Source: Clostridiales bacterium
GTDB taxonomy: Bacteria > Bacillota > Clostridia > Christensenellales > Borkfalkiaceae
Assembly: GCA_015055735.1 (NCBI GenBank)
Contig: SVHP01000003.1
Span: forward strand, 1 to 50,124
Length of the DNA stretch: 50,124 bases
Reading direction: 5' to 3'
A program made the translations under genes and the position numbers. The notes under the pieces were generated by a model, which worked only from the letters and a program-made list of their open reading frames with translations, did not search any database and was not told where the DNA came from. Positions 1 through 50,124 of this stretch are shown in pieces. Positions within the stretch are counted from its first letter, which is position 1. Every line of letters starts with the position of its first letter.

Positions 1-127
1 CCTCCGTTTGTTTTATTGGTTGCAACTGGCAGGTCGCAACTATTATTATACACAAACGGAGGATTTTACTCAACGGTAAACCTTTACTGGACCCCCAGAC
101 TATCTGGGGGTTTATTGTTTACACAAT
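1..127 (+). ncRNA. 3' end of an unidentified structured RNA (partial)
   Basis: A 10-bp stem closes positions 1-10 (CCTCCGTTTG) with 53-62 (CAAACGGAGG). Nested inside it is GTTGC (19-23) paired with GCAAC (36-40). A plus-strand terminator follows, so some plus-strand RNA ends here. No reading frame is evident, and the 5' part lies outside the window. I could not match it to tmRNA, SRP RNA, RNase P RNA or 6S RNA from this fragment. It could also be the 3' untranslated region of a coding gene. Confidence 0.3.
92..120 (+). terminator. Intrinsic terminator
   Basis: CCCCCAGA (92-99), loop CTA, then TCTGGGGG (103-110), followed by the T-rich run TTTATTGTTT. The stem is perfect, 8 bp and GC-rich, with the T run on the plus strand. 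It ends the structured element just upstream. Confidence 0.75.
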
Positions 128-128
128 G

Positions 129-157
129 AAAAAGCCGTTCAAACGAACGACTTTTTA
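129..157 (-). terminator. Terminator of groESL
   Basis: AAAAAGCCGTTC (129-140) pairs with GAACGACTTTTT (145-156) with one mismatch. It lies 4 bases past the groEL stop, and a T run follows the stem when read on the minus strand. Confidence 0.7.
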
Positions 158-160
158 TTT

Positions 161-1792
<1,632 letters not shown>

Positions 1793-1800
1793 CTATCTCC

Positions 1801-2085
1801 TTATTCTACAATCGCCAAAATGTCGCTTTGACGAATAATTGTCAATTCTTTTCCGTCTACTTTGAATTCGCTACCTGCATATTTAGAATACAATACGGTA
1901 TCCCCAACCTTAACTTGCATAACGATTTCTTTACCGTCAACTATTCCGCCAGGGCCTACTGCAACTATCTTTGCCATTTGTTGCTTTTCTTGTGATGCTG
2001 ATGGAAGTATAAAGCCACTTGAAGTCTTTTCTTCCATTTCCAAACTTTCGACTACTACTTTGTCGAACAAAGGTTTTACTGTCAT
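1801..2085 (-). CDS. groS: Co-chaperonin GroES (10 kDa)
   Basis: This 94-residue protein forms the heptameric lid of the GroEL cage. It starts MTVKPLFDKVVVE, and the middle has the GroES mobile-loop type sequence (EEKTSSGFILP) expected to contact GroEL. The end, IIRQSDILAIVE, matches the conserved C-terminus. AGGAGG lies just before the ATG. It is the first gene of the groESL operon, directly behind a CIRCE operator and a consensus sigma-A promoter. Confidence 0.98.
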   Translation of the reverse strand: MTVKPLFDKVVVESLEMEEKTSSGFILPSASQEKQQMAKIVAVGPGGIVDGKEIVMQVKVGDTVLYSKYAGSEFKVDGKELTIIRQSDILAIVE

Positions 2086-2134
2086 TTTATAGTCCTCCTA
2101 TTTAAGTTCATATTTTTTCTTATTTTTTATGAAT

Positions 2135-2161
2135 TTAGCACTCTCAGTCTTTAAGTGCTAA
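2135..2161 (-). promoter_or_regulatory. CIRCE operator (HrcA binding site)
   Basis: TTAGCACTC, a 9-nt spacer, then AAGTGCTAA. This differs from the CIRCE consensus (TTAGCACTC-N9-GAGTGCTAA) at one position. It overlaps the expected groES transcription start, so HrcA repression of groESL is inferred. hrcA itself is not in the window. Confidence 0.95.
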
Positions 2162-2166
2162 ATCTT

Positions 2167-2194
2167 ATTATACACTCATAATAAAATTTGTCAA
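2167..2194 (-). promoter_or_regulatory. groESL sigma-A promoter
   Basis: On the minus strand, TTGACA (2189-2194) and TATAAT (2167-2172) are separated by 16 bp. Both hexamers are perfect. CIRCE lies immediately downstream. Confidence 0.9.
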
Positions 2195-2289
2195 TAGTTT
2201 ATGACTTAAAAAAGAAAAATTTTTTAAATATTTTTTTAAGGCTCGAAAAATATATCGAAAAAAAGCGAATTATCCTTATATAAAGGGAT

Positions 2290-2313
2290 AAAGGCGTACT
2301 TTTATACGCCTTT
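2290..2313 (-). terminator. Probable terminator of the sigma/anti-sigma operon
   Basis: AAAGGCGTA (2290-2298) pairs with TACGCCTTT (2305-2313), 31 bases past the anti-sigma stop. The T run on the minus strand is interrupted (TTTATCCCTTTA), so it may be leaky. The rest of the interval to the groES promoter is AT-rich with nothing recognisable. Confidence 0.55.
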
Positions 2314-2344
2314 ATACATTATTATATTATTTATAATTATATTA

Positions 2345-3124
2345 TTAGATAATAGACTTAATATACAAATTCAAATCCCAGTTGGTTGAAATTTCTTCAA
2401 GTTTATCGGTTAAATTTTCCTGACTTATAATTGCCAAAAGTCCGGTTAGGGTATAGTCCTTTAGTTGAGTTTTAGTGTAGTCGGTGTTAGCGCAAATCAT
2501 TTCTATCAAGATATATTTAGTCAAGTACACCCCTAGTTCGTAAGCCTGACCTGCCATTTGTTCTAGATCGGCTTTATGAATACCTTTTAATACTTGGGTA
2601 GAGTAGCCTAAATTCACCACTTCGCCCTTGGCTATTTGATGAAGTTGGTTAAGTTCTTCACTTACGTCCTTTTTATCGGACGAGCAGTTTATAAACATTT
2701 GTCCGTCTTGGGTTAGATAACCTTGCTCGTTTAATCGGTTGGTCAAGAGTTTTACTGCAGTCTTTACGCTTTCGCCCTTTAAGTCTAAATCTTCAAAACA
2801 AGTTTTAGCAGAGTCGTTGTCGTACTCAACGCCGTTGACCACGCCAAATCTATTGACCGTCATCGAAATGGAAGGATTTACTTCCACTTGAACTTGCATA
2901 AAGTTTTCGCCGTAAAGCCCAACGCCCGAGAGCGTTCCCGCAACCAATATCACTAGCGAACAAGCGACGAGAGCAAAGCGTTTTAGCACGGGCGTTCTTT
3001 TGGTTTGGATATATACGGGTTCGACCTCTACGTCTTTTGAAGATTTAATTATTTCGTCCTTCAAAGAAGTTGAAGGCTCTACGGTGTTTTTACAAATAAG
3101 TTTTTCAAATTCTTTATTCTTCAT
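2345..3124 (-). CDS. Membrane anti-sigma factor with RsgI-like extracytoplasmic domain
   Basis: A 259-residue single-pass membrane protein. Residues 1-48 are cytoplasmic and should hold the sigma factor; no HxxxCxxC zinc motif is visible there. Residues 49-70 form the membrane helix. Residues 77-135 (VQVEVNPSISMTVNRFG onward) match the RsgI middle domain, whose family signature is an aspartate/glutamate-INPS-like start. The rest is alpha-helical and unrecognised. The start overlaps the sigma gene by 11 bases, which suggests translational coupling and a one-to-one pairing. RsgI proteins of clostridia hold SigI, often in response to polysaccharide; here the partner looks like an ECF sigma, so the signal is unknown. 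Confidence 0.8.
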   Translation of the reverse strand: MKNKEFEKLICKNTVEPSTSLKDEIIKSSKDVEVEPVYIQTKRTPVLKRFALVACSLVILVAGTLSGVGLYGENFMQVQVEVNPSISMTVNRFGVVNGVEYDNDSAKTCFEDLDLKGESVKTAVKLLTNRLNEQGYLTQDGQMFINCSSDKKDVSEELNQLHQIAKGEVVNLGYSTQVLKGIHKADLEQMAGQAYELGVYLTKYILIEMICANTDYTKTQLKDYTLTGLLAIISQENLTDKLEEISTNWDLNLYIKSII

Positions 3125-3686
3125 AACTATCCCTCCTTTGGTACTCTATCCTTACCTTTTTTAACGCATTGTTATACTGCCAACGCACGGTCGCCTCGCC
3201 CTTTCCTACAAGCATGGAAATTTCCTTAAATTTCATGTCGTTTACGGCGTGTAATATTAAAATCTTATACTCATACTCACTTAAAACCGTTTTAGCAAGT
3301 TGAATTATCCCACTTTCGTCCACGCAACTTGGCTGTGCAATAAGACTAAGATTTCCAAGCATTTTATTTACTTCTTTTTCGTCTTGAAAATCTACCGATA
3401 GGTAGCGCTTGCTTTGTTTTAACGTGTTCAAACAAACGTTTTTCGTGATGGTATATACCCAATTAAAGCCTTTACTGCCCTTAAAATACGCACTCTTTCG
3501 TTTTATCATTAAGTATGAATTATGCAGAGCTTCTTCGCTGTCTTCTTTGTTTGCAAAAAACGCATAGCACAACGAGTATAACGGCTTATAAGTGCAGTCG
3601 TAAAGTTTTGACAGCGCTTGGTCGTCGCCACGAGATAAAGCCATTATGTATTTATCTATTTGAGTATTATTTTTCTCGTACAACAT
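3114..3686 (-). CDS. ECF-type RNA polymerase sigma factor
   Basis: A 190-residue sigma-70-family protein with region 2 at about residues 25-95 (EDSEEALHNSYLMIKRK, then FKGSKGFNWVYTITKNVCLN) and region 4 at about 135-185 (YEYKILILHAVNDMKFKEI, then GKGEATVRWQYNNALKKVR, the promoter-binding helix-turn-helix). There is no region 1.1 or 3, as usual for ECF sigmas. AGGGGA precedes the ATG. It overlaps the downstream anti-sigma gene and follows the RsgI-domain lipoprotein gene by 151 bases on the same strand. The target promoter is not known; no clear autoregulatory site was seen. Confidence 0.88.
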   Translation of the reverse strand: MLYEKNNTQIDKYIMALSRGDDQALSKLYDCTYKPLYSLCYAFFANKEDSEEALHNSYLMIKRKSAYFKGSKGFNWVYTITKNVCLNTLKQSKRYLSVDFQDEKEVNKMLGNLSLIAQPSCVDESGIIQLAKTVLSEYEYKILILHAVNDMKFKEISMLVGKGEATVRWQYNNALKKVRIEYQRRDSYEE

Positions 3687-3769
3687 TACTTTTCCCCTAT
3701 TGCACTTTTACTGAACGTAAAAGGACAAAATTTTGCAAATGTTTATCTTACTTTTCTTTTTATGCCTAG

Positions 3770-3791
3770 AAGGGAGCGCATAGTCTCCCTT
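3770..3791 (-). other. Intercistronic hairpin between lipoprotein and sigma genes
   Basis: AAGGGAG (3770-3776) and CTCCCTT (3785-3791) form a 7-bp stem with an 8-base loop. No T run follows on either strand, so it is not a classic terminator. It may be a processing site, an mRNA 3' stabiliser or a weak attenuator within a three-gene operon. Confidence 0.4.
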
Positions 3792-3837
3792 CCTCCACCT
3801 TTATAATTTGTCAACTACCTTTTATCTAGAAAAATCG

Positions 3838-4953
3838 TTATGGTAAAACGTGTTGTGGATCGCCTTCGCCACCAGGTATTACTCCACCTTCGCCGTTAGG
3901 TTGTTGGTTGTCTTGATCGCCTATCGGACCTTGATCGTCTGGGTGATATGATGGTTTGAAGTCGTCAAAAATACCACCGAAATGATTTTTGAAGTAATCT
4001 TCGTCTTCTTCATCGTCGTCATCGTCATCTTCGCCCTTTAGATAATCGTAATATTCTTTGAAGTGTTCCTTTCTTTCTTCAAGTTCAAGTCTCCAATTAT
4101 CTTTTCTTTCAACTTCTTTTTCTTGATATTGATCTTTCAATGCTTCTAGTTGATCTTTGTATTCGTCCCACAGATCTTCTAGATCTTCATAAAGTTGGTC
4201 TAGTTTGTCTAAAATTTCAACGTAGTTTTCTAGATTTTTATCTTCTTTGCGAAGTAATGTTTCTAATTCTTTAATTTGAGCGTTTACCTCGTCGATTTGC
4301 GTTAAAAGAGTTAATCTTAATTGTTCAACTTCGGCTTTATATTCTTCACGAAGTCCTGCGCTAATATTGCTACCGTTTTGTTTATAATCTTTGATTAAGT
4401 CTATCAATTCTTGAACGCTTAATTTTAGAATATCGTCTTCGGTCATTTCAGGATACATTTCCTTTACCCTTTCAATAATTTGAAGTTGCGCTTGTTCAAC
4501 GTTTTCTTGGCAAACCTTTCCGAACTTACCTTTATCGCTGAATACTTTACCTAATTTGTCTTCAATCTTTTGTTTTTGGCTTGCAACTAATTCTTCCAAC
4601 TCGCCTTCTACGTTAATATATACGGTAGCGTCAACGTCGGTCAAATTTAAGTATCCTAGTTCTATAGCTTTATCAACGAACATTTCGCTCGCTTCTTCTA
4701 AGCCCATACCTACGAGATTTAATTCAAGTAAAACTACTTCGCCGTCTTCGTTAACTGCATTTACTGAAACTACCGTATTGTCCTTATCAACCACCATTTC
4801 AATGTGTGGATTGATACGCATTGAAACGTAATTTAAGGTATCGGCGCTAGCCTGTTCGGTATTGTCGGGATTTATAAGATTACACCCAGCAAAACTTAAA
4901 GCTAGTATCATTGCTAGTAATATGCCTACTAATTTATTGATTGTTCTTTCCAT
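3838..4953 (-). CDS. Lipoprotein with RsgI-like domain, coiled coil and acidic tail
   Basis: A 371-residue secreted lipoprotein. The signal peptide ends in lipobox LSFAGC with Cys24 as the lipidation site. Residues about 41-100 (YVSMRINPHIEMVVDKDN onward) resemble the extracytoplasmic RsgI domain of the anti-sigma two genes downstream. Residues about 200-310 are a highly charged coiled coil. An Asp/Glu run (DDDDDDEEDED) follows, and then a Pro/Gly/Gln-rich, probably disordered tail. It has no cytoplasmic or anti-sigma part. AAAGGAG precedes the ATG. The shared domain and position suggest it works with the sigma/anti-sigma pair, for example as a sensor, competitor or wall-bound ligand. That function is inference; the gene itself is well supported. 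Confidence 0.8.
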   Translation of the reverse strand: MERTINKLVGILLAMILALSFAGCNLINPDNTEQASADTLNYVSMRINPHIEMVVDKDNTVVSVNAVNEDGEVVLLELNLVGMGLEEASEMFVDKAIELGYLNLTDVDATVYINVEGELEELVASQKQKIEDKLGKVFSDKGKFGKVCQENVEQAQLQIIERVKEMYPEMTEDDILKLSVQELIDLIKDYKQNGSNISAGLREEYKAEVEQLRLTLLTQIDEVNAQIKELETLLRKEDKNLENYVEILDKLDQLYEDLEDLWDEYKDQLEALKDQYQEKEVERKDNWRLELEERKEHFKEYYDYLKGEDDDDDDEEDEDYFKNHFGGIFDDFKPSYHPDDQGPIGDQDNQQPNGEGGVIPGGEGDPQHVLP

Positions 4954-5154
4954 AATTTTTCTCCTTTATTTTTTCTTTTCACTATATATACAATTTACAA
5001 AGCCGTTTCGTTGGACTTTTTTGAAAAAATTTATAAAAAATTTTTGAAAAGTATATACTTTACTAAAACACGAAGTATTTCACAGTATTTTTCCGTATAA
5101 AATCAATAAGATTTTGCCAAAGATACTAAAAATAAAAGGCGATTGAGCAAAAGA

Positions 5155-5194
5155 GCCTAAAAAAGAAAAGGACAAAGCGAAAACTTTATCCTTT
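5155..5194 (-). terminator. Terminator after the 250-residue membrane-anchored protein
   Basis: AAAGGACAAAG (5167-5177) pairs with CTTTATCCTTT (5184-5194), 11 bp including one G-U pair. A strong T run follows on the minus strand. Confidence 0.8.
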
Positions 5195-5247
5195 ATGGTT
5201 TTTTAATATTATATATATAATGTTATATATTGCGAACGCTTATAAAA

Positions 5248-6000
5248 CTATTCGTTATCAGCGAGTTCCTTAATAGTTTGTAAACTATCGATTTCGGTAT
5301 AACGAGTTTTCTTTTCAATACCCTTAGCTTCAGCAAGCGCATCGATAAGTTTTAGAGCGTTTTTATAACCCCTTTCACTCTTAACTTTAACAGTGAAAGG
5401 AACTTCTATGTAAGACTTAGTATCCGACAAATCTTTTTGGAAATAGATGTTTTGTGGGAAAGCGTTTACGTCTAACGCCAAGTGCAATCTCATAGTCTTA
5501 CCACGAATAGTAAGTTTTGCAACTAATTCTCTACCTAAACGATAAGAAACGCTTCTAGTAGAAACACGTGGGTTGATTTTCCTCATTGCTCTAAACGCAT
5601 TGTCGATACCTGCATAGTAAGTTTGAACTGCGCTATCAAGCGTCAATAACTTTTGAGCGAAAGGAATTCTCTTTGCGTCTTCATTAGCATCGTTATCTTC
5701 GGCAGCTTCTACTGCTTCTACGACAGGAGCAACTTGCTTTTCTTCTACAACTACTGGTTCTTCTTTAGGTACAGCCTTTACAACAACTTTGATAGGTGAT
5801 TTTCTAGTTGGAACTTGTTCAACTGCTTCGGTAACGATAACTTCTTCAATAACAGTTTCGTAAACGTTATCGTCTTCATCAATTATAGTTTGAGCAGGAA
5901 GAACTTTTTTGCTGTTTAGCGTCATAACGATAACGAACGCTATGATCCCTGCTAAAAATATTACGTCGATACAAATCAATATGATCATTAAGGTATTCAT
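5248..6000 (-). CDS. Membrane-anchored conserved protein of unknown function
   Basis: 250 residues. Residues about 5-28 form an N-terminal membrane helix. Residues 35-110 are acidic and Val/Glu-rich, probably a flexible linker. The C-terminal domain (about 112-245) contains RIPFAQKLL, INPRVSTRSVSYRLGRELVAK, RGKTMRLHLAL and SDTKSYIEVP. This resembles a domain seen in single or repeated copies in many uncharacterised clostridial proteins; I know no assigned function. AAAGGAG precedes the start. It is monocistronic, with its own promoter and terminator, and a perfect palindrome overlaps the -10, so a dedicated repressor is likely. Confidence 0.75.
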   Translation of the reverse strand: MNTLMIILICIDVIFLAGIIAFVIVMTLNSKKVLPAQTIIDEDDNVYETVIEEVIVTEAVEQVPTRKSPIKVVVKAVPKEEPVVVEEKQVAPVVEAVEAAEDNDANEDAKRIPFAQKLLTLDSAVQTYYAGIDNAFRAMRKINPRVSTRSVSYRLGRELVAKLTIRGKTMRLHLALDVNAFPQNIYFQKDLSDTKSYIEVPFTVKVKSERGYKNALKLIDALAEAKGIEKKTRYTEIDSLQTIKELADNE

Positions 6001-6061
6001 TGTTTGCTCCTTTTACCAGACAATAGTTTTATCCGATACTTTCATTATTACATACTTTTTC

Positions 6062-6096
6062 GTAATGATTATATCATTACTTTATGAACTTGTCAA
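6062..6096 (-). promoter_or_regulatory. Sigma-A promoter with overlapping palindromic operator
   Basis: TTGACA (6091-6096) and TATAAT (6068-6073) are 17 bp apart on the minus strand. GTAATGAT-TAT-ATCATTAC (6062-6080) is a perfect 8-bp inverted repeat centred on the -10. Its position is typical of a repressor operator; the repressor is unknown. Confidence 0.8.
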
Positions 6097-6172
6097 TAAA
6101 TATTTGCAAGATTTATTTTTATAAAATAAAATTTAAGTATTTTTTACCAATTTTTAGTAAAATTTAGCCCAA

Positions 6173-7636
6173 TCACTGTCTTTTGGCTTCACATGTAACG
6201 TTTATTCCCAATTTTTTCAAGGTCTTTTCGTCCACGTGCGACAAAACTACAGACGAGTGGAATTCCGAACCTTTAAGTCCGTCTAGTTGTTCAAGCGCCT
6301 TCTTAGCGATAGGCTCGGTAGCCGCCGTTACGGCGAGCGACAACAATATTTCGTCGGTATGTAGTCTTGGGTTAACGCTACCCATATGCTCGACTTTAAG
6401 TTTTTGAATAGGCTCTATAACAGCCGAAGAAATCAACTGCAAATCGTCGTCCAAGCCAGCAAGCACCTTTAATGCGTTTAGAAGCGCCGCTGCGCTTGCG
6501 CCCATAAGATTGCCCGTCTTTCCGGTCACTATCTCGCCGTTTGGCAACTGAAGTGCGCAACCTGGAAGCCCCGTCATCTTTTCCTTTTCGAGCGCAGGTT
6601 TTACCACAGCCCTATCGTTTATGGTAATTTGCATCTTTTGCATTAGCACTTCGATTTTAGAAACGATCTCTTTATTGTAAGTGCCTTTTTTAACTTCTAT
6701 AAGCGATGCGTAATATCTTCTAATAATCTCTTGTTTACAAGCCTTATACACTATGTCTTGGTCGATAATACAGTATCCTGCCATATTAACACCCATATCG
6801 GTAGGCGACTTGTAAGGGCATTTTCCCAAAACCTTTTCAAGCATTGCCGAGAGCACAGGGAATATTTCAACATCCCTATTATAGTTAACAGCCATTTGAC
6901 CGTACGCTTCTAGATGGAAAGGGTCTATCATATTCATGTCGTTTAGGTCTGCAGTCGCCGCTTCGTACGCTGAATTTACAGGGTGATTAAGCGGTAAGTT
7001 CCACACAGGGAAGGTTTCGTATTTTGCATACCCTGCCTTAACCCCACGCTTATTTTCGTGATAGAGTTGCGACAAACACGTTGCCATCTTTCCACTGCCA
7101 GGACCAGGAGCAGTCACTACTACTAACGGACGAGTGGTTACGACGTATTCGTTTTTGCCGTACCCTTCGTCACTAACGATTTTCTCCACTTCCGAAGGAT
7201 AGCCTTCTATCGGGTAGTGACAATATACCTTTATTCCACGCATTTCTAGGCGTTTTCTAAAGGCTATGGCTGTAGGCTGGTAGGTAAAACGGGTTAACAC
7301 CACGCTTCCCACGTAAAAGTCTTTAGCTAGGAAGATATCTATAAGCCTTAACACGTCAAGGTCGTAAGTAATACCTAGATCGCTTCTCTGCTTGTTTTTT
7401 TCTATGTCGTTAGCGTTAATAACAATCAAAATTTCAGCCTGATCTTTAAGTTGTGAAAGCATTTTAATCTTGCTATCAGGTTCAAACCCTGGAAGAACTC
7501 TAGAAGCGTGATAGTCGTCGAACAACTTTCCACCGAATTCAAGATAGAGTTTTCCGCCGAACATATCGATCCTTTCCAAAATCTTGCTCGACTGCATTTG
7601 TAAATATTTTTCGTTATCAAATCCCTTTTTTCCCAT
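6173..7636 (-). CDS. DUF1846 (UPF0371) family protein
   Basis: About 487 residues, full length for the DUF1846 family. The family has solved structures but no established reaction. Recognisable pieces are the start GKKGFDNEKYLQMQSSKILE, TRPLVVVTAPGPGSGKMATC (a P-loop-like glycine-rich turn) and AKYETFPVWNLPLNHPVN. An in-frame TTG four codons upstream (7648) also opens the frame. I prefer the ATG at 7636 because the family begins at this point; no strong ribosome site distinguishes the two. The gene stands between a membrane-anchored protein and the PqqD/HprK pair with no obvious functional link. Confidence 0.85.
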   Translation of the reverse strand: MGKKGFDNEKYLQMQSSKILERIDMFGGKLYLEFGGKLFDDYHASRVLPGFEPDSKIKMLSQLKDQAEILIVINANDIEKNKQRSDLGITYDLDVLRLIDIFLAKDFYVGSVVLTRFTYQPTAIAFRKRLEMRGIKVYCHYPIEGYPSEVEKIVSDEGYGKNEYVVTTRPLVVVTAPGPGSGKMATCLSQLYHENKRGVKAGYAKYETFPVWNLPLNHPVNSAYEAATADLNDMNMIDPFHLEAYGQMAVNYNRDVEIFPVLSAMLEKVLGKCPYKSPTDMGVNMAGYCIIDQDIVYKACKQEIIRRYYASLIEVKKGTYNKEIVSKIEVLMQKMQITINDRAVVKPALEKEKMTGLPGCALQLPNGEIVTGKTGNLMGASAAALLNALKVLAGLDDDLQLISSAVIEPIQKLKVEHMGSVNPRLHTDEILLSLAVTAATEPIAKKALEQLDGLKGSEFHSSVVLSHVDEKTLKKLGINVTCEAKRQ

Positions 7637-7736
7637 AGTACAACTCAAGGTGTTTTTTAAGGTATCGTCACAGAACGGTTGATTTACACGTCGCGTATTT
7701 ATCCACGCAAAATCACCCCGTTAAAATGCCGTAAAC

Positions 7737-8000
7737 CTATTTTATAAGCCCTGCCTCCGTAAGTTTAGTAATAAACGTTTGAACGTCCTTTCTTGCCATC
7801 TCTTCTTGTACTTCATACTCGCCTAGAAGAGCGTCCACTAAAGTTTGTTCATCTCCACCCTTTTCTAATTGACGCCATAAAAATGCGCCCGTTTCGTTTA
7901 AATTGATAATGCCGTTGAAATTTTTAACTGCTTGACCTACTGCCACCACGATATAGGTGTCCGCTACCTGTCTTAAAATAAATCCGTCTTTAATTTTCAC
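7737..8000 (-). CDS. PqqD-like peptide-recognition protein
   Basis: An 87-residue PqqD-family protein: a small winged-helix RiPP-recognition fold that normally binds a precursor-peptide leader and hands it to a modifying enzyme. The characteristic core is INLNETGAFLWRQLEKGGDE, followed by a helix ending TKLTEAGLIK. It overlaps the HprK-like gene by 11 bases, so the two are translationally coupled. No precursor peptide, radical-SAM enzyme or peptidase is seen nearby. PqqD/HprK-like pairs without biosynthetic genes do occur in clostridia, and their role there is not established. Confidence 0.85.
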   Translation of the reverse strand: MKIKDGFILRQVADTYIVVAVGQAVKNFNGIINLNETGAFLWRQLEKGGDEQTLVDALLGEYEVQEEMARKDVQTFITKLTEAGLIK

Positions 8001-8715
8001 TGTTCTTTTCTCCTTTTGACATTACGCTATATGAAAGTTCAGCTGCTTCTCTTGAAATAGTGCAACCCAAAGTATATAAATCCACGCTCCTTAACATTTT
8101 ATCAATAAGCTCGAACAACTTATCCACCTTTTCTACTTCGGTAGGTATTAAAGTTTGGTTCAATATGGTATGAAGCATTTCTTTGTTTGTAAGGCGCTTA
8201 ATAGAATTTTGCTTATCCTGATAAATCTTACAAATGGCTTTAATCTTGGCTCTAGTGTTGGTATCTAAATGATGCTTACCGTTCCAAGGCGTTCCGTAAA
8301 CGTAAAAATCGCCGTCCACGTACCTAATGATAGGCTTATCGTCGTTGACCATTATAGCCTTATCCCCTAACATCTCACGCCATAGTCTTGCGTGAGTAGA
8401 TTTACCCGTTCCACTTTGCGCCGTGAACAAATACGCCTCGTTATCGACCATTATAGCGCTACTGTGAAATACTATTGCGTTAGCGTTAATAAGTGCGTAA
8501 TCACACAACTTGCGATAGAGCGCCAAACTTTCAAGATAGTAGTCGGGGAACTGTTCCCCACCCTTTTTCTCGGCTTCTATATCTTGCTGTGTCATAACGG
8601 CTGTAAAACAAGGCTGTTCGTCGCCGTCGTAAATATAATTTTCACATAATTTTGCCGTATATCCGTACATGAGCTGTACGTCAAAAACTATATCGGCAAT
8701 CTTGTATCTTTGCAT
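7990..8715 (-). CDS. HPr kinase-like P-loop protein
   Basis: 241 residues related to the C-terminal catalytic half of HPr kinase/phosphorylase. The Walker A motif is SGTGKST (101-107) followed by HARLW, and an acidic NDDK (124-127) corresponds to the Asp-rich segment next to the nucleotide. The N-terminal HprK domain is absent, so this is not the carbon-catabolite HPr kinase. Homologues occur beside PqqD proteins in lasso-peptide and other RiPP loci. It is first in a two-gene unit with the PqqD-like gene. The substrate is unknown. Confidence 0.82.
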   Translation of the reverse strand: MQRYKIADIVFDVQLMYGYTAKLCENYIYDGDEQPCFTAVMTQQDIEAEKKGGEQFPDYYLESLALYRKLCDYALINANAIVFHSSAIMVDNEAYLFTAQSGTGKSTHARLWREMLGDKAIMVNDDKPIIRYVDGDFYVYGTPWNGKHHLDTNTRAKIKAICKIYQDKQNSIKRLTNKEMLHTILNQTLIPTEVEKVDKLFELIDKMLRSVDLYTLGCTISREAAELSYSVMSKGEKNSEN

Positions 8716-8787
8716 ATTTTCTAACCCTTACGAATATTTGGTCATCTTTTTTCGCCTTAAACTCGGCGAGCATAAAATCTAACAATT

Positions 8788-8817
8788 ATTTTACCAAAGA
8801 ATTGCGCACTTTGTCAA
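8788..8817 (-). promoter_or_regulatory. Promoter of the HprK-like/PqqD unit
   Basis: On the minus strand, TTGACA (8812-8817) and TAAAAT (8788-8793) with an 18-bp spacer, about 75 bases before the start codon. It is divergent from the apbE promoter. Confidence 0.65.
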
Positions 8818-8824
8818 TATAAAT

Positions 8825-8853
8825 TTGATTTTTTAAATTTTTTTATATATAAT
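8825..8853 (+). promoter_or_regulatory. Promoter of apbE-like gene
   Basis: TTGATT (8825-8830), 17 bp, TATAAT (8848-8853). It lies back to back with the HprK-like promoter in the same intergenic interval. Confidence 0.6.
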
Positions 8854-8914
8854 ATTCTCATATTAAGAAATTTTTAACGCTTATCCACACGATAAAACGC
8901 AAAAGGACAAAAAA

Positions 8915-10009
8915 ATGATAAACCTATTAAAAAGAATTTCATCGTATCTAGCAATCATAATCTTTTTATGCTATACGCCTTTTCTTTTATCGTGCGCAAA
9001 AATTTACGATAGCGTCGAATACTCTTACTTTAACACCATAATCCGAGTGCAAGTAGAAGACAAAAAACTAACTTATGAAGTTAAAAGCCAATTATCCACC
9101 CTTTTTAGCCAACTTGAAAAGGATTTTGATAGAGAATATGAAAATTCTTTTATCTATAAATACAACGGTGCGAACGCTGGCGATATAATCGCCCTAAACG
9201 ACCACCAAGCGAGCGTATTGAACTATTCAAAGCAAGTAAACGAGTATTCTTCAGGGCTATTCAATCCTTCCATATATCCACTTCTCAAAGTTTGGCAATT
9301 TGCGCCAAACTACCCTGTAAAAGATTTTGTTAAACCTACTAACGAGCAAGTTTTAGACGCCTTAAAAAATGTTCCAAACTTTTCGGATATTCAATTTGAC
9401 AGTCAAAATAAAACCATCATAAAATACGGGCAATCACAACTAGACCTAGGTGGAATAGTTAAAGGCTACGCAGTAGATTTAGCAGGTAAAATTCTTAAAG
9501 ACAACGGCTATGAAAAGGGATACCTTTCAATAGGCGCTAGCAGTTTATATATTTTATGGTCAAACACTCTTTCTATTCGCAACCCTATTGAAACAAATCA
9601 AAATTTATTAGACGTAAATCTTTATTCACTAAACGATATTTCACTATCCACTAGTGGCGATTACGAAAAGTATTATATCGACAAAGATAGTGGCAAAAAA
9701 TATTCGCACGTTATAGATGCTAACACAGGTTATCCAACCACTACAGGCGTTAGGAGCGTGACCGTTATCGGTGGCGACGGTGCGTTTTCGGACGCCATAA
9801 CCACGGCTTGTTTATTGTTAGAACACAACTCTCTAACCCCCGACAACTCGCCATTAACCGAGTTCCTTAAAAAAATATTAGCCGATAAAAAGGCTAAAAT
9901 GGTTTTTGCAGTTTATTCTAAGGACGGAATAAACCAAATTATCACTAACGCAAAAAAGGGCGATGATTTCACCCTTTTAGATAATCAATTTCAAGTTATA
10001 AATATCTAA
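8915..10009 (+). CDS. apbE: ApbE-family FMN transferase lipoprotein
   Basis: A 364-residue secreted lipoprotein (lipobox LLSC, Cys27). ApbE enzymes attach FMN from FAD to Ser/Thr of extracytoplasmic redox proteins. The seen signatures are DLGGIVKGYAVD (flavin site) and SHVIDANTGYPT, matching the conserved H-x-I-x-x-x-T-G-x-P metal/substrate motif, with SDAITTACLLL near the C-terminus. AAAGGA precedes the ATG. It is a single plus-strand gene between two minus-strand units. No Rnf or NQR subunit that would be its target lies in the window. The older name, thiamine biosynthesis lipoprotein, is misleading. Confidence 0.9.
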   Translation: MINLLKRISSYLAIIIFLCYTPFLLSCAKIYDSVEYSYFNTIIRVQVEDKKLTYEVKSQLSTLFSQLEKDFDREYENSFIYKYNGANAGDIIALNDHQASVLNYSKQVNEYSSGLFNPSIYPLLKVWQFAPNYPVKDFVKPTNEQVLDALKNVPNFSDIQFDSQNKTIIKYGQSQLDLGGIVKGYAVDLAGKILKDNGYEKGYLSIGASSLYILWSNTLSIRNPIETNQNLLDVNLYSLNDISLSTSGDYEKYYIDKDSGKKYSHVIDANTGYPTTTGVRSVTVIGGDGAFSDAITTACLLLEHNSLTPDNSPLTEFLKKILADKKAKMVFAVYSKDGINQIITNAKKGDDFTLLDNQFQVINI

Positions 10010-10029
10010 TCACTAATATATTTTATAAA

Positions 10030-10668
10030 TCATTTTATCATTTGCTCGAAAAGAATATTTTCGAGCATTTTTTGATCTTGATTTTGCTTTCTTATATCAA
10101 AAGTTATTTTCTTATCTTTCAAAATGATAATCCTATCGGCAAGATAAACGGCCTCTTTAATATCGTGAGTGACCAAAATAACCGTCTTATCCTTACAAAT
10201 ATCTTTGATTTTATCCATTAGATTATACTTTAGCTTTAAGTCTAAATTTATAAACGGCTCGTCAAAAAGATATGTTTGAGCGTCAAAAAGTAGCGCCCTT
10301 AATATTGCCACTCGCCTTTTCATACCTGCCGATAGCGTGTTTATATATGCATTTTCGTATTCACCAAGCCCTATTTCTTTTAAGGCTAGGCTAATATCGG
10401 CTTGCTTACAAACCAACTGCAAATTTTCTCTAACCGTCAAATTCTTAATTAACCTATCGTTTTGAAAAACAAAAGACACGGGATAAGTCATACCTGTAAT
10501 TTGACCTTTATACTCGACTAAATTTGCCAAAATTTTAAGTAGCGTGGTTTTGCCTTCTCCACTCTCGCCTAAAATAACGGTCGTTTCGCCCTTTAATATG
10601 TCTAGGTTAAAATTTTCATACCCGACCTTATCGTCGTAAGAAAAGTTTAAGTTTTTAATACTAATCAT
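10030..10668 (-). CDS. ABC importer ATP-binding subunit (NitT/TauT-type)
   Basis: A 212-residue ABC ATPase with Walker A GESGEGKTTLLK, Q-loop FVFQNDRLI, signature LSAGMKRR, Walker B TYLFDEPFINLD and H-loop LVTHDIKEAVYLAD. It belongs to the small SsuB/TauB/ThiZ-like group. The chosen ATG (10668) overlaps the permease stop as ATGA; another ATG two codons earlier (10674) is possible. It is the last gene of the three-gene importer operon. Confidence 0.9.
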   Translation of the reverse strand: MISIKNLNFSYDDKVGYENFNLDILKGETTVILGESGEGKTTLLKILANLVEYKGQITGMTYPVSFVFQNDRLIKNLTVRENLQLVCKQADISLALKEIGLGEYENAYINTLSAGMKRRVAILRALLFDAQTYLFDEPFINLDLKLKYNLMDKIKDICKDKTVILVTHDIKEAVYLADRIIILKDKKITFDIRKQNQDQKMLENILFEQMIK

Positions 10669-11420
10669 TGCCATTTACCCACCTTTTTGCAAATTAGCGA
10701 GAAAACGCCTTCAATAATTAAGCCCAGAATCACGGTCACTAACACTAACGCCATCATTGTTGCCGTTTGGTCGTAAAGTTTAGATAGTTGCAACAAATTG
10801 CCAAGCGAGTTAGCAGTGTATGCAAGCACTTCTGCAGCGACCATAAGTTTAAGATTTAACGATAACCCTGCCCCAATGGCAGATAAAATAGGTGGATATA
10901 TTTGTGGTAATTTAACCTTTAGCAAAATATCTTTACTCGAAACCCCAAACACCTTACACATTTCAATTTGGTCGTAATCTACGCTATCGAGTGCGCTTTT
11001 AACACTCAAATATAAGGTTGGGAACACCACTAAAAAGGTAACGAGTATTGGCGCTACAAACTCGTCAGTCCACACTCGTAAGAGTAAAACTACGGCAATA
11101 GTCGGCAACACCCTTATTATAGAAATTATAGGCGCAACGATTTTTGTAGCAACCTTTCGCCTATTGGTGATTAACGCTAGAATTAAAGCAAGCGAAAAGG
11201 AAAAGATAAAGGCTATTAAACTTCTCGATAGCGTTCCAAAAACGACACGGTAAAACTCAGCCTTACCTAGTAGGCTGAAAAATACCGAAACCGTTTGCGA
11301 AAAGGTAGGTAAAAGGTATGAATTATCGACCACTACGGCGACCGAACTCCATAATACGATTATGCAAACGATAGAAATTAATGGAAGAATAGCGTTTAAT
11401 AGTTTATCTTTATTTTTCAT
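10665..11420 (-). CDS. ABC importer permease (NitT/TauT-type)
   Basis: 251 residues with about six hydrophobic helices. It has the binding-protein-dependent permease EAA loop (VFGVSSKDILLKVKLPQIYP), which docks on the ATPase. It starts as TAATG, overlapping the stop of the binding-protein gene, and ends overlapping the ATPase gene. The family transports nitrate, sulfonates, taurine or thiamine precursors; nothing in the sequence fixes the substrate. Confidence 0.9.
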   Translation of the reverse strand: MKNKDKLLNAILPLISIVCIIVLWSSVAVVVDNSYLLPTFSQTVSVFFSLLGKAEFYRVVFGTLSRSLIAFIFSFSLALILALITNRRKVATKIVAPIISIIRVLPTIAVVLLLRVWTDEFVAPILVTFLVVFPTLYLSVKSALDSVDYDQIEMCKVFGVSSKDILLKVKLPQIYPPILSAIGAGLSLNLKLMVAAEVLAYTANSLGNLLQLSKLYDQTATMMALVLVTVILGLIIEGVFSLICKKVGKWQ

Positions 11421-12469
11421 TAGCTTACGATAGAATATTCAAAAGTATTTTTGCTTAAAACTGCTTTAAGTGTAAGATCGGGCACAAGACCTTTCCCGAT
11501 AACGCCTATTTTCTTGCCGTTTAAATCGTTTAGAGAAATTTGGGTATTTCCGTCCTTAGCCTTTGCCATAATATAAAGGTTGCCGTGCGTTAAAACGGAT
11601 ACCATTGTGTACTTTTGAGTTTTGTATAGTTTACTTGCAGCGTTAACAGGTAGTACGATAAAGTCAGCCTTTCCTAAAGCACCGTTCATGTACTTTGCGA
11701 TATCGTCGGCAACCACCACGCTATAATCAAAGCTTGCCCCCTCTACAAAATTTTCTCCGTCCGAAATAAACTTTGCAATAGATAAGGCAGGTGCGCCGTC
11801 TGGTGCGTAAAAGGTAAAGTTCTTACCGTTTACGTCGTTACCTACAAAGTTGTTTTCTAAATAAAAGAAATCGTCGTCAACGTTTACTGCAGGCGCTACG
11901 ATATCGCTATCGTTAACCGCTAAAATGTTTTGGATATAAGATTTAACTTGGTCTTTTGCGCTTTGAGCGTCTTGCCAACTAATCTTGCAATTATCTATAA
12001 CCGTTTGGTCGATAACGTTAGGATTTAGCGTTGAAGATGCAAAGTTGGTTTTAATAGCGCTAACGGCAAGGCTTGCGTTTTCACTCACCCACGTTGCGTT
12101 ATCGTTAAACTTTTCATGCATTTTTCTAACTATTTGTGGATAGTCTTGCAAAACGTCGTTCTTAACCATTAAAACGGCTTGTGGATAAGATTTAGTTTCA
12201 CTATCGTAAAGTTCTTTCAACGAAAGGCGTGTCCAAGTAAAGTTTTTGCCCTTAACCTTTTCTAAAGTGCTTGCAGCAGGCTCTGGCAATAAACCGAAAT
12301 CGAGAGTATCGTCTATTAGCAGTTGCATTATGGTTTGAGCATCGGTGTATTTTATACTTGCGCTTTTCTTGTCAATATCAGGTTTTGGCTCGTGGCTTAT
12401 GCAACCACTTGCAAACACGCTTGCTAATATGAATATTAGACTTAAAGTTAAATAAAAAATTCTTTTCAT
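11420..12469 (-). CDS. ABC importer substrate-binding lipoprotein, circularly permuted
   Basis: A 349-residue lipoprotein (lipobox ASGC) of the SsuA/NMT1-like binding-protein family, but with the two halves in reversed order. Residues about 38-210 (YTDAQTIMQLLIDD, then DFGLLPEPAAS, and ending DDDFFYLEN) correspond to what is normally the C-terminal half. After a short linker, about 218-349 (NFTFYAPDGAPALSIAKFI, then DFIVLPVNAASKLY, then LNDLNGKKIGVIGKG) correspond to the normal N-terminal half. The protein ends at SIVS, where a typical member would continue into the strand that here begins the mature protein. A proper signal peptide, a clean TAATG junction with the permease and no internal stop argue against an assembly or frameshift artefact. 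Ligand unknown. Confidence 0.85.
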   Translation of the reverse strand: MKRIFYLTLSLIFILASVFASGCISHEPKPDIDKKSASIKYTDAQTIMQLLIDDTLDFGLLPEPAASTLEKVKGKNFTWTRLSLKELYDSETKSYPQAVLMVKNDVLQDYPQIVRKMHEKFNDNATWVSENASLAVSAIKTNFASSTLNPNVIDQTVIDNCKISWQDAQSAKDQVKSYIQNILAVNDSDIVAPAVNVDDDFFYLENNFVGNDVNGKNFTFYAPDGAPALSIAKFISDGENFVEGASFDYSVVVADDIAKYMNGALGKADFIVLPVNAASKLYKTQKYTMVSVLTHGNLYIMAKAKDGNTQISLNDLNGKKIGVIGKGLVPDLTLKAVLSKNTFEYSIVS

Positions 12470-12490
12470 AAGTTCACTCCTTAAAACCTA

Positions 12491-12617
12491 AATAAAAATA
12501 ACGCCCTTTGAAACTATCAAAGGGCGGGAAAAGTTTAACAAGGTCAATTCGCCTTGTCTATTACTATTTTTTCTGCCCTTCGCTATTAGGTCGTACCTTT
12601 TAGTTTAGGTATTTTCT
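12491..12617 (-). promoter_or_regulatory. Terminator-controlled 5' leader (candidate riboswitch)
   Basis: Between the promoter and the ABC operon the minus-strand transcript folds into three parts. The first is a small hairpin, TACCT/AGGTA. The second is ACAAGG (on + at 12557-12552) paired with CCTTGT (12543-12538). The third is a perfect 10-bp terminator stem, CGCCCTTTGA (12526-12517) with TCAAAGGGCG (12511-12502), then TTATTTTTATT. The upstream segment CGAAGGGC (12582-12575) can pair instead with GCCCTTTG of the terminator, giving a classical antiterminator. I could not assign it to a known riboswitch class, and it lacks the TPP motifs. Confidence 0.6.
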
Positions 12618-12623
12618 AGTTAT

Positions 12624-12652
12624 AGTATAACCGTTTATTAAAGTTTTGTCAA
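12624..12652 (-). promoter_or_regulatory. Promoter of the ABC importer operon
   Basis: TTGACA (12647-12652), 17 bp, TATACT (12624-12629) on the minus strand. It leaves a leader of about 148 nt before the binding-protein start codon. Confidence 0.85.
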
Positions 12653-12670
12653 TTATATGATAACAAAAAC

Positions 12671-12925
12671 TTATTTGCGTTTGTTTTGATACTTTCTTTT
12701 AGTCGCTTCTCCACCCCTGATGTGCCGTTCGGCAAGGTTAAGGTTTAGCACTTTTTTAACTTTCATGTACAAATTTATATCTATAAAATACAGTCTATGC
12801 GAAACGTCCTTATGTACTGTAGACTTGCTAAAATGAAAAACTTTAGCAGTATCTCTTACCGTTGCCCCCGTTTCAACTATATATTCCCCTTCCTTTATCA
12901 CTCTATCAACGATGTCGTCACACAC
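12671..12925 (-). CDS. spoIIID: Sporulation transcriptional regulator SpoIIID
   Basis: An 84-residue DNA-binding protein that switches gene expression in the mother cell during sporulation. The family hallmarks are GEYIVETGATVRDTAKVF, the helix-turn-helix FSKSTVHKDVSHRL, and the C-terminal RHIRGGEATKRKY. The start codon is GTG with AGGGGG ten bases upstream. It sits alone between two other units. A sigma-E-like promoter lies 34-63 bases upstream, consistent with sigma-E control of spoIIID in Bacillus. Confidence 0.95.
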   Translation of the reverse strand: MCDDIVDRVIKEGEYIVETGATVRDTAKVFHFSKSTVHKDVSHRLYFIDINLYMKVKKVLNLNLAERHIRGGEATKRKYQNKRK

Positions 12926-12958
12926 GATAACTATTCCCCCTAAAATAACGAATAGTTA

Positions 12959-12988
12959 TTTTTATGCCCCTTTTCGACAAATTATGCC
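12959..12988 (-). promoter_or_regulatory. Candidate sigma-E promoter of spoIIID
   Basis: On the minus strand, GGCATAAT (12988-12981), 14 bp, CATAAAAA (12966-12959), compared with the Bacillus sigma-E consensus GTCATATT-N14-CATACAAT. The spacer contains TTTGTCGAAA, which matches a Spo0A box, but this may be coincidental. Confidence 0.45.
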
Positions 12989-13036
12989 TTTTTTCTACTT
13001 TTCGATTAAATTTCAGTACCTTTCTTTTAAATATCC

Positions 13037-13065
13037 TTGCATTTATAGGCTAAAAGTGATAAAAT
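13037..13065 (+). promoter_or_regulatory. Promoter of first BspA-like gene
   Basis: TTGCAT (13037-13042), 17 bp, TAAAAT (13060-13065). The flanks ATATCC-TTGCATTTA and TAAAAGTG recur in front of the second BspA-like gene (15582-15610). In the leader, AGTGTCG (13090-13096) pairs imperfectly with CGACTCT (13109-13115) ahead of TTTTT, giving a weak attenuator-like hairpin. Confidence 0.55.
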
Positions 13066-13148
13066 AGATCCACAATAATATATTTTATTAGTGTCGCTTT
13101 AATTAAAACGACTCTTTTTGATTATAAAATTCTTCAAGGAGAAAATTT

Positions 13149-15473
13149 ATGAAAAGAAAACTTGTAACGCTGTTTGCTTTATGCCTCGTTTTGTGCACAT
13201 TAACGTTTGGTTTAGTGGCTTGTGAGGAACATACACACGTTTACGACAAACAAGTTGTAAACGACACGTATTTAAGAAGCCAAGCTACGTGGACGGAAAA
13301 AGCAACCTACTATGTCTCATGTGAATGTGGAGAGAAAGGTACTGAATATTTTGAACATGGTGAATTATTAAAGAAAACTGCAACTGAAGGCTTAATGTTT
13401 GTATTAAACCTTTCGCAAACAAGCTATACTATAACTGATTATAACGGCAGTGCAACTAGCGTTTATATACCTGAAACTTATAACAATAAACCAGTCACTT
13501 CTATTGCCGATTGGGCTTTCTCTGGTTGCAATTTAATTAAAACCGTAGAAATTTCAGATAGCGTAACATCTATCGGCGATTGGGCTTTCTCTGGTTGCTC
13601 TTCATTAGAAACGATAAAACTTTCAAATAAGACGATTTCTGTTGGTGATTGGGCGTTCTTTGCTTGTGATTCATTGAAATCAATAGATATTCCAGATAAG
13701 GTTACTTCTATTAGCGATTTTACTTTTTATAACTGCTGTTCATTAAAAAGCGTAACGATTGGAGACAGCGTAACTACGATTGGTAAAGAAGCTTTCTCTG
13801 GTTGCTCTTCATTAAAAACAATAACTATTCCAAACACTGTAAAAACTATTGGCGATTGGGCATTCTATTATTGTACTGATTTGACAAGTGCAAAAATTGG
13901 AAACGTTTCTTCTATTGGCGAGTTTGCGTTCTATAAATGTAGTTCATTGTCAAACGTAACAATAGAAAAAGGCGTATCGTCTATTGGGTTTGGTACGTTT
14001 GAAGATTGTGATTCGTTAAAAAGTATAACCATTCCATTTGTAGGCGAAACTAAAAAAGAAACGGAAAACACACATTTTGGATATATATTCGGTGCAAATA
14101 GTTATTATTATAATAATGATTACGTGCCAACCTCATTAAAAACAGTAACAATAAGTGGTGGAAACTCAATTGATTCTTACGCATTCGATAATTGTGATTC
14201 ATTAACAAGCATAACTGTTCCAAGTAGCGTAACGACTATTGGTGATTTTGCTTTCTCTAATTGTAGTTCGTTAACGAGTATAAAAATCCCAAATAACGTA
14301 ACTGCCATTGGCGAAGGCGCTTTGCTCGGTTGTAATTCATTGACAAGTATAACAATTCCATTTGTAGGGACAGCTAAAACTGAAAGCACACATATTGGAT
14401 ATTTATTTGGCGCAGATAGTTATTCTTCTAATAATGATTACGTACCAGCTTCATTGAAAACGGTAGTAGTAACGGGTGGAACTTCAATTGCTTCACATGC
14501 GTTTGATAATTGTAACTCATTGACAAATATAACAATCCCAAATAGCGTAACGACTATTGGTGATAATGCTTTGTCAGGTTGTAATAAATTAACAAATATA
14601 ACGATTCCTTTTGTAGGTGCGGCTAAAACTGGTAGTCAAAATACATACCTTGGATATTTATTCGGTGCAGATAGTTATTCTTCTAACAACGATTACGTAC
14701 CGGCTTCTTTGAAAACAGTAGTAATTGCAGGTGGCCCTTCAATAGGCGCTCATGCATTCGATAATTGTGATTCATTGACGAGTATTACAATTTCAAACAA
14801 CGTATCGTCTATCGGTAATTTTGCTTTCGCTAACTGTGATTCATTGGCAAGTATAACAATTCCAAACAACGTAACTTCCATTGGTTCTAGCGCCTTCAAA
14901 GATTGTAGTTTATTAACTAATATAACCATTCCAAATAGTGTAACTTCTATTGGTTCTAGCGCATTTGAAGGTTGTAATACACTAGCTAATGTAACCATTG
15001 GAAAAGGTGTAGCGTCTATTGGTGAAAAAGCGTTCTATAATTGCTGTTTGTTAAAAAGCATAACAGTAGATCAAAATAATAAAAATTATAAATCAATAGA
15101 TGGAAACTTATACAGCAAAGATGAAAAGACTTTAGTACAATATGCAACGGCTAAAACTGCAAATTCATTTGTAATCTCAGACAACGTAACTACTATTGGC
15201 AGCTATTCGTTCTTTGGTTGTAACAGATTAACGAGCATAATAATAGGAAGTGGCGTAACTACTATTGATGAACATGCATTTGATGGTTGCAGTTCATTAA
15301 AAACCGTATATTACGTTGGACTATTAAAAAATTGGGTAAACATAGTAATTAACTCTGATAATCTCGAATTACTAAGTGCTAGAAGGTATTATTATATTGA
15401 AGAAGAATATTATTTACCAAATAACAACTACGAGTATTGGCACTACGTAAACGGTAAACCAAAAATTTGGTAA
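13149..15473 (+). CDS. BspA-like leucine-rich-repeat lipoprotein
   Basis: 774 residues. The signal peptide ends in a lipobox with Cys25 (GLVAC). Residues 27-75 are a short His/Cys module (HTHVYDKQVVNDTYLRSQAT), also found twice in the neighbouring paralogue; here its first Cys is replaced by Trp. About 25 LRR_5 units follow, each near 23 residues (pattern AF-x-C-SLTSITIPNSVTSIG). They are interrupted three times by a related insert with YLFGADSYSSNNDYVPASL near residues 300-345, 405-445 and 490-530. Such proteins are displayed on the surface and implicated in adhesion. AAGGAG precedes the ATG. It is tandem with a paralogue under a matching promoter. Confidence 0.9.
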   Translation: MKRKLVTLFALCLVLCTLTFGLVACEEHTHVYDKQVVNDTYLRSQATWTEKATYYVSCECGEKGTEYFEHGELLKKTATEGLMFVLNLSQTSYTITDYNGSATSVYIPETYNNKPVTSIADWAFSGCNLIKTVEISDSVTSIGDWAFSGCSSLETIKLSNKTISVGDWAFFACDSLKSIDIPDKVTSISDFTFYNCCSLKSVTIGDSVTTIGKEAFSGCSSLKTITIPNTVKTIGDWAFYYCTDLTSAKIGNVSSIGEFAFYKCSSLSNVTIEKGVSSIGFGTFEDCDSLKSITIPFVGETKKETENTHFGYIFGANSYYYNNDYVPTSLKTVTISGGNSIDSYAFDNCDSLTSITVPSSVTTIGDFAFSNCSSLTSIKIPNNVTAIGEGALLGCNSLTSITIPFVGTAKTESTHIGYLFGADSYSSNNDYVPASLKTVVVTGGTSIASHAFDNCNSLTNITIPNSVTTIGDNALSGCNKLTNITIPFVGAAKTGSQNTYLGYLFGADSYSSNNDYVPASLKTVVIAGGPSIGAHAFDNCDSLTSITISNNVSSIGNFAFANCDSLASITIPNNVTSIGSSAFKDCSLLTNITIPNSVTSIGSSAFEGCNTLANVTIGKGVASIGEKAFYNCCLLKSITVDQNNKNYKSIDGNLYSKDEKTLVQYATAKTANSFVISDNVTTIGSYSFFGCNRLTSIIIGSGVTTIDEHAFDGCSSLKTVYYVGLLKNWVNIVINSDNLELLSARRYYYIEEEYYLPNNNYEYWHYVNGKPKIW

Positions 15474-15501
15474 AAGAATAAATTTTAATGTTAAACGTAC
15501 A

Positions 15502-15540
15502 AAAGGCGTTGTGGATAATTCCACAACGCCTTTGTTATTC
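15502..15540 (+). terminator. Terminator after first BspA-like gene
   Basis: AAAGGCGTTGTGGA (15502-15515), TAAT, TCCACAACGCCTTT (15520-15533), then a T-rich run. A perfect 14-bp stem. Confidence 0.85.
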
Positions 15541-15581
15541 TTGTTATTTTATGCTAAATCCCAACCCTTTTTTAATATCCC

Positions 15582-15610
15582 TTGCATTTAAATTTTAAAA
15601 GTGCTATAAT
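15582..15610 (+). promoter_or_regulatory. Promoter of second BspA-like gene
   Basis: TTGCAT (15582-15587), 17 bp, TATAAT (15605-15610). It shares the TTGCATTTA and TAAAAGTG contexts with the promoter of the upstream paralogue. Confidence 0.6.
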
Positions 15611-15616
15611 ACATTT

Positions 15617-15790
15617 GCGACCAAACTTAATATTTCTTAAGATAATGTATACTTCTCGGGTAGGAGTGTATCTTTTTCGCATTACAAATCTTTATTTTAA
15701 GAAATATTGATGTAAGTTTGTGTCGCAGCAAGCGGAAATGGCATTTTTACTAGTGTCGTTTGCGTTTGCAAGCGACACTTTTTAATTTTA
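15617..15790 (+). promoter_or_regulatory. Structured 5' leader with terminator (attenuator candidate)
   Basis: A long closing helix joins GCGAC, AAACTTA and ATATTTCTTAA (15617-15640) to TTAAGAAATAT, TAAGTTT and GTCGC (15697-15726). A 12-bp terminator follows: AGTGTCGTTTGC (15752-15763) with GCAAGCGACACT (15768-15779), then TTTT. GCAAGCG at 15728-15734 can pair with CGTTTGC of the terminator's left arm, an antiterminator option. A 21-codon frame (15645-15710) runs through the loop but has no clear ribosome site. The rest of the interval has no gene. Confidence 0.55.
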
Positions 15791-15817
15791 AAAACTTTTT
15801 TAAGGAGACTATTTTAT

Positions 15818-17536
15818 ATGAACAAAAAACTTGTAACAATTTTAACTTTATGCTTTGTTTTATGCACGGCAATATGTGGCTTAACTGCTTGTAGCGAACA
15901 AGTACCAACCCATACCCACGTGTATAATCAAAAGGTTGTAAGCGACACTTACCTAAAAAGCCAAGCAACTTGCGAGCAAAAAGCATTGTACTATTACTCT
16001 TGCGAGTGCGGGGACGTTGGCAGTGTTGCTTTTGAAAACGGTGATTTTAATGAGTGTAATTTTGTTGCTGGCAAATGTAGCGTATGCGAAAAACCTTATC
16101 CAAATTCTGGAAATGACCAAACACAAAATTCCCATACCCACGTGTATAATCAAAAGGTTGTAAGCGACACTTACCTAAAAAGCCAAGCAACTTGTACCCA
16201 AAAAGCAATTTATTATTACGTTTGCGAGTGTGGGGACGTTGGTAGCAACACTTTTGAAAGCGGTGATTTTGGTAAACACGAATACGGCGCATTCAAGAAT
16301 AACGGCAATGGCACTCATACCAAAACTTGCATAAACCATAGCGAGCATACTATAACCGAAAAGTGCTATGGCGGACAAGCAACTTGCAGAGAAAAAGCAA
16401 CTTGTTTGGGCTGTAATGCAAAGTATGGCGAATTAGAAGAGCATACTTATAGTAAAGAATATTCAACTTCTGATACCCACCATTGGTATGATTCAACTTG
16501 TGGTTGCAACTTGAAAAAAGATTACGCTGAACATGTTATAGGCGAAGATAATTGTTGTGAAACATGTTCTATCCCTATGTCTTCAACTATTGGCGTTATT
16601 TACGATACTTCTAGCGACGGAACTTATGCAGAAGTTGTTGGTTACGAAGGGACTTCAAAAAAAGTAAAAATAGCCGATACTTATAACGGCTTGCCTGTAA
16701 AAACTATTTATGATAATGCATTTTTTCATAATACTAATATCACTATGGTTATTATCCCAGATACTGTAACATCTATTGGCAGTTTTGCGTTCCAAAGTTG
16801 CGATTCATTAACAAGTATAACAATCCCAGATAGTGTAACTTCTATTAGTGACTATGCGTTCCAAAGTTGCAGTTCATTAACAAGTATAACAATCCCAGAT
16901 AGTGTAACTAATATTGGTGATAGTACGTTCGAATATTGCAATTCATTAACAAGTGTAACAATAGGAGACGGTGTAACTTCTATTGGTAGTAGTGCGTTCG
17001 CAGATTGCCCATATACCGTAAGTGGAAATTTAAAATACGTTGGAAACGAAGATAACCCTTATTTAGTGCTAGTCGGCACTGCAAATGCAAACTTATCAAC
17101 CTATACTATAAATGAAAATACAAAATATATTTCTAACGCCTTTTCAAGTTGTTCTCGCTTATCAACTATAACAATCCCAGATAGTGTAACTTCTATTGGT
17201 AATAATGCGTTCTATACTTGCGATTCATTAACAAGTATAACAATCCCAGATAGTGTAACTTCTATTAGTGAATATGCTTTCTTGGATTGCGATTCATTAA
17301 CAAGTGTAACAATCCCAGATAGTGTAACTTCTATTGGTGATTATGCGTTCGGATATTGCACTTCATTAACAAGTATAATAATCCCAGATAGTGTAACTTC
17401 TATTGGTGATTATGCGTTCTATTGTTGCAGTTCATTAGAAACAATTTATTGCGAAGCAGAAAGTAAGCCAAGTGGTTGGGATAGTTCTTGGAAGAGTAAC
17501 TGCAACGCACAAGTTGTTTGGGGATACAAAGTCTAG
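15818..17536 (+). CDS. BspA-like leucine-rich-repeat lipoprotein, paralogue
   Basis: A 572-residue secreted lipoprotein (Cys25 after GLTA). Residues about 30-260 are Cys/His-rich modules: two copies of HTHVYNQKVVSDTYLKSQAT, then CxxC- and HxH-containing segments (CYGGQATCREKATCLGC, and later CCETC) that could bind metal or form disulfides. Residues about 260-560 are LRR_5 units (SITIPDSVTSIGDYAF type), with a non-repeat insert around 405-445. It ends KSNCNAQVVWGYKV, a common cap in this family. AAGGAG precedes the ATG. Signal peptide, promoter and terminator all resemble those of the upstream gene, so the pair arose by duplication. Confidence 0.9.
   Translation: MNKKLVTILTLCFVLCTAICGLTACSEQVPTHTHVYNQKVVSDTYLKSQATCEQKALYYYSCECGDVGSVAFENGDFNECNFVAGKCSVCEKPYPNSGNDQTQNSHTHVYNQKVVSDTYLKSQATCTQKAIYYYVCECGDVGSNTFESGDFGKHEYGAFKNNGNGTHTKTCINHSEHTITEKCYGGQATCREKATCLGCNAKYGELEEHTYSKEYSTSDTHHWYDSTCGCNLKKDYAEHVIGEDNCCETCSIPMSSTIGVIYDTSSDGTYAEVVGYEGTSKKVKIADTYNGLPVKTIYDNAFFHNTNITMVIIPDTVTSIGSFAFQSCDSLTSITIPDSVTSISDYAFQSCSSLTSITIPDSVTNIGDSTFEYCNSLTSVTIGDGVTSIGSSAFADCPYTVSGNLKYVGNEDNPYLVLVGTANANLSTYTINENTKYISNAFSSCSRLSTITIPDSVTSIGNNAFYTCDSLTSITIPDSVTSISEYAFLDCDSLTSVTIPDSVTSIGDYAFGYCTSLTSIIIPDSVTSIGDYAFYCCSSLETIYCEAESKPSGWDSSWKSNCNAQVVWGYKV
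15909..15972 (+). repeat. 64-bp direct repeat, copy 1 (within BspA-like gene)
   Basis: Identical by eye to 16131-16194. It encodes the N-terminal His/Cys module, so the second module came from a recent in-gene duplication or is kept identical by gene conversion. Confidence 0.9.
16131..16194 (+). repeat. 64-bp direct repeat, copy 2
   Basis: Second copy of 15909-15972. Sequence after the repeat diverges (tgcgagc versus tgtaccc). Confidence 0.9.
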
Positions 17537-17538
17537 TA

Positions 17539-17612
17539 GTTGCTAACGCAACGTGATAACACCTAACGGTGAATGATGGTTGCTAATGTAACATGATAAT
17601 ATCTAGCGATAT
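17539..17612 (-). repeat. Array of four short hairpins with 7-nt spacers
   Basis: On the plus strand: GTTGC-TAAC-GCAAC, spacer GTGATAA, CACC-TAAC-GGTG, spacer AATGATG, GTTGC-TAAT-GTAAC, spacer ATGATAA, ATATC-TAGC-GATAT. The stems differ while loops and spacers are kept. Read on the minus strand the loops are GTTA-like and the spacers TTATCAC-like, matching the array at 45433-45509. It lies just after the BspA-like stop codon and before its terminator. Confidence 0.65.
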
Positions 17613-17641
17613 ATTTTGGTATAAAATTTTATATAACCTAC

Positions 17642-17680
17642 AAAGGCGTTGTGGAAAACCCATAACGCCTTTATTTCTTT
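17642..17680 (+). terminator. Terminator after second BspA-like gene
   Basis: AAAGGCGTTGTGG (17642-17654) pairs with CCATAACGCCTTT (17660-17672), then TATTTCTTT. Nearly the same sequence as the terminator at 15502. Confidence 0.85.
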
Positions 17681-17689
17681 AAATATCAC

Positions 17690-17777
17690 TTGTCATTCTG
17701 AGTGAAGCAATAGCGTAATCGAAGAATCTAAAAGAGATATCGACCCTTCAACTCACTTCGTTCACTCACGATGACAA
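17690..17777. repeat. REP-like imperfect palindrome
   Basis: The ends are inverted: TTGTCAT...GAGTGAA on the left and TTCACTC...ATGACAA on the right. The sequence TTGTCATTCTGAGTGAAGC resembles an intergenic palindrome that I recall as common in many bacterial genomes. It contains no coding frame. Confidence 0.6.
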
Positions 17778-17788
17778 AAAATGTAAAT

Positions 17789-18433
17789 TTATTTTTTCTT
17801 TGCTAAATTCAATATATCAGCGTTTAAGATAAACTTGCAAAATGCAGTATCTTTGTACTTTTCGATTAGCAAAAAGAGAAGTTTACCTAAATAGTAACCG
17901 ACAATGCCTGCAATCGCCCCTGCAATAAGTCCACCGATAACGTCGGTTAAATAGTGCACGATTAAATATACCCTTGAAAATCCCATAAACGCAACTATAA
18001 AGAATACCCAAAAACTTTTCTTTTTGTTTTTGCTACATAAGAAAAAGGTAAGCATTGAGTTCATTGCAACGTTGGTATGCCCCGAAGGGAAGGACTTTGA
18101 TTTTTCAAAGTGAGATCCTACTTGTTCCCAAAAACCAGCGTATTCAGGGTTAGTAAAAGGGCGTGGTCTTGAAACCAAAGGTTTTAGCGTCCAGTTAGTT
18201 AAAACCAAGCCGACGAGCATAGCAAAAAGCATAGAAACGCCAGCCTTTCTAGTATTTTTAAACAGCAACAAGATAACTGCGAACGCTATAAAGAAATAGC
18301 CACCCTTACCAAAAAGAGCAAATAATTCGCAAAGAGGTGTAAGAATACCACCAGCAAATTTACTTAAGTTATTACACACGGTAAACGCCCAAGTATCAAG
18401 CCCGTAAAAAGTAGTATTTAGCCAAACAGCCAT
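17789..18433 (-). CDS. PAP2-superfamily membrane phosphatase
   Basis: A 214-residue integral membrane protein with about five helices. All three PAP2 motifs are present: K84 with SRPRP (88-92), PSGHT (116-120) and SRVYLIVHYLTD (R154, H160, D164), including the catalytic histidines. Likely substrates are undecaprenyl diphosphate or phosphatidylglycerol-phosphate type lipids at the membrane surface; the exact one cannot be told from sequence. AAGGAG precedes the ATG. It lies 45 bases after the histidine operon on the same strand, so it may be read through, but its function is unrelated. Confidence 0.88.
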   Translation of the reverse strand: MAVWLNTTFYGLDTWAFTVCNNLSKFAGGILTPLCELFALFGKGGYFFIAFAVILLLFKNTRKAGVSMLFAMLVGLVLTNWTLKPLVSRPRPFTNPEYAGFWEQVGSHFEKSKSFPSGHTNVAMNSMLTFFLCSKNKKKSFWVFFIVAFMGFSRVYLIVHYLTDVIGGLIAGAIAGIVGYYLGKLLFLLIEKYKDTAFCKFILNADILNLAKKK

Positions 18434-18478
18434 AAAAAATCTCCTTTAATATACCTAATATATAATTTATAAAAACCT

Positions 18479-19252
18479 TTACAACAAACATTTCCATTTA
18501 TCATACTGATAAGCCACGTTTTCTTTTGCGTGGCTATCGCTAGACAAAATGAGTTTTCCACCCTTTTTCTTAATATAGTCTAAAACGGGTGGCATTGGGT
18601 ATGGTATATCTTGATATCCCCTAGAAATTGCTCCTGAATTTATTTCAAACGGAACGCCAAATCCAACGAGTTTATCAACGGCGTCTTTCCAAGCATTAAC
18701 GTATCTCGGGTGGTTTTGATCGAATAAATTTTGGTCCTTATTAAACTTTGTAATTAAGTCTATATGTCCTATAAAATCACAGTTAGTCTTATTAACGACG
18801 TCTGCAACACGTTTATAATATTCTTCAGCACAGGCATAATAATCGCCGTTAAAGGCTTCCTTGACTAAATCGATAAACGTTTTCTTGCTTGTGTCAAGTT
18901 GATAACACTTGCCGTTTACGTTTAGTTGATGGACTGAACCTATAATATAATCAAAGCCACCTGAGGTTTCAATAGTATAATAATCCAATTCTATACCACA
19001 CAAAACTTCAATCTTATCTTTGTACTTTGCCTTTAGTGTTTGCATAGTTTCTCTAAAGGCTTGTTCTTTTTCTATACTAACGTACTTACCCTTGTTTAAT
19101 TTAGTAACCGAGTGAAAAGATACGCCAACCCTTTGTAGCCCCTTGTCAATTGCGCTTAAAATCATATCTTCGGGGCTATCTTTACCGTCGCAAAAGGTAG
19201 TGTGCATATGCATATCTTGTTTGGTAGGGTCTATACTAATTAAATCTATCAT
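18479..19252 (-). CDS. hisJ: Histidinol-phosphatase, PHP family
   Basis: 257 residues of the polymerase-and-histidinol-phosphatase metal-dependent fold. Metal-binding motifs are DMHMHTTFCDGKD near the N-terminus, GIELDYY, FIGHIDL and SSDSHAKEN near the C-terminus. It should convert histidinol phosphate to histidinol. Its position as last gene of the histidine operon, overlapping hisI by one base, supports the assignment over other PHP phosphoesterases. HisJ/HisK is the usual Firmicutes substitute for the HisB N-terminal phosphatase, which is absent from the hisB here. Confidence 0.9.
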   Translation of the reverse strand: MIDLISIDPTKQDMHMHTTFCDGKDSPEDMILSAIDKGLQRVGVSFHSVTKLNKGKYVSIEKEQAFRETMQTLKAKYKDKIEVLCGIELDYYTIETSGGFDYIIGSVHQLNVNGKCYQLDTSKKTFIDLVKEAFNGDYYACAEEYYKRVADVVNKTNCDFIGHIDLITKFNKDQNLFDQNHPRYVNAWKDAVDKLVGFGVPFEINSGAISRGYQDIPYPMPPVLDYIKKKGGKLILSSDSHAKENVAYQYDKWKCLL

Positions 19253-19902
19253 TATTTTGTCATTTTCTCCTGCTTAACTTTGTGATCGATTACGTGACGA
19301 GATGATAGTTCTCTATGGATATCTTCTAGAGAAATGCCTGCTTCAATCATCAACACTAAAGTATGATATGCTAAATCGGCAATCTCGTAAATAGTTTCCT
19401 TTTTGTCTTGGGCTTTTGCAGCGATAATAACTTCGGTACTTTCTTCGCCCACCTTTTTAAGAATTTTATCAAGTCCCTTTTCAAATAAATAGGTAGTGTA
19501 AGAGCCTTCCTTCTTTTCAATCTTTCTTCCCTTTATCAAGTCGAACAAGGCTTGCAACGAAAACTCTTTATATTCTTCATTTTCGTAAATTCTATTATTA
19601 AAACAACTATCCGTACCCAAGTGGCAAGCAGGCCCGTCCTTTTCCACCATAACGACAAGCGCATCGTTATCGCAATCGGCAGTTATCGACACTACGTGTT
19701 GATAATTGCCACTCGTTTCGCCCTTTAGCCACAATTCTTGTCTTGACCTTGAATAAAAACAAGTCAAGTTTTTTTCCATAGTTATTTTTAGGCTTTGCTC
19801 GTTCATATACGCTAGCGTCAACACCTTTTTAGTGATTGCATCTACAACTATTGCAGGAATTAATCCGTCTTTATCAAATTTTAATTTACTTATATCTACC
19901 AT
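19252..19902 (-). CDS. hisI: Bifunctional phosphoribosyl-AMP cyclohydrolase / phosphoribosyl-ATP pyrophosphatase
   Basis: A 216-residue HisIE fusion catalysing steps 2 and 3 of histidine synthesis. Residues 1-115 are the cyclohydrolase ([24 protein letters not shown], and the CHLGTDSCF zinc-ligand cysteines). Residues about 120-205 are the pyrophosphatase ([28 protein letters not shown]). AAGGAG precedes the ATG. It sits between hisF and hisJ with no spare space. Confidence 0.97.
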
Positions 19903-19918
19903 AATATTTTCTCCTTTT

Positions 19919-20677
19919 TTACAGTCTAACTGGGATATTGTTTTGTTTAAGCGTTTTCTTTAAGTCCAAAATATTAACTTCGCCAAAGTGGAAAATTGAT
20001 GCGGCAAGCCCTGCATCGACCTTTGGAATAGCGTTAAACAAGTCCACAAAATGCTCTTTATTGCCTGCTCCTCCCGATGCGATGATAGGAACTGACACGA
20101 CCTTTGACACTGCAGAGAGCATTTCCAAATCAAAGCCACCCTTAACGCCGTCGGTATCGATAGAATTAAGAACTATTTCGCCTGCGCCGTTATCAACCCC
20201 ACGCTTAACCCACTCGATTAGGTCGTATCCTGTATTTTCTCTGCCACCCTTTGCAAACACGGTAAACTTGCCGTTCACACGCTTTGCATCGACCGATAGA
20301 ACCACGCACTGGTCGCCATAACGCTTTGCAGCGTGGTAAATGAGGTCGGGATTTTTGATTGCGCCAGAGTTTACGCTAACCTTGTCTGCTCCACATTTTA
20401 GAACTCTATCAAAATCTTCTACGGTGTTAATTCCACCACCCACCGTCAACGGAATAAATATAGTGCTTGCAACTTGCTTTAGTATGTCGGTAAATAATTT
20501 TCGTCCGTCCGAAGATGCAGTAATATCGTAAAACACTAATTCGTCAGCGCCGTTGTCGCTATAATATTTGCCTAGTTCAACGGGTGAAGACACGTCTGCA
20601 AGCCCCTTAAAATTAACGCCCTTAACCACTCTACCGTCTTTTACGTCTAGGCAAGGGATTATTCGTTTAGTTATCAT
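19919..20677 (-). CDS. hisF: Imidazole glycerol phosphate synthase, cyclase subunit
   Basis: A 252-residue (beta/alpha)8 barrel that works with HisH to form imidazole-glycerol phosphate and AICAR. The start [19 protein letters not shown] carries the catalytic Asp, and [13 protein letters not shown] and [13 protein letters not shown] are the phosphate-binding loops. It overlaps hisA by four bases. Confidence 0.98.
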
Positions 20678-21387
20678 TTTGCCACCTTTAACGCCTCTAC
20701 TAAATCTATATCGCCCGTATAATACGCCTTACCTATGATAGCGCCGTAAAGATTTAGCTTGATTAATTTTTCAATATCTTGTATACTACTAACCCCACCC
20801 GATGCGATGATATCCAAGTCTAAACTACTTTCCATATCCTTATACAACTCGTGGTTAGTGCCTTGCATAGCCCCGTCTTTACTGATGTCGGTACAAATTA
20901 TGGTTTTTACGCCTTCATCTTGCATTTTCTTACAAAATTCCATACCCGTAAACTGTGACTTTTCCGTCCAACCTTTAATGGCTACCATATTGTCCTTAAT
21001 ATCCACGCCGACTGCTATCTTATCCCCAAAATTCTTTACTGCGCTCTTCAAAAATTCGGGATTAGTCACTGCCGAAGTGCCTAAAATTACACGGTTTACA
21101 CCCGCGTTTAGGTAGGTTTCAATTACTTTTTCGCTCCTAATACCACCACCTACTTGCATAAACGCATTGGTGGACGAAGCAATTTTTTTTATGGTTTCTA
21201 TATTAGGCGTTCCACCGAGCAGTGCACCTTGCAAATCGACGGTGTGCAAAAACTTTGCGCCCTTATTGAAAAAATCTATTGCAATTTGTTCGGGGTGTTC
21301 GCTATATACGGTCATCTTTTGATAATCGCCCTTAAACAGCCTAACTGCCTTTCCGTCAAACAAATCTATTGCTGGAAAAAGTTTCAT
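20674..21387 (-). CDS. hisA: ProFAR isomerase
   Basis: A 237-residue barrel paralogous to HisF that isomerises ProFAR to PRFAR. It has FPAIDLFDGKAVRLFKGDY with the catalytic Asp, VGGGIRS, and CTDISKDGAMQGTN with the second Asp. The length is normal. A 61-base gap separates it from hisH; all other his junctions are tighter. Confidence 0.97.
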   Translation of the reverse strand: MKLFPAIDLFDGKAVRLFKGDYQKMTVYSEHPEQIAIDFFNKGAKFLHTVDLQGALLGGTPNIETIKKIASSTNAFMQVGGGIRSEKVIETYLNAGVNRVILGTSAVTNPEFLKSAVKNFGDKIAVGVDIKDNMVAIKGWTEKSQFTGMEFCKKMQDEGVKTIICTDISKDGAMQGTNHELYKDMESSLDLDIIASGGVSSIQDIEKLIKLNLYGAIIGKAYYTGDIDLVEALKVAK

Positions 21388-21448
21388 AATTTTTCTTATC
21401 TCTCCGCTATAACCTTATCGGTTTATAATCCTATTCTAAAATTCTTAT

Positions 21449-22057
21449 TTACATTTCACAAAAGGCTTTAAGTATTTTTAATCCCACTTCCCCACTCTTT
21501 TCGGGGTGGAACTGACAGCCGAACACGTTGCCGTTTTGAACGGCTGCCGTCAAATTCGCACCGTACTCAGCAGTTGCGATAACGCTCTCGTCACAATCAG
21601 TTGCGTAATACGAGTGAACGAAATACACGAAATCGCCTTGATTTAGATACTTAAATATTGGGCTTTTTCCCTTAAAGTCTAAAGCGTTCCAACCTATATG
21701 TGGAATTTTATAGTCTTTTGGGATAACTTCGCCTATAGGTTTTACTTGACCTTTTATTAGCCCCAAGCCTTTATGCACGCCGTACTCATAACTGCAATCG
21801 AATAATAACTGCATACCTAAACAAATACCCATGATAGGCTTGCCCTTTTTGGCTTGGTCGATAACTACCTGCGCTAGTCCCGAATCAAAAAGTTTCTTAG
21901 ATGCATCTTCAAATGCGCCGACGCCTGGTAAAATTATTTTATCGGCGCTCTCGATTATCGCCTTATCGCCCGTAGCGACGGCATCGACGCCTATCGCCTT
22001 AAACGAACTTATAAGCGAGAATAAATTACCCACGCCGTAATCAACGATAACGACCAT
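21449..22057 (-). CDS. hisH: Imidazole glycerol phosphate synthase, glutamine amidotransferase subunit
   Basis: A 202-residue class I glutamine amidotransferase supplying ammonia to HisF. The nucleophile Cys lies in MGICLGMQLLF and the His/Glu pair in FHPEKSG. The oxyanion-strand region is LPGVGAFEDA. Its start codon shares one base with the hisB stop. Confidence 0.97.
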   Translation of the reverse strand: MVVIVDYGVGNLFSLISSFKAIGVDAVATGDKAIIESADKIILPGVGAFEDASKKLFDSGLAQVVIDQAKKGKPIMGICLGMQLLFDCSYEYGVHKGLGLIKGQVKPIGEVIPKDYKIPHIGWNALDFKGKSPIFKYLNQGDFVYFVHSYYATDCDESVIATAEYGANLTAAVQNGNVFGCQFHPEKSGEVGLKILKAFCEM

Positions 22058-22644
22058 TAAAGCACCCCTTTGGTCGAAGGAATTTCGCCGTTTAATGCGC
22101 TATCAATAGCCACAGCCTTTCGTAGCGTTCTTGCAAGCGACTTAAAAGTGCCTTCGATAATATGGTGAGCGTTAGAGCCTGATAATTGTCTAGCATGAAG
22201 GGTTATTCCCGAATTGAGAGCGAACGCTATCAAGAACTCGTCTAATAGTTCGGTGTCGAAATCGCCAACCTTATTTGCTTTAATGTCAAAATCCTTAACG
22301 ATAAAACCTCTACCCGAAATATCAACGGCAGTCAAAATCAAACTTTCGTCCATGGCGAGAGTGGTGTCGGCGTAACGAACGATACCTGCCTTATCGCCAA
22401 GCGCTTCCTTAAACGCCAAGCCTAAACTAATGCCTATATCTTCGACCGTGTGGTGATAATCGACCTTTGTATCGCCTTTAGCAAGCACTTCTAGGTCGAA
22501 CCTTCCGTGCTTTTTAAATAGGGTTAACATATGGTCTAAAAAGCCACAGCCCGTGTCTATTTGTCCGTTTCCACTACCGTCAAGGTTGAGTTTTAAGGTT
22601 ATATCCGTTTCGCCCGTCTTTCTCGTGATACAAGAAGTTCTCAT
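22057..22644 (-). CDS. hisB: Imidazoleglycerol-phosphate dehydratase
   Basis: A 195-residue monofunctional dehydratase with manganese-binding repeats GFLDHMLTLFKKHG and VDYHHTVEDIGISLG and the second-half copy SGSNAHHIIEGTFKSLAR. No phosphatase domain is fused, in keeping with the separate hisJ. It overlaps hisC by four bases. Confidence 0.98.
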   Translation of the reverse strand: MRTSCITRKTGETDITLKLNLDGSGNGQIDTGCGFLDHMLTLFKKHGRFDLEVLAKGDTKVDYHHTVEDIGISLGLAFKEALGDKAGIVRYADTTLAMDESLILTAVDISGRGFIVKDFDIKANKVGDFDTELLDEFLIAFALNSGITLHARQLSGSNAHHIIEGTFKSLARTLRKAVAIDSALNGEIPSTKGVL

Positions 22645-23705
22645 TTTGTTTCCTCCAAAATTTCTTTTACCACTTGGATAAACGCTTGCATTTGTTCACG
22701 ATTACCAATGGTAATTCTATTGTAATCTATTATTCTCGGGTCGTTAAAGTGTCTAACTAAAACGCCCTTTTCCTTTAATTTTAGATAGAGCGAAGTCCCG
22801 TCTATCCTATCGCTCTTTGCAAACACGAAGTTTGCTTTTGAGTTAGTTAAACTAAAACCCAACTCTTTTAGTTTCTCTACCGTGTATTCTCTATCTTGAA
22901 TAACCTTTTTGCAATTTTCGTTAAAATATTCTTTATCCAAAATCGCACCCTTACCTAGTCCTAAAGTCATTCTATTTACGTTATAAGGGTTAGTGGAATA
23001 CTTTATAGTCATAAGATCTTTAATCAAATTTTCGTTCGCCACGCCAAAGCCTAACCTTGCGCCGGCAAGCGAGCGTGATTTAGAAAAAGTTTGAGTTACC
23101 AAAAGATTATCGTACTTATCGATAAGTGAAACTGCGCTCTTTGCACCAAAATCCACGTACGCTTCGTCAATAACCACTATCCTATCGGGATTTGAACTAA
23201 CTATTCTCTCAATTTCATTAAGGTCTAGCGCTATCCCCGTCGGTGCGTTCGGGTTAGCAATAAAAATCGTGCCGAAAGTACTTATAAACTTGTCGATATC
23301 GATAGAAAAATCATCCTTTAGTGGAATAACTTTGGTCGGCAAGTCGTATAGTTTTGCAAACACCTTATAAAAGCCGTAAGTAATATCTGCAAAAACGGCA
23401 GGGGTGTCTTTATCGCAGTAAGCCATAAAAGCGAAGTTAAGCACTTCGTCCGAGCCGTTAGTGAGTATCACTTGACTGCTCTTAATCCCCAAACTATCAG
23501 CCACTAGCGAGGTTAATTCGCTACACTCGGGGTCTGAATATAGATAGCAGTTATTTGCTTCTTCACTCGCCATTTGAACGCCCATTTTTGTCGGTGGGTA
23601 TGGCGATTCATTAGTGTTTAGTTTTATATATTTCCTTTGTTTAGGCTGTTCGCCTGGCACGTAAGGAGTTATCTTTGCAATTTTTTCGTTTAGGAATTTA
23701 CTCAT
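22641..23705 (-). CDS. hisC: Histidinol-phosphate aminotransferase
   Basis: A 354-residue PLP-dependent class I/II aminotransferase. It shows KLNTNESPYPP at the N-terminus, NPNAPTGIAL, VIDEAYVDF, the Schiff-base lysine in TQTFSKSRSLAGARLGF and RITIGNREQM near the end. It overlaps hisD by four bases, consistent with coupled translation. Confidence 0.97.
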   Translation of the reverse strand: MSKFLNEKIAKITPYVPGEQPKQRKYIKLNTNESPYPPTKMGVQMASEEANNCYLYSDPECSELTSLVADSLGIKSSQVILTNGSDEVLNFAFMAYCDKDTPAVFADITYGFYKVFAKLYDLPTKVIPLKDDFSIDIDKFISTFGTIFIANPNAPTGIALDLNEIERIVSSNPDRIVVIDEAYVDFGAKSAVSLIDKYDNLLVTQTFSKSRSLAGARLGFGVANENLIKDLMTIKYSTNPYNVNRMTLGLGKGAILDKEYFNENCKKVIQDREYTVEKLKELGFSLTNSKANFVFAKSDRIDGTSLYLKLKEKGVLVRHFNDPRIIDYNRITIGNREQMQAFIQVVKEILEETK

Positions 23706-24976
23706 TTTTTGAACCTTATAACAGCACTCTTTGCGTGCGCCGTTAAACCTTCTTGATTTGCAAAATATTCAACGTCTTGACAAACGTCTTTTAACGCTTG
23801 TTCGGTGTAATAAACGTATTGTGTCTTTTTAATAAAGTCGTCAACCGACAACGGACTAGAAAAACGAGCCGTTCCACTAGTCGGTAAAGTATGGTTAAGC
23901 CCTGCCATGTAGTCGCCCAAAGCTTCAGGACAATACTTACCAACGAACACCGAGCCTGCATTTTTGATTTTATCTAGTACTTCAAATGCGTTGTCTAAAC
24001 ACAATTCTAAGTGTTCAGGGGCGATGGCGTTGGCCATATCAATGGCTGTATCCATGTCTTTTACCACTATAATCTTTCCGTTATCGTCGATTGAAGTACG
24101 AGCGATTTCACTTCTTTTTAGTTGTGGAATTTGGATTTCTAACTGCTCTGAAACTTTGTTTGCGAACTCGCTACTGTCGGTAATTAAGACTGCGCTTGCA
24201 AGTTTATCGTGTTCAGCTTGAGAAAGAAGATCGGCTGCAATATCGACAGGGTTATTAGTGTCGTCAGCAATAACCATAATTTCGCTAGGTCCTGCTATCA
24301 TATCTATAGAAACCTTGCCAAATACTTGCCTTTTTGCTTCGGCAACGAAGGCGTTGCCTGGCCCAACTATTTTATCTACCTTTGGTACGCTTTCCGTTCC
24401 GTAAGCGAGCGCAGCGATTGCTTGTGCGCCACCCACTTTAAATATTTTATCCACCCCTGCAATCTTTGCCGCAGCCAAGATAACGGGATTAACGTTCCCG
24501 TTTTTATCGGGTGGTGTGACCATAACTATTTGTTTAGAGCCTGCAATTTTTGCTGGGATAGCGTCCATTAGCACGGTTGAAGGGTATGACGCCGTACCAC
24601 CTGGAACGTAAAGCCCAACCTTTTCTATCGGGATTATCTTTTGTCCTAAAACCACGCCGTTTTGCTTTTTGATTTCAAAACCGTCACGCTTTTGCTTTAG
24701 GTGAAATTCCCAAATGTTTTGCTTTGCTCTCTCTAATATATCTAAAAATTCTTTATCAACCTTATTAAATGCGTCGTCAATTTCTTGCTTTGACACTAAA
24801 AGCGAAGATAAACTAACCTTATCGAACTTAAGCGCATATTCCTTTAGGGCATTATCACCGTTATTTATAACATTTTCGATAATGTCTTTAACGATAGAAG
24901 TAAGGTCAATACTTGGCTCTTTAGAGCAAAAGATTTGCTCTCTTGAATTTATGCCGTCGTAAAAAATTTTAATCAT
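23702..24976 (-). CDS. hisD: Histidinol dehydrogenase
   Basis: A 424-residue zinc enzyme that oxidises histidinol twice with NAD to give histidine. It has GLYVPGGTASYPS, GPGNAFVAEAKRQVFG, IDMIAGPSEI, SQAEHD and APEHLEL, all conserved. It starts as TAATG on the hisG stop. Confidence 0.98.
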   Translation of the reverse strand: MIKIFYDGINSREQIFCSKEPSIDLTSIVKDIIENVINNGDNALKEYALKFDKVSLSSLLVSKQEIDDAFNKVDKEFLDILERAKQNIWEFHLKQKRDGFEIKKQNGVVLGQKIIPIEKVGLYVPGGTASYPSTVLMDAIPAKIAGSKQIVMVTPPDKNGNVNPVILAAAKIAGVDKIFKVGGAQAIAALAYGTESVPKVDKIVGPGNAFVAEAKRQVFGKVSIDMIAGPSEIMVIADDTNNPVDIAADLLSQAEHDKLASAVLITDSSEFANKVSEQLEIQIPQLKRSEIARTSIDDNGKIIVVKDMDTAIDMANAIAPEHLELCLDNAFEVLDKIKNAGSVFVGKYCPEALGDYMAGLNHTLPTSGTARFSSPLSVDDFIKKTQYVYYTEQALKDVCQDVEYFANQEGLTAHAKSAVIRFKK

Positions 24977-25611
24977 TATTTAATCTCCGTTTGCGCTTTA
25001 AGTTCAGCCATGATATTTTCTATGATTTGGTACTTAAACTTAAAGTTAGCCTTATTTGCGATAAGCCTTGCCGAGATAGGCAAGAATTTTTCAACCACTT
25101 CAAGTTTATTTTCCTTTAAGGTAGCGCCCGTTTCGACAATATCGACTATAACGTCCGAAAGCCCCAAGATAGGCGCAAGTTCAATCGAGCCGTTAAGGTG
25201 AATAATATCTATATCTCTACCTTGCGAAGCGTAGTAGCGTTTTGCGATGTTGGTAAACTTAGTAGCAACGGTAAGCGTCTTATTTCTATCGTCCTTAAAG
25301 TCGGCTTTAGCCGCCACAGCCATGTCGCACTTGCCTATGTTAAGGTCTAAAAGTTCGTACACGTCAGGGTTATATTCGAGCAAAATATCTTTACCTGCAA
25401 CACCGACGTCGGCAGCGCCCCTTTCAACGTAAATTGCAACGTCAGACGGTTTAACCCAAAAATATCTTACGCCCACTTCTTTATTTTCAAATATAAGTTT
25501 TCTATTGTTTTCTTTTATGGCTGGGCAAGGAAATCCCGCCTTTTCAAACATAGCGTAAACTTTTTCACCAAGTCTTCCTTTAGGAAGAGCAACGTTAAGC
25601 ATGGTATTCAT
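24976..25611 (-). CDS. hisG: ATP phosphoribosyltransferase, short form
   Basis: A 211-residue catalytic subunit for the first committed step of histidine synthesis. It has NVALPKGRLGEKVY and the PRPP loop SDVIVDIVETGATLKEN. It lacks the C-terminal ACT-like regulatory domain of long HisG and so depends on HisZ, encoded immediately upstream. Feedback by histidine is expected through the HisG-HisZ complex. Confidence 0.97.
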   Translation of the reverse strand: MNTMLNVALPKGRLGEKVYAMFEKAGFPCPAIKENNRKLIFENKEVGVRYFWVKPSDVAIYVERGAADVGVAGKDILLEYNPDVYELLDLNIGKCDMAVAAKADFKDDRNKTLTVATKFTNIAKRYYASQGRDIDIIHLNGSIELAPILGLSDVIVDIVETGATLKENKLEVVEKFLPISARLIANKANFKFKYQIIENIMAELKAQTEIK

Positions 25612-25618
25612 ATTTCTC

Positions 25619-26710
25619 CTAATCGGTTAATTTAATAAGTTTTTTATACCTACAATTTTGTGGTATTTTTTTATCGGCAAAGACGGTTTTGCCTTGCTCT
25701 ATCAATTCTTGAACTTTTTCGGTCACTTTTCTTATGTCTAAACTACCGTACTCAAGGGCTATATCCACGTCGTAACACTTTCCTTGCCCTTCTAGGCGAG
25801 AAAGTTCGTCAAGATAAACGGCAAAACCTATCGCCTTTGACTTTTTGTTCATTTTTTGCATAAGTTTATCGTATTGCCCACCCGATAAGATACCGGTTGG
25901 AATTCCACTAACGAACCCCTTAAACACCACGCCGTTGTAGTAGTTTAGGTCGTTTACCACTGAAAAATCAATATTTATGCGTTTATCAAAGCCTAAAGTA
26001 GTTAGGCACTTGATAAGGTTTACAAGTTTTTCAAGTTCAAGTTGTGAGTTTTTATCTAAAGCAAAACCTTTTAGCGTTTTTTCAATCTTATCTACGCTAC
26101 CGTAAGTGCTAACGAGCGATAAAAGTAGGTCAGTGTGTTCTTTTTTCAAGCCTTGACTTTGACAAACGCTTTCAACTCCGTTAGAATTTTTTTGACTGAG
26201 ATAAACTAGCATTTGGTTTCTACCCACTTGGTTTAGCGAAACCATATCGAATATGCTGTTAAGCAAATCCAAACTAGAAATATCTAGGTAATAATCTTGA
26301 CTGATGATGTTAAGGCTTTTAACCGCCAAAGCGATAACTTCGACCACCGAATAATCGTCAACGTCGCCAATGCACTCTAACCCAGCTTGCATAATTTCCT
26401 TAAAGGATTTAGTACCTTTAGAAACACGATAAACGTTTTCGTCATAGTAAACCTTTTGCACGCCGTCAAGGTTATCCTTTGAGTTTTTGATAATGGACAA
26501 AGTAACGTCAGGCTTTAACGCCATAAGTTTCCCGTCCGTATCGGTAAAGGTAATAACGTTATCAGAAACCAAAAACTCCTTGTTTACGGCATAAAGGTCG
26601 TATTCTTCAAACTTGCTCATTTTGTAAGGCGCATAACCGTACTTTCCGTAAAGTTCTCTCAACTTAAAAACGGCTCTTTCATCTTCTCTTAAAACTAATT
26701 CTAAACTCAT
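25619..26710 (-). CDS. hisZ: ATP phosphoribosyltransferase regulatory subunit
   Basis: A 363-residue paralogue of histidyl-tRNA synthetase without aminoacylation activity. It has KLRELYGKYGYAPYKMSKFEEY, TDTDGKLMALKPDVTLSI, VYRVSKGTKSFKEIMQAGLE and SGIPTGILSGGQYDKL, but no anticodon-binding domain of normal length. It binds short HisG. I chose the ATG at 26710 because AAGGAT lies 7 bases before it and it directly follows the yerC stop. A GTG seven codons upstream (26731) has no good ribosome site. Confidence 0.95.
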   Translation of the reverse strand: MSLELVLREDERAVFKLRELYGKYGYAPYKMSKFEEYDLYAVNKEFLVSDNVITFTDTDGKLMALKPDVTLSIIKNSKDNLDGVQKVYYDENVYRVSKGTKSFKEIMQAGLECIGDVDDYSVVEVIALAVKSLNIISQDYYLDISSLDLLNSIFDMVSLNQVGRNQMLVYLSQKNSNGVESVCQSQGLKKEHTDLLLSLVSTYGSVDKIEKTLKGFALDKNSQLELEKLVNLIKCLTTLGFDKRINIDFSVVNDLNYYNGVVFKGFVSGIPTGILSGGQYDKLMQKMNKKSKAIGFAVYLDELSRLEGQGKCYDVDIALEYGSLDIRKVTEKVQELIEQGKTVFADKKIPQNCRYKKLIKLTD

Positions 26711-26711
26711 A

Positions 26712-26999
26712 TCAATTATCCTTTTTTTCACCTAAAACGATATTGTATCCACCCTTGCCGTAGTTTAAGCACTTGTTAACCCTACTGATAGTAGCAGTGC
26801 TAGCCCCCGTAAGCTTTGAAATCTCTTGATAGTTTTTCTTGCTCTTTAATAGTTTTGCAACTTCTAACCTTTGAGTTATATCTTCTAACTCTTTGATAGT
26901 GCATACGTCTTCAAAAAACTTTCGGCAATCTTCAACGCTCTCTAACTTTAATATAGCGTTAAACAACTCATCAAATTTTTCAATACTGAAATTTTCCAT
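26712..26999 (-). CDS. yerC: TrpR-like regulator YerC, probable histidine-operon repressor
   Basis: 95 residues of the YerC/YecD TrpR-like family. TIKELEDITQRLEVAKLL and the helix-turn-helix YQEISKLTGASTATISRVNK are diagnostic. It leads the histidine operon. In Firmicutes, family members beside his genes have been proposed as histidine-responsive repressors (HisR); no ligand is demonstrated from this sequence. An inverted repeat overlaps the promoter -10, which fits autoregulation of the whole operon. Confidence 0.92.
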   Translation of the reverse strand: MENFSIEKFDELFNAILKLESVEDCRKFFEDVCTIKELEDITQRLEVAKLLKSKKNYQEISKLTGASTATISRVNKCLNYGKGGYNIVLGEKKDN

Positions 27000-27021
27000 C
27001 TTTTCACATCCTGATTTTATT

Positions 27022-27058
27022 ACTTTATCATTTTAGCATAGTAAAGTGTTAAAGTCAA
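27022..27058 (-). promoter_or_regulatory. Histidine operon promoter with probable operator
   Basis: TTGACT (27053-27058), 17 bp, TAAAAT (27030-27035) on the minus strand. ACTTTA (27022-27027) and TAAAGT (27042-27047) form an inverted repeat spanning the -10, the expected site for the YerC-type repressor. There is no T-box and no His-rich leader peptide. Confidence 0.7.
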
Positions 27059-27125
27059 CTATTTATATAGGGAATTTTTATTTTTTTGTTAAGCGACGAT
27101 AAAAACGACTGTGCCACAATAAAAA

Positions 27126-27158
27126 AGCCACGATATGAATAGCGTTCATACAGTGGCT
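27126..27158 (-). terminator. Terminator of the 131-residue membrane protein gene
   Basis: AGCCAC (27126-27131) pairs with GTGGCT (27153-27158), and inside it TATGAA pairs with TTCATA. TTTTTT follows on the minus strand. Confidence 0.8.
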
Positions 27159-27169
27159 AGGTTTATTAT

Positions 27170-27565
27170 TTAAGGAAGCATAGTTTTGGTTACAAAATAG
27201 AAGGCGATCTCGGTAACTAAAGGTAGCAAGGACATTACAATAAAGAATGCGATTTGCCCTTTTTTAGTACCTGGCTCTCTTTTATCCAAAGTGACGAACA
27301 ATCCGATAACTGCGCAAACGGTAGAAATCAAAGTGCAAGCGCCACCACCTATTAAAACGAAAATTATTAAATAAATGGCAAGACCTAAGCCGTGGCTTAA
27401 ACTTCCTTCAGGTTCACCCGTTACCGATATCAACGGAAGGATTAGAACGAATAAAAGCGCCAAATATGCGATAACCGAAATTACTCTTAATACGATAAGT
27501 CTACCCGATTTTGAATTTTTATCAGGAACAACTGCTTCTACAACGTCTGTTATTTTGTCAAGCAT
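27170..27565 (-). CDS. Small membrane protein of unknown function
   Basis: 131 residues with three hydrophobic helices (about 25-47, 62-92 and 105-128) and a short charged N-terminus (KITDVVEAVVPDKNSKSGR). The family is not recognised. AGGAG lies before the ATG and a strong terminator follows, so it is a real monocistronic gene. Neighbours give no hint: the histidine operon is downstream and a redox protein upstream. Confidence 0.65.
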   Translation of the reverse strand: MLDKITDVVEAVVPDKNSKSGRLIVLRVISVIAYLALLFVLILPLISVTGEPEGSLSHGLGLAIYLIIFVLIGGGACTLISTVCAVIGLFVTLDKREPGTKKGQIAFFIVMSLLPLVTEIAFYFVTKTMLP

Positions 27566-27714
27566 GTCTATTTCTCCTATAAACTTTAATGCTTATGGTG
27601 GTTAAATAAAAGGCAACTGATTAGTCTTACGATTTTATAAAAGCACCATACATTATATATAATAACACATTTTTTTAATTTTTACAATAATATAACCAAC
27701 TTTTTTAATTTTGG

Positions 27715-28152
27715 TTATTTATTCAAGCCTAAATATTTTTGGGTAATTTCAGCAGCAAGCCTACAAAGTTCAGCGCAAGGGCGTTTTTTGTAATATTCGG
27801 TAGTTCTATCTTCTGGTTTTGGGTTAGTAGATTTTGCCGTTTCGCCGTCCAAAAGTTCGGCGCAAATAACGCTACCCACTTGCTCCTTAAACTCTTTGCA
27901 CGCCTTTTGGATAATATCGTAAATATAAAGTTTATCCACCCCGTCGGATAACACCGTGCCAAGCACCATACACATTCCCGAAACAGCGCCACAAGTTAGT
28001 CTTTGCCTACCTAACCCACCACCAAAAGAAATAGACAACTTCTTTAGCGTTAAAGGGTCTAATTTTAACTCGTCTTGAAAGGCAAGCACCACTGCCTGCG
28101 CACAGTTTAACCCCGTCTTAAAATTATCCACAGCAAGTTGACCTTTATCCAT
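27715..28152 (-). CDS. C-GCAxxG-C-C family redox protein
   Basis: 145 residues with the family pattern: NCAQAV near residue 17, CGAVSGMC at 54-61, VICAELL further on, and RPCAELC close to the end. These conserved cysteines are thought to be redox-active or to bind metal. The family is found mainly in anaerobes, often fused or adjacent to oxidoreductases; here it stands alone. The exact reaction is unknown. GGAGAG precedes the ATG. Confidence 0.88.
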   Translation of the reverse strand: MDKGQLAVDNFKTGLNCAQAVVLAFQDELKLDPLTLKKLSISFGGGLGRQRLTCGAVSGMCMVLGTVLSDGVDKLYIYDIIQKACKEFKEQVGSVICAELLDGETAKSTNPKPEDRTTEYYKKRPCAELCRLAAEITQKYLGLNK

Positions 28153-28230
28153 AAAAAACTCTCCATAATTTATTGTTTACATAATAACACACTTTTGTAT
28201 ACTTTGCCAACCGTAATAGCATAAATTATA

Positions 28231-28260
28231 AAAAAACGCCCTTTGAAAAAAACAAAAGGC
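28231..28260 (-). terminator. Terminator of the candidate RNA
   Basis: On the minus strand, GCCTTTTG (28260-28253) pairs with CAAAGGGC (28245-28238), 8 bp with one G-U, and TTTTTT follows. Confidence 0.75.
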
Positions 28261-28325
28261 ACTATCTTAATTCTACTAAAAGCAAGTAACCTATTTAGTT
28301 GTTTGTCGATATAACGAAAAAGTAT

Positions 28326-28392
28326 GCAAAATAAGATTTTAGATGCGAGCAAGACTAGGCTCGCTCAAGAAAACGGACACAATAGAACGTCT
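28326..28392. repeat. 67-bp direct repeat, copy 1
   Basis: Matches 28433-28499 with four differences, all in the first half. The last 45 bases are identical by eye. Confidence 0.9.
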
Positions 28393-28432
28393 AACGTAAC
28401 TCAAAGCGTTAGTTGCAAGAAAAATCTTTCAC

Positions 28433-28499
28433 GCAAAATAAAGTTTTAGATACAAGCAAGACTAGGCTCGCTCAAGAAAACGGACACAATAGAACGTCT
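28433..28499. repeat. 67-bp direct repeat, copy 2
   Basis: Second copy of 28326-28392. It is followed on the right by sequence (to 28517) that pairs with its own right half to form a long hairpin, AAAACG to CGTTTT. Confidence 0.9.
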
Positions 28500-28544
28500 G
28501 TTCATTGTGGTCGTTTTTGTAGAGCAGTAAACGACGTATTGCGA

Positions 28545-28574
28545 AGTATATAAAATTTTATTTTTAAAATTCAA
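28545..28574 (-). promoter_or_regulatory. Promoter of the candidate RNA
   Basis: TTGAAT (28569-28574), 18 bp, TATACT (28545-28550) on the minus strand. Confidence 0.5.
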
Positions 28575-28575
28575 A

Positions 28576-28600
28576 AAGCAATTAACACCGTTAACTGCTT
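28576..28600 (-). terminator. Terminator upstream of the candidate RNA promoter
   Basis: AAGCAATTAAC (28576-28586) pairs with GTTAACTGCTT (28590-28600) with one mismatch, then TTTTTG on the minus strand. It would stop transcripts arriving from the 78-residue gene or from the region with Spo0A-like boxes. Confidence 0.65.
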
Positions 28601-28664
28601 CCTGAATAATATATGATAAGGGGGAAAATGATGAGCTAATTAAGTTTCAAAAGGTTTATTTCCT

Positions 28665-28694
28665 TTCGACAATGATATAATACTACTTTCGACA
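28665..28694 (-). promoter_or_regulatory. Two Spo0A-box-like sites flanking a TATAAT
   Basis: On the minus strand TGTCGAA occurs at 28694-28688 and again at 28671-28665, 23 bp apart, matching the core Spo0A box. TATAAT (plus strand, 28675-28680) lies between them. No protein-coding gene follows closely on either side. The rest of 28601-28871 shows nothing recognisable. Confidence 0.35.
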
Positions 28695-28871
28695 TAATTT
28701 GTAAAGCGTTTTTCACCGATTTTTAAAAGTTTTTTGAAAAATTTTAACAAGATTTTTACGATTTACATGTATTTTTGTCAAAATATTACCACTGATGTTA
28801 ATTTTTAACAAGGCATACTATATATTGGGCTTATGTTCTTTTACAAACACAAGAAAGAAAAACCTAACTAA

Positions 28872-29108
28872 CTAATTATATTTTCTTTGATAAACTTTCT
28901 TTGCTAATTGGACGTAAACATCTCTTTTTTTAGCAAATTCTCGATATAGTTCATACTGTTCTCTACTTAAAGAAAGGATTAATTGTTTTTCAGCTTCCCA
29001 CATATGGCTTTGGGCAACGTTAAGCTCGTGAGCCATTTCTTCTCGCAATTGGTCGGCAACTTCACCAATAAACTTTGCAACTTCTTCATTTGTGACTTTC
29101 TTTTTCAT
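28872..29108 (-). CDS. Small charged helical protein of unknown function
   Basis: 78 residues, predicted almost all alpha-helical and rich in Glu, Lys and Ala (VTNEEVAKFIGEVADQLREE, then REFAKKRDVYVQLAKKVYQR). There is no signal peptide or membrane segment. The family is not recognised. AGGAGA precedes the ATG. The gene is preceded by a 200-base structured leader containing a terminator just before the ribosome site, so expression is probably conditional. The product might be a small DNA- or RNA-binding or adaptor protein; that is a guess. Confidence 0.65.
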   Translation of the reverse strand: MKKKVTNEEVAKFIGEVADQLREEMAHELNVAQSHMWEAEKQLILSLSREQYELYREFAKKRDVYVQLAKKVYQRKYN

Positions 29109-29124
29109 AATCTATCTCCTATAA

Positions 29125-29156
29125 TAAAAAAATGTGCGCTAACAGAGTTAACGCAC
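29125..29156 (-). terminator. Leader terminator upstream of the 78-residue gene
   Basis: GTGCGCTAAC (29134-29143), AGA, GTTAACGCAC (29147-29156), followed on the minus strand by ATTTTTTT. The stem ends about 25 bases before the ATG, so it acts before, not after, the gene. Confidence 0.7.
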
Positions 29157-29188
29157 CAAAACGCAAACTCCTTAGCTGCGAGACTAAT

Positions 29189-29266
29189 TTAATATGAAAA
29201 TGGATTAACACTTACATAATGGAATCTGCATTTTAACAGTTTTAATATGTAAGTGTTAAAAAACAT
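29189..29266 (-). CDS. Possible 25-residue leader peptide
   Basis: ATG at 29266 is preceded by AAGGAG, though only 3 bases separate them. The peptide begins MFFNTYILKLLK and ends NPFSY at a TAA. It lies within the structured leader of the 78-residue gene. It could be a regulatory leader peptide or a chance frame. Confidence 0.3.
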   Translation of the reverse strand: MFFNTYILKLLKCRFHYVSVNPFSY

Positions 29267-29325
29267 TATCTCCTTAAGAAATAACTAAATCCATTATAAA
29301 AATATTAAATTAATCTCGCATCATT

Positions 29326-29354
29326 AGTATATCACATTTTTTTACTTTTATCAA
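29326..29354 (-). promoter_or_regulatory. Promoter of the leader/78-residue gene
   Basis: TTGATA (29349-29354), 17 bp, TATACT (29326-29331) on the minus strand. The transcript start would coincide with the first base of the outer stem. Confidence 0.75.
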
Positions 29355-29369
29355 TAAGATAGGCACAAA

Positions 29370-29397
29370 AAAACTCGATTTTATCAAATCGAGTTTT
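29370..29397 (-). terminator. Terminator after the DUF1292 gene
   Basis: AAAACTCGATTT (29370-29381), TATC, AAATCGAGTTTT (29386-29397). A perfect 12-bp stem, T-rich on both sides. Confidence 0.8.
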
Positions 29398-29407
29398 TCT
29401 AGTTGAA

Positions 29408-29812
29408 TTAGTCTTTATCAGGTTCTAAACTCATTGCTTCGTCAGCAAGTTCGTCTTCTTCTAATACCCTACAAAATTCTTCAAATACTTCGTCGAGAAG
29501 TTTATCGTCTTCAACAGGGAGAAGGTCAGCCGTTTCTTCGTCTTCGCCTGAAACTTCAAAGATAACCAAATCGTCATCTTCAATGCCGTCAATTTGTTCA
29601 GCAGGTTCGAAAGCCGAGTAGTTCTTACCCTTGTATTCGATAGTGCCTACAAAATAAAATTTAAGTTTCTTACCGTCGTCGGTAGTTAAAGTAACGATAT
29701 CTTCGTCACAGTCACAGTCGCAACCGCAGTCGCAGTCATGGTCGTGGTCATGGTTGCAATCGCAATCGTGGTCGTCACAGCCACAAGTACATTTCTTTTC
29801 TTTATCTTCCAT
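29408..29812 (-). CDS. DUF1292 protein with Cys/His/Asp-rich N-terminal extension
   Basis: 134 residues. The C-terminal part (about 40-120: DIVTLTTDDGKKLKFYFVGT, EYKGKNYSAFEP, VIFEVSGEDEE) is the DUF1292/YrzB domain found beside ruvX in many Firmicutes, function unknown. Residues 8-38 are an unusual run of alternating Cys, His and Asp (CTCGCDDHDCDC and similar) with no parallel in YrzB as I know it; metal binding is likely. It is 12 bases from ruvX on the same strand, the conserved neighbourhood. Confidence 0.9.
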   Translation of the reverse strand: MEDKEKKCTCGCDDHDCDCNHDHDHDCDCGCDCDCDEDIVTLTTDDGKKLKFYFVGTIEYKGKNYSAFEPAEQIDGIEDDDLVIFEVSGEDEETADLLPVEDDKLLDEVFEEFCRVLEEDELADEAMSLEPDKD

Positions 29813-29824
29813 TTTTAATCTCCT

Positions 29825-30250
29825 TTACTTGTTTTTATTTTTATCGTTCAAAAATCCTTGTAAAATAGATGCCGCAGCCAAACTATCGACGTACAATTTG
29901 CGTTCTTGCCTACTTTTGCCTTGTTCTATCAAGGTATCTTCGGCTTCACAAGTAGTGCATCTTTCATCGACGGCGTATACTTGTACGCTTAAGCGTTCTT
30001 TAAGCTTGTCAATGAAATAGTTGGCACGCTGGGTTTGAATAGACGGTGTACCGTCAAAGTTAACGGGAAGCCCACATACGAGCGCTGTTGCGCACTTGTC
30101 CTTTACTAGACTTGCAATTTTTTCCAAATCAGTCCTTAAATTTTTTCTAGTATAAGTTTCAACGGGCAAGGCGTAACTATTGAACGGATCTGATACTGCA
30201 ATTCCTATTCTTTTATCGCCTATATCTAAACACAAAAATCTTTCCACCAC
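29825..30250 (-). CDS. ruvX: RuvX/YqgF RNase H-fold nuclease
   Basis: A 141-residue YqgF-family protein, named as a putative Holliday-junction resolvase and linked to pre-16S rRNA end maturation in bacteria. It has LCLDIGDKRIGIAVSDPF with the first catalytic Asp, LVCGLPVNFDGTPS, AVDERCTT with the acidic residue, and VDSLAAASILQGFL with the last Asp. The usual gene before it, ireB/yrzL, is not present in the window. Confidence 0.95.
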   Translation of the reverse strand: MVERFLCLDIGDKRIGIAVSDPFNSYALPVETYTRKNLRTDLEKIASLVKDKCATALVCGLPVNFDGTPSIQTQRANYFIDKLKERLSVQVYAVDERCTTCEAEDTLIEQGKSRQERKLYVDSLAAASILQGFLNDKNKNK

Positions 30251-30311
30251 ATTATTATATCATATTAAACTATTTTAATGCAATAGTTTTACCAAATTTA
30301 CCCAAAATAAA

Positions 30312-30335
30312 ACCCGACTTTAAATAAAGCCGAGT
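30312..30335 (-). terminator. Terminator of the small YtxH-like gene
   Basis: ACCCGACTTT (30312-30321) pairs with AAAGCCGAGT (30326-30335) with two G-U pairs when transcribed from the minus strand. TTTATTTT follows. Confidence 0.7.
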
Positions 30336-30376
30336 TCTATATAATTTTTGATTTTGGCAGTATTTACCAATAATCT

Positions 30377-30544
30377 TTATTCGTCTTTTTGATTTTTAGT
30401 TTGGGATTTACCCATTTGTTCTACTTTTTCTCTTACTTGCTCTTGGCCGTCTCTAACCATTTGGCGTGCTTTTGCCGAATTTGTTGCTAAAACTGCGCCT
30501 CCGATTACGCCAAGTAACATTCCACATAAAAATTTATCGTCCAT
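30377..30544 (-). CDS. Small YtxH-like membrane-anchored protein
   Basis: 55 residues: an N-terminal glycine-rich hydrophobic segment (FLCGMLLGVIGGAVLATNS) followed by a charged helix (KARQMVRDGQEQVREKVEQM). This matches the layout of YtxH-domain proteins, though the family call is tentative. The ATG at 30544 has GGGGGAG just upstream. A longer frame from 30607 has no ribosome site and begins with an unlikely Cys/Arg stretch, so I rejected it. Confidence 0.65.
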   Translation of the reverse strand: MDDKFLCGMLLGVIGGAVLATNSAKARQMVRDGQEQVREKVEQMGKSQTKNQKDE

Positions 30545-30660
30545 TTTCTCCCCCTTTCTCTTAATTATTTTGCGCCTATTTCTACAAATTATGCAACATT
30601 TTGCCAACTTTTATGGTGATTCGCCATTGTTCGCCCAAAAGTCAAATTTTGTAATTATTG

Positions 30661-30689
30661 TTGACATTATCAGCCACTTAGTATATAAT
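30661..30689 (+). promoter_or_regulatory. Promoter of the DUF4097 lipoprotein gene
   Basis: TTGACA (30661-30666), 17 bp, TATAAT (30684-30689). Perfect hexamers, 38 bases before the ATG. Confidence 0.9.
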
Positions 30690-30727
30690 AAAACCAAATT
30701 AGATATTAAATCTATATTTGGAGAGTT

Positions 30728-31672
30728 ATGAAAAAGAAATTTTTAATAGCGACGTTGGTTTTATGCTTATGCTTTCCAACCCTCTTAAGTGGTTGCTTTG
30801 CCATAACCGCCTATAATATGGTTGCCGAAACCAACTCGTACGATATAAAAGACGATTACGATAAAATTAAAATAGATACGCTCACTGCGAACGTTACTTT
30901 TACACATTCAAATACTACTGAGAGCATGGTATTTTGCAATGAGTTTAAGAGTCAAAAACACGTTGTAGAAGTAGTTGACGGCACGCTAACTATCACCCAA
31001 GAAAAAAATCAAGAGTGGTACGGACAAGTTTTAGATTATACCAAAAGTTATATAGTTATTCATCTTAACAAAATTCAGTACGACTCTTTAGAATTACTTG
31101 GGGTACATACTGACGTCGATTTACGCAACAGTTTTAAGTTTAACAACGTAAACATTGAAACGGACTCTGGAAACGTTAAATGGTGCGCCGACGTCTTGGA
31201 TACACTTTCGATTAAAACTCAATCGGGTAACGTAGAAATTGACAGCGCTTGTATTAATTACGCTAGTATCAATAATGCGTCGGGCGACGTTACTTTGAAC
31301 GACTATACGGCAACTAGCCATACTTTAGTGCAAATTGCTACCGGTAATTTATTGGTTAACACTGCAAGTTTAGGTTTGCTAAACGTTAAAATAGAAACGG
31401 GAGATGCTACGATTAACGACCTTATATCTTCCGATCTAATTATTATCACTATCACGACAGGTAATCTTTCTCTTTGCCGTTCGGACGCTAATGAATTATT
31501 GCTTACTACGACAACGGGTAATATTTTCGCATCGCTTTTATCTAATAAAAAGGTAACGGTGCAAACCGATTCGGGTCAAATTTCTATTCCTGAAAACCTT
31601 GAAGGCGACCCTTGTAAAGCTAAGACTTCTACCGGTGATATCACCATTGAAATTATTTCGCACGTTGAATAA
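30728..31672 (+). CDS. DUF4097 beta-strand-repeat lipoprotein
   Basis: 314 residues. The lipobox LLSGC gives Cys23. The rest is a ladder of short beta strands (KIDTLTANVTF, NIETDSGNVKW, SIKTQSGNVEI, NNASGDVTLND, KIETGDATIND, TTTTGNIFASL, VQTDSGQISI, KTSTGDITIEI), typical of DUF4097 adhesin-like or LiaG-like proteins. These form right-handed beta helices outside the membrane; the role is unclear, and in some species they sit in envelope-stress operons. Here it is alone, with a strong promoter, GGAGAG ribosome site and terminator. Confidence 0.85.
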   Translation: MKKKFLIATLVLCLCFPTLLSGCFAITAYNMVAETNSYDIKDDYDKIKIDTLTANVTFTHSNTTESMVFCNEFKSQKHVVEVVDGTLTITQEKNQEWYGQVLDYTKSYIVIHLNKIQYDSLELLGVHTDVDLRNSFKFNNVNIETDSGNVKWCADVLDTLSIKTQSGNVEIDSACINYASINNASGDVTLNDYTATSHTLVQIATGNLLVNTASLGLLNVKIETGDATINDLISSDLIIITITTGNLSLCRSDANELLLTTTTGNIFASLLSNKKVTVQTDSGQISIPENLEGDPCKAKTSTGDITIEIISHVE

Positions 31673-31732
31673 ATCGTTTAATCTAAATCACACACCTTTT
31701 AGTATTATAAAATTAAAAATATCTAAAAGAAT

Positions 31733-31766
31733 ACGCCCATTTGCTTTTTGGCAAATGGGCGTTTTA
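31733..31766 (+). terminator. Terminator between DUF4097 gene and iscU
   Basis: ACGCCCATTTGC (31733-31744), loop TTTTTG, GCAAATGGGCGT (31751-31762), then TTTAG. The genes converge here and the stem can serve both strands. Confidence 0.8.
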
Positions 31767-31774
31767 GTTGCTTT

Positions 31775-32146
31775 TTATTTTGCTTGCTTTGATTTATAAT
31801 CTTCGATTGCTTTTTTAATAGCTTCTTCAGCAAGTACCGAGCAGTGAATTTTTTGAGATGGAAGACCACCTAAACACTCAACCACCTTTTTATTGGTCAC
31901 TTGAAGCGCTTCATCAACGGTCATACCGATAATCATATCGGTAGCAGTAGAACTCGTTGCGATAGCCGCTGCGCAACCGAACGTCTTAAATTTAGCGTCT
32001 AAAATAATATCGTTTTCAATCTTTAACGAGATTTGCATGATATCGCCACAGCTTGCATTACCGACCGTACCGACACCGCTTGCATTTTCTATTTCGCCTA
32101 CGTTTTTAGGGTTTTTGAACGCTTCCATAACCTTTTCGTTATACAT
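31775..32146 (-). CDS. iscU: Fe-S cluster scaffold IscU/NifU
   Basis: A 123-residue scaffold on which Fe-S clusters are assembled. The three cluster cysteines are Cys33 (NASCGD, with Asp35), Cys58 (FGCAAA) and Cys102 (KIHCSV). The ATG at 32146 has AAGGAG 9 bases upstream. A longer in-frame start at 32188 lies inside iscS and was rejected. It overlaps the end of iscS by 8 bases. This is the iscR-iscS-iscU layout used by many clostridia in place of the suf operon. Confidence 0.96.
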   Translation of the reverse strand: MYNEKVMEAFKNPKNVGEIENASGVGTVGNASCGDIMQISLKIENDIILDAKFKTFGCAAAIATSSTATDMIIGMTVDEALQVTNKKVVECLGGLPSQKIHCSVLAEEAIKKAIEDYKSKQAK

Positions 32147-33326
32147 ATTTAATATCTCCTTGTGCTTTGAATAATGGTGACATATCACGCAGTCTTTGTA
32201 CTGCCGATTTGATTGTTTCTACTGCATAATCGACTTCTTCCATAGTATTGTGTTTGCCGAAAGAAAATCTGATTGATCCGTGAGCGAGCGCTTCTTCTAA
32301 GCCTAACGCTAAAAGCACGTGCGACGGTTCTAGCGAACCCGATGAGCAAGCCGACCCTGAAGACACGCAAATTCCTGCTAGGTCAAGGCTGAATAAAATT
32401 GATTCGCCTTCAATAAACTCGAACGAGAAATCGGCGTTCGCAGGAAGCCTATTTTGTCTTGGCCCGTTAAGTTTAACAAACGGCACTTCGTTTAACACTC
32501 TATCGATAAAATGGTCACGAAGGCTACTAACGTACTCAAAGTTCTTGTCCAAATCTCTATTTGCAATCTTAAACGCTTCTCCAAAGCCCACGATTGCAGG
32601 GACGTTAGTCGTTCCACCACGCTTCATTCTTTCTTGGTGACCACCCGTTAAAATACTGCCTATCTTAACTCCGTTTCTAACGTACAACGCACCCACGCCC
32701 TTTGGCCCGTAAATTTTATGAGAACTCATACTCATTAAATCCACGCCCAACTCTTTAACGTCTAATTTTAGCACGCCTGCCGCTTGAACTGCATCGGTAA
32801 AGCAGTACGCACCCACCGAGTGAGCAATCTCTGCGATTTCCTTTATAGGCTCGATAGTTCCCACTTCGTTGTTTGCCATCATGCACCCTACCAAAATCGT
32901 GCCTTCACCAACTATGCTCTTTAAGTGTTGTAAATCGACAAAACCTTGGCTATCCACCTTCATATAGTCGATTTTAAAGCCTTCCTTTTCGAGCGCCTTT
33001 GCCGTCACTAACATAGCGGCGTGCTCGATAGGGCTGATTACTATGTGATTGCCCTTGTCTTTATGTGCATGCGCAATGCCACGTAATGCCCAGTTATCGC
33101 TTTCAGTTCCACCCGAAGTAAAATAAACTTCGCTTGGCTTTGCGTTTATAATGCTTGCTATTTCGTCCCTTGCTTCATCGACTGCTTTTGCCGACTCTCT
33201 ACCAAACGCATGTTGGCTGTTCGGATTACCGAAAACGTCGGTAAAGTAAGGTATCATTTTTTGTAATGCTTCTTGGCACACGGGCGTGGTCGCCGCATGG
33301 TCAAAATATATCGCTTTCTTTTCCAT
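32139..33326 (-). CDS. iscS: Cysteine desulfurase IscS/NifS
   Basis: A 395-residue PLP enzyme that delivers sulfur from cysteine to IscU. It has IYFDHAATTP, GTESDNWALRG, EHAAM, the Schiff-base lysine in SSHKIYGPKG, and the catalytic Cys loop SSGSACSSGS. It follows iscR by 16 bases and is in the same transcript. Confidence 0.97.
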   Translation of the reverse strand: MEKKAIYFDHAATTPVCQEALQKMIPYFTDVFGNPNSQHAFGRESAKAVDEARDEIASIINAKPSEVYFTSGGTESDNWALRGIAHAHKDKGNHIVISPIEHAAMLVTAKALEKEGFKIDYMKVDSQGFVDLQHLKSIVGEGTILVGCMMANNEVGTIEPIKEIAEIAHSVGAYCFTDAVQAAGVLKLDVKELGVDLMSMSSHKIYGPKGVGALYVRNGVKIGSILTGGHQERMKRGGTTNVPAIVGFGEAFKIANRDLDKNFEYVSSLRDHFIDRVLNEVPFVKLNGPRQNRLPANADFSFEFIEGESILFSLDLAGICVSSGSACSSGSLEPSHVLLALGLEEALAHGSIRFSFGKHNTMEEVDYAVETIKSAVQRLRDMSPLFKAQGDIKYV

Positions 33327-33342
33327 ATTAACCGTCCTTCAC

Positions 33343-33744
33343 TTAGTGCAACTGACCTAAAATCATTTGTTCTAAACTCATTGAATCCAAAATCTCGTTT
33401 ATTCCTGTGTAAAGTTTTTTCCACACGTCACTCGTTGGACAACATTTACACTTCCCTTTCTCTTTAACGCACTCGATTATTTCCATATCGTCCTCTAGCG
33501 CCCTTACAATTTCGCCGATAGTAATATCTTTAGGCGCTCTTGCAAGCGTATATCCACCGTTTGCGCCACGAGTTGCCACGACTATATCCCTGTTAGATAA
33601 CATTCGCATAATCTTTTCTATATATTTGCCCGATACTGCAATTTGCTTTTCTAATAGGCTTGCGCTAACTAGATTGTCGGGATAATTAACGGCTAATATA
33701 TGGCACGCCATAAGCCCGTAATGCGTTTTTGAAGATAGTTTCAT
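33343..33744 (-). CDS. iscR: Rrf2-family regulator IscR
   Basis: A 133-residue winged-helix repressor. It has the Rrf2 start MKLSSKTHYGLMACHILA, wing RGANGGYTLAR, and Cys-rich loop ECVKEKGKCKCCP, where cysteines can carry a 2Fe-2S cluster. It heads the isc operon, and an inverted repeat lies between the promoter and its start. By analogy with IscR, apo- or holo-protein would adjust Fe-S synthesis to demand; CymR-like cysteine sensing is an alternative within the family. Confidence 0.9.
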   Translation of the reverse strand: MKLSSKTHYGLMACHILAVNYPDNLVSASLLEKQIAVSGKYIEKIMRMLSNRDIVVATRGANGGYTLARAPKDITIGEIVRALEDDMEIIECVKEKGKCKCCPTSDVWKKLYTGINEILDSMSLEQMILGQLH

Positions 33745-33759
33745 TTTTTTCCTTTCCTA

Positions 33760-33815
33760 ATTGCAACCAATTTAGTTGCAATTAGTATTATATAACCTAT
33801 TATGCTACTTGTCAA
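33760..33815 (-). promoter_or_regulatory. isc promoter and palindromic operator
   Basis: TTGACA (33810-33815), 17 bp, TATAAT (33787-33792) on the minus strand. ATTGCAAC (33760-33767) and GTTGCAAT (33775-33782) form a perfect inverted repeat with a 7-bp centre over the transcription start, the likely IscR site. Confidence 0.88.
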
Positions 33816-33913
33816 ATAAAATAAACGCCCAAAAGCGATATTTTTCGTGCTTTCGGGCATATTTATTTTTTTGATAATTTTGAACACCGTTTAGGTGCTA
33901 ACTTAAGAAAGGT

Positions 33914-34615
33914 CTAGTTGATAAATTCTTTTTTATTGGTTAAATTGAAGTATTTTTTAGTGTCTATCGGTCTAGCGTTTCCGTATAGAATAGAAGTTAG
34001 TTTTAGATTTTCGCTTTCCAAAACGGCTATTCTTTCTTTTAAGAAAGCGTTTTCCTTACGAATTTTGCTGGAAATTTTTAAAACTAGGTTATCGATTTCG
34101 TTTTTAAGTTTATCGAACTGCTGGCTAGACACAATGCTAGTATTTGGCTTTGCAATAATATCCATTGATATTTCTTGACCTTGCTCTTTAACTTCGGATA
34201 CTATTTCCGATATAAGTTGTGGCTTGTTTTTTAGGGCGTTTCTATATTTGTTTTGATATCTTAATGCTAATTTTGCATCGCCGTTAGCGAGTATCATTAT
34301 TTGGCTTCTGACCGACTTGCCGTTTTTCTTTGCGATAAGTATTTGTTTTATTAGTTGCCTTTCTTGGTCGTTGTCAAACTGAATAATCGGGCTGACTTTT
34401 AGAACGTTTCCGTCCAAATACTTTTGACAAAAGTCTTTATCGTTTGCGCTTTTCTTTGCCAAAGCATAATATAAATTTCTAACCGTTCCCTTTGCCTTGC
34501 CGTTGGTTAGACTATACTCGTTAAAGACGTCGGTTAAAGATTTTGCGCCCCTGTTTTTAATTAGTTGAGCTAAGCCTATCACGTCCTTTTCCTTAAATCC
34601 ATACATTTTCTCCAT
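33914..34615 (-). CDS. Conserved clostridial-type protein with DNA-binding-like N-terminus and coiled coil
   Basis: 233 residues, family not named with certainty. Residues 1-90 are helical and basic (GFKEKDVIGLAQLIKNRG, then GTVRNLYYALAKKSANDKDF). Residues 95-140 contain NGKSVRSQIMILANGDAKLA, which has helix-turn-helix character. Residues 165-215 form a coiled coil with Leu/Ile heptads (KNEIDNLVLKISSKIRKENA). A role as a transcription regulator is plausible but unproven. AAGGAG precedes the ATG. It is divergent from the 320-residue gene with 78 bases between. Confidence 0.65.
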   Translation of the reverse strand: MEKMYGFKEKDVIGLAQLIKNRGAKSLTDVFNEYSLTNGKAKGTVRNLYYALAKKSANDKDFCQKYLDGNVLKVSPIIQFDNDQERQLIKQILIAKKNGKSVRSQIMILANGDAKLALRYQNKYRNALKNKPQLISEIVSEVKEQGQEISMDIIAKPNTSIVSSQQFDKLKNEIDNLVLKISSKIRKENAFLKERIAVLESENLKLTSILYGNARPIDTKKYFNLTNKKEFIN

Positions 34616-34693
34616 AATGCGCTCCTTGTAACTCTTAAATTTGATACTACTTTTATTGACATAAAAAATAAGAATTATACATACATTTTAATA

Positions 34694-35656
34694 ATGTATT
34701 ATTATTTTTCAGCCGACTATTTATCGGCAATAAAAATTAACGGCATTTTTAAGCGCAAATTAACTAAAGGACAACAGCCTTTTATTTTAACAGACAAGGA
34801 CTTAGACTCTCTAAATCAAATTTTTGTTGAACTTTGCCCCTTGAACGGGGACGAATACCCTATAAGCTTTATGCTGGACAATGAGTTTTTATCTAATCCT
34901 CCAAAGTCGATAATAGTAGTAGACCTTAAAGGTGGATATTTTATAAAATTTCTAAACCTTTCTCGCCTTGCCCCTTTTAGCGTTATCGCTCAGCATAAAC
35001 TGCCCTATGCTATTGTCACCGTTTTTAAGGAAAACGGGCTTAAAATCTCAATCGAAACGCCTAACGATTTTTACGCTGAAAATTTGAATTTCGATTGTCA
35101 TGATGCGAAGATTATGGACTTTACGCTAAACGGCAATCAACTAATAGCAATACATTTTAAGGGGGATATAAATAGTTGCCACTGTTATTGCTTAAGCGAT
35201 AAAATAACAAAGGTATTTTGTCAAGAAGTGCAAAGTTTTTGCACTGATAACGGCTTTTCGACCACTCAAGTTTTTGAAGATATTCGTGGGCATAAGGTCG
35301 TTTGCGATTGGCTTTTTGACGACCGAACGATGAAAATAGCAAATAGAAAAATATCTTACGACAAAGATGTTTCAATAGAAAACCTATCCGATAAGATTAT
35401 CGGGTATGCATTTTTGGAAGAGTTTTTAGTGGGTGGAGAAATTAAAGAATTTTTATGTAAGTCGATGCAAGATAACGCACGCTATTTGAAAGATTATTTT
35501 TTAGAATATATTGGCGTTTTCCCACCGCCTTGGTTTAGAGATGCTAATGAAATTGCGCTACTTTATAAGAAAAGTCAAAATACTTATTACTTAAATTATT
35601 ATCAATTTGAAATAGAAAACAAAAAAATTAAAAATATAAAGCGGTCAAAAAATTGA
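34694..35656 (+). CDS. Protein of unknown function, 320 residues
   Basis: No recognised domain. There is no signal peptide or membrane helix, and the composition suggests a globular beta-rich cytoplasmic protein (FILTDKDLDSLNQIFVELCP, SIIVVDLKGGYFIKFLNLSR). Three cysteines cluster at about residue 163 (SCHCYCL). No ribosome site precedes the ATG. Upstream, GACATAAA (34658-34665), 14 bp and CATACATT (34680-34687) resemble a sigma-E promoter whose start would fall at the ATG, giving a leaderless message. That reading would make this a sporulation gene, with low certainty. Confidence 0.6.
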   Translation: MYYYFSADYLSAIKINGIFKRKLTKGQQPFILTDKDLDSLNQIFVELCPLNGDEYPISFMLDNEFLSNPPKSIIVVDLKGGYFIKFLNLSRLAPFSVIAQHKLPYAIVTVFKENGLKISIETPNDFYAENLNFDCHDAKIMDFTLNGNQLIAIHFKGDINSCHCYCLSDKITKVFCQEVQSFCTDNGFSTTQVFEDIRGHKVVCDWLFDDRTMKIANRKISYDKDVSIENLSDKIIGYAFLEEFLVGGEIKEFLCKSMQDNARYLKDYFLEYIGVFPPPWFRDANEIALLYKKSQNTYYLNYYQFEIENKKIKNIKRSKN

Positions 35657-35666
35657 CCGCTTTTTT
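35641..35666 (+). terminator. Terminator of the 320-residue gene
   Basis: GCGGTCAA (35641-35648), AAAA, TTGACCGC (35653-35660), then TTTTTT. The left stem is inside the last codons of the gene. Confidence 0.9.
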
Positions 35667-35721
35667 ATACTTGTTTAATAAGTAATTACTAAAACTCAGT
35701 TGAATTTAGAATAAAGTCTTA

Positions 35722-36558
35722 TTATTTAACCATTTCAGCCTTAACGATTTTTGCTGCTAATTCGCCGTTTGGAGTAACAGGAACTTGAATTTCAGTCTTG
35801 TTAAAGCTTACGTATTGGTCGTCTTCTGCTTCAAATAAGTCTTCAATTTCGCTTTCATCAAAGTCAACGCTCTTTACACAGTGATAAGTTAAATTACCGT
35901 ATTCACCGGTGTAGTAAACAACGTAAGTTTCATAGTTATCAGCACTAGCAAAGATATTGGTTAATGCAGTGATTGTTTGGTTGTTAGCGTCATCAGCTAA
36001 ATCGTATTGAGCGAAAATACAGAAATAATCGTTATATGAATCTATTGCTTGGGTTGGGATAAACCAAGTTGCTGAGCCTGATTCCATACCTGCACGACCG
36101 GTGTAGCTGTCGTCTTGAGCATACCAACTTCTCCAAAGACCAATCGTACCTTTCTTAGCCGATAACGGAGAGCCACCTTCAGTCTTTTGACCACCGTAAG
36201 TAAATTCACCTTCAACCGTTGGCATTTCAGCGTTCTTAACTAAAGAGTTGTTTTCAAACTTGTAGTCGCCGATCATGATTTGGTTAGAATAGTTCTTTAA
36301 TTTATAGAATACAGTGCCGTCATAATATTTGTCGTTTACGTAAGAAACGATATTGTTAACGGTATCTTCAGCTAAATGACCGTAAAGGTCGATGTTCATA
36401 GTATATTCTACTTGATCGTCGTTAGCGTAGTCGTAAACTTCAACCGTTAATTTTAATTTTTGAATATTTGCCGTTGAACAAGCCGTTAAACCTAAAGTAC
36501 AAGCAAAGGTCATTAGAGTAGCAACGCCAAAAGTTAATACCTTTTTCAATAATTTCAT
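35722..36558 (-). CDS. Divergent cyclophilin-type lipoprotein
   Basis: 278 residues. Lipobox GLTAC at about Cys27, then a cyclophilin-like domain (about 35-215): MNIDLYGHLAEDTVNNIVSY, DGTVFYKLKNYSNQIMIGDY, SPLSAKKGTIGLWR, SATWFIPTQA, YFCIFAQYD. In active cyclophilins the second segment reads FHRV...F-IQGGD; here the catalytic Arg position is replaced (FYKL), so prolyl isomerase activity is doubtful. The C-terminal 60 residues are an acidic segment plus a strand. It may be an extracytoplasmic chaperone or binding protein. GGAG precedes the ATG. Confidence 0.78.
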   Translation of the reverse strand: MKLLKKVLTFGVATLMTFACTLGLTACSTANIQKLKLTVEVYDYANDDQVEYTMNIDLYGHLAEDTVNNIVSYVNDKYYDGTVFYKLKNYSNQIMIGDYKFENNSLVKNAEMPTVEGEFTYGGQKTEGGSPLSAKKGTIGLWRSWYAQDDSYTGRAGMESGSATWFIPTQAIDSYNDYFCIFAQYDLADDANNQTITALTNIFASADNYETYVVYYTGEYGNLTYHCVKSVDFDESEIEDLFEAEDDQYVSFNKTEIQVPVTPNGELAAKIVKAEMVK

Positions 36559-36593
36559 AATATATCTCCAAAATAAAATTTCATTACCTTACT

Positions 36594-36622
36594 ATTTTAC
36601 TAATTTTTCATATAATTGTCAA
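36594..36622 (-). promoter_or_regulatory. Promoter of the cyclophilin-like gene
   Basis: TTGACA (36617-36622), 17 bp, TAAAAT (36594-36599) on the minus strand. The remaining interval to 36795 is AT-rich; AAAACCTTC near 36743 can pair with GAAGGTTTT near 36780 across a 26-base loop, with no further feature seen. Confidence 0.8.
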
Positions 36623-36798
36623 TAAAAGTTTAGCATTTCCCCCACATAAAACTATAATTTATAAAAATTTTAGTCAAAATTTATTACTCTCGTAATTTTT
36701 CCGTCAAAAATCAGTTGGAGTTTATACGCGCATAATTTTAGAAAAACCTTCGAAGTAATAAATAATTAGTTTTAAAGAAGAAGGTTTTATAAAAAAGT

Positions 36799-36824
36799 AA
36801 GAGCGTGTGAATACACACGCTCTT
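36799..36824 (-). terminator. Terminator after rplL
   Basis: AAGAGCGTGTG (36799-36809), AATA, CACACGCTCTT (36814-36824), then ACTTTTTT on the minus strand. It ends the ribosomal operon before any rpoB. Confidence 0.85.
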
Positions 36825-36864
36825 AAACTCTTTTTTTGATTTGACTTTTTGTTTAGAATAGAAA

Positions 36865-37236
36865 TTATTCAGCAACAACAGTACAGCCAACTTCCTTGAA
36901 TCTAGCGATGATCTTGTCAGCTTCTTCTTTAGTAGCGCTTTCTTTGATAACGCCCTTAGCTTCAACAAGAGCTTTAGCTTCGCCAAGACCTAAAGAAGTG
37001 AATTCTCTAACAGCCTTGATAACGTCGATTTTCTTGTCGCCGATTTCTTTGATAGAAACTTTGAATTCAGTCTTTTCTTCAACTGGTGCAGCAGCTGCAG
37101 CAGCTGGAGCAGCAGCAACTGCTACTGGAGCAGCAGCGCTAACGCCAAATTCTTCTTCTAAAGCCTTAACTAATTCGTTAAGTTCTAATACTGTCATACC
37201 TTTAACTTCTTCTAACATTTTTTGAATGTCTGCCAT
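36865..37236 (-). CDS. rplL: 50S ribosomal protein L7/L12
   Basis: 123 residues. An N-terminal dimerisation helix ([20 protein letters not shown]), an Ala/Pro hinge (about 38-52) and the C-terminal factor-binding domain ([20 protein letters not shown]). The ATG at 37236 has GGAGG 7 bases upstream; an in-frame start five codons earlier lies over the ribosome site and was rejected. It follows L10 as usual, but the next gene is a cyclophilin-like lipoprotein, not rpoB. Confidence 0.98.
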
Positions 37237-37322
37237 TTTTTTATCCTCCATTAAATCCTTAATTATATTTTTTTTAGATTTTTAATTTTAATTTTTTTAT
37301 TTTTAGATATTAGTTTGCCCTA

Positions 37323-37847
37323 TTATTGAGCCTTTTGTTCAGCGATTGCATTAAGCGCAACAACCAAACCACGTGGCATTGCAGTAAGCACACCAACGAA
37401 ATTTGTAAGTGGTGCTTGCATTGAGCCAAGCATTTTTGCAATAAGTTCTTCTTTTGATGGCATTGCTGCGAGAGCATTAACACCATTAACGTCAACCTTA
37501 CCGCCATCGACATAAGCGCACTTAACAGTGACTTTGTCTTGATATTTTTTAGCTGCTTCAACGATAACTTTTGATGCTGCAGTTTCATCTGCGCCGAAAG
37601 CAACAGAAGTTGGACCGTTTAAATCTGCATCGAAATCAGTGATTCCTAAATCGTTAAAAGCACGACGAATTAAAGTATTTTTCAAAACTTTATATTCAAC
37701 GTTGTTCTTTCTGAATTCTCTACGAAGTTCAGTATCTTGAGCAACGGTTAAACCGTTAAACTTAACGAAAACAACTGATTTAGCATTTTGAATTTTTTCT
37801 TTAATTTCTTCTACAACTACTTTTTTTGCTTCAAAATTTGCCGACAT
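37323..37847 (-). CDS. rplJ: 50S ribosomal protein L10
   Basis: 174 residues. It forms the stalk base holding L7/L12 dimers and represses its own mRNA. Characteristic parts are KSVVFVKFNGLTVAQDTELR, NVEYKVLKNTLIRRA and the C-terminal L12-binding helix (NFVGVLTAMPRGLVVALNAI). GGAGG precedes the ATG. The gene has its own promoter and leader downstream of rplA. Confidence 0.98.
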   Translation of the reverse strand: MSANFEAKKVVVEEIKEKIQNAKSVVFVKFNGLTVAQDTELRREFRKNNVEYKVLKNTLIRRAFNDLGITDFDADLNGPTSVAFGADETAASKVIVEAAKKYQDKVTVKCAYVDGGKVDVNGVNALAAMPSKEELIAKMLGSMQAPLTNFVGVLTAMPRGLVVALNAIAEQKAQ

Positions 37848-38003
37848 TTAATCGATACCTCCTTATTTTAATGAAAAAGCCCTTATATCCGAAACGAATA
37901 TAAGGGCATAAAATTAGCCTTAAAAATATTCGCCTCGGTTGGTCTGCCTAAAAAGTTTTAAGCAAGTTAACACCTACTGTCTTGGGCTATTTAATTTTTA
38001 CTT
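37848..38003 (-). promoter_or_regulatory. L10 leader (autoregulatory ribosomal leader)
   Basis: About 150 bases between the promoter and rplJ contain AAGACAGTAGGTG and GGCAGACCAACCGAGGCG, resembling conserved parts of the Firmicutes L10 leader. A perfect terminator, GCCCTTATAT (37879-37888) with ATATAAGGGC (37898-37907) and a T run, follows. Binding of L10-L12 to the leader is known to favour termination. Confidence 0.88.
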
Positions 38004-38007
38004 TGAA

Positions 38008-38036
38008 ATTATAACACTTTAATTTAGGCTTGTCAA
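38008..38036 (-). promoter_or_regulatory. rplJL promoter
   Basis: TTGACA (38031-38036), 17 bp, TATAAT (38008-38013) on the minus strand, immediately after the rplA stop. Confidence 0.9.
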
Positions 38037-38723
38037 CTAAATTTTAGCATTGATTTTTACGCCAGGGCCCATTGTGCTTGCAAGAGAAACGCTCTTAACG
38101 TATTGACCTTTTGCAGCTGCTGGTTTAGCCTTAACGATAGCTTCCATAAGCGCTTCATAGTTTTCTTTAAGTTTTTCAGCGCCGAAACTCTTCTTACCGA
38201 TTGCACAGTGAATGATAGCGTTTTTGTCAAGTCTGTATTCAACCTTACCTGCTTTGGTATCTTTGATTGCCTTAACAACGTCCATTGTTACAGTACCTGA
38301 TTTTGGGTTTGGCATTAAGCCCTTAGGACCTAAAACCTTACCGATACGACCAACTAAGCCCATCATGTCTGGGGTTGTGATAATTACGTCGTAATCGAAC
38401 CAGTTTTCAGTTTGAATCTTTTGAACCATTTCTTCAGCGCCGACAAAATCTGCACCAGCTTCTTTAGCTTGGTCAGCCTTTTCACCTTTAGCAAGAACTA
38501 ATACTCTTACGTTCTTACCAGTTCCGTTAGGAAGAACTAAAACGCCTCTAACTTGTTGGTCAGCTTGTTTAGGGTCAACGCCTAAACGAACGTGAAGTTC
38601 AACAGTTTCGTCAAATTTAGCCTTTGCTGTATCAAGAACTAACTTTATTGCTTCATCAGCTTCATAAAGCTTAGCGCTTTCAATAGTTTTAATGCTATCT
38701 ATATATTTTTTTCCGTGTTTCAT
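38037..38723 (-). CDS. rplA: 50S ribosomal protein L1
   Basis: 228 residues, full length. It has [40 protein letters not shown] and the RNA-contacting C-terminus ([17 protein letters not shown]). L1 forms the mobile stalk at the tRNA exit site and often represses the L11-L1 operon. It lies 57 bases after rplK. Confidence 0.98.
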
Positions 38724-38780
38724 ATTTACTTTACCTCCTGTGGTACATTCGAGCGACCTTGCTCTCCCACCTTTACTTTA

Positions 38781-39206
38781 TTAATCTACGACTTCTACGC
38801 CCATACTTCTAGCAGTACCGCTGATCATGCTCATTGCACTTTCTAAGGTATTTGCATTTAAATCAGGCATCTTAAGTTTTGCTATTTCTTCAACTTGAGC
38901 CTTGGTTATCTTTGCAACCTTGTTCTTGTTTGGTGCTGCGCTCGCACTTTCGATACCACAAGCCTTCTTAATTAGAACAGGTGCTGGTGGCGTCTTTAAC
39001 ACGAACGTGAATGATCTGTCTTGATAAATGGTCATTACAACTGGGATTATCAAGCCTGCTTGGTCTTGTGTCTTTGCGTTGAATTCCTTAGTAAAGCCTG
39101 GAATATTGATACCGTGAGGACCTAAGGTTGAACCAACCGGTGGACCTGGTGTTGCTTTACCCGCAGGAAGTTGAAGTTTAACGATTGCCGTTACTTTCTT
39201 TGCCAT
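38781..39206 (-). CDS. rplK: 50S ribosomal protein L11
   Basis: 141 residues. The N-terminal Pro-rich domain ([19 protein letters not shown]) is the thiopeptide-binding region, and the C-terminal domain binds 23S rRNA ([13 protein letters not shown]). The ATG at 39206 has GGAGG upstream. An in-frame start five codons earlier lies in the ribosome site and was rejected. The 150 bases to nusG hold a small CGGC/GCCG hairpin and nothing else recognised. Confidence 0.98.
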
Positions 39207-39353
39207 AATTGTTTCCTCCATTTGGTGGTATTATCGTCGTGCCAGTGTATAGATTTAACACAACTCCCACTTTATTACAACGGCTTTTGCCGATTGCATG
39301 CTTTTGTATTTTTGTATTTGTATATTATATAATGTTTATATTACCGAATAAAA

Positions 39354-39893
39354 TTATTCTTCGGTTTGAACGTTTACTTTCTTCACTTGAACGAAACCTA
39401 GTTCAACGTCGGTTTTTCTTCCGAACATTTCAACGTTAACCATAACCTTTTGGGTTGCGTCTATAATGCTAGTCACAACGCCACAGAAAGATTCTAGTGG
39501 ACCTGAAACCACTTGAACGGTGTCGCCTACTACGAAGTCGATTTCAACTGCTCTTTCTTCTAAGCCCATTCTTGCAACTTCTTCATCGGTTAAAGGAAGT
39601 GGTCTACCTTGTGGACCAACGAAACCCGTAACGCCCCTAGTGTTAGTCACTAGATACCAAATGTCGTTTGAATAGATCATTTTCAAGAAAACGTAGCAAG
39701 GGAATTTTTTTCTTTCAACGATTTTCTTTTTACCGTTAGCCTTTTCTTCTAAAGTTTCTTCGGTAGGAATCTTGATTTCAAAAATATTCTCTTGCAAGTT
39801 GTTGTTTTCAATCAACTTTTCAAGGCTATCTTTAACCATAGCCTCGTAACTAGAATAAGTATGGATTACGTACCATCTTGCTTGTTCTGCCAT
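39354..39893 (-). CDS. nusG: Transcription elongation factor NusG
   Basis: 179 residues. The NGN domain (about 5-115: RWYVIHTYSSYEAMVKDSL, PCYVFLKMIYSNDIWYLVTN, RGVTGFVG) binds the RNA polymerase clamp. The C-terminal KOW domain (about 125-175: DTVQVVSGPLESFCGVV) contacts Rho or S10. It lies 13 bases after secE in the standard order. Confidence 0.98.
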   Translation of the reverse strand: MAEQARWYVIHTYSSYEAMVKDSLEKLIENNNLQENIFEIKIPTEETLEEKANGKKKIVERKKFPCYVFLKMIYSNDIWYLVTNTRGVTGFVGPQGRPLPLTDEEVARMGLEERAVEIDFVVGDTVQVVSGPLESFCGVVTSIIDATQKVMVNVEMFGRKTDVELGFVQVKKVNVQTEE

Positions 39894-39906
39894 TATTCTA
39901 AACCTC

Positions 39907-40200
39907 TTAGCTCTTCCACGTTAAGCTCAATAATTCAAGTAGCCCTGCGTCGAAAGCAAAAATAACGATTAAGAAGATAACGACTACTGCTAGTACAACG
40001 CCCGTTTGTTTAACGACCTTGCCAAAAGTAGGCCAAGAAACTTTTTTCAATTCAGAAAAAATATCTTTCGCCTTTTCACCCATTCTCTTAAAGATACTTG
40101 GTTTTTTGTTTTTCTTCTTATCTTTTTTTACTTCTTTTTGTTTAACAGGCGCTTGCGCTTGTACGAAATCGCCCTTAACTTCGGTTTTGTCTTTCTTCAT
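39907..40200 (-). CDS. secE: Preprotein translocase subunit SecE
   Basis: 97 residues. A basic N-terminal extension of about 45 residues (KKDKKKNKKPSIFKRMG) precedes the conserved amphipathic helix (DIFSELKKVSWPTFGKVVKQ) and a single membrane helix (VVLAVVVIFLIVIFAF). SecE clamps SecY in the membrane. It lies between rpmG and nusG. Confidence 0.97.
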   Translation of the reverse strand: MKKDKTEVKGDFVQAQAPVKQKEVKKDKKKNKKPSIFKRMGEKAKDIFSELKKVSWPTFGKVVKQTGVVLAVVVIFLIVIFAFDAGLLELLSLTWKS

Positions 40201-40260
40201 GACTTCTACCCCTTCATTTTCTAGCCTTTTAAAATAGGCCGGTAAGCGAATATAAAATAA

Positions 40261-40425
40261 TTACTTCGCTTCTTTGTGAGCAGTATGCTTTTTGCAGAAT
40301 TTGCAGTATTTGTTCATTTCTAATCTTTCTGCATCGTTCTTCTTATTTTTGAACGTATCATAGTTTCTTTGCTTACATTCCGTGCAAGCTAGAGTTATCT
40401 TTTGTCTTGCGCCTTTTGCTGCCAT
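40261..40425 (-). CDS. rpmG: 50S ribosomal protein L33, zinc-binding form
   Basis: 54 residues with two CxxC pairs (ACTEC and YCKFC), so the zinc-containing (C+) paralogue. The ATG at 40425 follows GGAAGG; a frame opening seven codons earlier has no ribosome site. It is the first gene of the rpmG-secE-nusG transcript. Confidence 0.97.
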
Positions 40426-40479
40426 AATGCACCTTCCGAACATCAAAAAATTAACACCCCGAATCCGAGATGCTAATTG

Positions 40480-40508
40480 ATTTTACCAAAATTATAAATA
40501 TATGTCAA
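40480..40508 (-). promoter_or_regulatory. rpmG-secE-nusG promoter
   Basis: TTGACA (40503-40508), 17 bp, TAAAAT (40480-40485) on the minus strand. Confidence 0.85.
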
Positions 40509-40624
40509 GTTTTTTTGCGGTTTTTTTAAACTTTTTAAATATTTTACCCCATTTTTTAACCGTTTGTCTATATTTTGACAGTATTCTAATTTTTGGCACT
40601 ATATATTGATTTGTTTTTTATCTA

Positions 40625-41467
40625 TCAAGGCAGATTTTCGGCTATCGAAGAGTAGATATTTGCGCCTTCTATCATATTTTCTATCGAGTTTTGGTTTAAG
40701 GTCGCTATTTTTTTATTGTTATCGAAAACTAGAACTTGGTTTACAGCCCTTTCGTCGAGAATAGATATCAATCTTTTTATTTTCATATCCTTATGCACGG
40801 CAAAAGTTTTAACGATAGTTCCCCTTTTCAAGTTTTGCTCGTCCATAACGCCAAAAATCTTAATATACTTATTTTCCTTTTCCCTACTTATTGCGCCGAA
40901 AAACACGAACGAGCAAAAAAAGAGTAGCGAAAGGTTAATGCTTCCATTTATTGCAACCAAAACGAATAGCCCTAAAAGTATTATAGCAAAAACACAGCCT
41001 ATCCACCTACTAATTTTATAAGCTTTTTCATATCCCCATTTTATACCTAAACTTGCAAACACCACCCTTCCACCGTCTAGTGGATACACGGGCAATAGGT
41101 TTATTATAGCCATAGACAAATTTGCGCCCACGATGACGTCGGTAAAGGCGTAGCACTCGGGATATATCCACCACATAGCTACGAAAAATAGGCTTACGCC
41201 TAAGTTTAGAATTGGTCCTGCAAGTGCAATTTTCACTTCGTCTATAAACTTTAAGCCGTCGGTACTGCCCGAAACGACTGCGCCAAAGGGCATAAGCTTA
41301 ATTTTGTTAAGCCTATACCCCAACCCCGAAGCCACGAAAGAGTGACCTAGTTCGTGAATGACTGCAGTGGCTGTACATATGACGAATAGAAAAATTCCAC
41401 CCGTTAAAGCATAGTACAAGCCAAGTAAATAAAACAATGGATGAATTGATAAATTTATACCGCCCAT
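40625..41467 (-). CDS. spoIVFB: SpoIVFB-type site-2 (M50) metalloprotease
   Basis: A 280-residue polytopic membrane protease. The zinc motif HELGH is at residues 38-42 and the second ligand motif is in NLLPVYPLDGGR. A CBS-like domain occupies about 205-280, as in SpoIVFB, which uses it to sense ATP. It should cleave pro-sigma-K in the mother cell. It overlaps the upstream spoIVFA-like gene by 13 bases, and that pairing separates it from housekeeping M50 proteases. sigK is not in the window. Confidence 0.92.
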   Translation of the reverse strand: MGGINLSIHPLFYLLGLYYALTGGIFLFVICTATAVIHELGHSFVASGLGYRLNKIKLMPFGAVVSGSTDGLKFIDEVKIALAGPILNLGVSLFFVAMWWIYPECYAFTDVIVGANLSMAIINLLPVYPLDGGRVVFASLGIKWGYEKAYKISRWIGCVFAIILLGLFVLVAINGSINLSLLFFCSFVFFGAISREKENKYIKIFGVMDEQNLKRGTIVKTFAVHKDMKIKRLISILDERAVNQVLVFDNNKKIATLNQNSIENMIEGANIYSSIAENLP

Positions 41468-42315
41468 TTAACCGTACCGTTATCTATTTGATAATCGGTT
41501 ATAATACTACCGTCGCTATCGGCAAAACATAACTTTGCGCCGTTGGCTTCTAAATGCCCAACGGGGATTGTTTTATAAACGCTTTGACCTTGTTCGACGA
41601 ATACGTGCTCTATCCCCGAAATTATGCTCTTAAAATTTTCGCTATGCATAATTTCTACGTCGTAATAGCCTTCTTGACTTTTGGTTACGCTAACCACCTT
41701 GCCGTCGCAAGGTGCGTAAACACTGCCTTCGCCTGCAAAACTAATATAGCCGTCGTCTAAGGTTAAGTCTTGATTGTTTCCCATACTGATTATTGGCGTA
41801 AATTGAGAATATACACGGTTATCCACTTCTACTTGTTGTTCTGAAGAAAATATGTTTCTCAAAAACACGTTTATTCCACTGTCCACAAAGATAGCGTTGG
41901 TAAGTAAAATTGTGGCGATTAGCAAGCCTATCACTGCAAGCTGCACGCCTATCGCAGTGATTTTGAAAGTCTTTTTATTCGTTTCTGTATGCTCGCTTTG
42001 ATTGCTTACGCTAGCAGTGACCGTTCTATCAAACGCTTGGTCTTGCTCTTGACCTAATATCGTTTGTTGGTCAATATCTTGGCTTTCTTCTAAAAGCCCG
42101 TTATCGTCTTGATCTAACTGTTCTTGTTCGTAATCGGACGAATAAAGTGGCTGTTCAGGTTGATTATTGACCATGTCTAATAATTGGTTTTTGACCTGTT
42201 CTTCGGTCGGTTTTTTCTTTTTAATAAGTCTTTTTTTCTTACTGCTAACCTTTGTAACGTTGCAAGTGTTAACGGGCATTTCTAGCATTGTGGCGTATTG
42301 TAATTTTTCGTTCAT
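41455..42315 (-). CDS. spoIVFA: SpoIVFA-like M23-domain membrane protein
   Basis: 286 residues. Residues 1-110 are cytoplasmic and Gln/Asp/Glu-rich. A membrane helix spans about 118-140, and a C-terminal M23 (LytM) domain runs from about 185 (SVYAPCDGKVVSVTKSQEG, then VEQGQSVYKTIPVGHLEA). Peptidase zinc ligands (HxxxD and HxH) are missing, as in Bacillus SpoIVFA, which holds SpoIVFB inactive. Location directly before spoIVFB and a good sigma-E-like promoter support the name. Confidence 0.85.
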   Translation of the reverse strand: MNEKLQYATMLEMPVNTCNVTKVSSKKKRLIKKKKPTEEQVKNQLLDMVNNQPEQPLYSSDYEQEQLDQDDNGLLEESQDIDQQTILGQEQDQAFDRTVTASVSNQSEHTETNKKTFKITAIGVQLAVIGLLIATILLTNAIFVDSGINVFLRNIFSSEQQVEVDNRVYSQFTPIISMGNNQDLTLDDGYISFAGEGSVYAPCDGKVVSVTKSQEGYYDVEIMHSENFKSIISGIEHVFVEQGQSVYKTIPVGHLEANGAKLCFADSDGSIITDYQIDNGTVKWAV

Positions 42316-42343
42316 TTAGTCTTTCTCCTTTTCAGTTTATAAA

Positions 42344-42373
42344 ACTATATGAGCAAAAAAGTTGATATATGAC
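42344..42373 (-). promoter_or_regulatory. Candidate sigma-E promoter of spoIVFAB
   Basis: On the minus strand, GTCATATA (42373-42366), 14 bp, CATATAGT (42351-42344). This matches the Bacillus sigma-E consensus GTCATATT-N14-CATACAAT at 13 of 16 positions with ideal spacing. Bacillus spoIVF is sigma-E dependent. Confidence 0.7.
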
Positions 42374-42376
42374 AAA

Positions 42377-42410
42377 AATACCACAAGGATTTTTAAGTCC
42401 TTATGGTATT
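42377..42410 (-). terminator. Terminator between apgM and spoIVFA
   Basis: AATACCACAAGGA (42377-42389) pairs with TCCTTATGGTATT (42398-42410) with one mismatch. T-rich on both sides. It isolates the spoIVF unit from upstream reading. Confidence 0.75.
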
Positions 42411-42500
42411 TTAAATTGTTTTTTTGTCGAACTATTAAAATTTACTTGCAATATAGTATATTGCTAAAAAGTTTATGCAAAAACTAAAGGCTATTATCAC

Positions 42501-43712
42501 CTATTTAATTTCAAAAAGTTTGTTTATAAGTTTATACCCTTCTTCCACGAAAACGCCCGTATTTTTTGCGCTTTCTTCGTCGTAACTATTTTCCCCTACA
42601 ACTTGCTTTTTGTTAGAATAGATTAGGTAAGGTACGGGGTCCGAACAGTGAGTCATGATAGATAGTGGGGTTGGGTGATCAGGGCAAATTAGCACTGCAA
42701 AATCTTCGCCCGATTGCTTTAAGCCTTCAACTACCGGTTCAACAACCAACTTATCAATTTGCTCGATAGAGAAAATTTTATTTTTGGTATCGCCGTGATG
42801 TCCACACTCGTCGGGTGCTTCCATGTGTAAATACACGAAGTCCAAGCCGTCTTTTAGGTTGTCTAGACACGCCCTTGCCTTGCCCGAAAAGTTAGTATCG
42901 TAATTACCCGTTGCGCCTTCCACTTCGATAACTCGCATTTTAGCAAGTTTGCCTATGCCTTTAAGTAGGTCGACTGCCGAGATAATTCCACCGTCAAGCC
43001 CGAACTTATCCTTAAAACTTTGTAAGTTAGGCTTTGTTCCGTCCCCCCAAAACCACAACGAGTTAGCAGGGTTCTTTCCTTCCTTTATTCGTTTTAGGTT
43101 TATCGGGTGGTCTTTTAGTAGCTCGTAAGATTTTTCCATTAAAGATAGAAGTTTCTTACCTTCTTCGCTCTTTGGCAAGTGGTCTTTTACAGGCTTACCC
43201 GTAATATCGTGTGGTGGGGTTAAATCGCCTATCAAACTGCCGTTATCGATAACCAAACAATGCCTATAACTTATGCCTGCGTATAGCGAATATTTTTGGT
43301 CGTTAAGTTTTTCAGCCAAAAACTTGATTAAAACTCTTGCCTCTTCGGTAGAAATTTCGCCAGCGCTGTAATCTATCATGGTTTTATCTTGATACTCGCA
43401 CTCATTAGATACGGTAACGAGATTTGCTCTTGCCGTAACGTCGGTATCTTTTAGGTCAATACCGATAGACGCCGCCTCTAATGGCGAACGCCCCGTATAG
43501 CAATCGTGTGGGTCGTAACCCAAAACCGAAAGGTTAGCAACGTCGCTACCAGGTTTCATGCCACAAGGCACAGTTCTAGCAAGACCTAGTTCACTATTCT
43601 TTGCTAGACCGTCTATGTACGGCTTATTAGCCACCATTAACGGCGTTTTATTATCCAAAAATTGTTGGCGATAGTCTGCCATACCATCGCCTAGTATAAC
43701 TACGTATTTCAT
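42501..43712 (-). CDS. apgM: Cofactor-independent phosphoglycerate mutase, ApgM type
   Basis: About 403 residues of the archaeal-type 2,3-bisphosphoglycerate-independent mutase in the alkaline-phosphatase superfamily. Metal motifs are VVILGDGMADY, PGSDVANLSVLGYDP (the phosphorylated Ser in GSDVANLS), HMEAPDECGHHGD and CPDHPTPLS. It interconverts 3- and 2-phosphoglycerate in glycolysis. The ATG at 43712 overlaps the ung stop as ATGA; a TTG four codons earlier is less likely. It forms a unit with ung. Confidence 0.93.
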   Translation of the reverse strand: MKYVVILGDGMADYRQQFLDNKTPLMVANKPYIDGLAKNSELGLARTVPCGMKPGSDVANLSVLGYDPHDCYTGRSPLEAASIGIDLKDTDVTARANLVTVSNECEYQDKTMIDYSAGEISTEEARVLIKFLAEKLNDQKYSLYAGISYRHCLVIDNGSLIGDLTPPHDITGKPVKDHLPKSEEGKKLLSLMEKSYELLKDHPINLKRIKEGKNPANSLWFWGDGTKPNLQSFKDKFGLDGGIISAVDLLKGIGKLAKMRVIEVEGATGNYDTNFSGKARACLDNLKDGLDFVYLHMEAPDECGHHGDTKNKIFSIEQIDKLVVEPVVEGLKQSGEDFAVLICPDHPTPLSIMTHCSDPVPYLIYSNKKQVVGENSYDEESAKNTGVFVEEGYKLINKLFEIK

Positions 43713-44377
43713 AATGCACCCCAATCGATAGGAGATTTACCTACCTTTAATAAGTATTCGTTAGTCTTGATAAAATGCCCGCACCCAAAAAAGCCGTTGT
43801 ACGCCGACAATGGACTAGGATGCGCACATTCTAAGATTAAATGTTTTTTTGCGTTTATAAGTTGTTTTTTGCTTCGTGCGTTCGCACCCCAAAGCAAGAA
43901 CACTACGCCCTCTTTTTTGTCGGATATGGTTTTTATGACGCCGTCGGTAAACTGTTCCCACCCCTTGCCTTTATGCGAGTTGGCTTGATGTTCACGAACG
44001 GTTAGAACCGTGTTCAATAACAGTACGCCTTGCTTTGCCCAACCGGTTAAATCGCCACTTTCGTTTATAGGGATTTGAAGTTCAGCGTTTAGTTCCTTGA
44101 ACATGTTGACTAATGACGGTGGTTTATCAACGCCCTTTGGCACCGAAAAGGAAAGCCCCATCGCCTGACCTTGATTGTGATATGGGTCTTGACCTAATAG
44201 CACGACTTTAACCTCGCTAAACGCCGTTATTTTCATACTGTTAAATATGTCGAACATGGACGGATAAATAGTTCTAGTCGAATATTCGCTCTTCAAAAAC
44301 TCCCTTAGAGCCAAATATTCAGGACTAGCAAACTGCTCTTTTAATATCTCGTCCCACTCTTCGGTTATCTTTACCAT
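43709..44377 (-). CDS. ung: Uracil-DNA glycosylase, family 1
   Basis: A 222-residue base-excision repair enzyme that removes uracil from DNA. The catalytic water-activating loop is GQDPYHNQGQAMGLSFS, and the DNA-intercalating loop is HPSPLSAYNGFFGCGHF. VFLLWGANARSKK is the other conserved block. It is first in the ung-apgM unit, a functionally unrelated pair. Confidence 0.97.
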   Translation of the reverse strand: MVKITEEWDEILKEQFASPEYLALREFLKSEYSTRTIYPSMFDIFNSMKITAFSEVKVVLLGQDPYHNQGQAMGLSFSVPKGVDKPPSLVNMFKELNAELQIPINESGDLTGWAKQGVLLLNTVLTVREHQANSHKGKGWEQFTDGVIKTISDKKEGVVFLLWGANARSKKQLINAKKHLILECAHPSPLSAYNGFFGCGHFIKTNEYLLKVGKSPIDWGAL

Positions 44378-44427
44378 ATACTGTTCCTTTGGTTTTTTAT
44401 CGTGCTCTTATTTTATCATATTTTTAT

Positions 44428-44456
44428 TGACAAAAGCAATATAATTTTATATACTA
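44428..44456 (+). promoter_or_regulatory. mntP promoter
   Basis: TTGACA (44428-44433), 17 bp, TATACT (44451-44456). The leader of about 60 bases is too short for a yybP-ykoY manganese riboswitch. Confidence 0.85.
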
Positions 44457-44520
44457 TTTTCAAATTATTATTTTAAGATTTTATCACTTAAGTACATAAA
44501 GTCTTGACCAAAAGGTTTTT

Positions 44521-45123
44521 ATGACGATAATAGACGTTATTTTAACGGCGCTAGCGCTATCTATGGACGCTTGCGCTCTGACAATTTCTAACTGTACTGT
44601 GTACAAATGCGACCTTAACGGTAAAAAAGAATGGTCTATGCCCCTTGCTTTCGGCGTATTCCAAGGCGTTATGCCTCTTCTAGGCTTTATTTTTGCTAAG
44701 GCGTTCAATTCTTTAATTAGTTTAGATAAGATTGCAGGTTTTTTAACGGCTATAATCTTTTTCTTTCTAGCAAGTAAAATCATAATCGATATAATAAAGG
44801 ATAAAAATCAACAGTTTTGTCCTATCAAAGATGAAAATAGCGCAAAAAAAAGCAAATTCACTCTTTCTGTGCTTTTGCTCCAAGCCGTTGCAACTAGTAT
44901 AGACGCTCTAGCCATCGGCGTTACCTTCATCAATCTAAAAATGAACGTGATATTAGCAGTATTAATAATTGCGCTAATCACTGCGATATTAGTATCTATT
45001 GCACTTCTTTTTGGCAAGAAACTCGGCAAACTATTCGGCTCTTACGCCGAATGGATAGGCGCAATCATATTATTTATTCTCGCCGCCAAATCCCTAATCC
45101 AAGCCATATTAGAAGTGGTGTAA
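44521..45123 (+). CDS. mntP: MntP-type manganese efflux pump
   Basis: 200 residues with six membrane helices in two related halves. Each half carries the acidic motif of the family: ALALSMDACALTI in helix 1 and VATSIDALAIGVTF in helix 4. MntP exports Mn2+. AAAAGG lies just before the ATG. Homologues with related topology (YtaF in sporulation) exist, but the length and motifs suit MntP better. Confidence 0.88.
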   Translation: MTIIDVILTALALSMDACALTISNCTVYKCDLNGKKEWSMPLAFGVFQGVMPLLGFIFAKAFNSLISLDKIAGFLTAIIFFFLASKIIIDIIKDKNQQFCPIKDENSAKKSKFTLSVLLLQAVATSIDALAIGVTFINLKMNVILAVLIIALITAILVSIALLFGKKLGKLFGSYAEWIGAIILFILAAKSLIQAILEVV

Positions 45124-45230
45124 ATATAATAAAATTAAAATTAAAAAAGGCATAATGTGACAAATGACAAAATTAAAAGCCCGAAGTAAGGTCTCTTCTA
45201 TTAGGGATTTTTAGTTCATAACAAAAGTAT

Positions 45231-45275
45231 AGCCCACTATACTTCGCAAAAAGCGAAATATGGTGGGCTTTTCTT
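45231..45275 (+). terminator. Terminator of mntP
   Basis: AGCCCAC (45231-45237) pairs with GTGGGCT (45263-45269), and within it TTCGC pairs with GCGAA; TTTCTT follows. Confidence 0.75.
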
Positions 45276-45432
45276 ATCCACAAAAGATTAAGTTTAATAA
45301 GTTTAGCCGAGCGTAGCTAACGCCAACGACTTTAGTCGTTTTATTTTTGGCCTTGTGGCTAAAAGTTGTATTGCTTGTTTTACAAGCAGTTATATTTTGG
45401 CTAGCCAAAGTTATATTAAATAAATCCTTAAC

Positions 45433-45509
45433 TCGCCGTCAGGCGAATATAACTGCCGAAAGGCAATATCACTCGTCGTTAGACGAATATCACAAATCCG
45501 TAAGGATTT
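45433..45509 (+). repeat. Array of four variable-stem hairpins with constant spacer
   Basis: TCGCC-GTCA-GGCGA, spacer ATATAAC, TGCC-GAAA-GGCA, spacer ATATCAC, TCGTC-GTTA-GACGA, spacer ATATCAC, AAATCC-GTAA-GGATTT. Stems are all different and fully complementary, loops follow G-N-N-A, and spacers are 7 nt and nearly identical. The period is about 20 bp. Confidence 0.75.
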
Positions 45510-45560
45510 ATTTAGTTGTCGCAATTCCCTAAGGGAAGAGCGACTATCGGGCTTTTTTCT

Positions 45561-46331
45561 TTATACGGTTATTGAGTTTTTAATAAAGGATAAGGCGGTT
45601 TTTTCTAGCCTGCTTACTTGCGCTTGAGAAATGCCTATTTCGGTCGATATTTCGGTTTGAGTCTTACCTTCAAAGTAGCGTAAATAAATGATTTTCTTCT
45701 CCCTTTCTCCAAGAACGTTTATAGCGCTATCTATCGCAACCTTTTCCGTCCAGTTTTCGTCCGTACATTTTTCGTCGCCTATTTGGTCGACCAAAAGCAG
45801 TTCGTCCCCGTTCTTGTTGTACACGGGGTCGTAAAGGGACACAGTGTCCGAAATTGCATCTAGTGCGTAAACCACTTCGCTGACGGCCACGTTCATCTCG
45901 CTTGCGATATTTTCTAGACTAGCGTCTTTGTCTTGTCTTTCTAGTTCGCCACGAGTTTTAAGCACTTGGTAGGCAGTATCTCTAATTGATCTAGAAATAC
46001 GCATAGAGTTTCCGTCACGGAGTAATCTTTTGATTTCGCCGATTATCATTGGCACGATATAAGTGCTTGGGGAAACGTCAAAGGCAAGATTAAAATTATC
46101 TATCGCTTTAATTAGCCCTATAACCCCTGCTTGAAACATATCGTCAGCGCTTACTTTTGCCGTATTAAATCTACGCATAACTGATAACACTAACCGCATA
46201 TTGCAAACGATAAGTTCTTCTCTAACACTCGTATCGCCATTAGCAAGTCTAACGAAATACTCTCGACACTGTTTATCGTTGATTTTAGGCAATCTAGAAG
46301 TATCGATACCACAAATTATAACTTTTTTCAT
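45561..46331 (-). CDS. sigG: Sporulation sigma factor SigG
   Basis: 256 residues. The N-terminus KKVIICGIDTSRLPKIN matches the SigG-specific start that binds anti-sigma factors. Region 2 is at about 40-110 (DDMFQAGVIGLIKAIDNF), then region 3, and region 4 is at about 200-250 (LGEREKKIIYLRYFEGKTQT, then ISQAQVSRLEKTAL). It drives late forespore genes. The ATG at 46331 follows AGGGGG; a frame from 46364 lacks one. Upstream spoIIGA/sigE, often adjacent, are missing here. Confidence 0.93.
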   Translation of the reverse strand: MKKVIICGIDTSRLPKINDKQCREYFVRLANGDTSVREELIVCNMRLVLSVMRRFNTAKVSADDMFQAGVIGLIKAIDNFNLAFDVSPSTYIVPMIIGEIKRLLRDGNSMRISRSIRDTAYQVLKTRGELERQDKDASLENIASEMNVAVSEVVYALDAISDTVSLYDPVYNKNGDELLLVDQIGDEKCTDENWTEKVAIDSAINVLGEREKKIIYLRYFEGKTQTEISTEIGISQAQVSRLEKTALSFIKNSITV

Positions 46332-46365
46332 AATACCCCCTATGTAAGAAAAAAGGGATATCATC

Positions 46366-46395
46366 TAGTATTGCTAATACGAAAATTTTTATACT
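46366..46395 (-). promoter_or_regulatory. Candidate sigma-F/G promoter of sigG
   Basis: On the minus strand, AGTATA (46395-46390), 17 bp, AATACTA (46372-46366), similar to the forespore consensus GNATA and CATACTA. sigG is under sigma-F and its own control in Bacillus. Confidence 0.45.
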
Positions 46396-46400
46396 AAAAT

Positions 46401-46432
46401 GCAAAAATATCCACCCATTAAAGAGTGGATAT
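46401..46432 (-). terminator. Terminator of the SipW/surface-protein operon
   Basis: ATATCCAC (46407-46414) pairs with GTGGATAT (46425-46432); TTTTTGC follows on the minus strand. Confidence 0.8.
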
Positions 46433-46444
46433 CTTGTTATAATT

Positions 46445-47968
46445 TTAATATTCTTTCCAAGACTTGGATAGAGTTATACCTAAAACTTCTCTTGTTGTCA
46501 AACTGAAGTAACCATCAGTACATTGAACTATCGTGCCTGTTTTAAGACCATTATCCCAGTCTTTATGTTTTTCAATAGCTTTCCATTCTGCCTTAGTTCC
46601 GTTAAACTCAATGGTAATAACCTTCTTGTCGTCACCATAGTTACGAGAGAAAGTGTTTTTACCAATATACTTAAGCGTGCTAGGAAGTTTAACTAATTTC
46701 AAGCTTGGCGTATATGCTAATGCATTCGTATTTACTTTGTCATCGCCCTCAATTTGAAGATTTTCAACACCCTCTTCAATAATAATAGTAGTTACGTTAG
46801 ATGCATAGTTATTCCAATCACTTGCCCCTTCGGTGTTTGCAACTCTGATAACAGTCTTAACAGGAACACCACCAACGTTACCAGGAATTATTACCGTTTC
46901 AGGGAGAGAATCAACTGCTTCTACTTGATAGTAATCAACTATACCATCGTCTGGCTGTTCGTAAACAGGAACGAGATTTAGAACGCCGTTATAAGCATAA
47001 ATTGCTTTAACAGTTATATCCTCTTTTACGTTTTTAATTTCGTAATCGCTCCAAGAAACCTTCATATCACTTTGTTTTGCTTCTGCATTTAAGTCAGCCA
47101 AAATCTGATCAACGGTGGCTTGACCTTGTGGAGAAAGCGAAGTTGAAGAACTTGTAATTTGTTCTTGATATAAGACGTTTCCTTGCGCATCGGCAAAGAT
47201 AATTAAGTATATCTTATCCCAAGATGCTGATAAGGTGTAATTATGAGTGTTATTTGCAGGTATTGTATTAACAACAACTGCGTTTGCATTTATCCAACCG
47301 GCAAAAGACACCCCTGATTGAGTAGGCTTTTCTGCTATAACGCTATAAGTACTTTGATTATCCGTAATATGTTCAACTGCAAAAGTTTGGTTATTATGCA
47401 AGTAGGTAACCGTATATATAACTGGTTTAAAGGTGTAATCAACTAGAATTTCGCCTGCCGAAATATCACCTGTTAAAGTATAAGTAATATAAAAAACAAA
47501 ATCTTCATTAGGCGCAATTTTAGTACCTCTATGCGCATTTGCCGAAAGGTTGGTATTTATTAAATTTGAGCCTTGCTCATCTAATGATACCGATATTGAT
47601 ATCTTGTTCAAATTTTCATATATGCCAGAATTATAATCAGTACCTGCATACACGAAAGAATCGGTCTTTGAATAGTTGTGTGCGTCTATTTTATAAACGA
47701 TTTTTTGACCTGCGCTTCCCGTTATTGTAGAACGAACTTCAGTTGGTTGAATATAGTTGCTACTTTGGCTTGTGACAGTGCTTGAAACATGTGTAATCTT
47801 AGTTATAACCACTTCGGAATGATAACTAAACTCGTTAATTTGCACGCCAACAGAAACGTTTTTATCTTGAACATCGTCTAAACAATACGTCCAAGTTGCG
47901 TATACCCCAGGAATAGTCACAAAGGCTAGCAATAAACCAAGTAAAAGAAGTTTTACGCTAGTTTTCAT
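46445..47968 (-). CDS. SipW-dependent-type surface protein with InlB-B and LRR-like domains
   Basis: 507 residues. The signal peptide ends GVYATWTY, the form used by SipW-processed TasA/camelysin proteins. A TasA/CalY-like beta domain spans about 30-205. An InlB-type beta-grasp repeat (VTYLHNNQTFAVEHITDNQS to FAGWINANA, then LSASWD) follows, then a second strand-rich repeat and an LRR_5-like C-terminus (IIIEEGVENLQ, KLPSTLKYIGKNTF, then EFNGTKAEWKAIEKHKDWDN). The ATG at 47968 follows GGGGGAG and overlaps sipW by 11 bases; a start at 48040 lies deep in sipW and was rejected. A likely cell-surface or matrix protein. Confidence 0.82.
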   Translation of the reverse strand: MKTSVKLLLLGLLLAFVTIPGVYATWTYCLDDVQDKNVSVGVQINEFSYHSEVVITKITHVSSTVTSQSSNYIQPTEVRSTITGSAGQKIVYKIDAHNYSKTDSFVYAGTDYNSGIYENLNKISISVSLDEQGSNLINTNLSANAHRGTKIAPNEDFVFYITYTLTGDISAGEILVDYTFKPVIYTVTYLHNNQTFAVEHITDNQSTYSVIAEKPTQSGVSFAGWINANAVVVNTIPANNTHNYTLSASWDKIYLIIFADAQGNVLYQEQITSSSTSLSPQGQATVDQILADLNAEAKQSDMKVSWSDYEIKNVKEDITVKAIYAYNGVLNLVPVYEQPDDGIVDYYQVEAVDSLPETVIIPGNVGGVPVKTVIRVANTEGASDWNNYASNVTTIIIEEGVENLQIEGDDKVNTNALAYTPSLKLVKLPSTLKYIGKNTFSRNYGDDKKVITIEFNGTKAEWKAIEKHKDWDNGLKTGTIVQCTDGYFSLTTREVLGITLSKSWKEY

Positions 47969-48974
47969 TAGAGTCTCCCCCTTCTTGTTCAGATAGGGTG
48001 CTAACCGAAATAGTTTGCTCAGTTTGTTCAGTTTTTTCAATTTCTTGCTCTTTTAACTCTTTTGAACTTTCCAATTTAGAATGAATAGTTTGTTCTATGC
48101 TTTCTATTTCTTCTTGGTCTAAACTGTCAGAATGGACAATTTCAATAGAGTTTTCAGTTTGTTCTTGGTTTGGAGCATCGCCCGAAGCAACTTCATCACA
48201 ACCAATAATTGCAAGTCTTTCTTTCTTAATTTTAAGAAGTTTGTTATCTACGATAGGGCTGGTAATAACGGTAACTGCAACTAAAATCATACATAACCAA
48301 CCAGCTGGAGACTGCATAAACAACACGAAAGAACCTATAAACGGCACTTTCTCGCCCCTATAAATGCCTTTCATTTGTTCGTATCTAACAGGGAAACGGT
48401 CAGGCGACTCAACGGCATCACCTTGCAACAAAAACCATCTTTCGTTAGAGTGTTCGCCATTTGGCTCTTCTATTTTTACTATTCTATGAACAACCAAAAC
48501 GTCATCTACTTCATAAACGACGACATCGTAAAGTTTTAAGTCTTCTTCCTTAGGCAATTTATAAGTTAAAATAAGGTCAAATGCTTGAATTTGATTATCT
48601 AAGTTATTATCAAACAAATATTCATTTTTATAATTCTTTTTTGCCATAGAAGTTGTTTTTACAACTCTATAAGTAGGAACGTTATCGAAATAAGTATTTT
48701 GAGTACAACTCATATAAAGAGAACTTGAAAAAGCAAAAACAAAAATGGCAACCATAATAAACGTCAAAGTATAGTCTATCACTTTGCCGAATTTGGATTG
48801 CTTTTTAAGTTTTGATTTTTCATATTCTGCTATAAGTTTTTCGTCATCAGCACCAACTTTAATAAGTCTTGATTGTAATTTAAAAATCATTACAATACAA
48901 AAAGAAGAAAGTCCCGTGAGCAAAACGAAAACTATAAGACATAATATAAAAGTATATATCTCAAAATGTGTCAT
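47958..48974 (-). CDS. sipW: SipW-type (ER-type) signal peptidase I with acidic tail
   Basis: 338 residues. Membrane helices are near 8-30 and 70-88. The catalytic Ser109 (VVKTTSMAKK) and His163 (VLVVHRIVKI, in place of the Lys of ordinary signal peptidases) define the Ser-His ER/SipW type, with Asp186 in LQGDAVESPD. A further helix follows at about 212-235. The last 90 residues are a Glu/Gln-rich cytoplasmic tail, longer than in Bacillus SipW. It lies between two genes whose products carry the matching signal peptide. Confidence 0.9.
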   Translation of the reverse strand: MTHFEIYTFILCLIVFVLLTGLSSFCIVMIFKLQSRLIKVGADDEKLIAEYEKSKLKKQSKFGKVIDYTLTFIMVAIFVFAFSSSLYMSCTQNTYFDNVPTYRVVKTTSMAKKNYKNEYLFDNNLDNQIQAFDLILTYKLPKEEDLKLYDVVVYEVDDVLVVHRIVKIEEPNGEHSNERWFLLQGDAVESPDRFPVRYEQMKGIYRGEKVPFIGSFVLFMQSPAGWLCMILVAVTVITSPIVDNKLLKIKKERLAIIGCDEVASGDAPNQEQTENSIEIVHSDSLDQEEIESIEQTIHSKLESSKELKEQEIEKTEQTEQTISVSTLSEQEGGDSNEN

Positions 48975-49000
48975 TTGTTGTCCTTTTTAAAAAACGCATA

Positions 49001-49030
49001 AATCAGCCGTGTTATAATTCACGGCTGATT
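49001..49030 (-). terminator. Hairpin between the small TasA-like gene and sipW
   Basis: AATCAGCCGTG (49001-49011) pairs with CACGGCTGATT (49020-49030), a perfect 11-bp stem. The T run on the minus strand is short, so partial read-through into sipW is probable, giving more substrate than peptidase. Confidence 0.6.
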
Positions 49031-49050
49031 TTAAATTATAATACTTATGT

Positions 49051-49776
49051 TTAGTTTACAGTTCCATCAGTTACTTTTATAACGATGTTTCCGATAAGAC
49101 CTTCTTTAACCCCATTGACTTCCTTTATACCACCAAAGATATCGTGTTCTTCTTTAGTATCAAGAATAAATGGATTTGTGCCGTTTTCATCATTCAACTT
49201 AATCATATCTCTTAATTGAGTTTCGTTAAGTTCATAAGTGAAATATTTGCCGTATGCCGTTGCATTAGAAGTTATATCGTTATCGTTTTCGTCAAACTTT
49301 GTCCAAGTAATGGTAGGGTCGGTGTCTTTTATTTCGCCATTAGAAGGATTAGAGAACCAGAAAATATCCTTTGGTGCAGCAGTTTGACTGTAATTACCAT
49401 TTGCATCTACTCTATATTGCATAGCAGTTGTTGTTGTAAAATATAATTCTGATTTTACTGCGCCTTGCTTAACTTCTCTTGGAGCACCGTCTGAAGGTAT
49501 AAAAGTAACTTTTACGTAAATAGGATTAGAGTTATTGCTTTCAAACTTTAATTCTGCTACGTGGTCAGTACCAGCCTTTTGATCTACAAGAAGAACTAAG
49601 TTAGATTCAATTTTATAGATACCGTTGGCGTCCTTAATTTCCGTATCAGCAATCGTTACTTTTGCTTCATAAAGAACGTCTGCGATATCATTAGTTCCTG
49701 AATAGGTCCAAGCAGCGTAAACGCCACCGATCGTTAGGCACATAAATAATGCCATAAGTAAACTTAATTTTTTCAT
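49051..49776 (-). CDS. TasA/camelysin-like SipW-dependent protein
   Basis: 241 residues. The signal peptide ends GGVYAAWTYSG, matching the larger surface protein downstream. The mature part is beta-rich (VLLVDQKAGTDHVAELKFES, NPIYVKVTFIPSDG) in the TasA/CalY style, with an acidic middle. In Bacillus such proteins form biofilm fibres after SipW cleavage. GGAG precedes the ATG, a consensus promoter lies upstream, and sipW follows. Confidence 0.8.
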   Translation of the reverse strand: MKKLSLLMALFMCLTIGGVYAAWTYSGTNDIADVLYEAKVTIADTEIKDANGIYKIESNLVLLVDQKAGTDHVAELKFESNNSNPIYVKVTFIPSDGAPREVKQGAVKSELYFTTTTAMQYRVDANGNYSQTAAPKDIFWFSNPSNGEIKDTDPTITWTKFDENDNDITSNATAYGKYFTYELNETQLRDMIKLNDENGTNPFILDTKEEHDIFGGIKEVNGVKEGLIGNIVIKVTDGTVN

Positions 49777-49811
49777 AATTTGTTTTCTCCTTTATTTATA
49801 AATATACACAT

Positions 49812-49840
49812 ATTATAACGCCCTATTATGCTGTTGTCAA
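49812..49840 (-). promoter_or_regulatory. Promoter of the TasA-like/sipW operon
   Basis: TTGACA (49835-49840), 17 bp, TATAAT (49812-49817) on the minus strand. Perfect hexamers. Confidence 0.9.
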
Positions 49841-49888
49841 CCTTTTTTTGAGAATATTTTAAATATATCTATTACAAAGTATATAAAA

Positions 49889-49914
49889 ACACCCTGCAAA
49901 AAAATGCAGGGTGT
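49889..49914 (-). terminator. Terminator of the partial gene at the window end
   Basis: ACACCCTGCA (49889-49898) pairs with TGCAGGGTGT (49905-49914), then TTTTTATATAC on the minus strand. Confidence 0.85.
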
Positions 49915-49948
49915 CAAAAATTTAATTTTTATAACTTTCTATAATTTT

Positions 49949-50124
49949 TTAAGCAATTGGTAAATAGTCGCCTAAAATTACAGCAAAGTATGGTGCGTTA
50001 GGAATACCTAATGAAGCAGCGCTCATAAGAACACCTATCATATCAGAAGAACTAGTTGCAAAAGTATTGTAAGGGTCTTGTGTACCGTCGTAGTTAGCAA
50101 ACAATAAGCCATTTGGCACCACTG
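49949..50124 (-). CDS. C-terminal fragment of an unidentified protein
   Basis: An open frame enters from the right edge and ends at TAA (49949-49951), giving 57 residues. It includes PNGLLFANYDGTQDPYNTF and ends IPNAPYFAVILGDYLPIA. The frame is open throughout and a strong terminator follows, so it is real coding sequence. Possibly a secreted or surface protein like its neighbours; the fragment is too short to name. Confidence 0.6.
   Translation of the reverse strand, partial: VVPNGLLFANYDGTQDPYNTFATSSSDMIGVLMSAASLGIPNAPYFAVILGDYLPIA

Follow-up and report, generated by a model that had tools for sequence, protein, structure and literature searches.

The gene at positions 11420 to 12469 of the window (the whole 50,124-nucleotide stretch that was analysed, from a Clostridiales bacterium) can be read, with a probability of about 0.87, as encoding a circularly permuted lipoprotein subunit of an NMT1/SsuA-like importer, and as one case of a rotation that has recurred across its order. 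The two halves of the protein stand in swapped order, the swap recurs in related genomes with four different breakpoints, the importer permease is kept directly downstream, and permutation occurs in two further binding-protein families. The features of the locus are as follows.

11420 to 12469, minus strand: substrate-binding lipoprotein of 349 aa, circularly permuted, with the chain running from signal peptide to B, linker and A
12401 to 12469, minus strand: signal peptide and lipobox, residues 1-23
11861 to 12361, minus strand: segment B (residues 37-203), formerly the C-terminal half
11819 to 11860, minus strand: linker that connects the former C-terminus to the former N-terminus (14 residues, 204-217), LENNFVGNDVNGKN
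11423 to 11818, minus strand: segment A (residues 218-349), formerly the N-terminal half
10665 to 11420, minus strand: ABC importer permease, BPD_transp_1, PF00528 (Pfam)
10030 to 10674, minus strand: ABC importer ATPase, PF00005 (Pfam)
12671 to 12925, minus strand: SpoIIID gene, the usual upstream neighbour and synteny marker
8915 to 10009, plus strand: ApbE (FAD:protein FMN transferase), the usual convergent neighbour (Pfam)
7737 to 8715, minus strand: PqqD-like gene (PF05402) and HPrK-like gene (named by eye, without a Pfam match), usual neighbours

The reading frame runs uninterrupted from its ATG start through 349 codons and carries a lipobox cysteine at residue 23. Read directly, it has its motifs where a preliminary description had located them: TLDFGLLPEPAAS lies on the N-terminal side and DDDFFYLEN mid-chain, followed by the linker and by FTFYAPDGAPALS and LNDLNGKKIGVIGKG on the C-terminal side. 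Segment A closes with the helix LTLKAVLS and then a predicted strand (343-348) at the very end. Profiles of B and A, each made from permuted and normal-order relatives, aligned to residues 39-203 (197 bits) and 218-339 (156 bits), so that B precedes A, as the claim of circular permutation requires. Against a 297-position profile of the normal-order proteins, positions 135-296 were matched first and positions 1-124 second. This order agrees with the proposal that the break divides the usual second-lobe segment in two, taking as lobe II the residues expected from the SsuA fold; the short linker proposed between the old termini proved to be 14 residues long. Piecewise matches to Pfam and NCBIfam models already hint at the permutation, as NMT1 positions 60-119 correspond to residues 284-345 and SsuA_fam positions 175-228 to residues 89-140. 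The protein search found a single such gene in the window genome (67 contigs, 76% complete), in which the permuted profile counts a second, weaker match.

Both halves of the protein resemble NMT1/SsuA-like type II binding proteins, as judged by profiles and by relatives in the genus, and segment A is 41-60% identical to the normal-order genus proteins. The whole protein falls below the curated cut-offs (PF09084, 19.8 versus 20.5 bits; TIGR01728, 24.7 versus 163.5), as expected with a rotated order. It has the lipoprotein signal with the Cys23 lipobox and the PF00528 and PF00005 genes downstream that characterize the family, together with the circular permutation relative to close homologues that characterizes naturally permuted binding proteins. 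NMT1/THI5-like and SsuA/TauA/ThiY-type binding proteins (PF09084, TIGR01728; 3hn0, 2x26, 6ssy and 9b1u, PqqT) have an unrotated chain order, unlike the window protein. The best structural matches of an orthologue were type II proteins, including binders of sulfonate, taurine, thiamine or its precursor, and PQQ; the lists obtained for the permuted model comprise sequential matches only, so that families missing from them may also match. A search of PDB sequences with the window protein returned three matches with E of 1 or worse, none of them a binding protein. The predicted model is a confident one, and the fold is probably the same two-lobed ligand trap, and the permuted protein probably functions in transport.

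A protein search of 44 genomes of the genus matched 42, of which 14 have the permuted and 26 the normal order (one of the latter, G008, is a fragment); G021 and G051 are undecidable fragments, and nothing matched in G017 and G059 at E 0.001. All 14 permuted proteins share one breakpoint: they begin after the lipobox, whose cysteine is invariant among them (n = 14), with a VxLKYY-type strand, and end just past the helix LTLKAVL. As the same order and breakpoint were found in 14 of 44 genomes, which also answers the call for orthologues arranged in this way, the swapped order is not due to chance. Nor is it the standard order of another family, a condition that the preliminary description had raised against itself, since 26 of the 44 genomes have orthologues in normal order. 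An alignment-based scan of public genomes yielded 80 loci, among them 13 permuted and 64 normal ones, the other three being cut off; 12 of the 13 permuted loci belong to genomes already in the genus set, and L092 is additional. The titles of these genomes name goat, sheep, yak, buffalo, reindeer and other host animals. When public contigs were scanned using just the window protein, none of the 32 pattern matches was a relative.

When 396 genomes of the order were searched with the permuted profile, 297 matched, and single-piece matches were found in other genera and families. Four breakpoints, given below as approximate positions on the 297-position normal profile, were confirmed in loci; the protein numbers are largely best hits of the permuted profile and are therefore not frequencies.

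S1 (the window's): profile 124/127; 48 proteins; f1g1, g18, g20, g21, g359, f24g64, f3g67
S2, after LLPEPAAS: profile 171/173; 18 proteins; f1g19, f1g20, f32g38, f32g87, f32g128
S3: profile 86/88; 4 proteins; f32g75
S4: profile 19/28; 1 protein; f3g141

In the model of the normal-order protein, S2, S3 and S4 map to loops. At S1 the profile boundaries lie on either side of a short strand of three residues and its following loop; because the chain of the window protein still closes with a strand (343-348), the S1 cut is best placed in that predicted second-lobe loop. The gene of G1085, which is cut at a contig end, was assigned to S2 and not to S3. Permuted genes were found in at least 56 of 301 genomes of family f1 (single-piece matches), in five of 43 of family f3 (four S1, one S4) and in 10 of 74 of family f32 (six S2, four S3). 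In a sample of the class (391 genomes, 136 matched), no single piece spanning the old junction was found outside the order among the matches listed, and genomes outside the order with both halves among the matches listed had the normal order.

Two control families of binding proteins, MetQ (PF03180) and PF00497, were searched in 151 genomes of the order. MetQ matched in 39, and in four of these (G121, G139, G100 and G181) a single reading frame contained about positions 95-236 of the profile followed by 1-95. The swap was confirmed by exchanged BLASTP matches to five one-piece MetQ proteins, and for two of the four a Pfam scan also showed it as two stretches. PF00497 matched in 113 of the 151 genomes, and 16 loci with partial matches among those listed were read, of which five were excluded from judgement as the chosen reading frame was not a binding protein. 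Swapped BLASTP matches identified at least three permuted members (L381, L386 and L387). By visual comparison with the usual order, another four (L373, L378, L379 and L384) look permuted, with no swapped pair in BLASTP, and L374-L377 have the normal order. Confinement of the permutation to one family is thus ruled out, since both controls contain permuted members, and type II binding proteins seem to have been rotated recurrently in this clade. In the class sample, 15 of 161 MetQ-matching genomes, all outside the order, each had two or three hits at roughly half the full strength (best E 1e-42 to 1e-52); G436, G442, G506, G546 and G661 are examples of this permuted-MetQ-like pattern in the number and strength of the matches.

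Two PF00497 loci contain fused arrays. L388 (G165:C66, 1845-5609, plus strand, 1255 aa) has five PF00497 stretches and a PF00528 permease domain, and L389 (G123:C2, 905-3958, minus strand, 1018 aa) has three such stretches and the permease domain. We take these tandem binding domains fused to a permease to be GlnPQ-like; the difference lies in L388, where BLASTP places a second-lobe segment first and a first-lobe segment last before the permease, i.e. the array is in rotated phase.

The permuted form most likely arose when the mature domain was duplicated in tandem and the copies fused in frame, after which one end of each copy would have been trimmed; the rotation seems to have been repeated many times, at a few permitted loops. 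The rotated phase of L388 supports this route without proving it. No fused double copy of the window family was present among the 232 matching reading frames in the loci, and the L388 and L389 arrays belong to another family. Fission of the gene followed by re-fusion in opposite order is an unlikely substitute for duplication and trimming. It could draw on a two-ORF gene in G1037 that is split exactly at S1, but an ambiguous residue marks the split, and a comparable defect occurs in G1036, so that we put this apparent natural split down to an assembly flaw. Moreover, the linkers often keep the old C-terminus followed by spacer-like residues, as predicted for a fused second copy. In the window protein the break probably falls in a second-lobe loop, and the 14-residue linker bridges what were once the two termini. 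Ligand would be bound between the two lobes, and the protein would dock on an unchanged permease, supplying the type of permease and ATPase that the normal form serves. A short spacer would tether it to the membrane at lobe II, not lobe I, and the S2-S4 proteins would be tethered at other points.

Repeated origin of the rotation was evaluated with gene trees. A 147-row tree (quick, with SH-aLRT support only; G1037 and G008 left out, six each kept of f32g106 and f3g40) implied 19 topology changes among five states, of which S1 needs 12 (10 forced by starred branches) and S2 five (four forced). A careful tree of f1 with 76 thinned rows implied 13 changes, eight forced for S1 and two for S2, and a single S1 clade in f1 was rejected (p = 1.7e-71). 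At S1, similar junctions are retained by most normal-order proteins and by the S2 and S3 proteins from several families, which indicates that the normal order is older and that the S1 form was gained repeatedly. The exception is f3g67, in which four normal-order genes have a short junction and lack the usual one. One normal-order gene there, that of G305 (L227, 4312-5295), contains DSVFYDASAASEKGGGSG near its N-terminus after the lipobox. This stretch resembles the old C-terminus and linker of its permuted sisters, and is presumably a trace of a permuted or tandem ancestor.

Within the genus, the permuted form required five changes on the gene tree with outgroups (G008 left out as a fragment; G021, G051, G017 and G059 without a usable row). 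It required 10 on a tree of five neighbour genes (shuffled mean 11.7; G020b, G008, G033, G039, G029, G026, G027 and G025 left out for too few neighbour genes) and nine on a quick rpoB tree (shuffled mean 11.0; no row for G012, G055 and G017, and five rows covering less than half of the columns). The nine changes on rpoB compared to five on the gene tree indicate that transfer between species occurs. G001 and G058 stand among normal-order species by neighbour genes and rpoB; their bodies are permuted, yet their signal peptides and flanks resemble those of their normal-order neighbours. The DNA of permuted G058 is 88% identical to that of normal-order G057 over 775 bp until the lipobox, past which the bodies differ in order before the match resumes at 76%, a pattern suggesting that the body was replaced between relatives at one locus. 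A single clade for all 14 permuted genes was rejected (p = 1.2e-74; G008, G039, G026, G027 and G025 left out of the tests). With G048 set aside, the result for the other 13 was borderline (p = 0.046 with outgroups, 0.054 without). A later test also left out G029, G033, G020b and G048, and in its second run, from which G014 was removed too, a single clade became acceptable (p = 0.36). These tests support at least two probable origins inside the genus, not more; as one origin for 13 of the 14 is not clearly rejected, horizontal spread accounts for part of the patchiness.

The same observations bear on a quite improbable history in which a single ancient S1 permutation was spread by horizontal transfer and undone by reversion, with no independent repeats. 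The possible clade of 13 permuted genus genes once G014 is set aside, the interspecies transfer implied by rpoB and the permuted bodies of G001 and G058 within normal-like surroundings would all suit it, as would the four f3g67 genes without the usual junction, which suggest reversion or a shared tandem ancestor. However, transfer adds no changes to the gene tree itself, on which S1 still needs 12 and S2 five, and one clade for all S1 genes of f1 was rejected. Reversion would also have to recreate the junction that most normal-order genes keep, like the S2 and S3 proteins, and four distinct breakpoints are incompatible with one event.

In the window the permease start overlaps the binding-protein stop (TAATG). 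Among 23 loci inspected closely (eight permuted, 15 normal), the permease was present in 23 and SpoIIID in 20; the ApbE, HPrK-like and PqqD-like genes are usually next, and the ATPase is sometimes missing. No ATPase reading frame was recognised directly past the permease in G016, G009, G010, G015 and G020 (L040, L043, L034, L037 and L033), whose importers may have it encoded elsewhere. G020 also has a distant normal-order paralogue (L078, G020:C36, 5768-6742) on another contig than its permuted gene. Across the classified loci with downstream DNA, the permease followed the binding-protein gene in all 70 permuted and all 98 normal cases. Its retention in both, sister species included, speaks against a large change in docking on the permease, and its presence beside both forms in sister species suggests that the anchor point is nearly neutral. 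The position of the tether thus seems not to be fixed by function.

That the permuted gene is decaying or repurposed and no longer serves the importer is very unlikely. The bodies of some permuted lineages do diverge from their neighbours more than the permeases do (G001 versus G004: A 59, B 49 and permease 80% identity), but this is set against the 70 of 70 permuted loci with the permease directly downstream, the absence of internal stops from the reading frames of the 14 permuted genus genomes, and dN/dS of 0.08-0.23 in four of five permuted pairs, synonymous sites being saturated in the fifth. An assembly or binning artefact is practically negligible even though the sources are MAGs and genomes in many contigs, because the reading frames are intact and accompanied by a signal peptide, a lipobox and the permease, 13 public MAGs whose titles name several host animals and isolate series show the same order, the 14 permuted loci checked contain no N, and DNA blocks are exchanged between matching flanks. 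Comparison of permuted G843 with normal-order G811 (genus f1g359) shows this exchange: the upstream DNA is 85.5% identical over 559 bp and the downstream DNA, permease included, 67.3% over about 890 bp, and the inner blocks of 487 bp (75.6%) and 323 bp (76.1%) lie in swapped order. The preliminary description had likewise argued for a genuine gene, and the intact frame with its signal peptide and lipobox, the permease overlap and the same order in 14 of 44 genus genomes sustain that view.

Circular permutation in nature is usually a rare and old event that happened once and left no intermediates behind. Here both forms occur in sister species (e.g. G843 and G833 versus G811 and G851), many times and with several breakpoints, so that natural rotation and its functional weight become testable with matched pairs. 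Somewhat better than even, in our estimate, are the chances of a broader proposition: that type II binding lipoproteins of this order of gut Clostridia, probably Christensenellales in GTDB, have been recurrently permuted, in at least three families, at at least four break loops and in more than a dozen independent events, with tandem fused arrays as a hub for differently phased proteins and an evolutionarily free anchor point. MetQ/NlpA lipoproteins (PF03180), whose break lies near profile position 95, and amino-acid binders (PF00497) have permuted members in the same order but are separate families. In practice, permuted importer proteins receive low scores in profile searches or are broken into separate matches.

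The part of the literature available to us already describes a binding lipoprotein permuted in nature; what is unusual here is the recurrence. TpMglB-2 (Tp0684) of Treponema pallidum is, in the available portion of its description, a naturally permuted, tethered ABC-importer binding lipoprotein for which 'Type Ic / Cluster Bc' was proposed; it binds ligand in vitro and has relatives in Gram-positive gut bacteria (PMC4990184). The window protein resembles it in being a naturally permuted, tethered importer lipoprotein. As far as that portion goes, TpMglB-2 is a type I (galactose/glucose-binding) protein with a single rearranged topology and an additional crossing of the hinge (PMC4990184), unlike the present cases, where the families are type II, there are several breakpoints and the permuted and normal forms coexist within a genus. 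In the partially available sources returned by a literature search, there was no recognisable report of permutation for NMT1/SsuA-like, MetQ or amino-acid binders, recurrent rotation within one binding-protein family was not found, and TpMglB-2 was the sole natural permuted binding protein noticed.

Other features of the window were also recorded. Adjoining the importer at 13149-17536 on the plus strand are two large proteins with leucine-rich BspA-like repeats (type assigned by eye). An Rfam match to STnc490, which is described as an Hfq-binding sRNA, lies at 2-112 on the minus strand, at the very end of the contig (57.8 versus a gathering cut-off of 56), and is unexpected in such a genome. 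Two further Rfam matches on the minus strand exceed their gathering scores, a Gut-1 RNA at 45442-45518 and a ribosomal protein L10 leader at 37864-38004.
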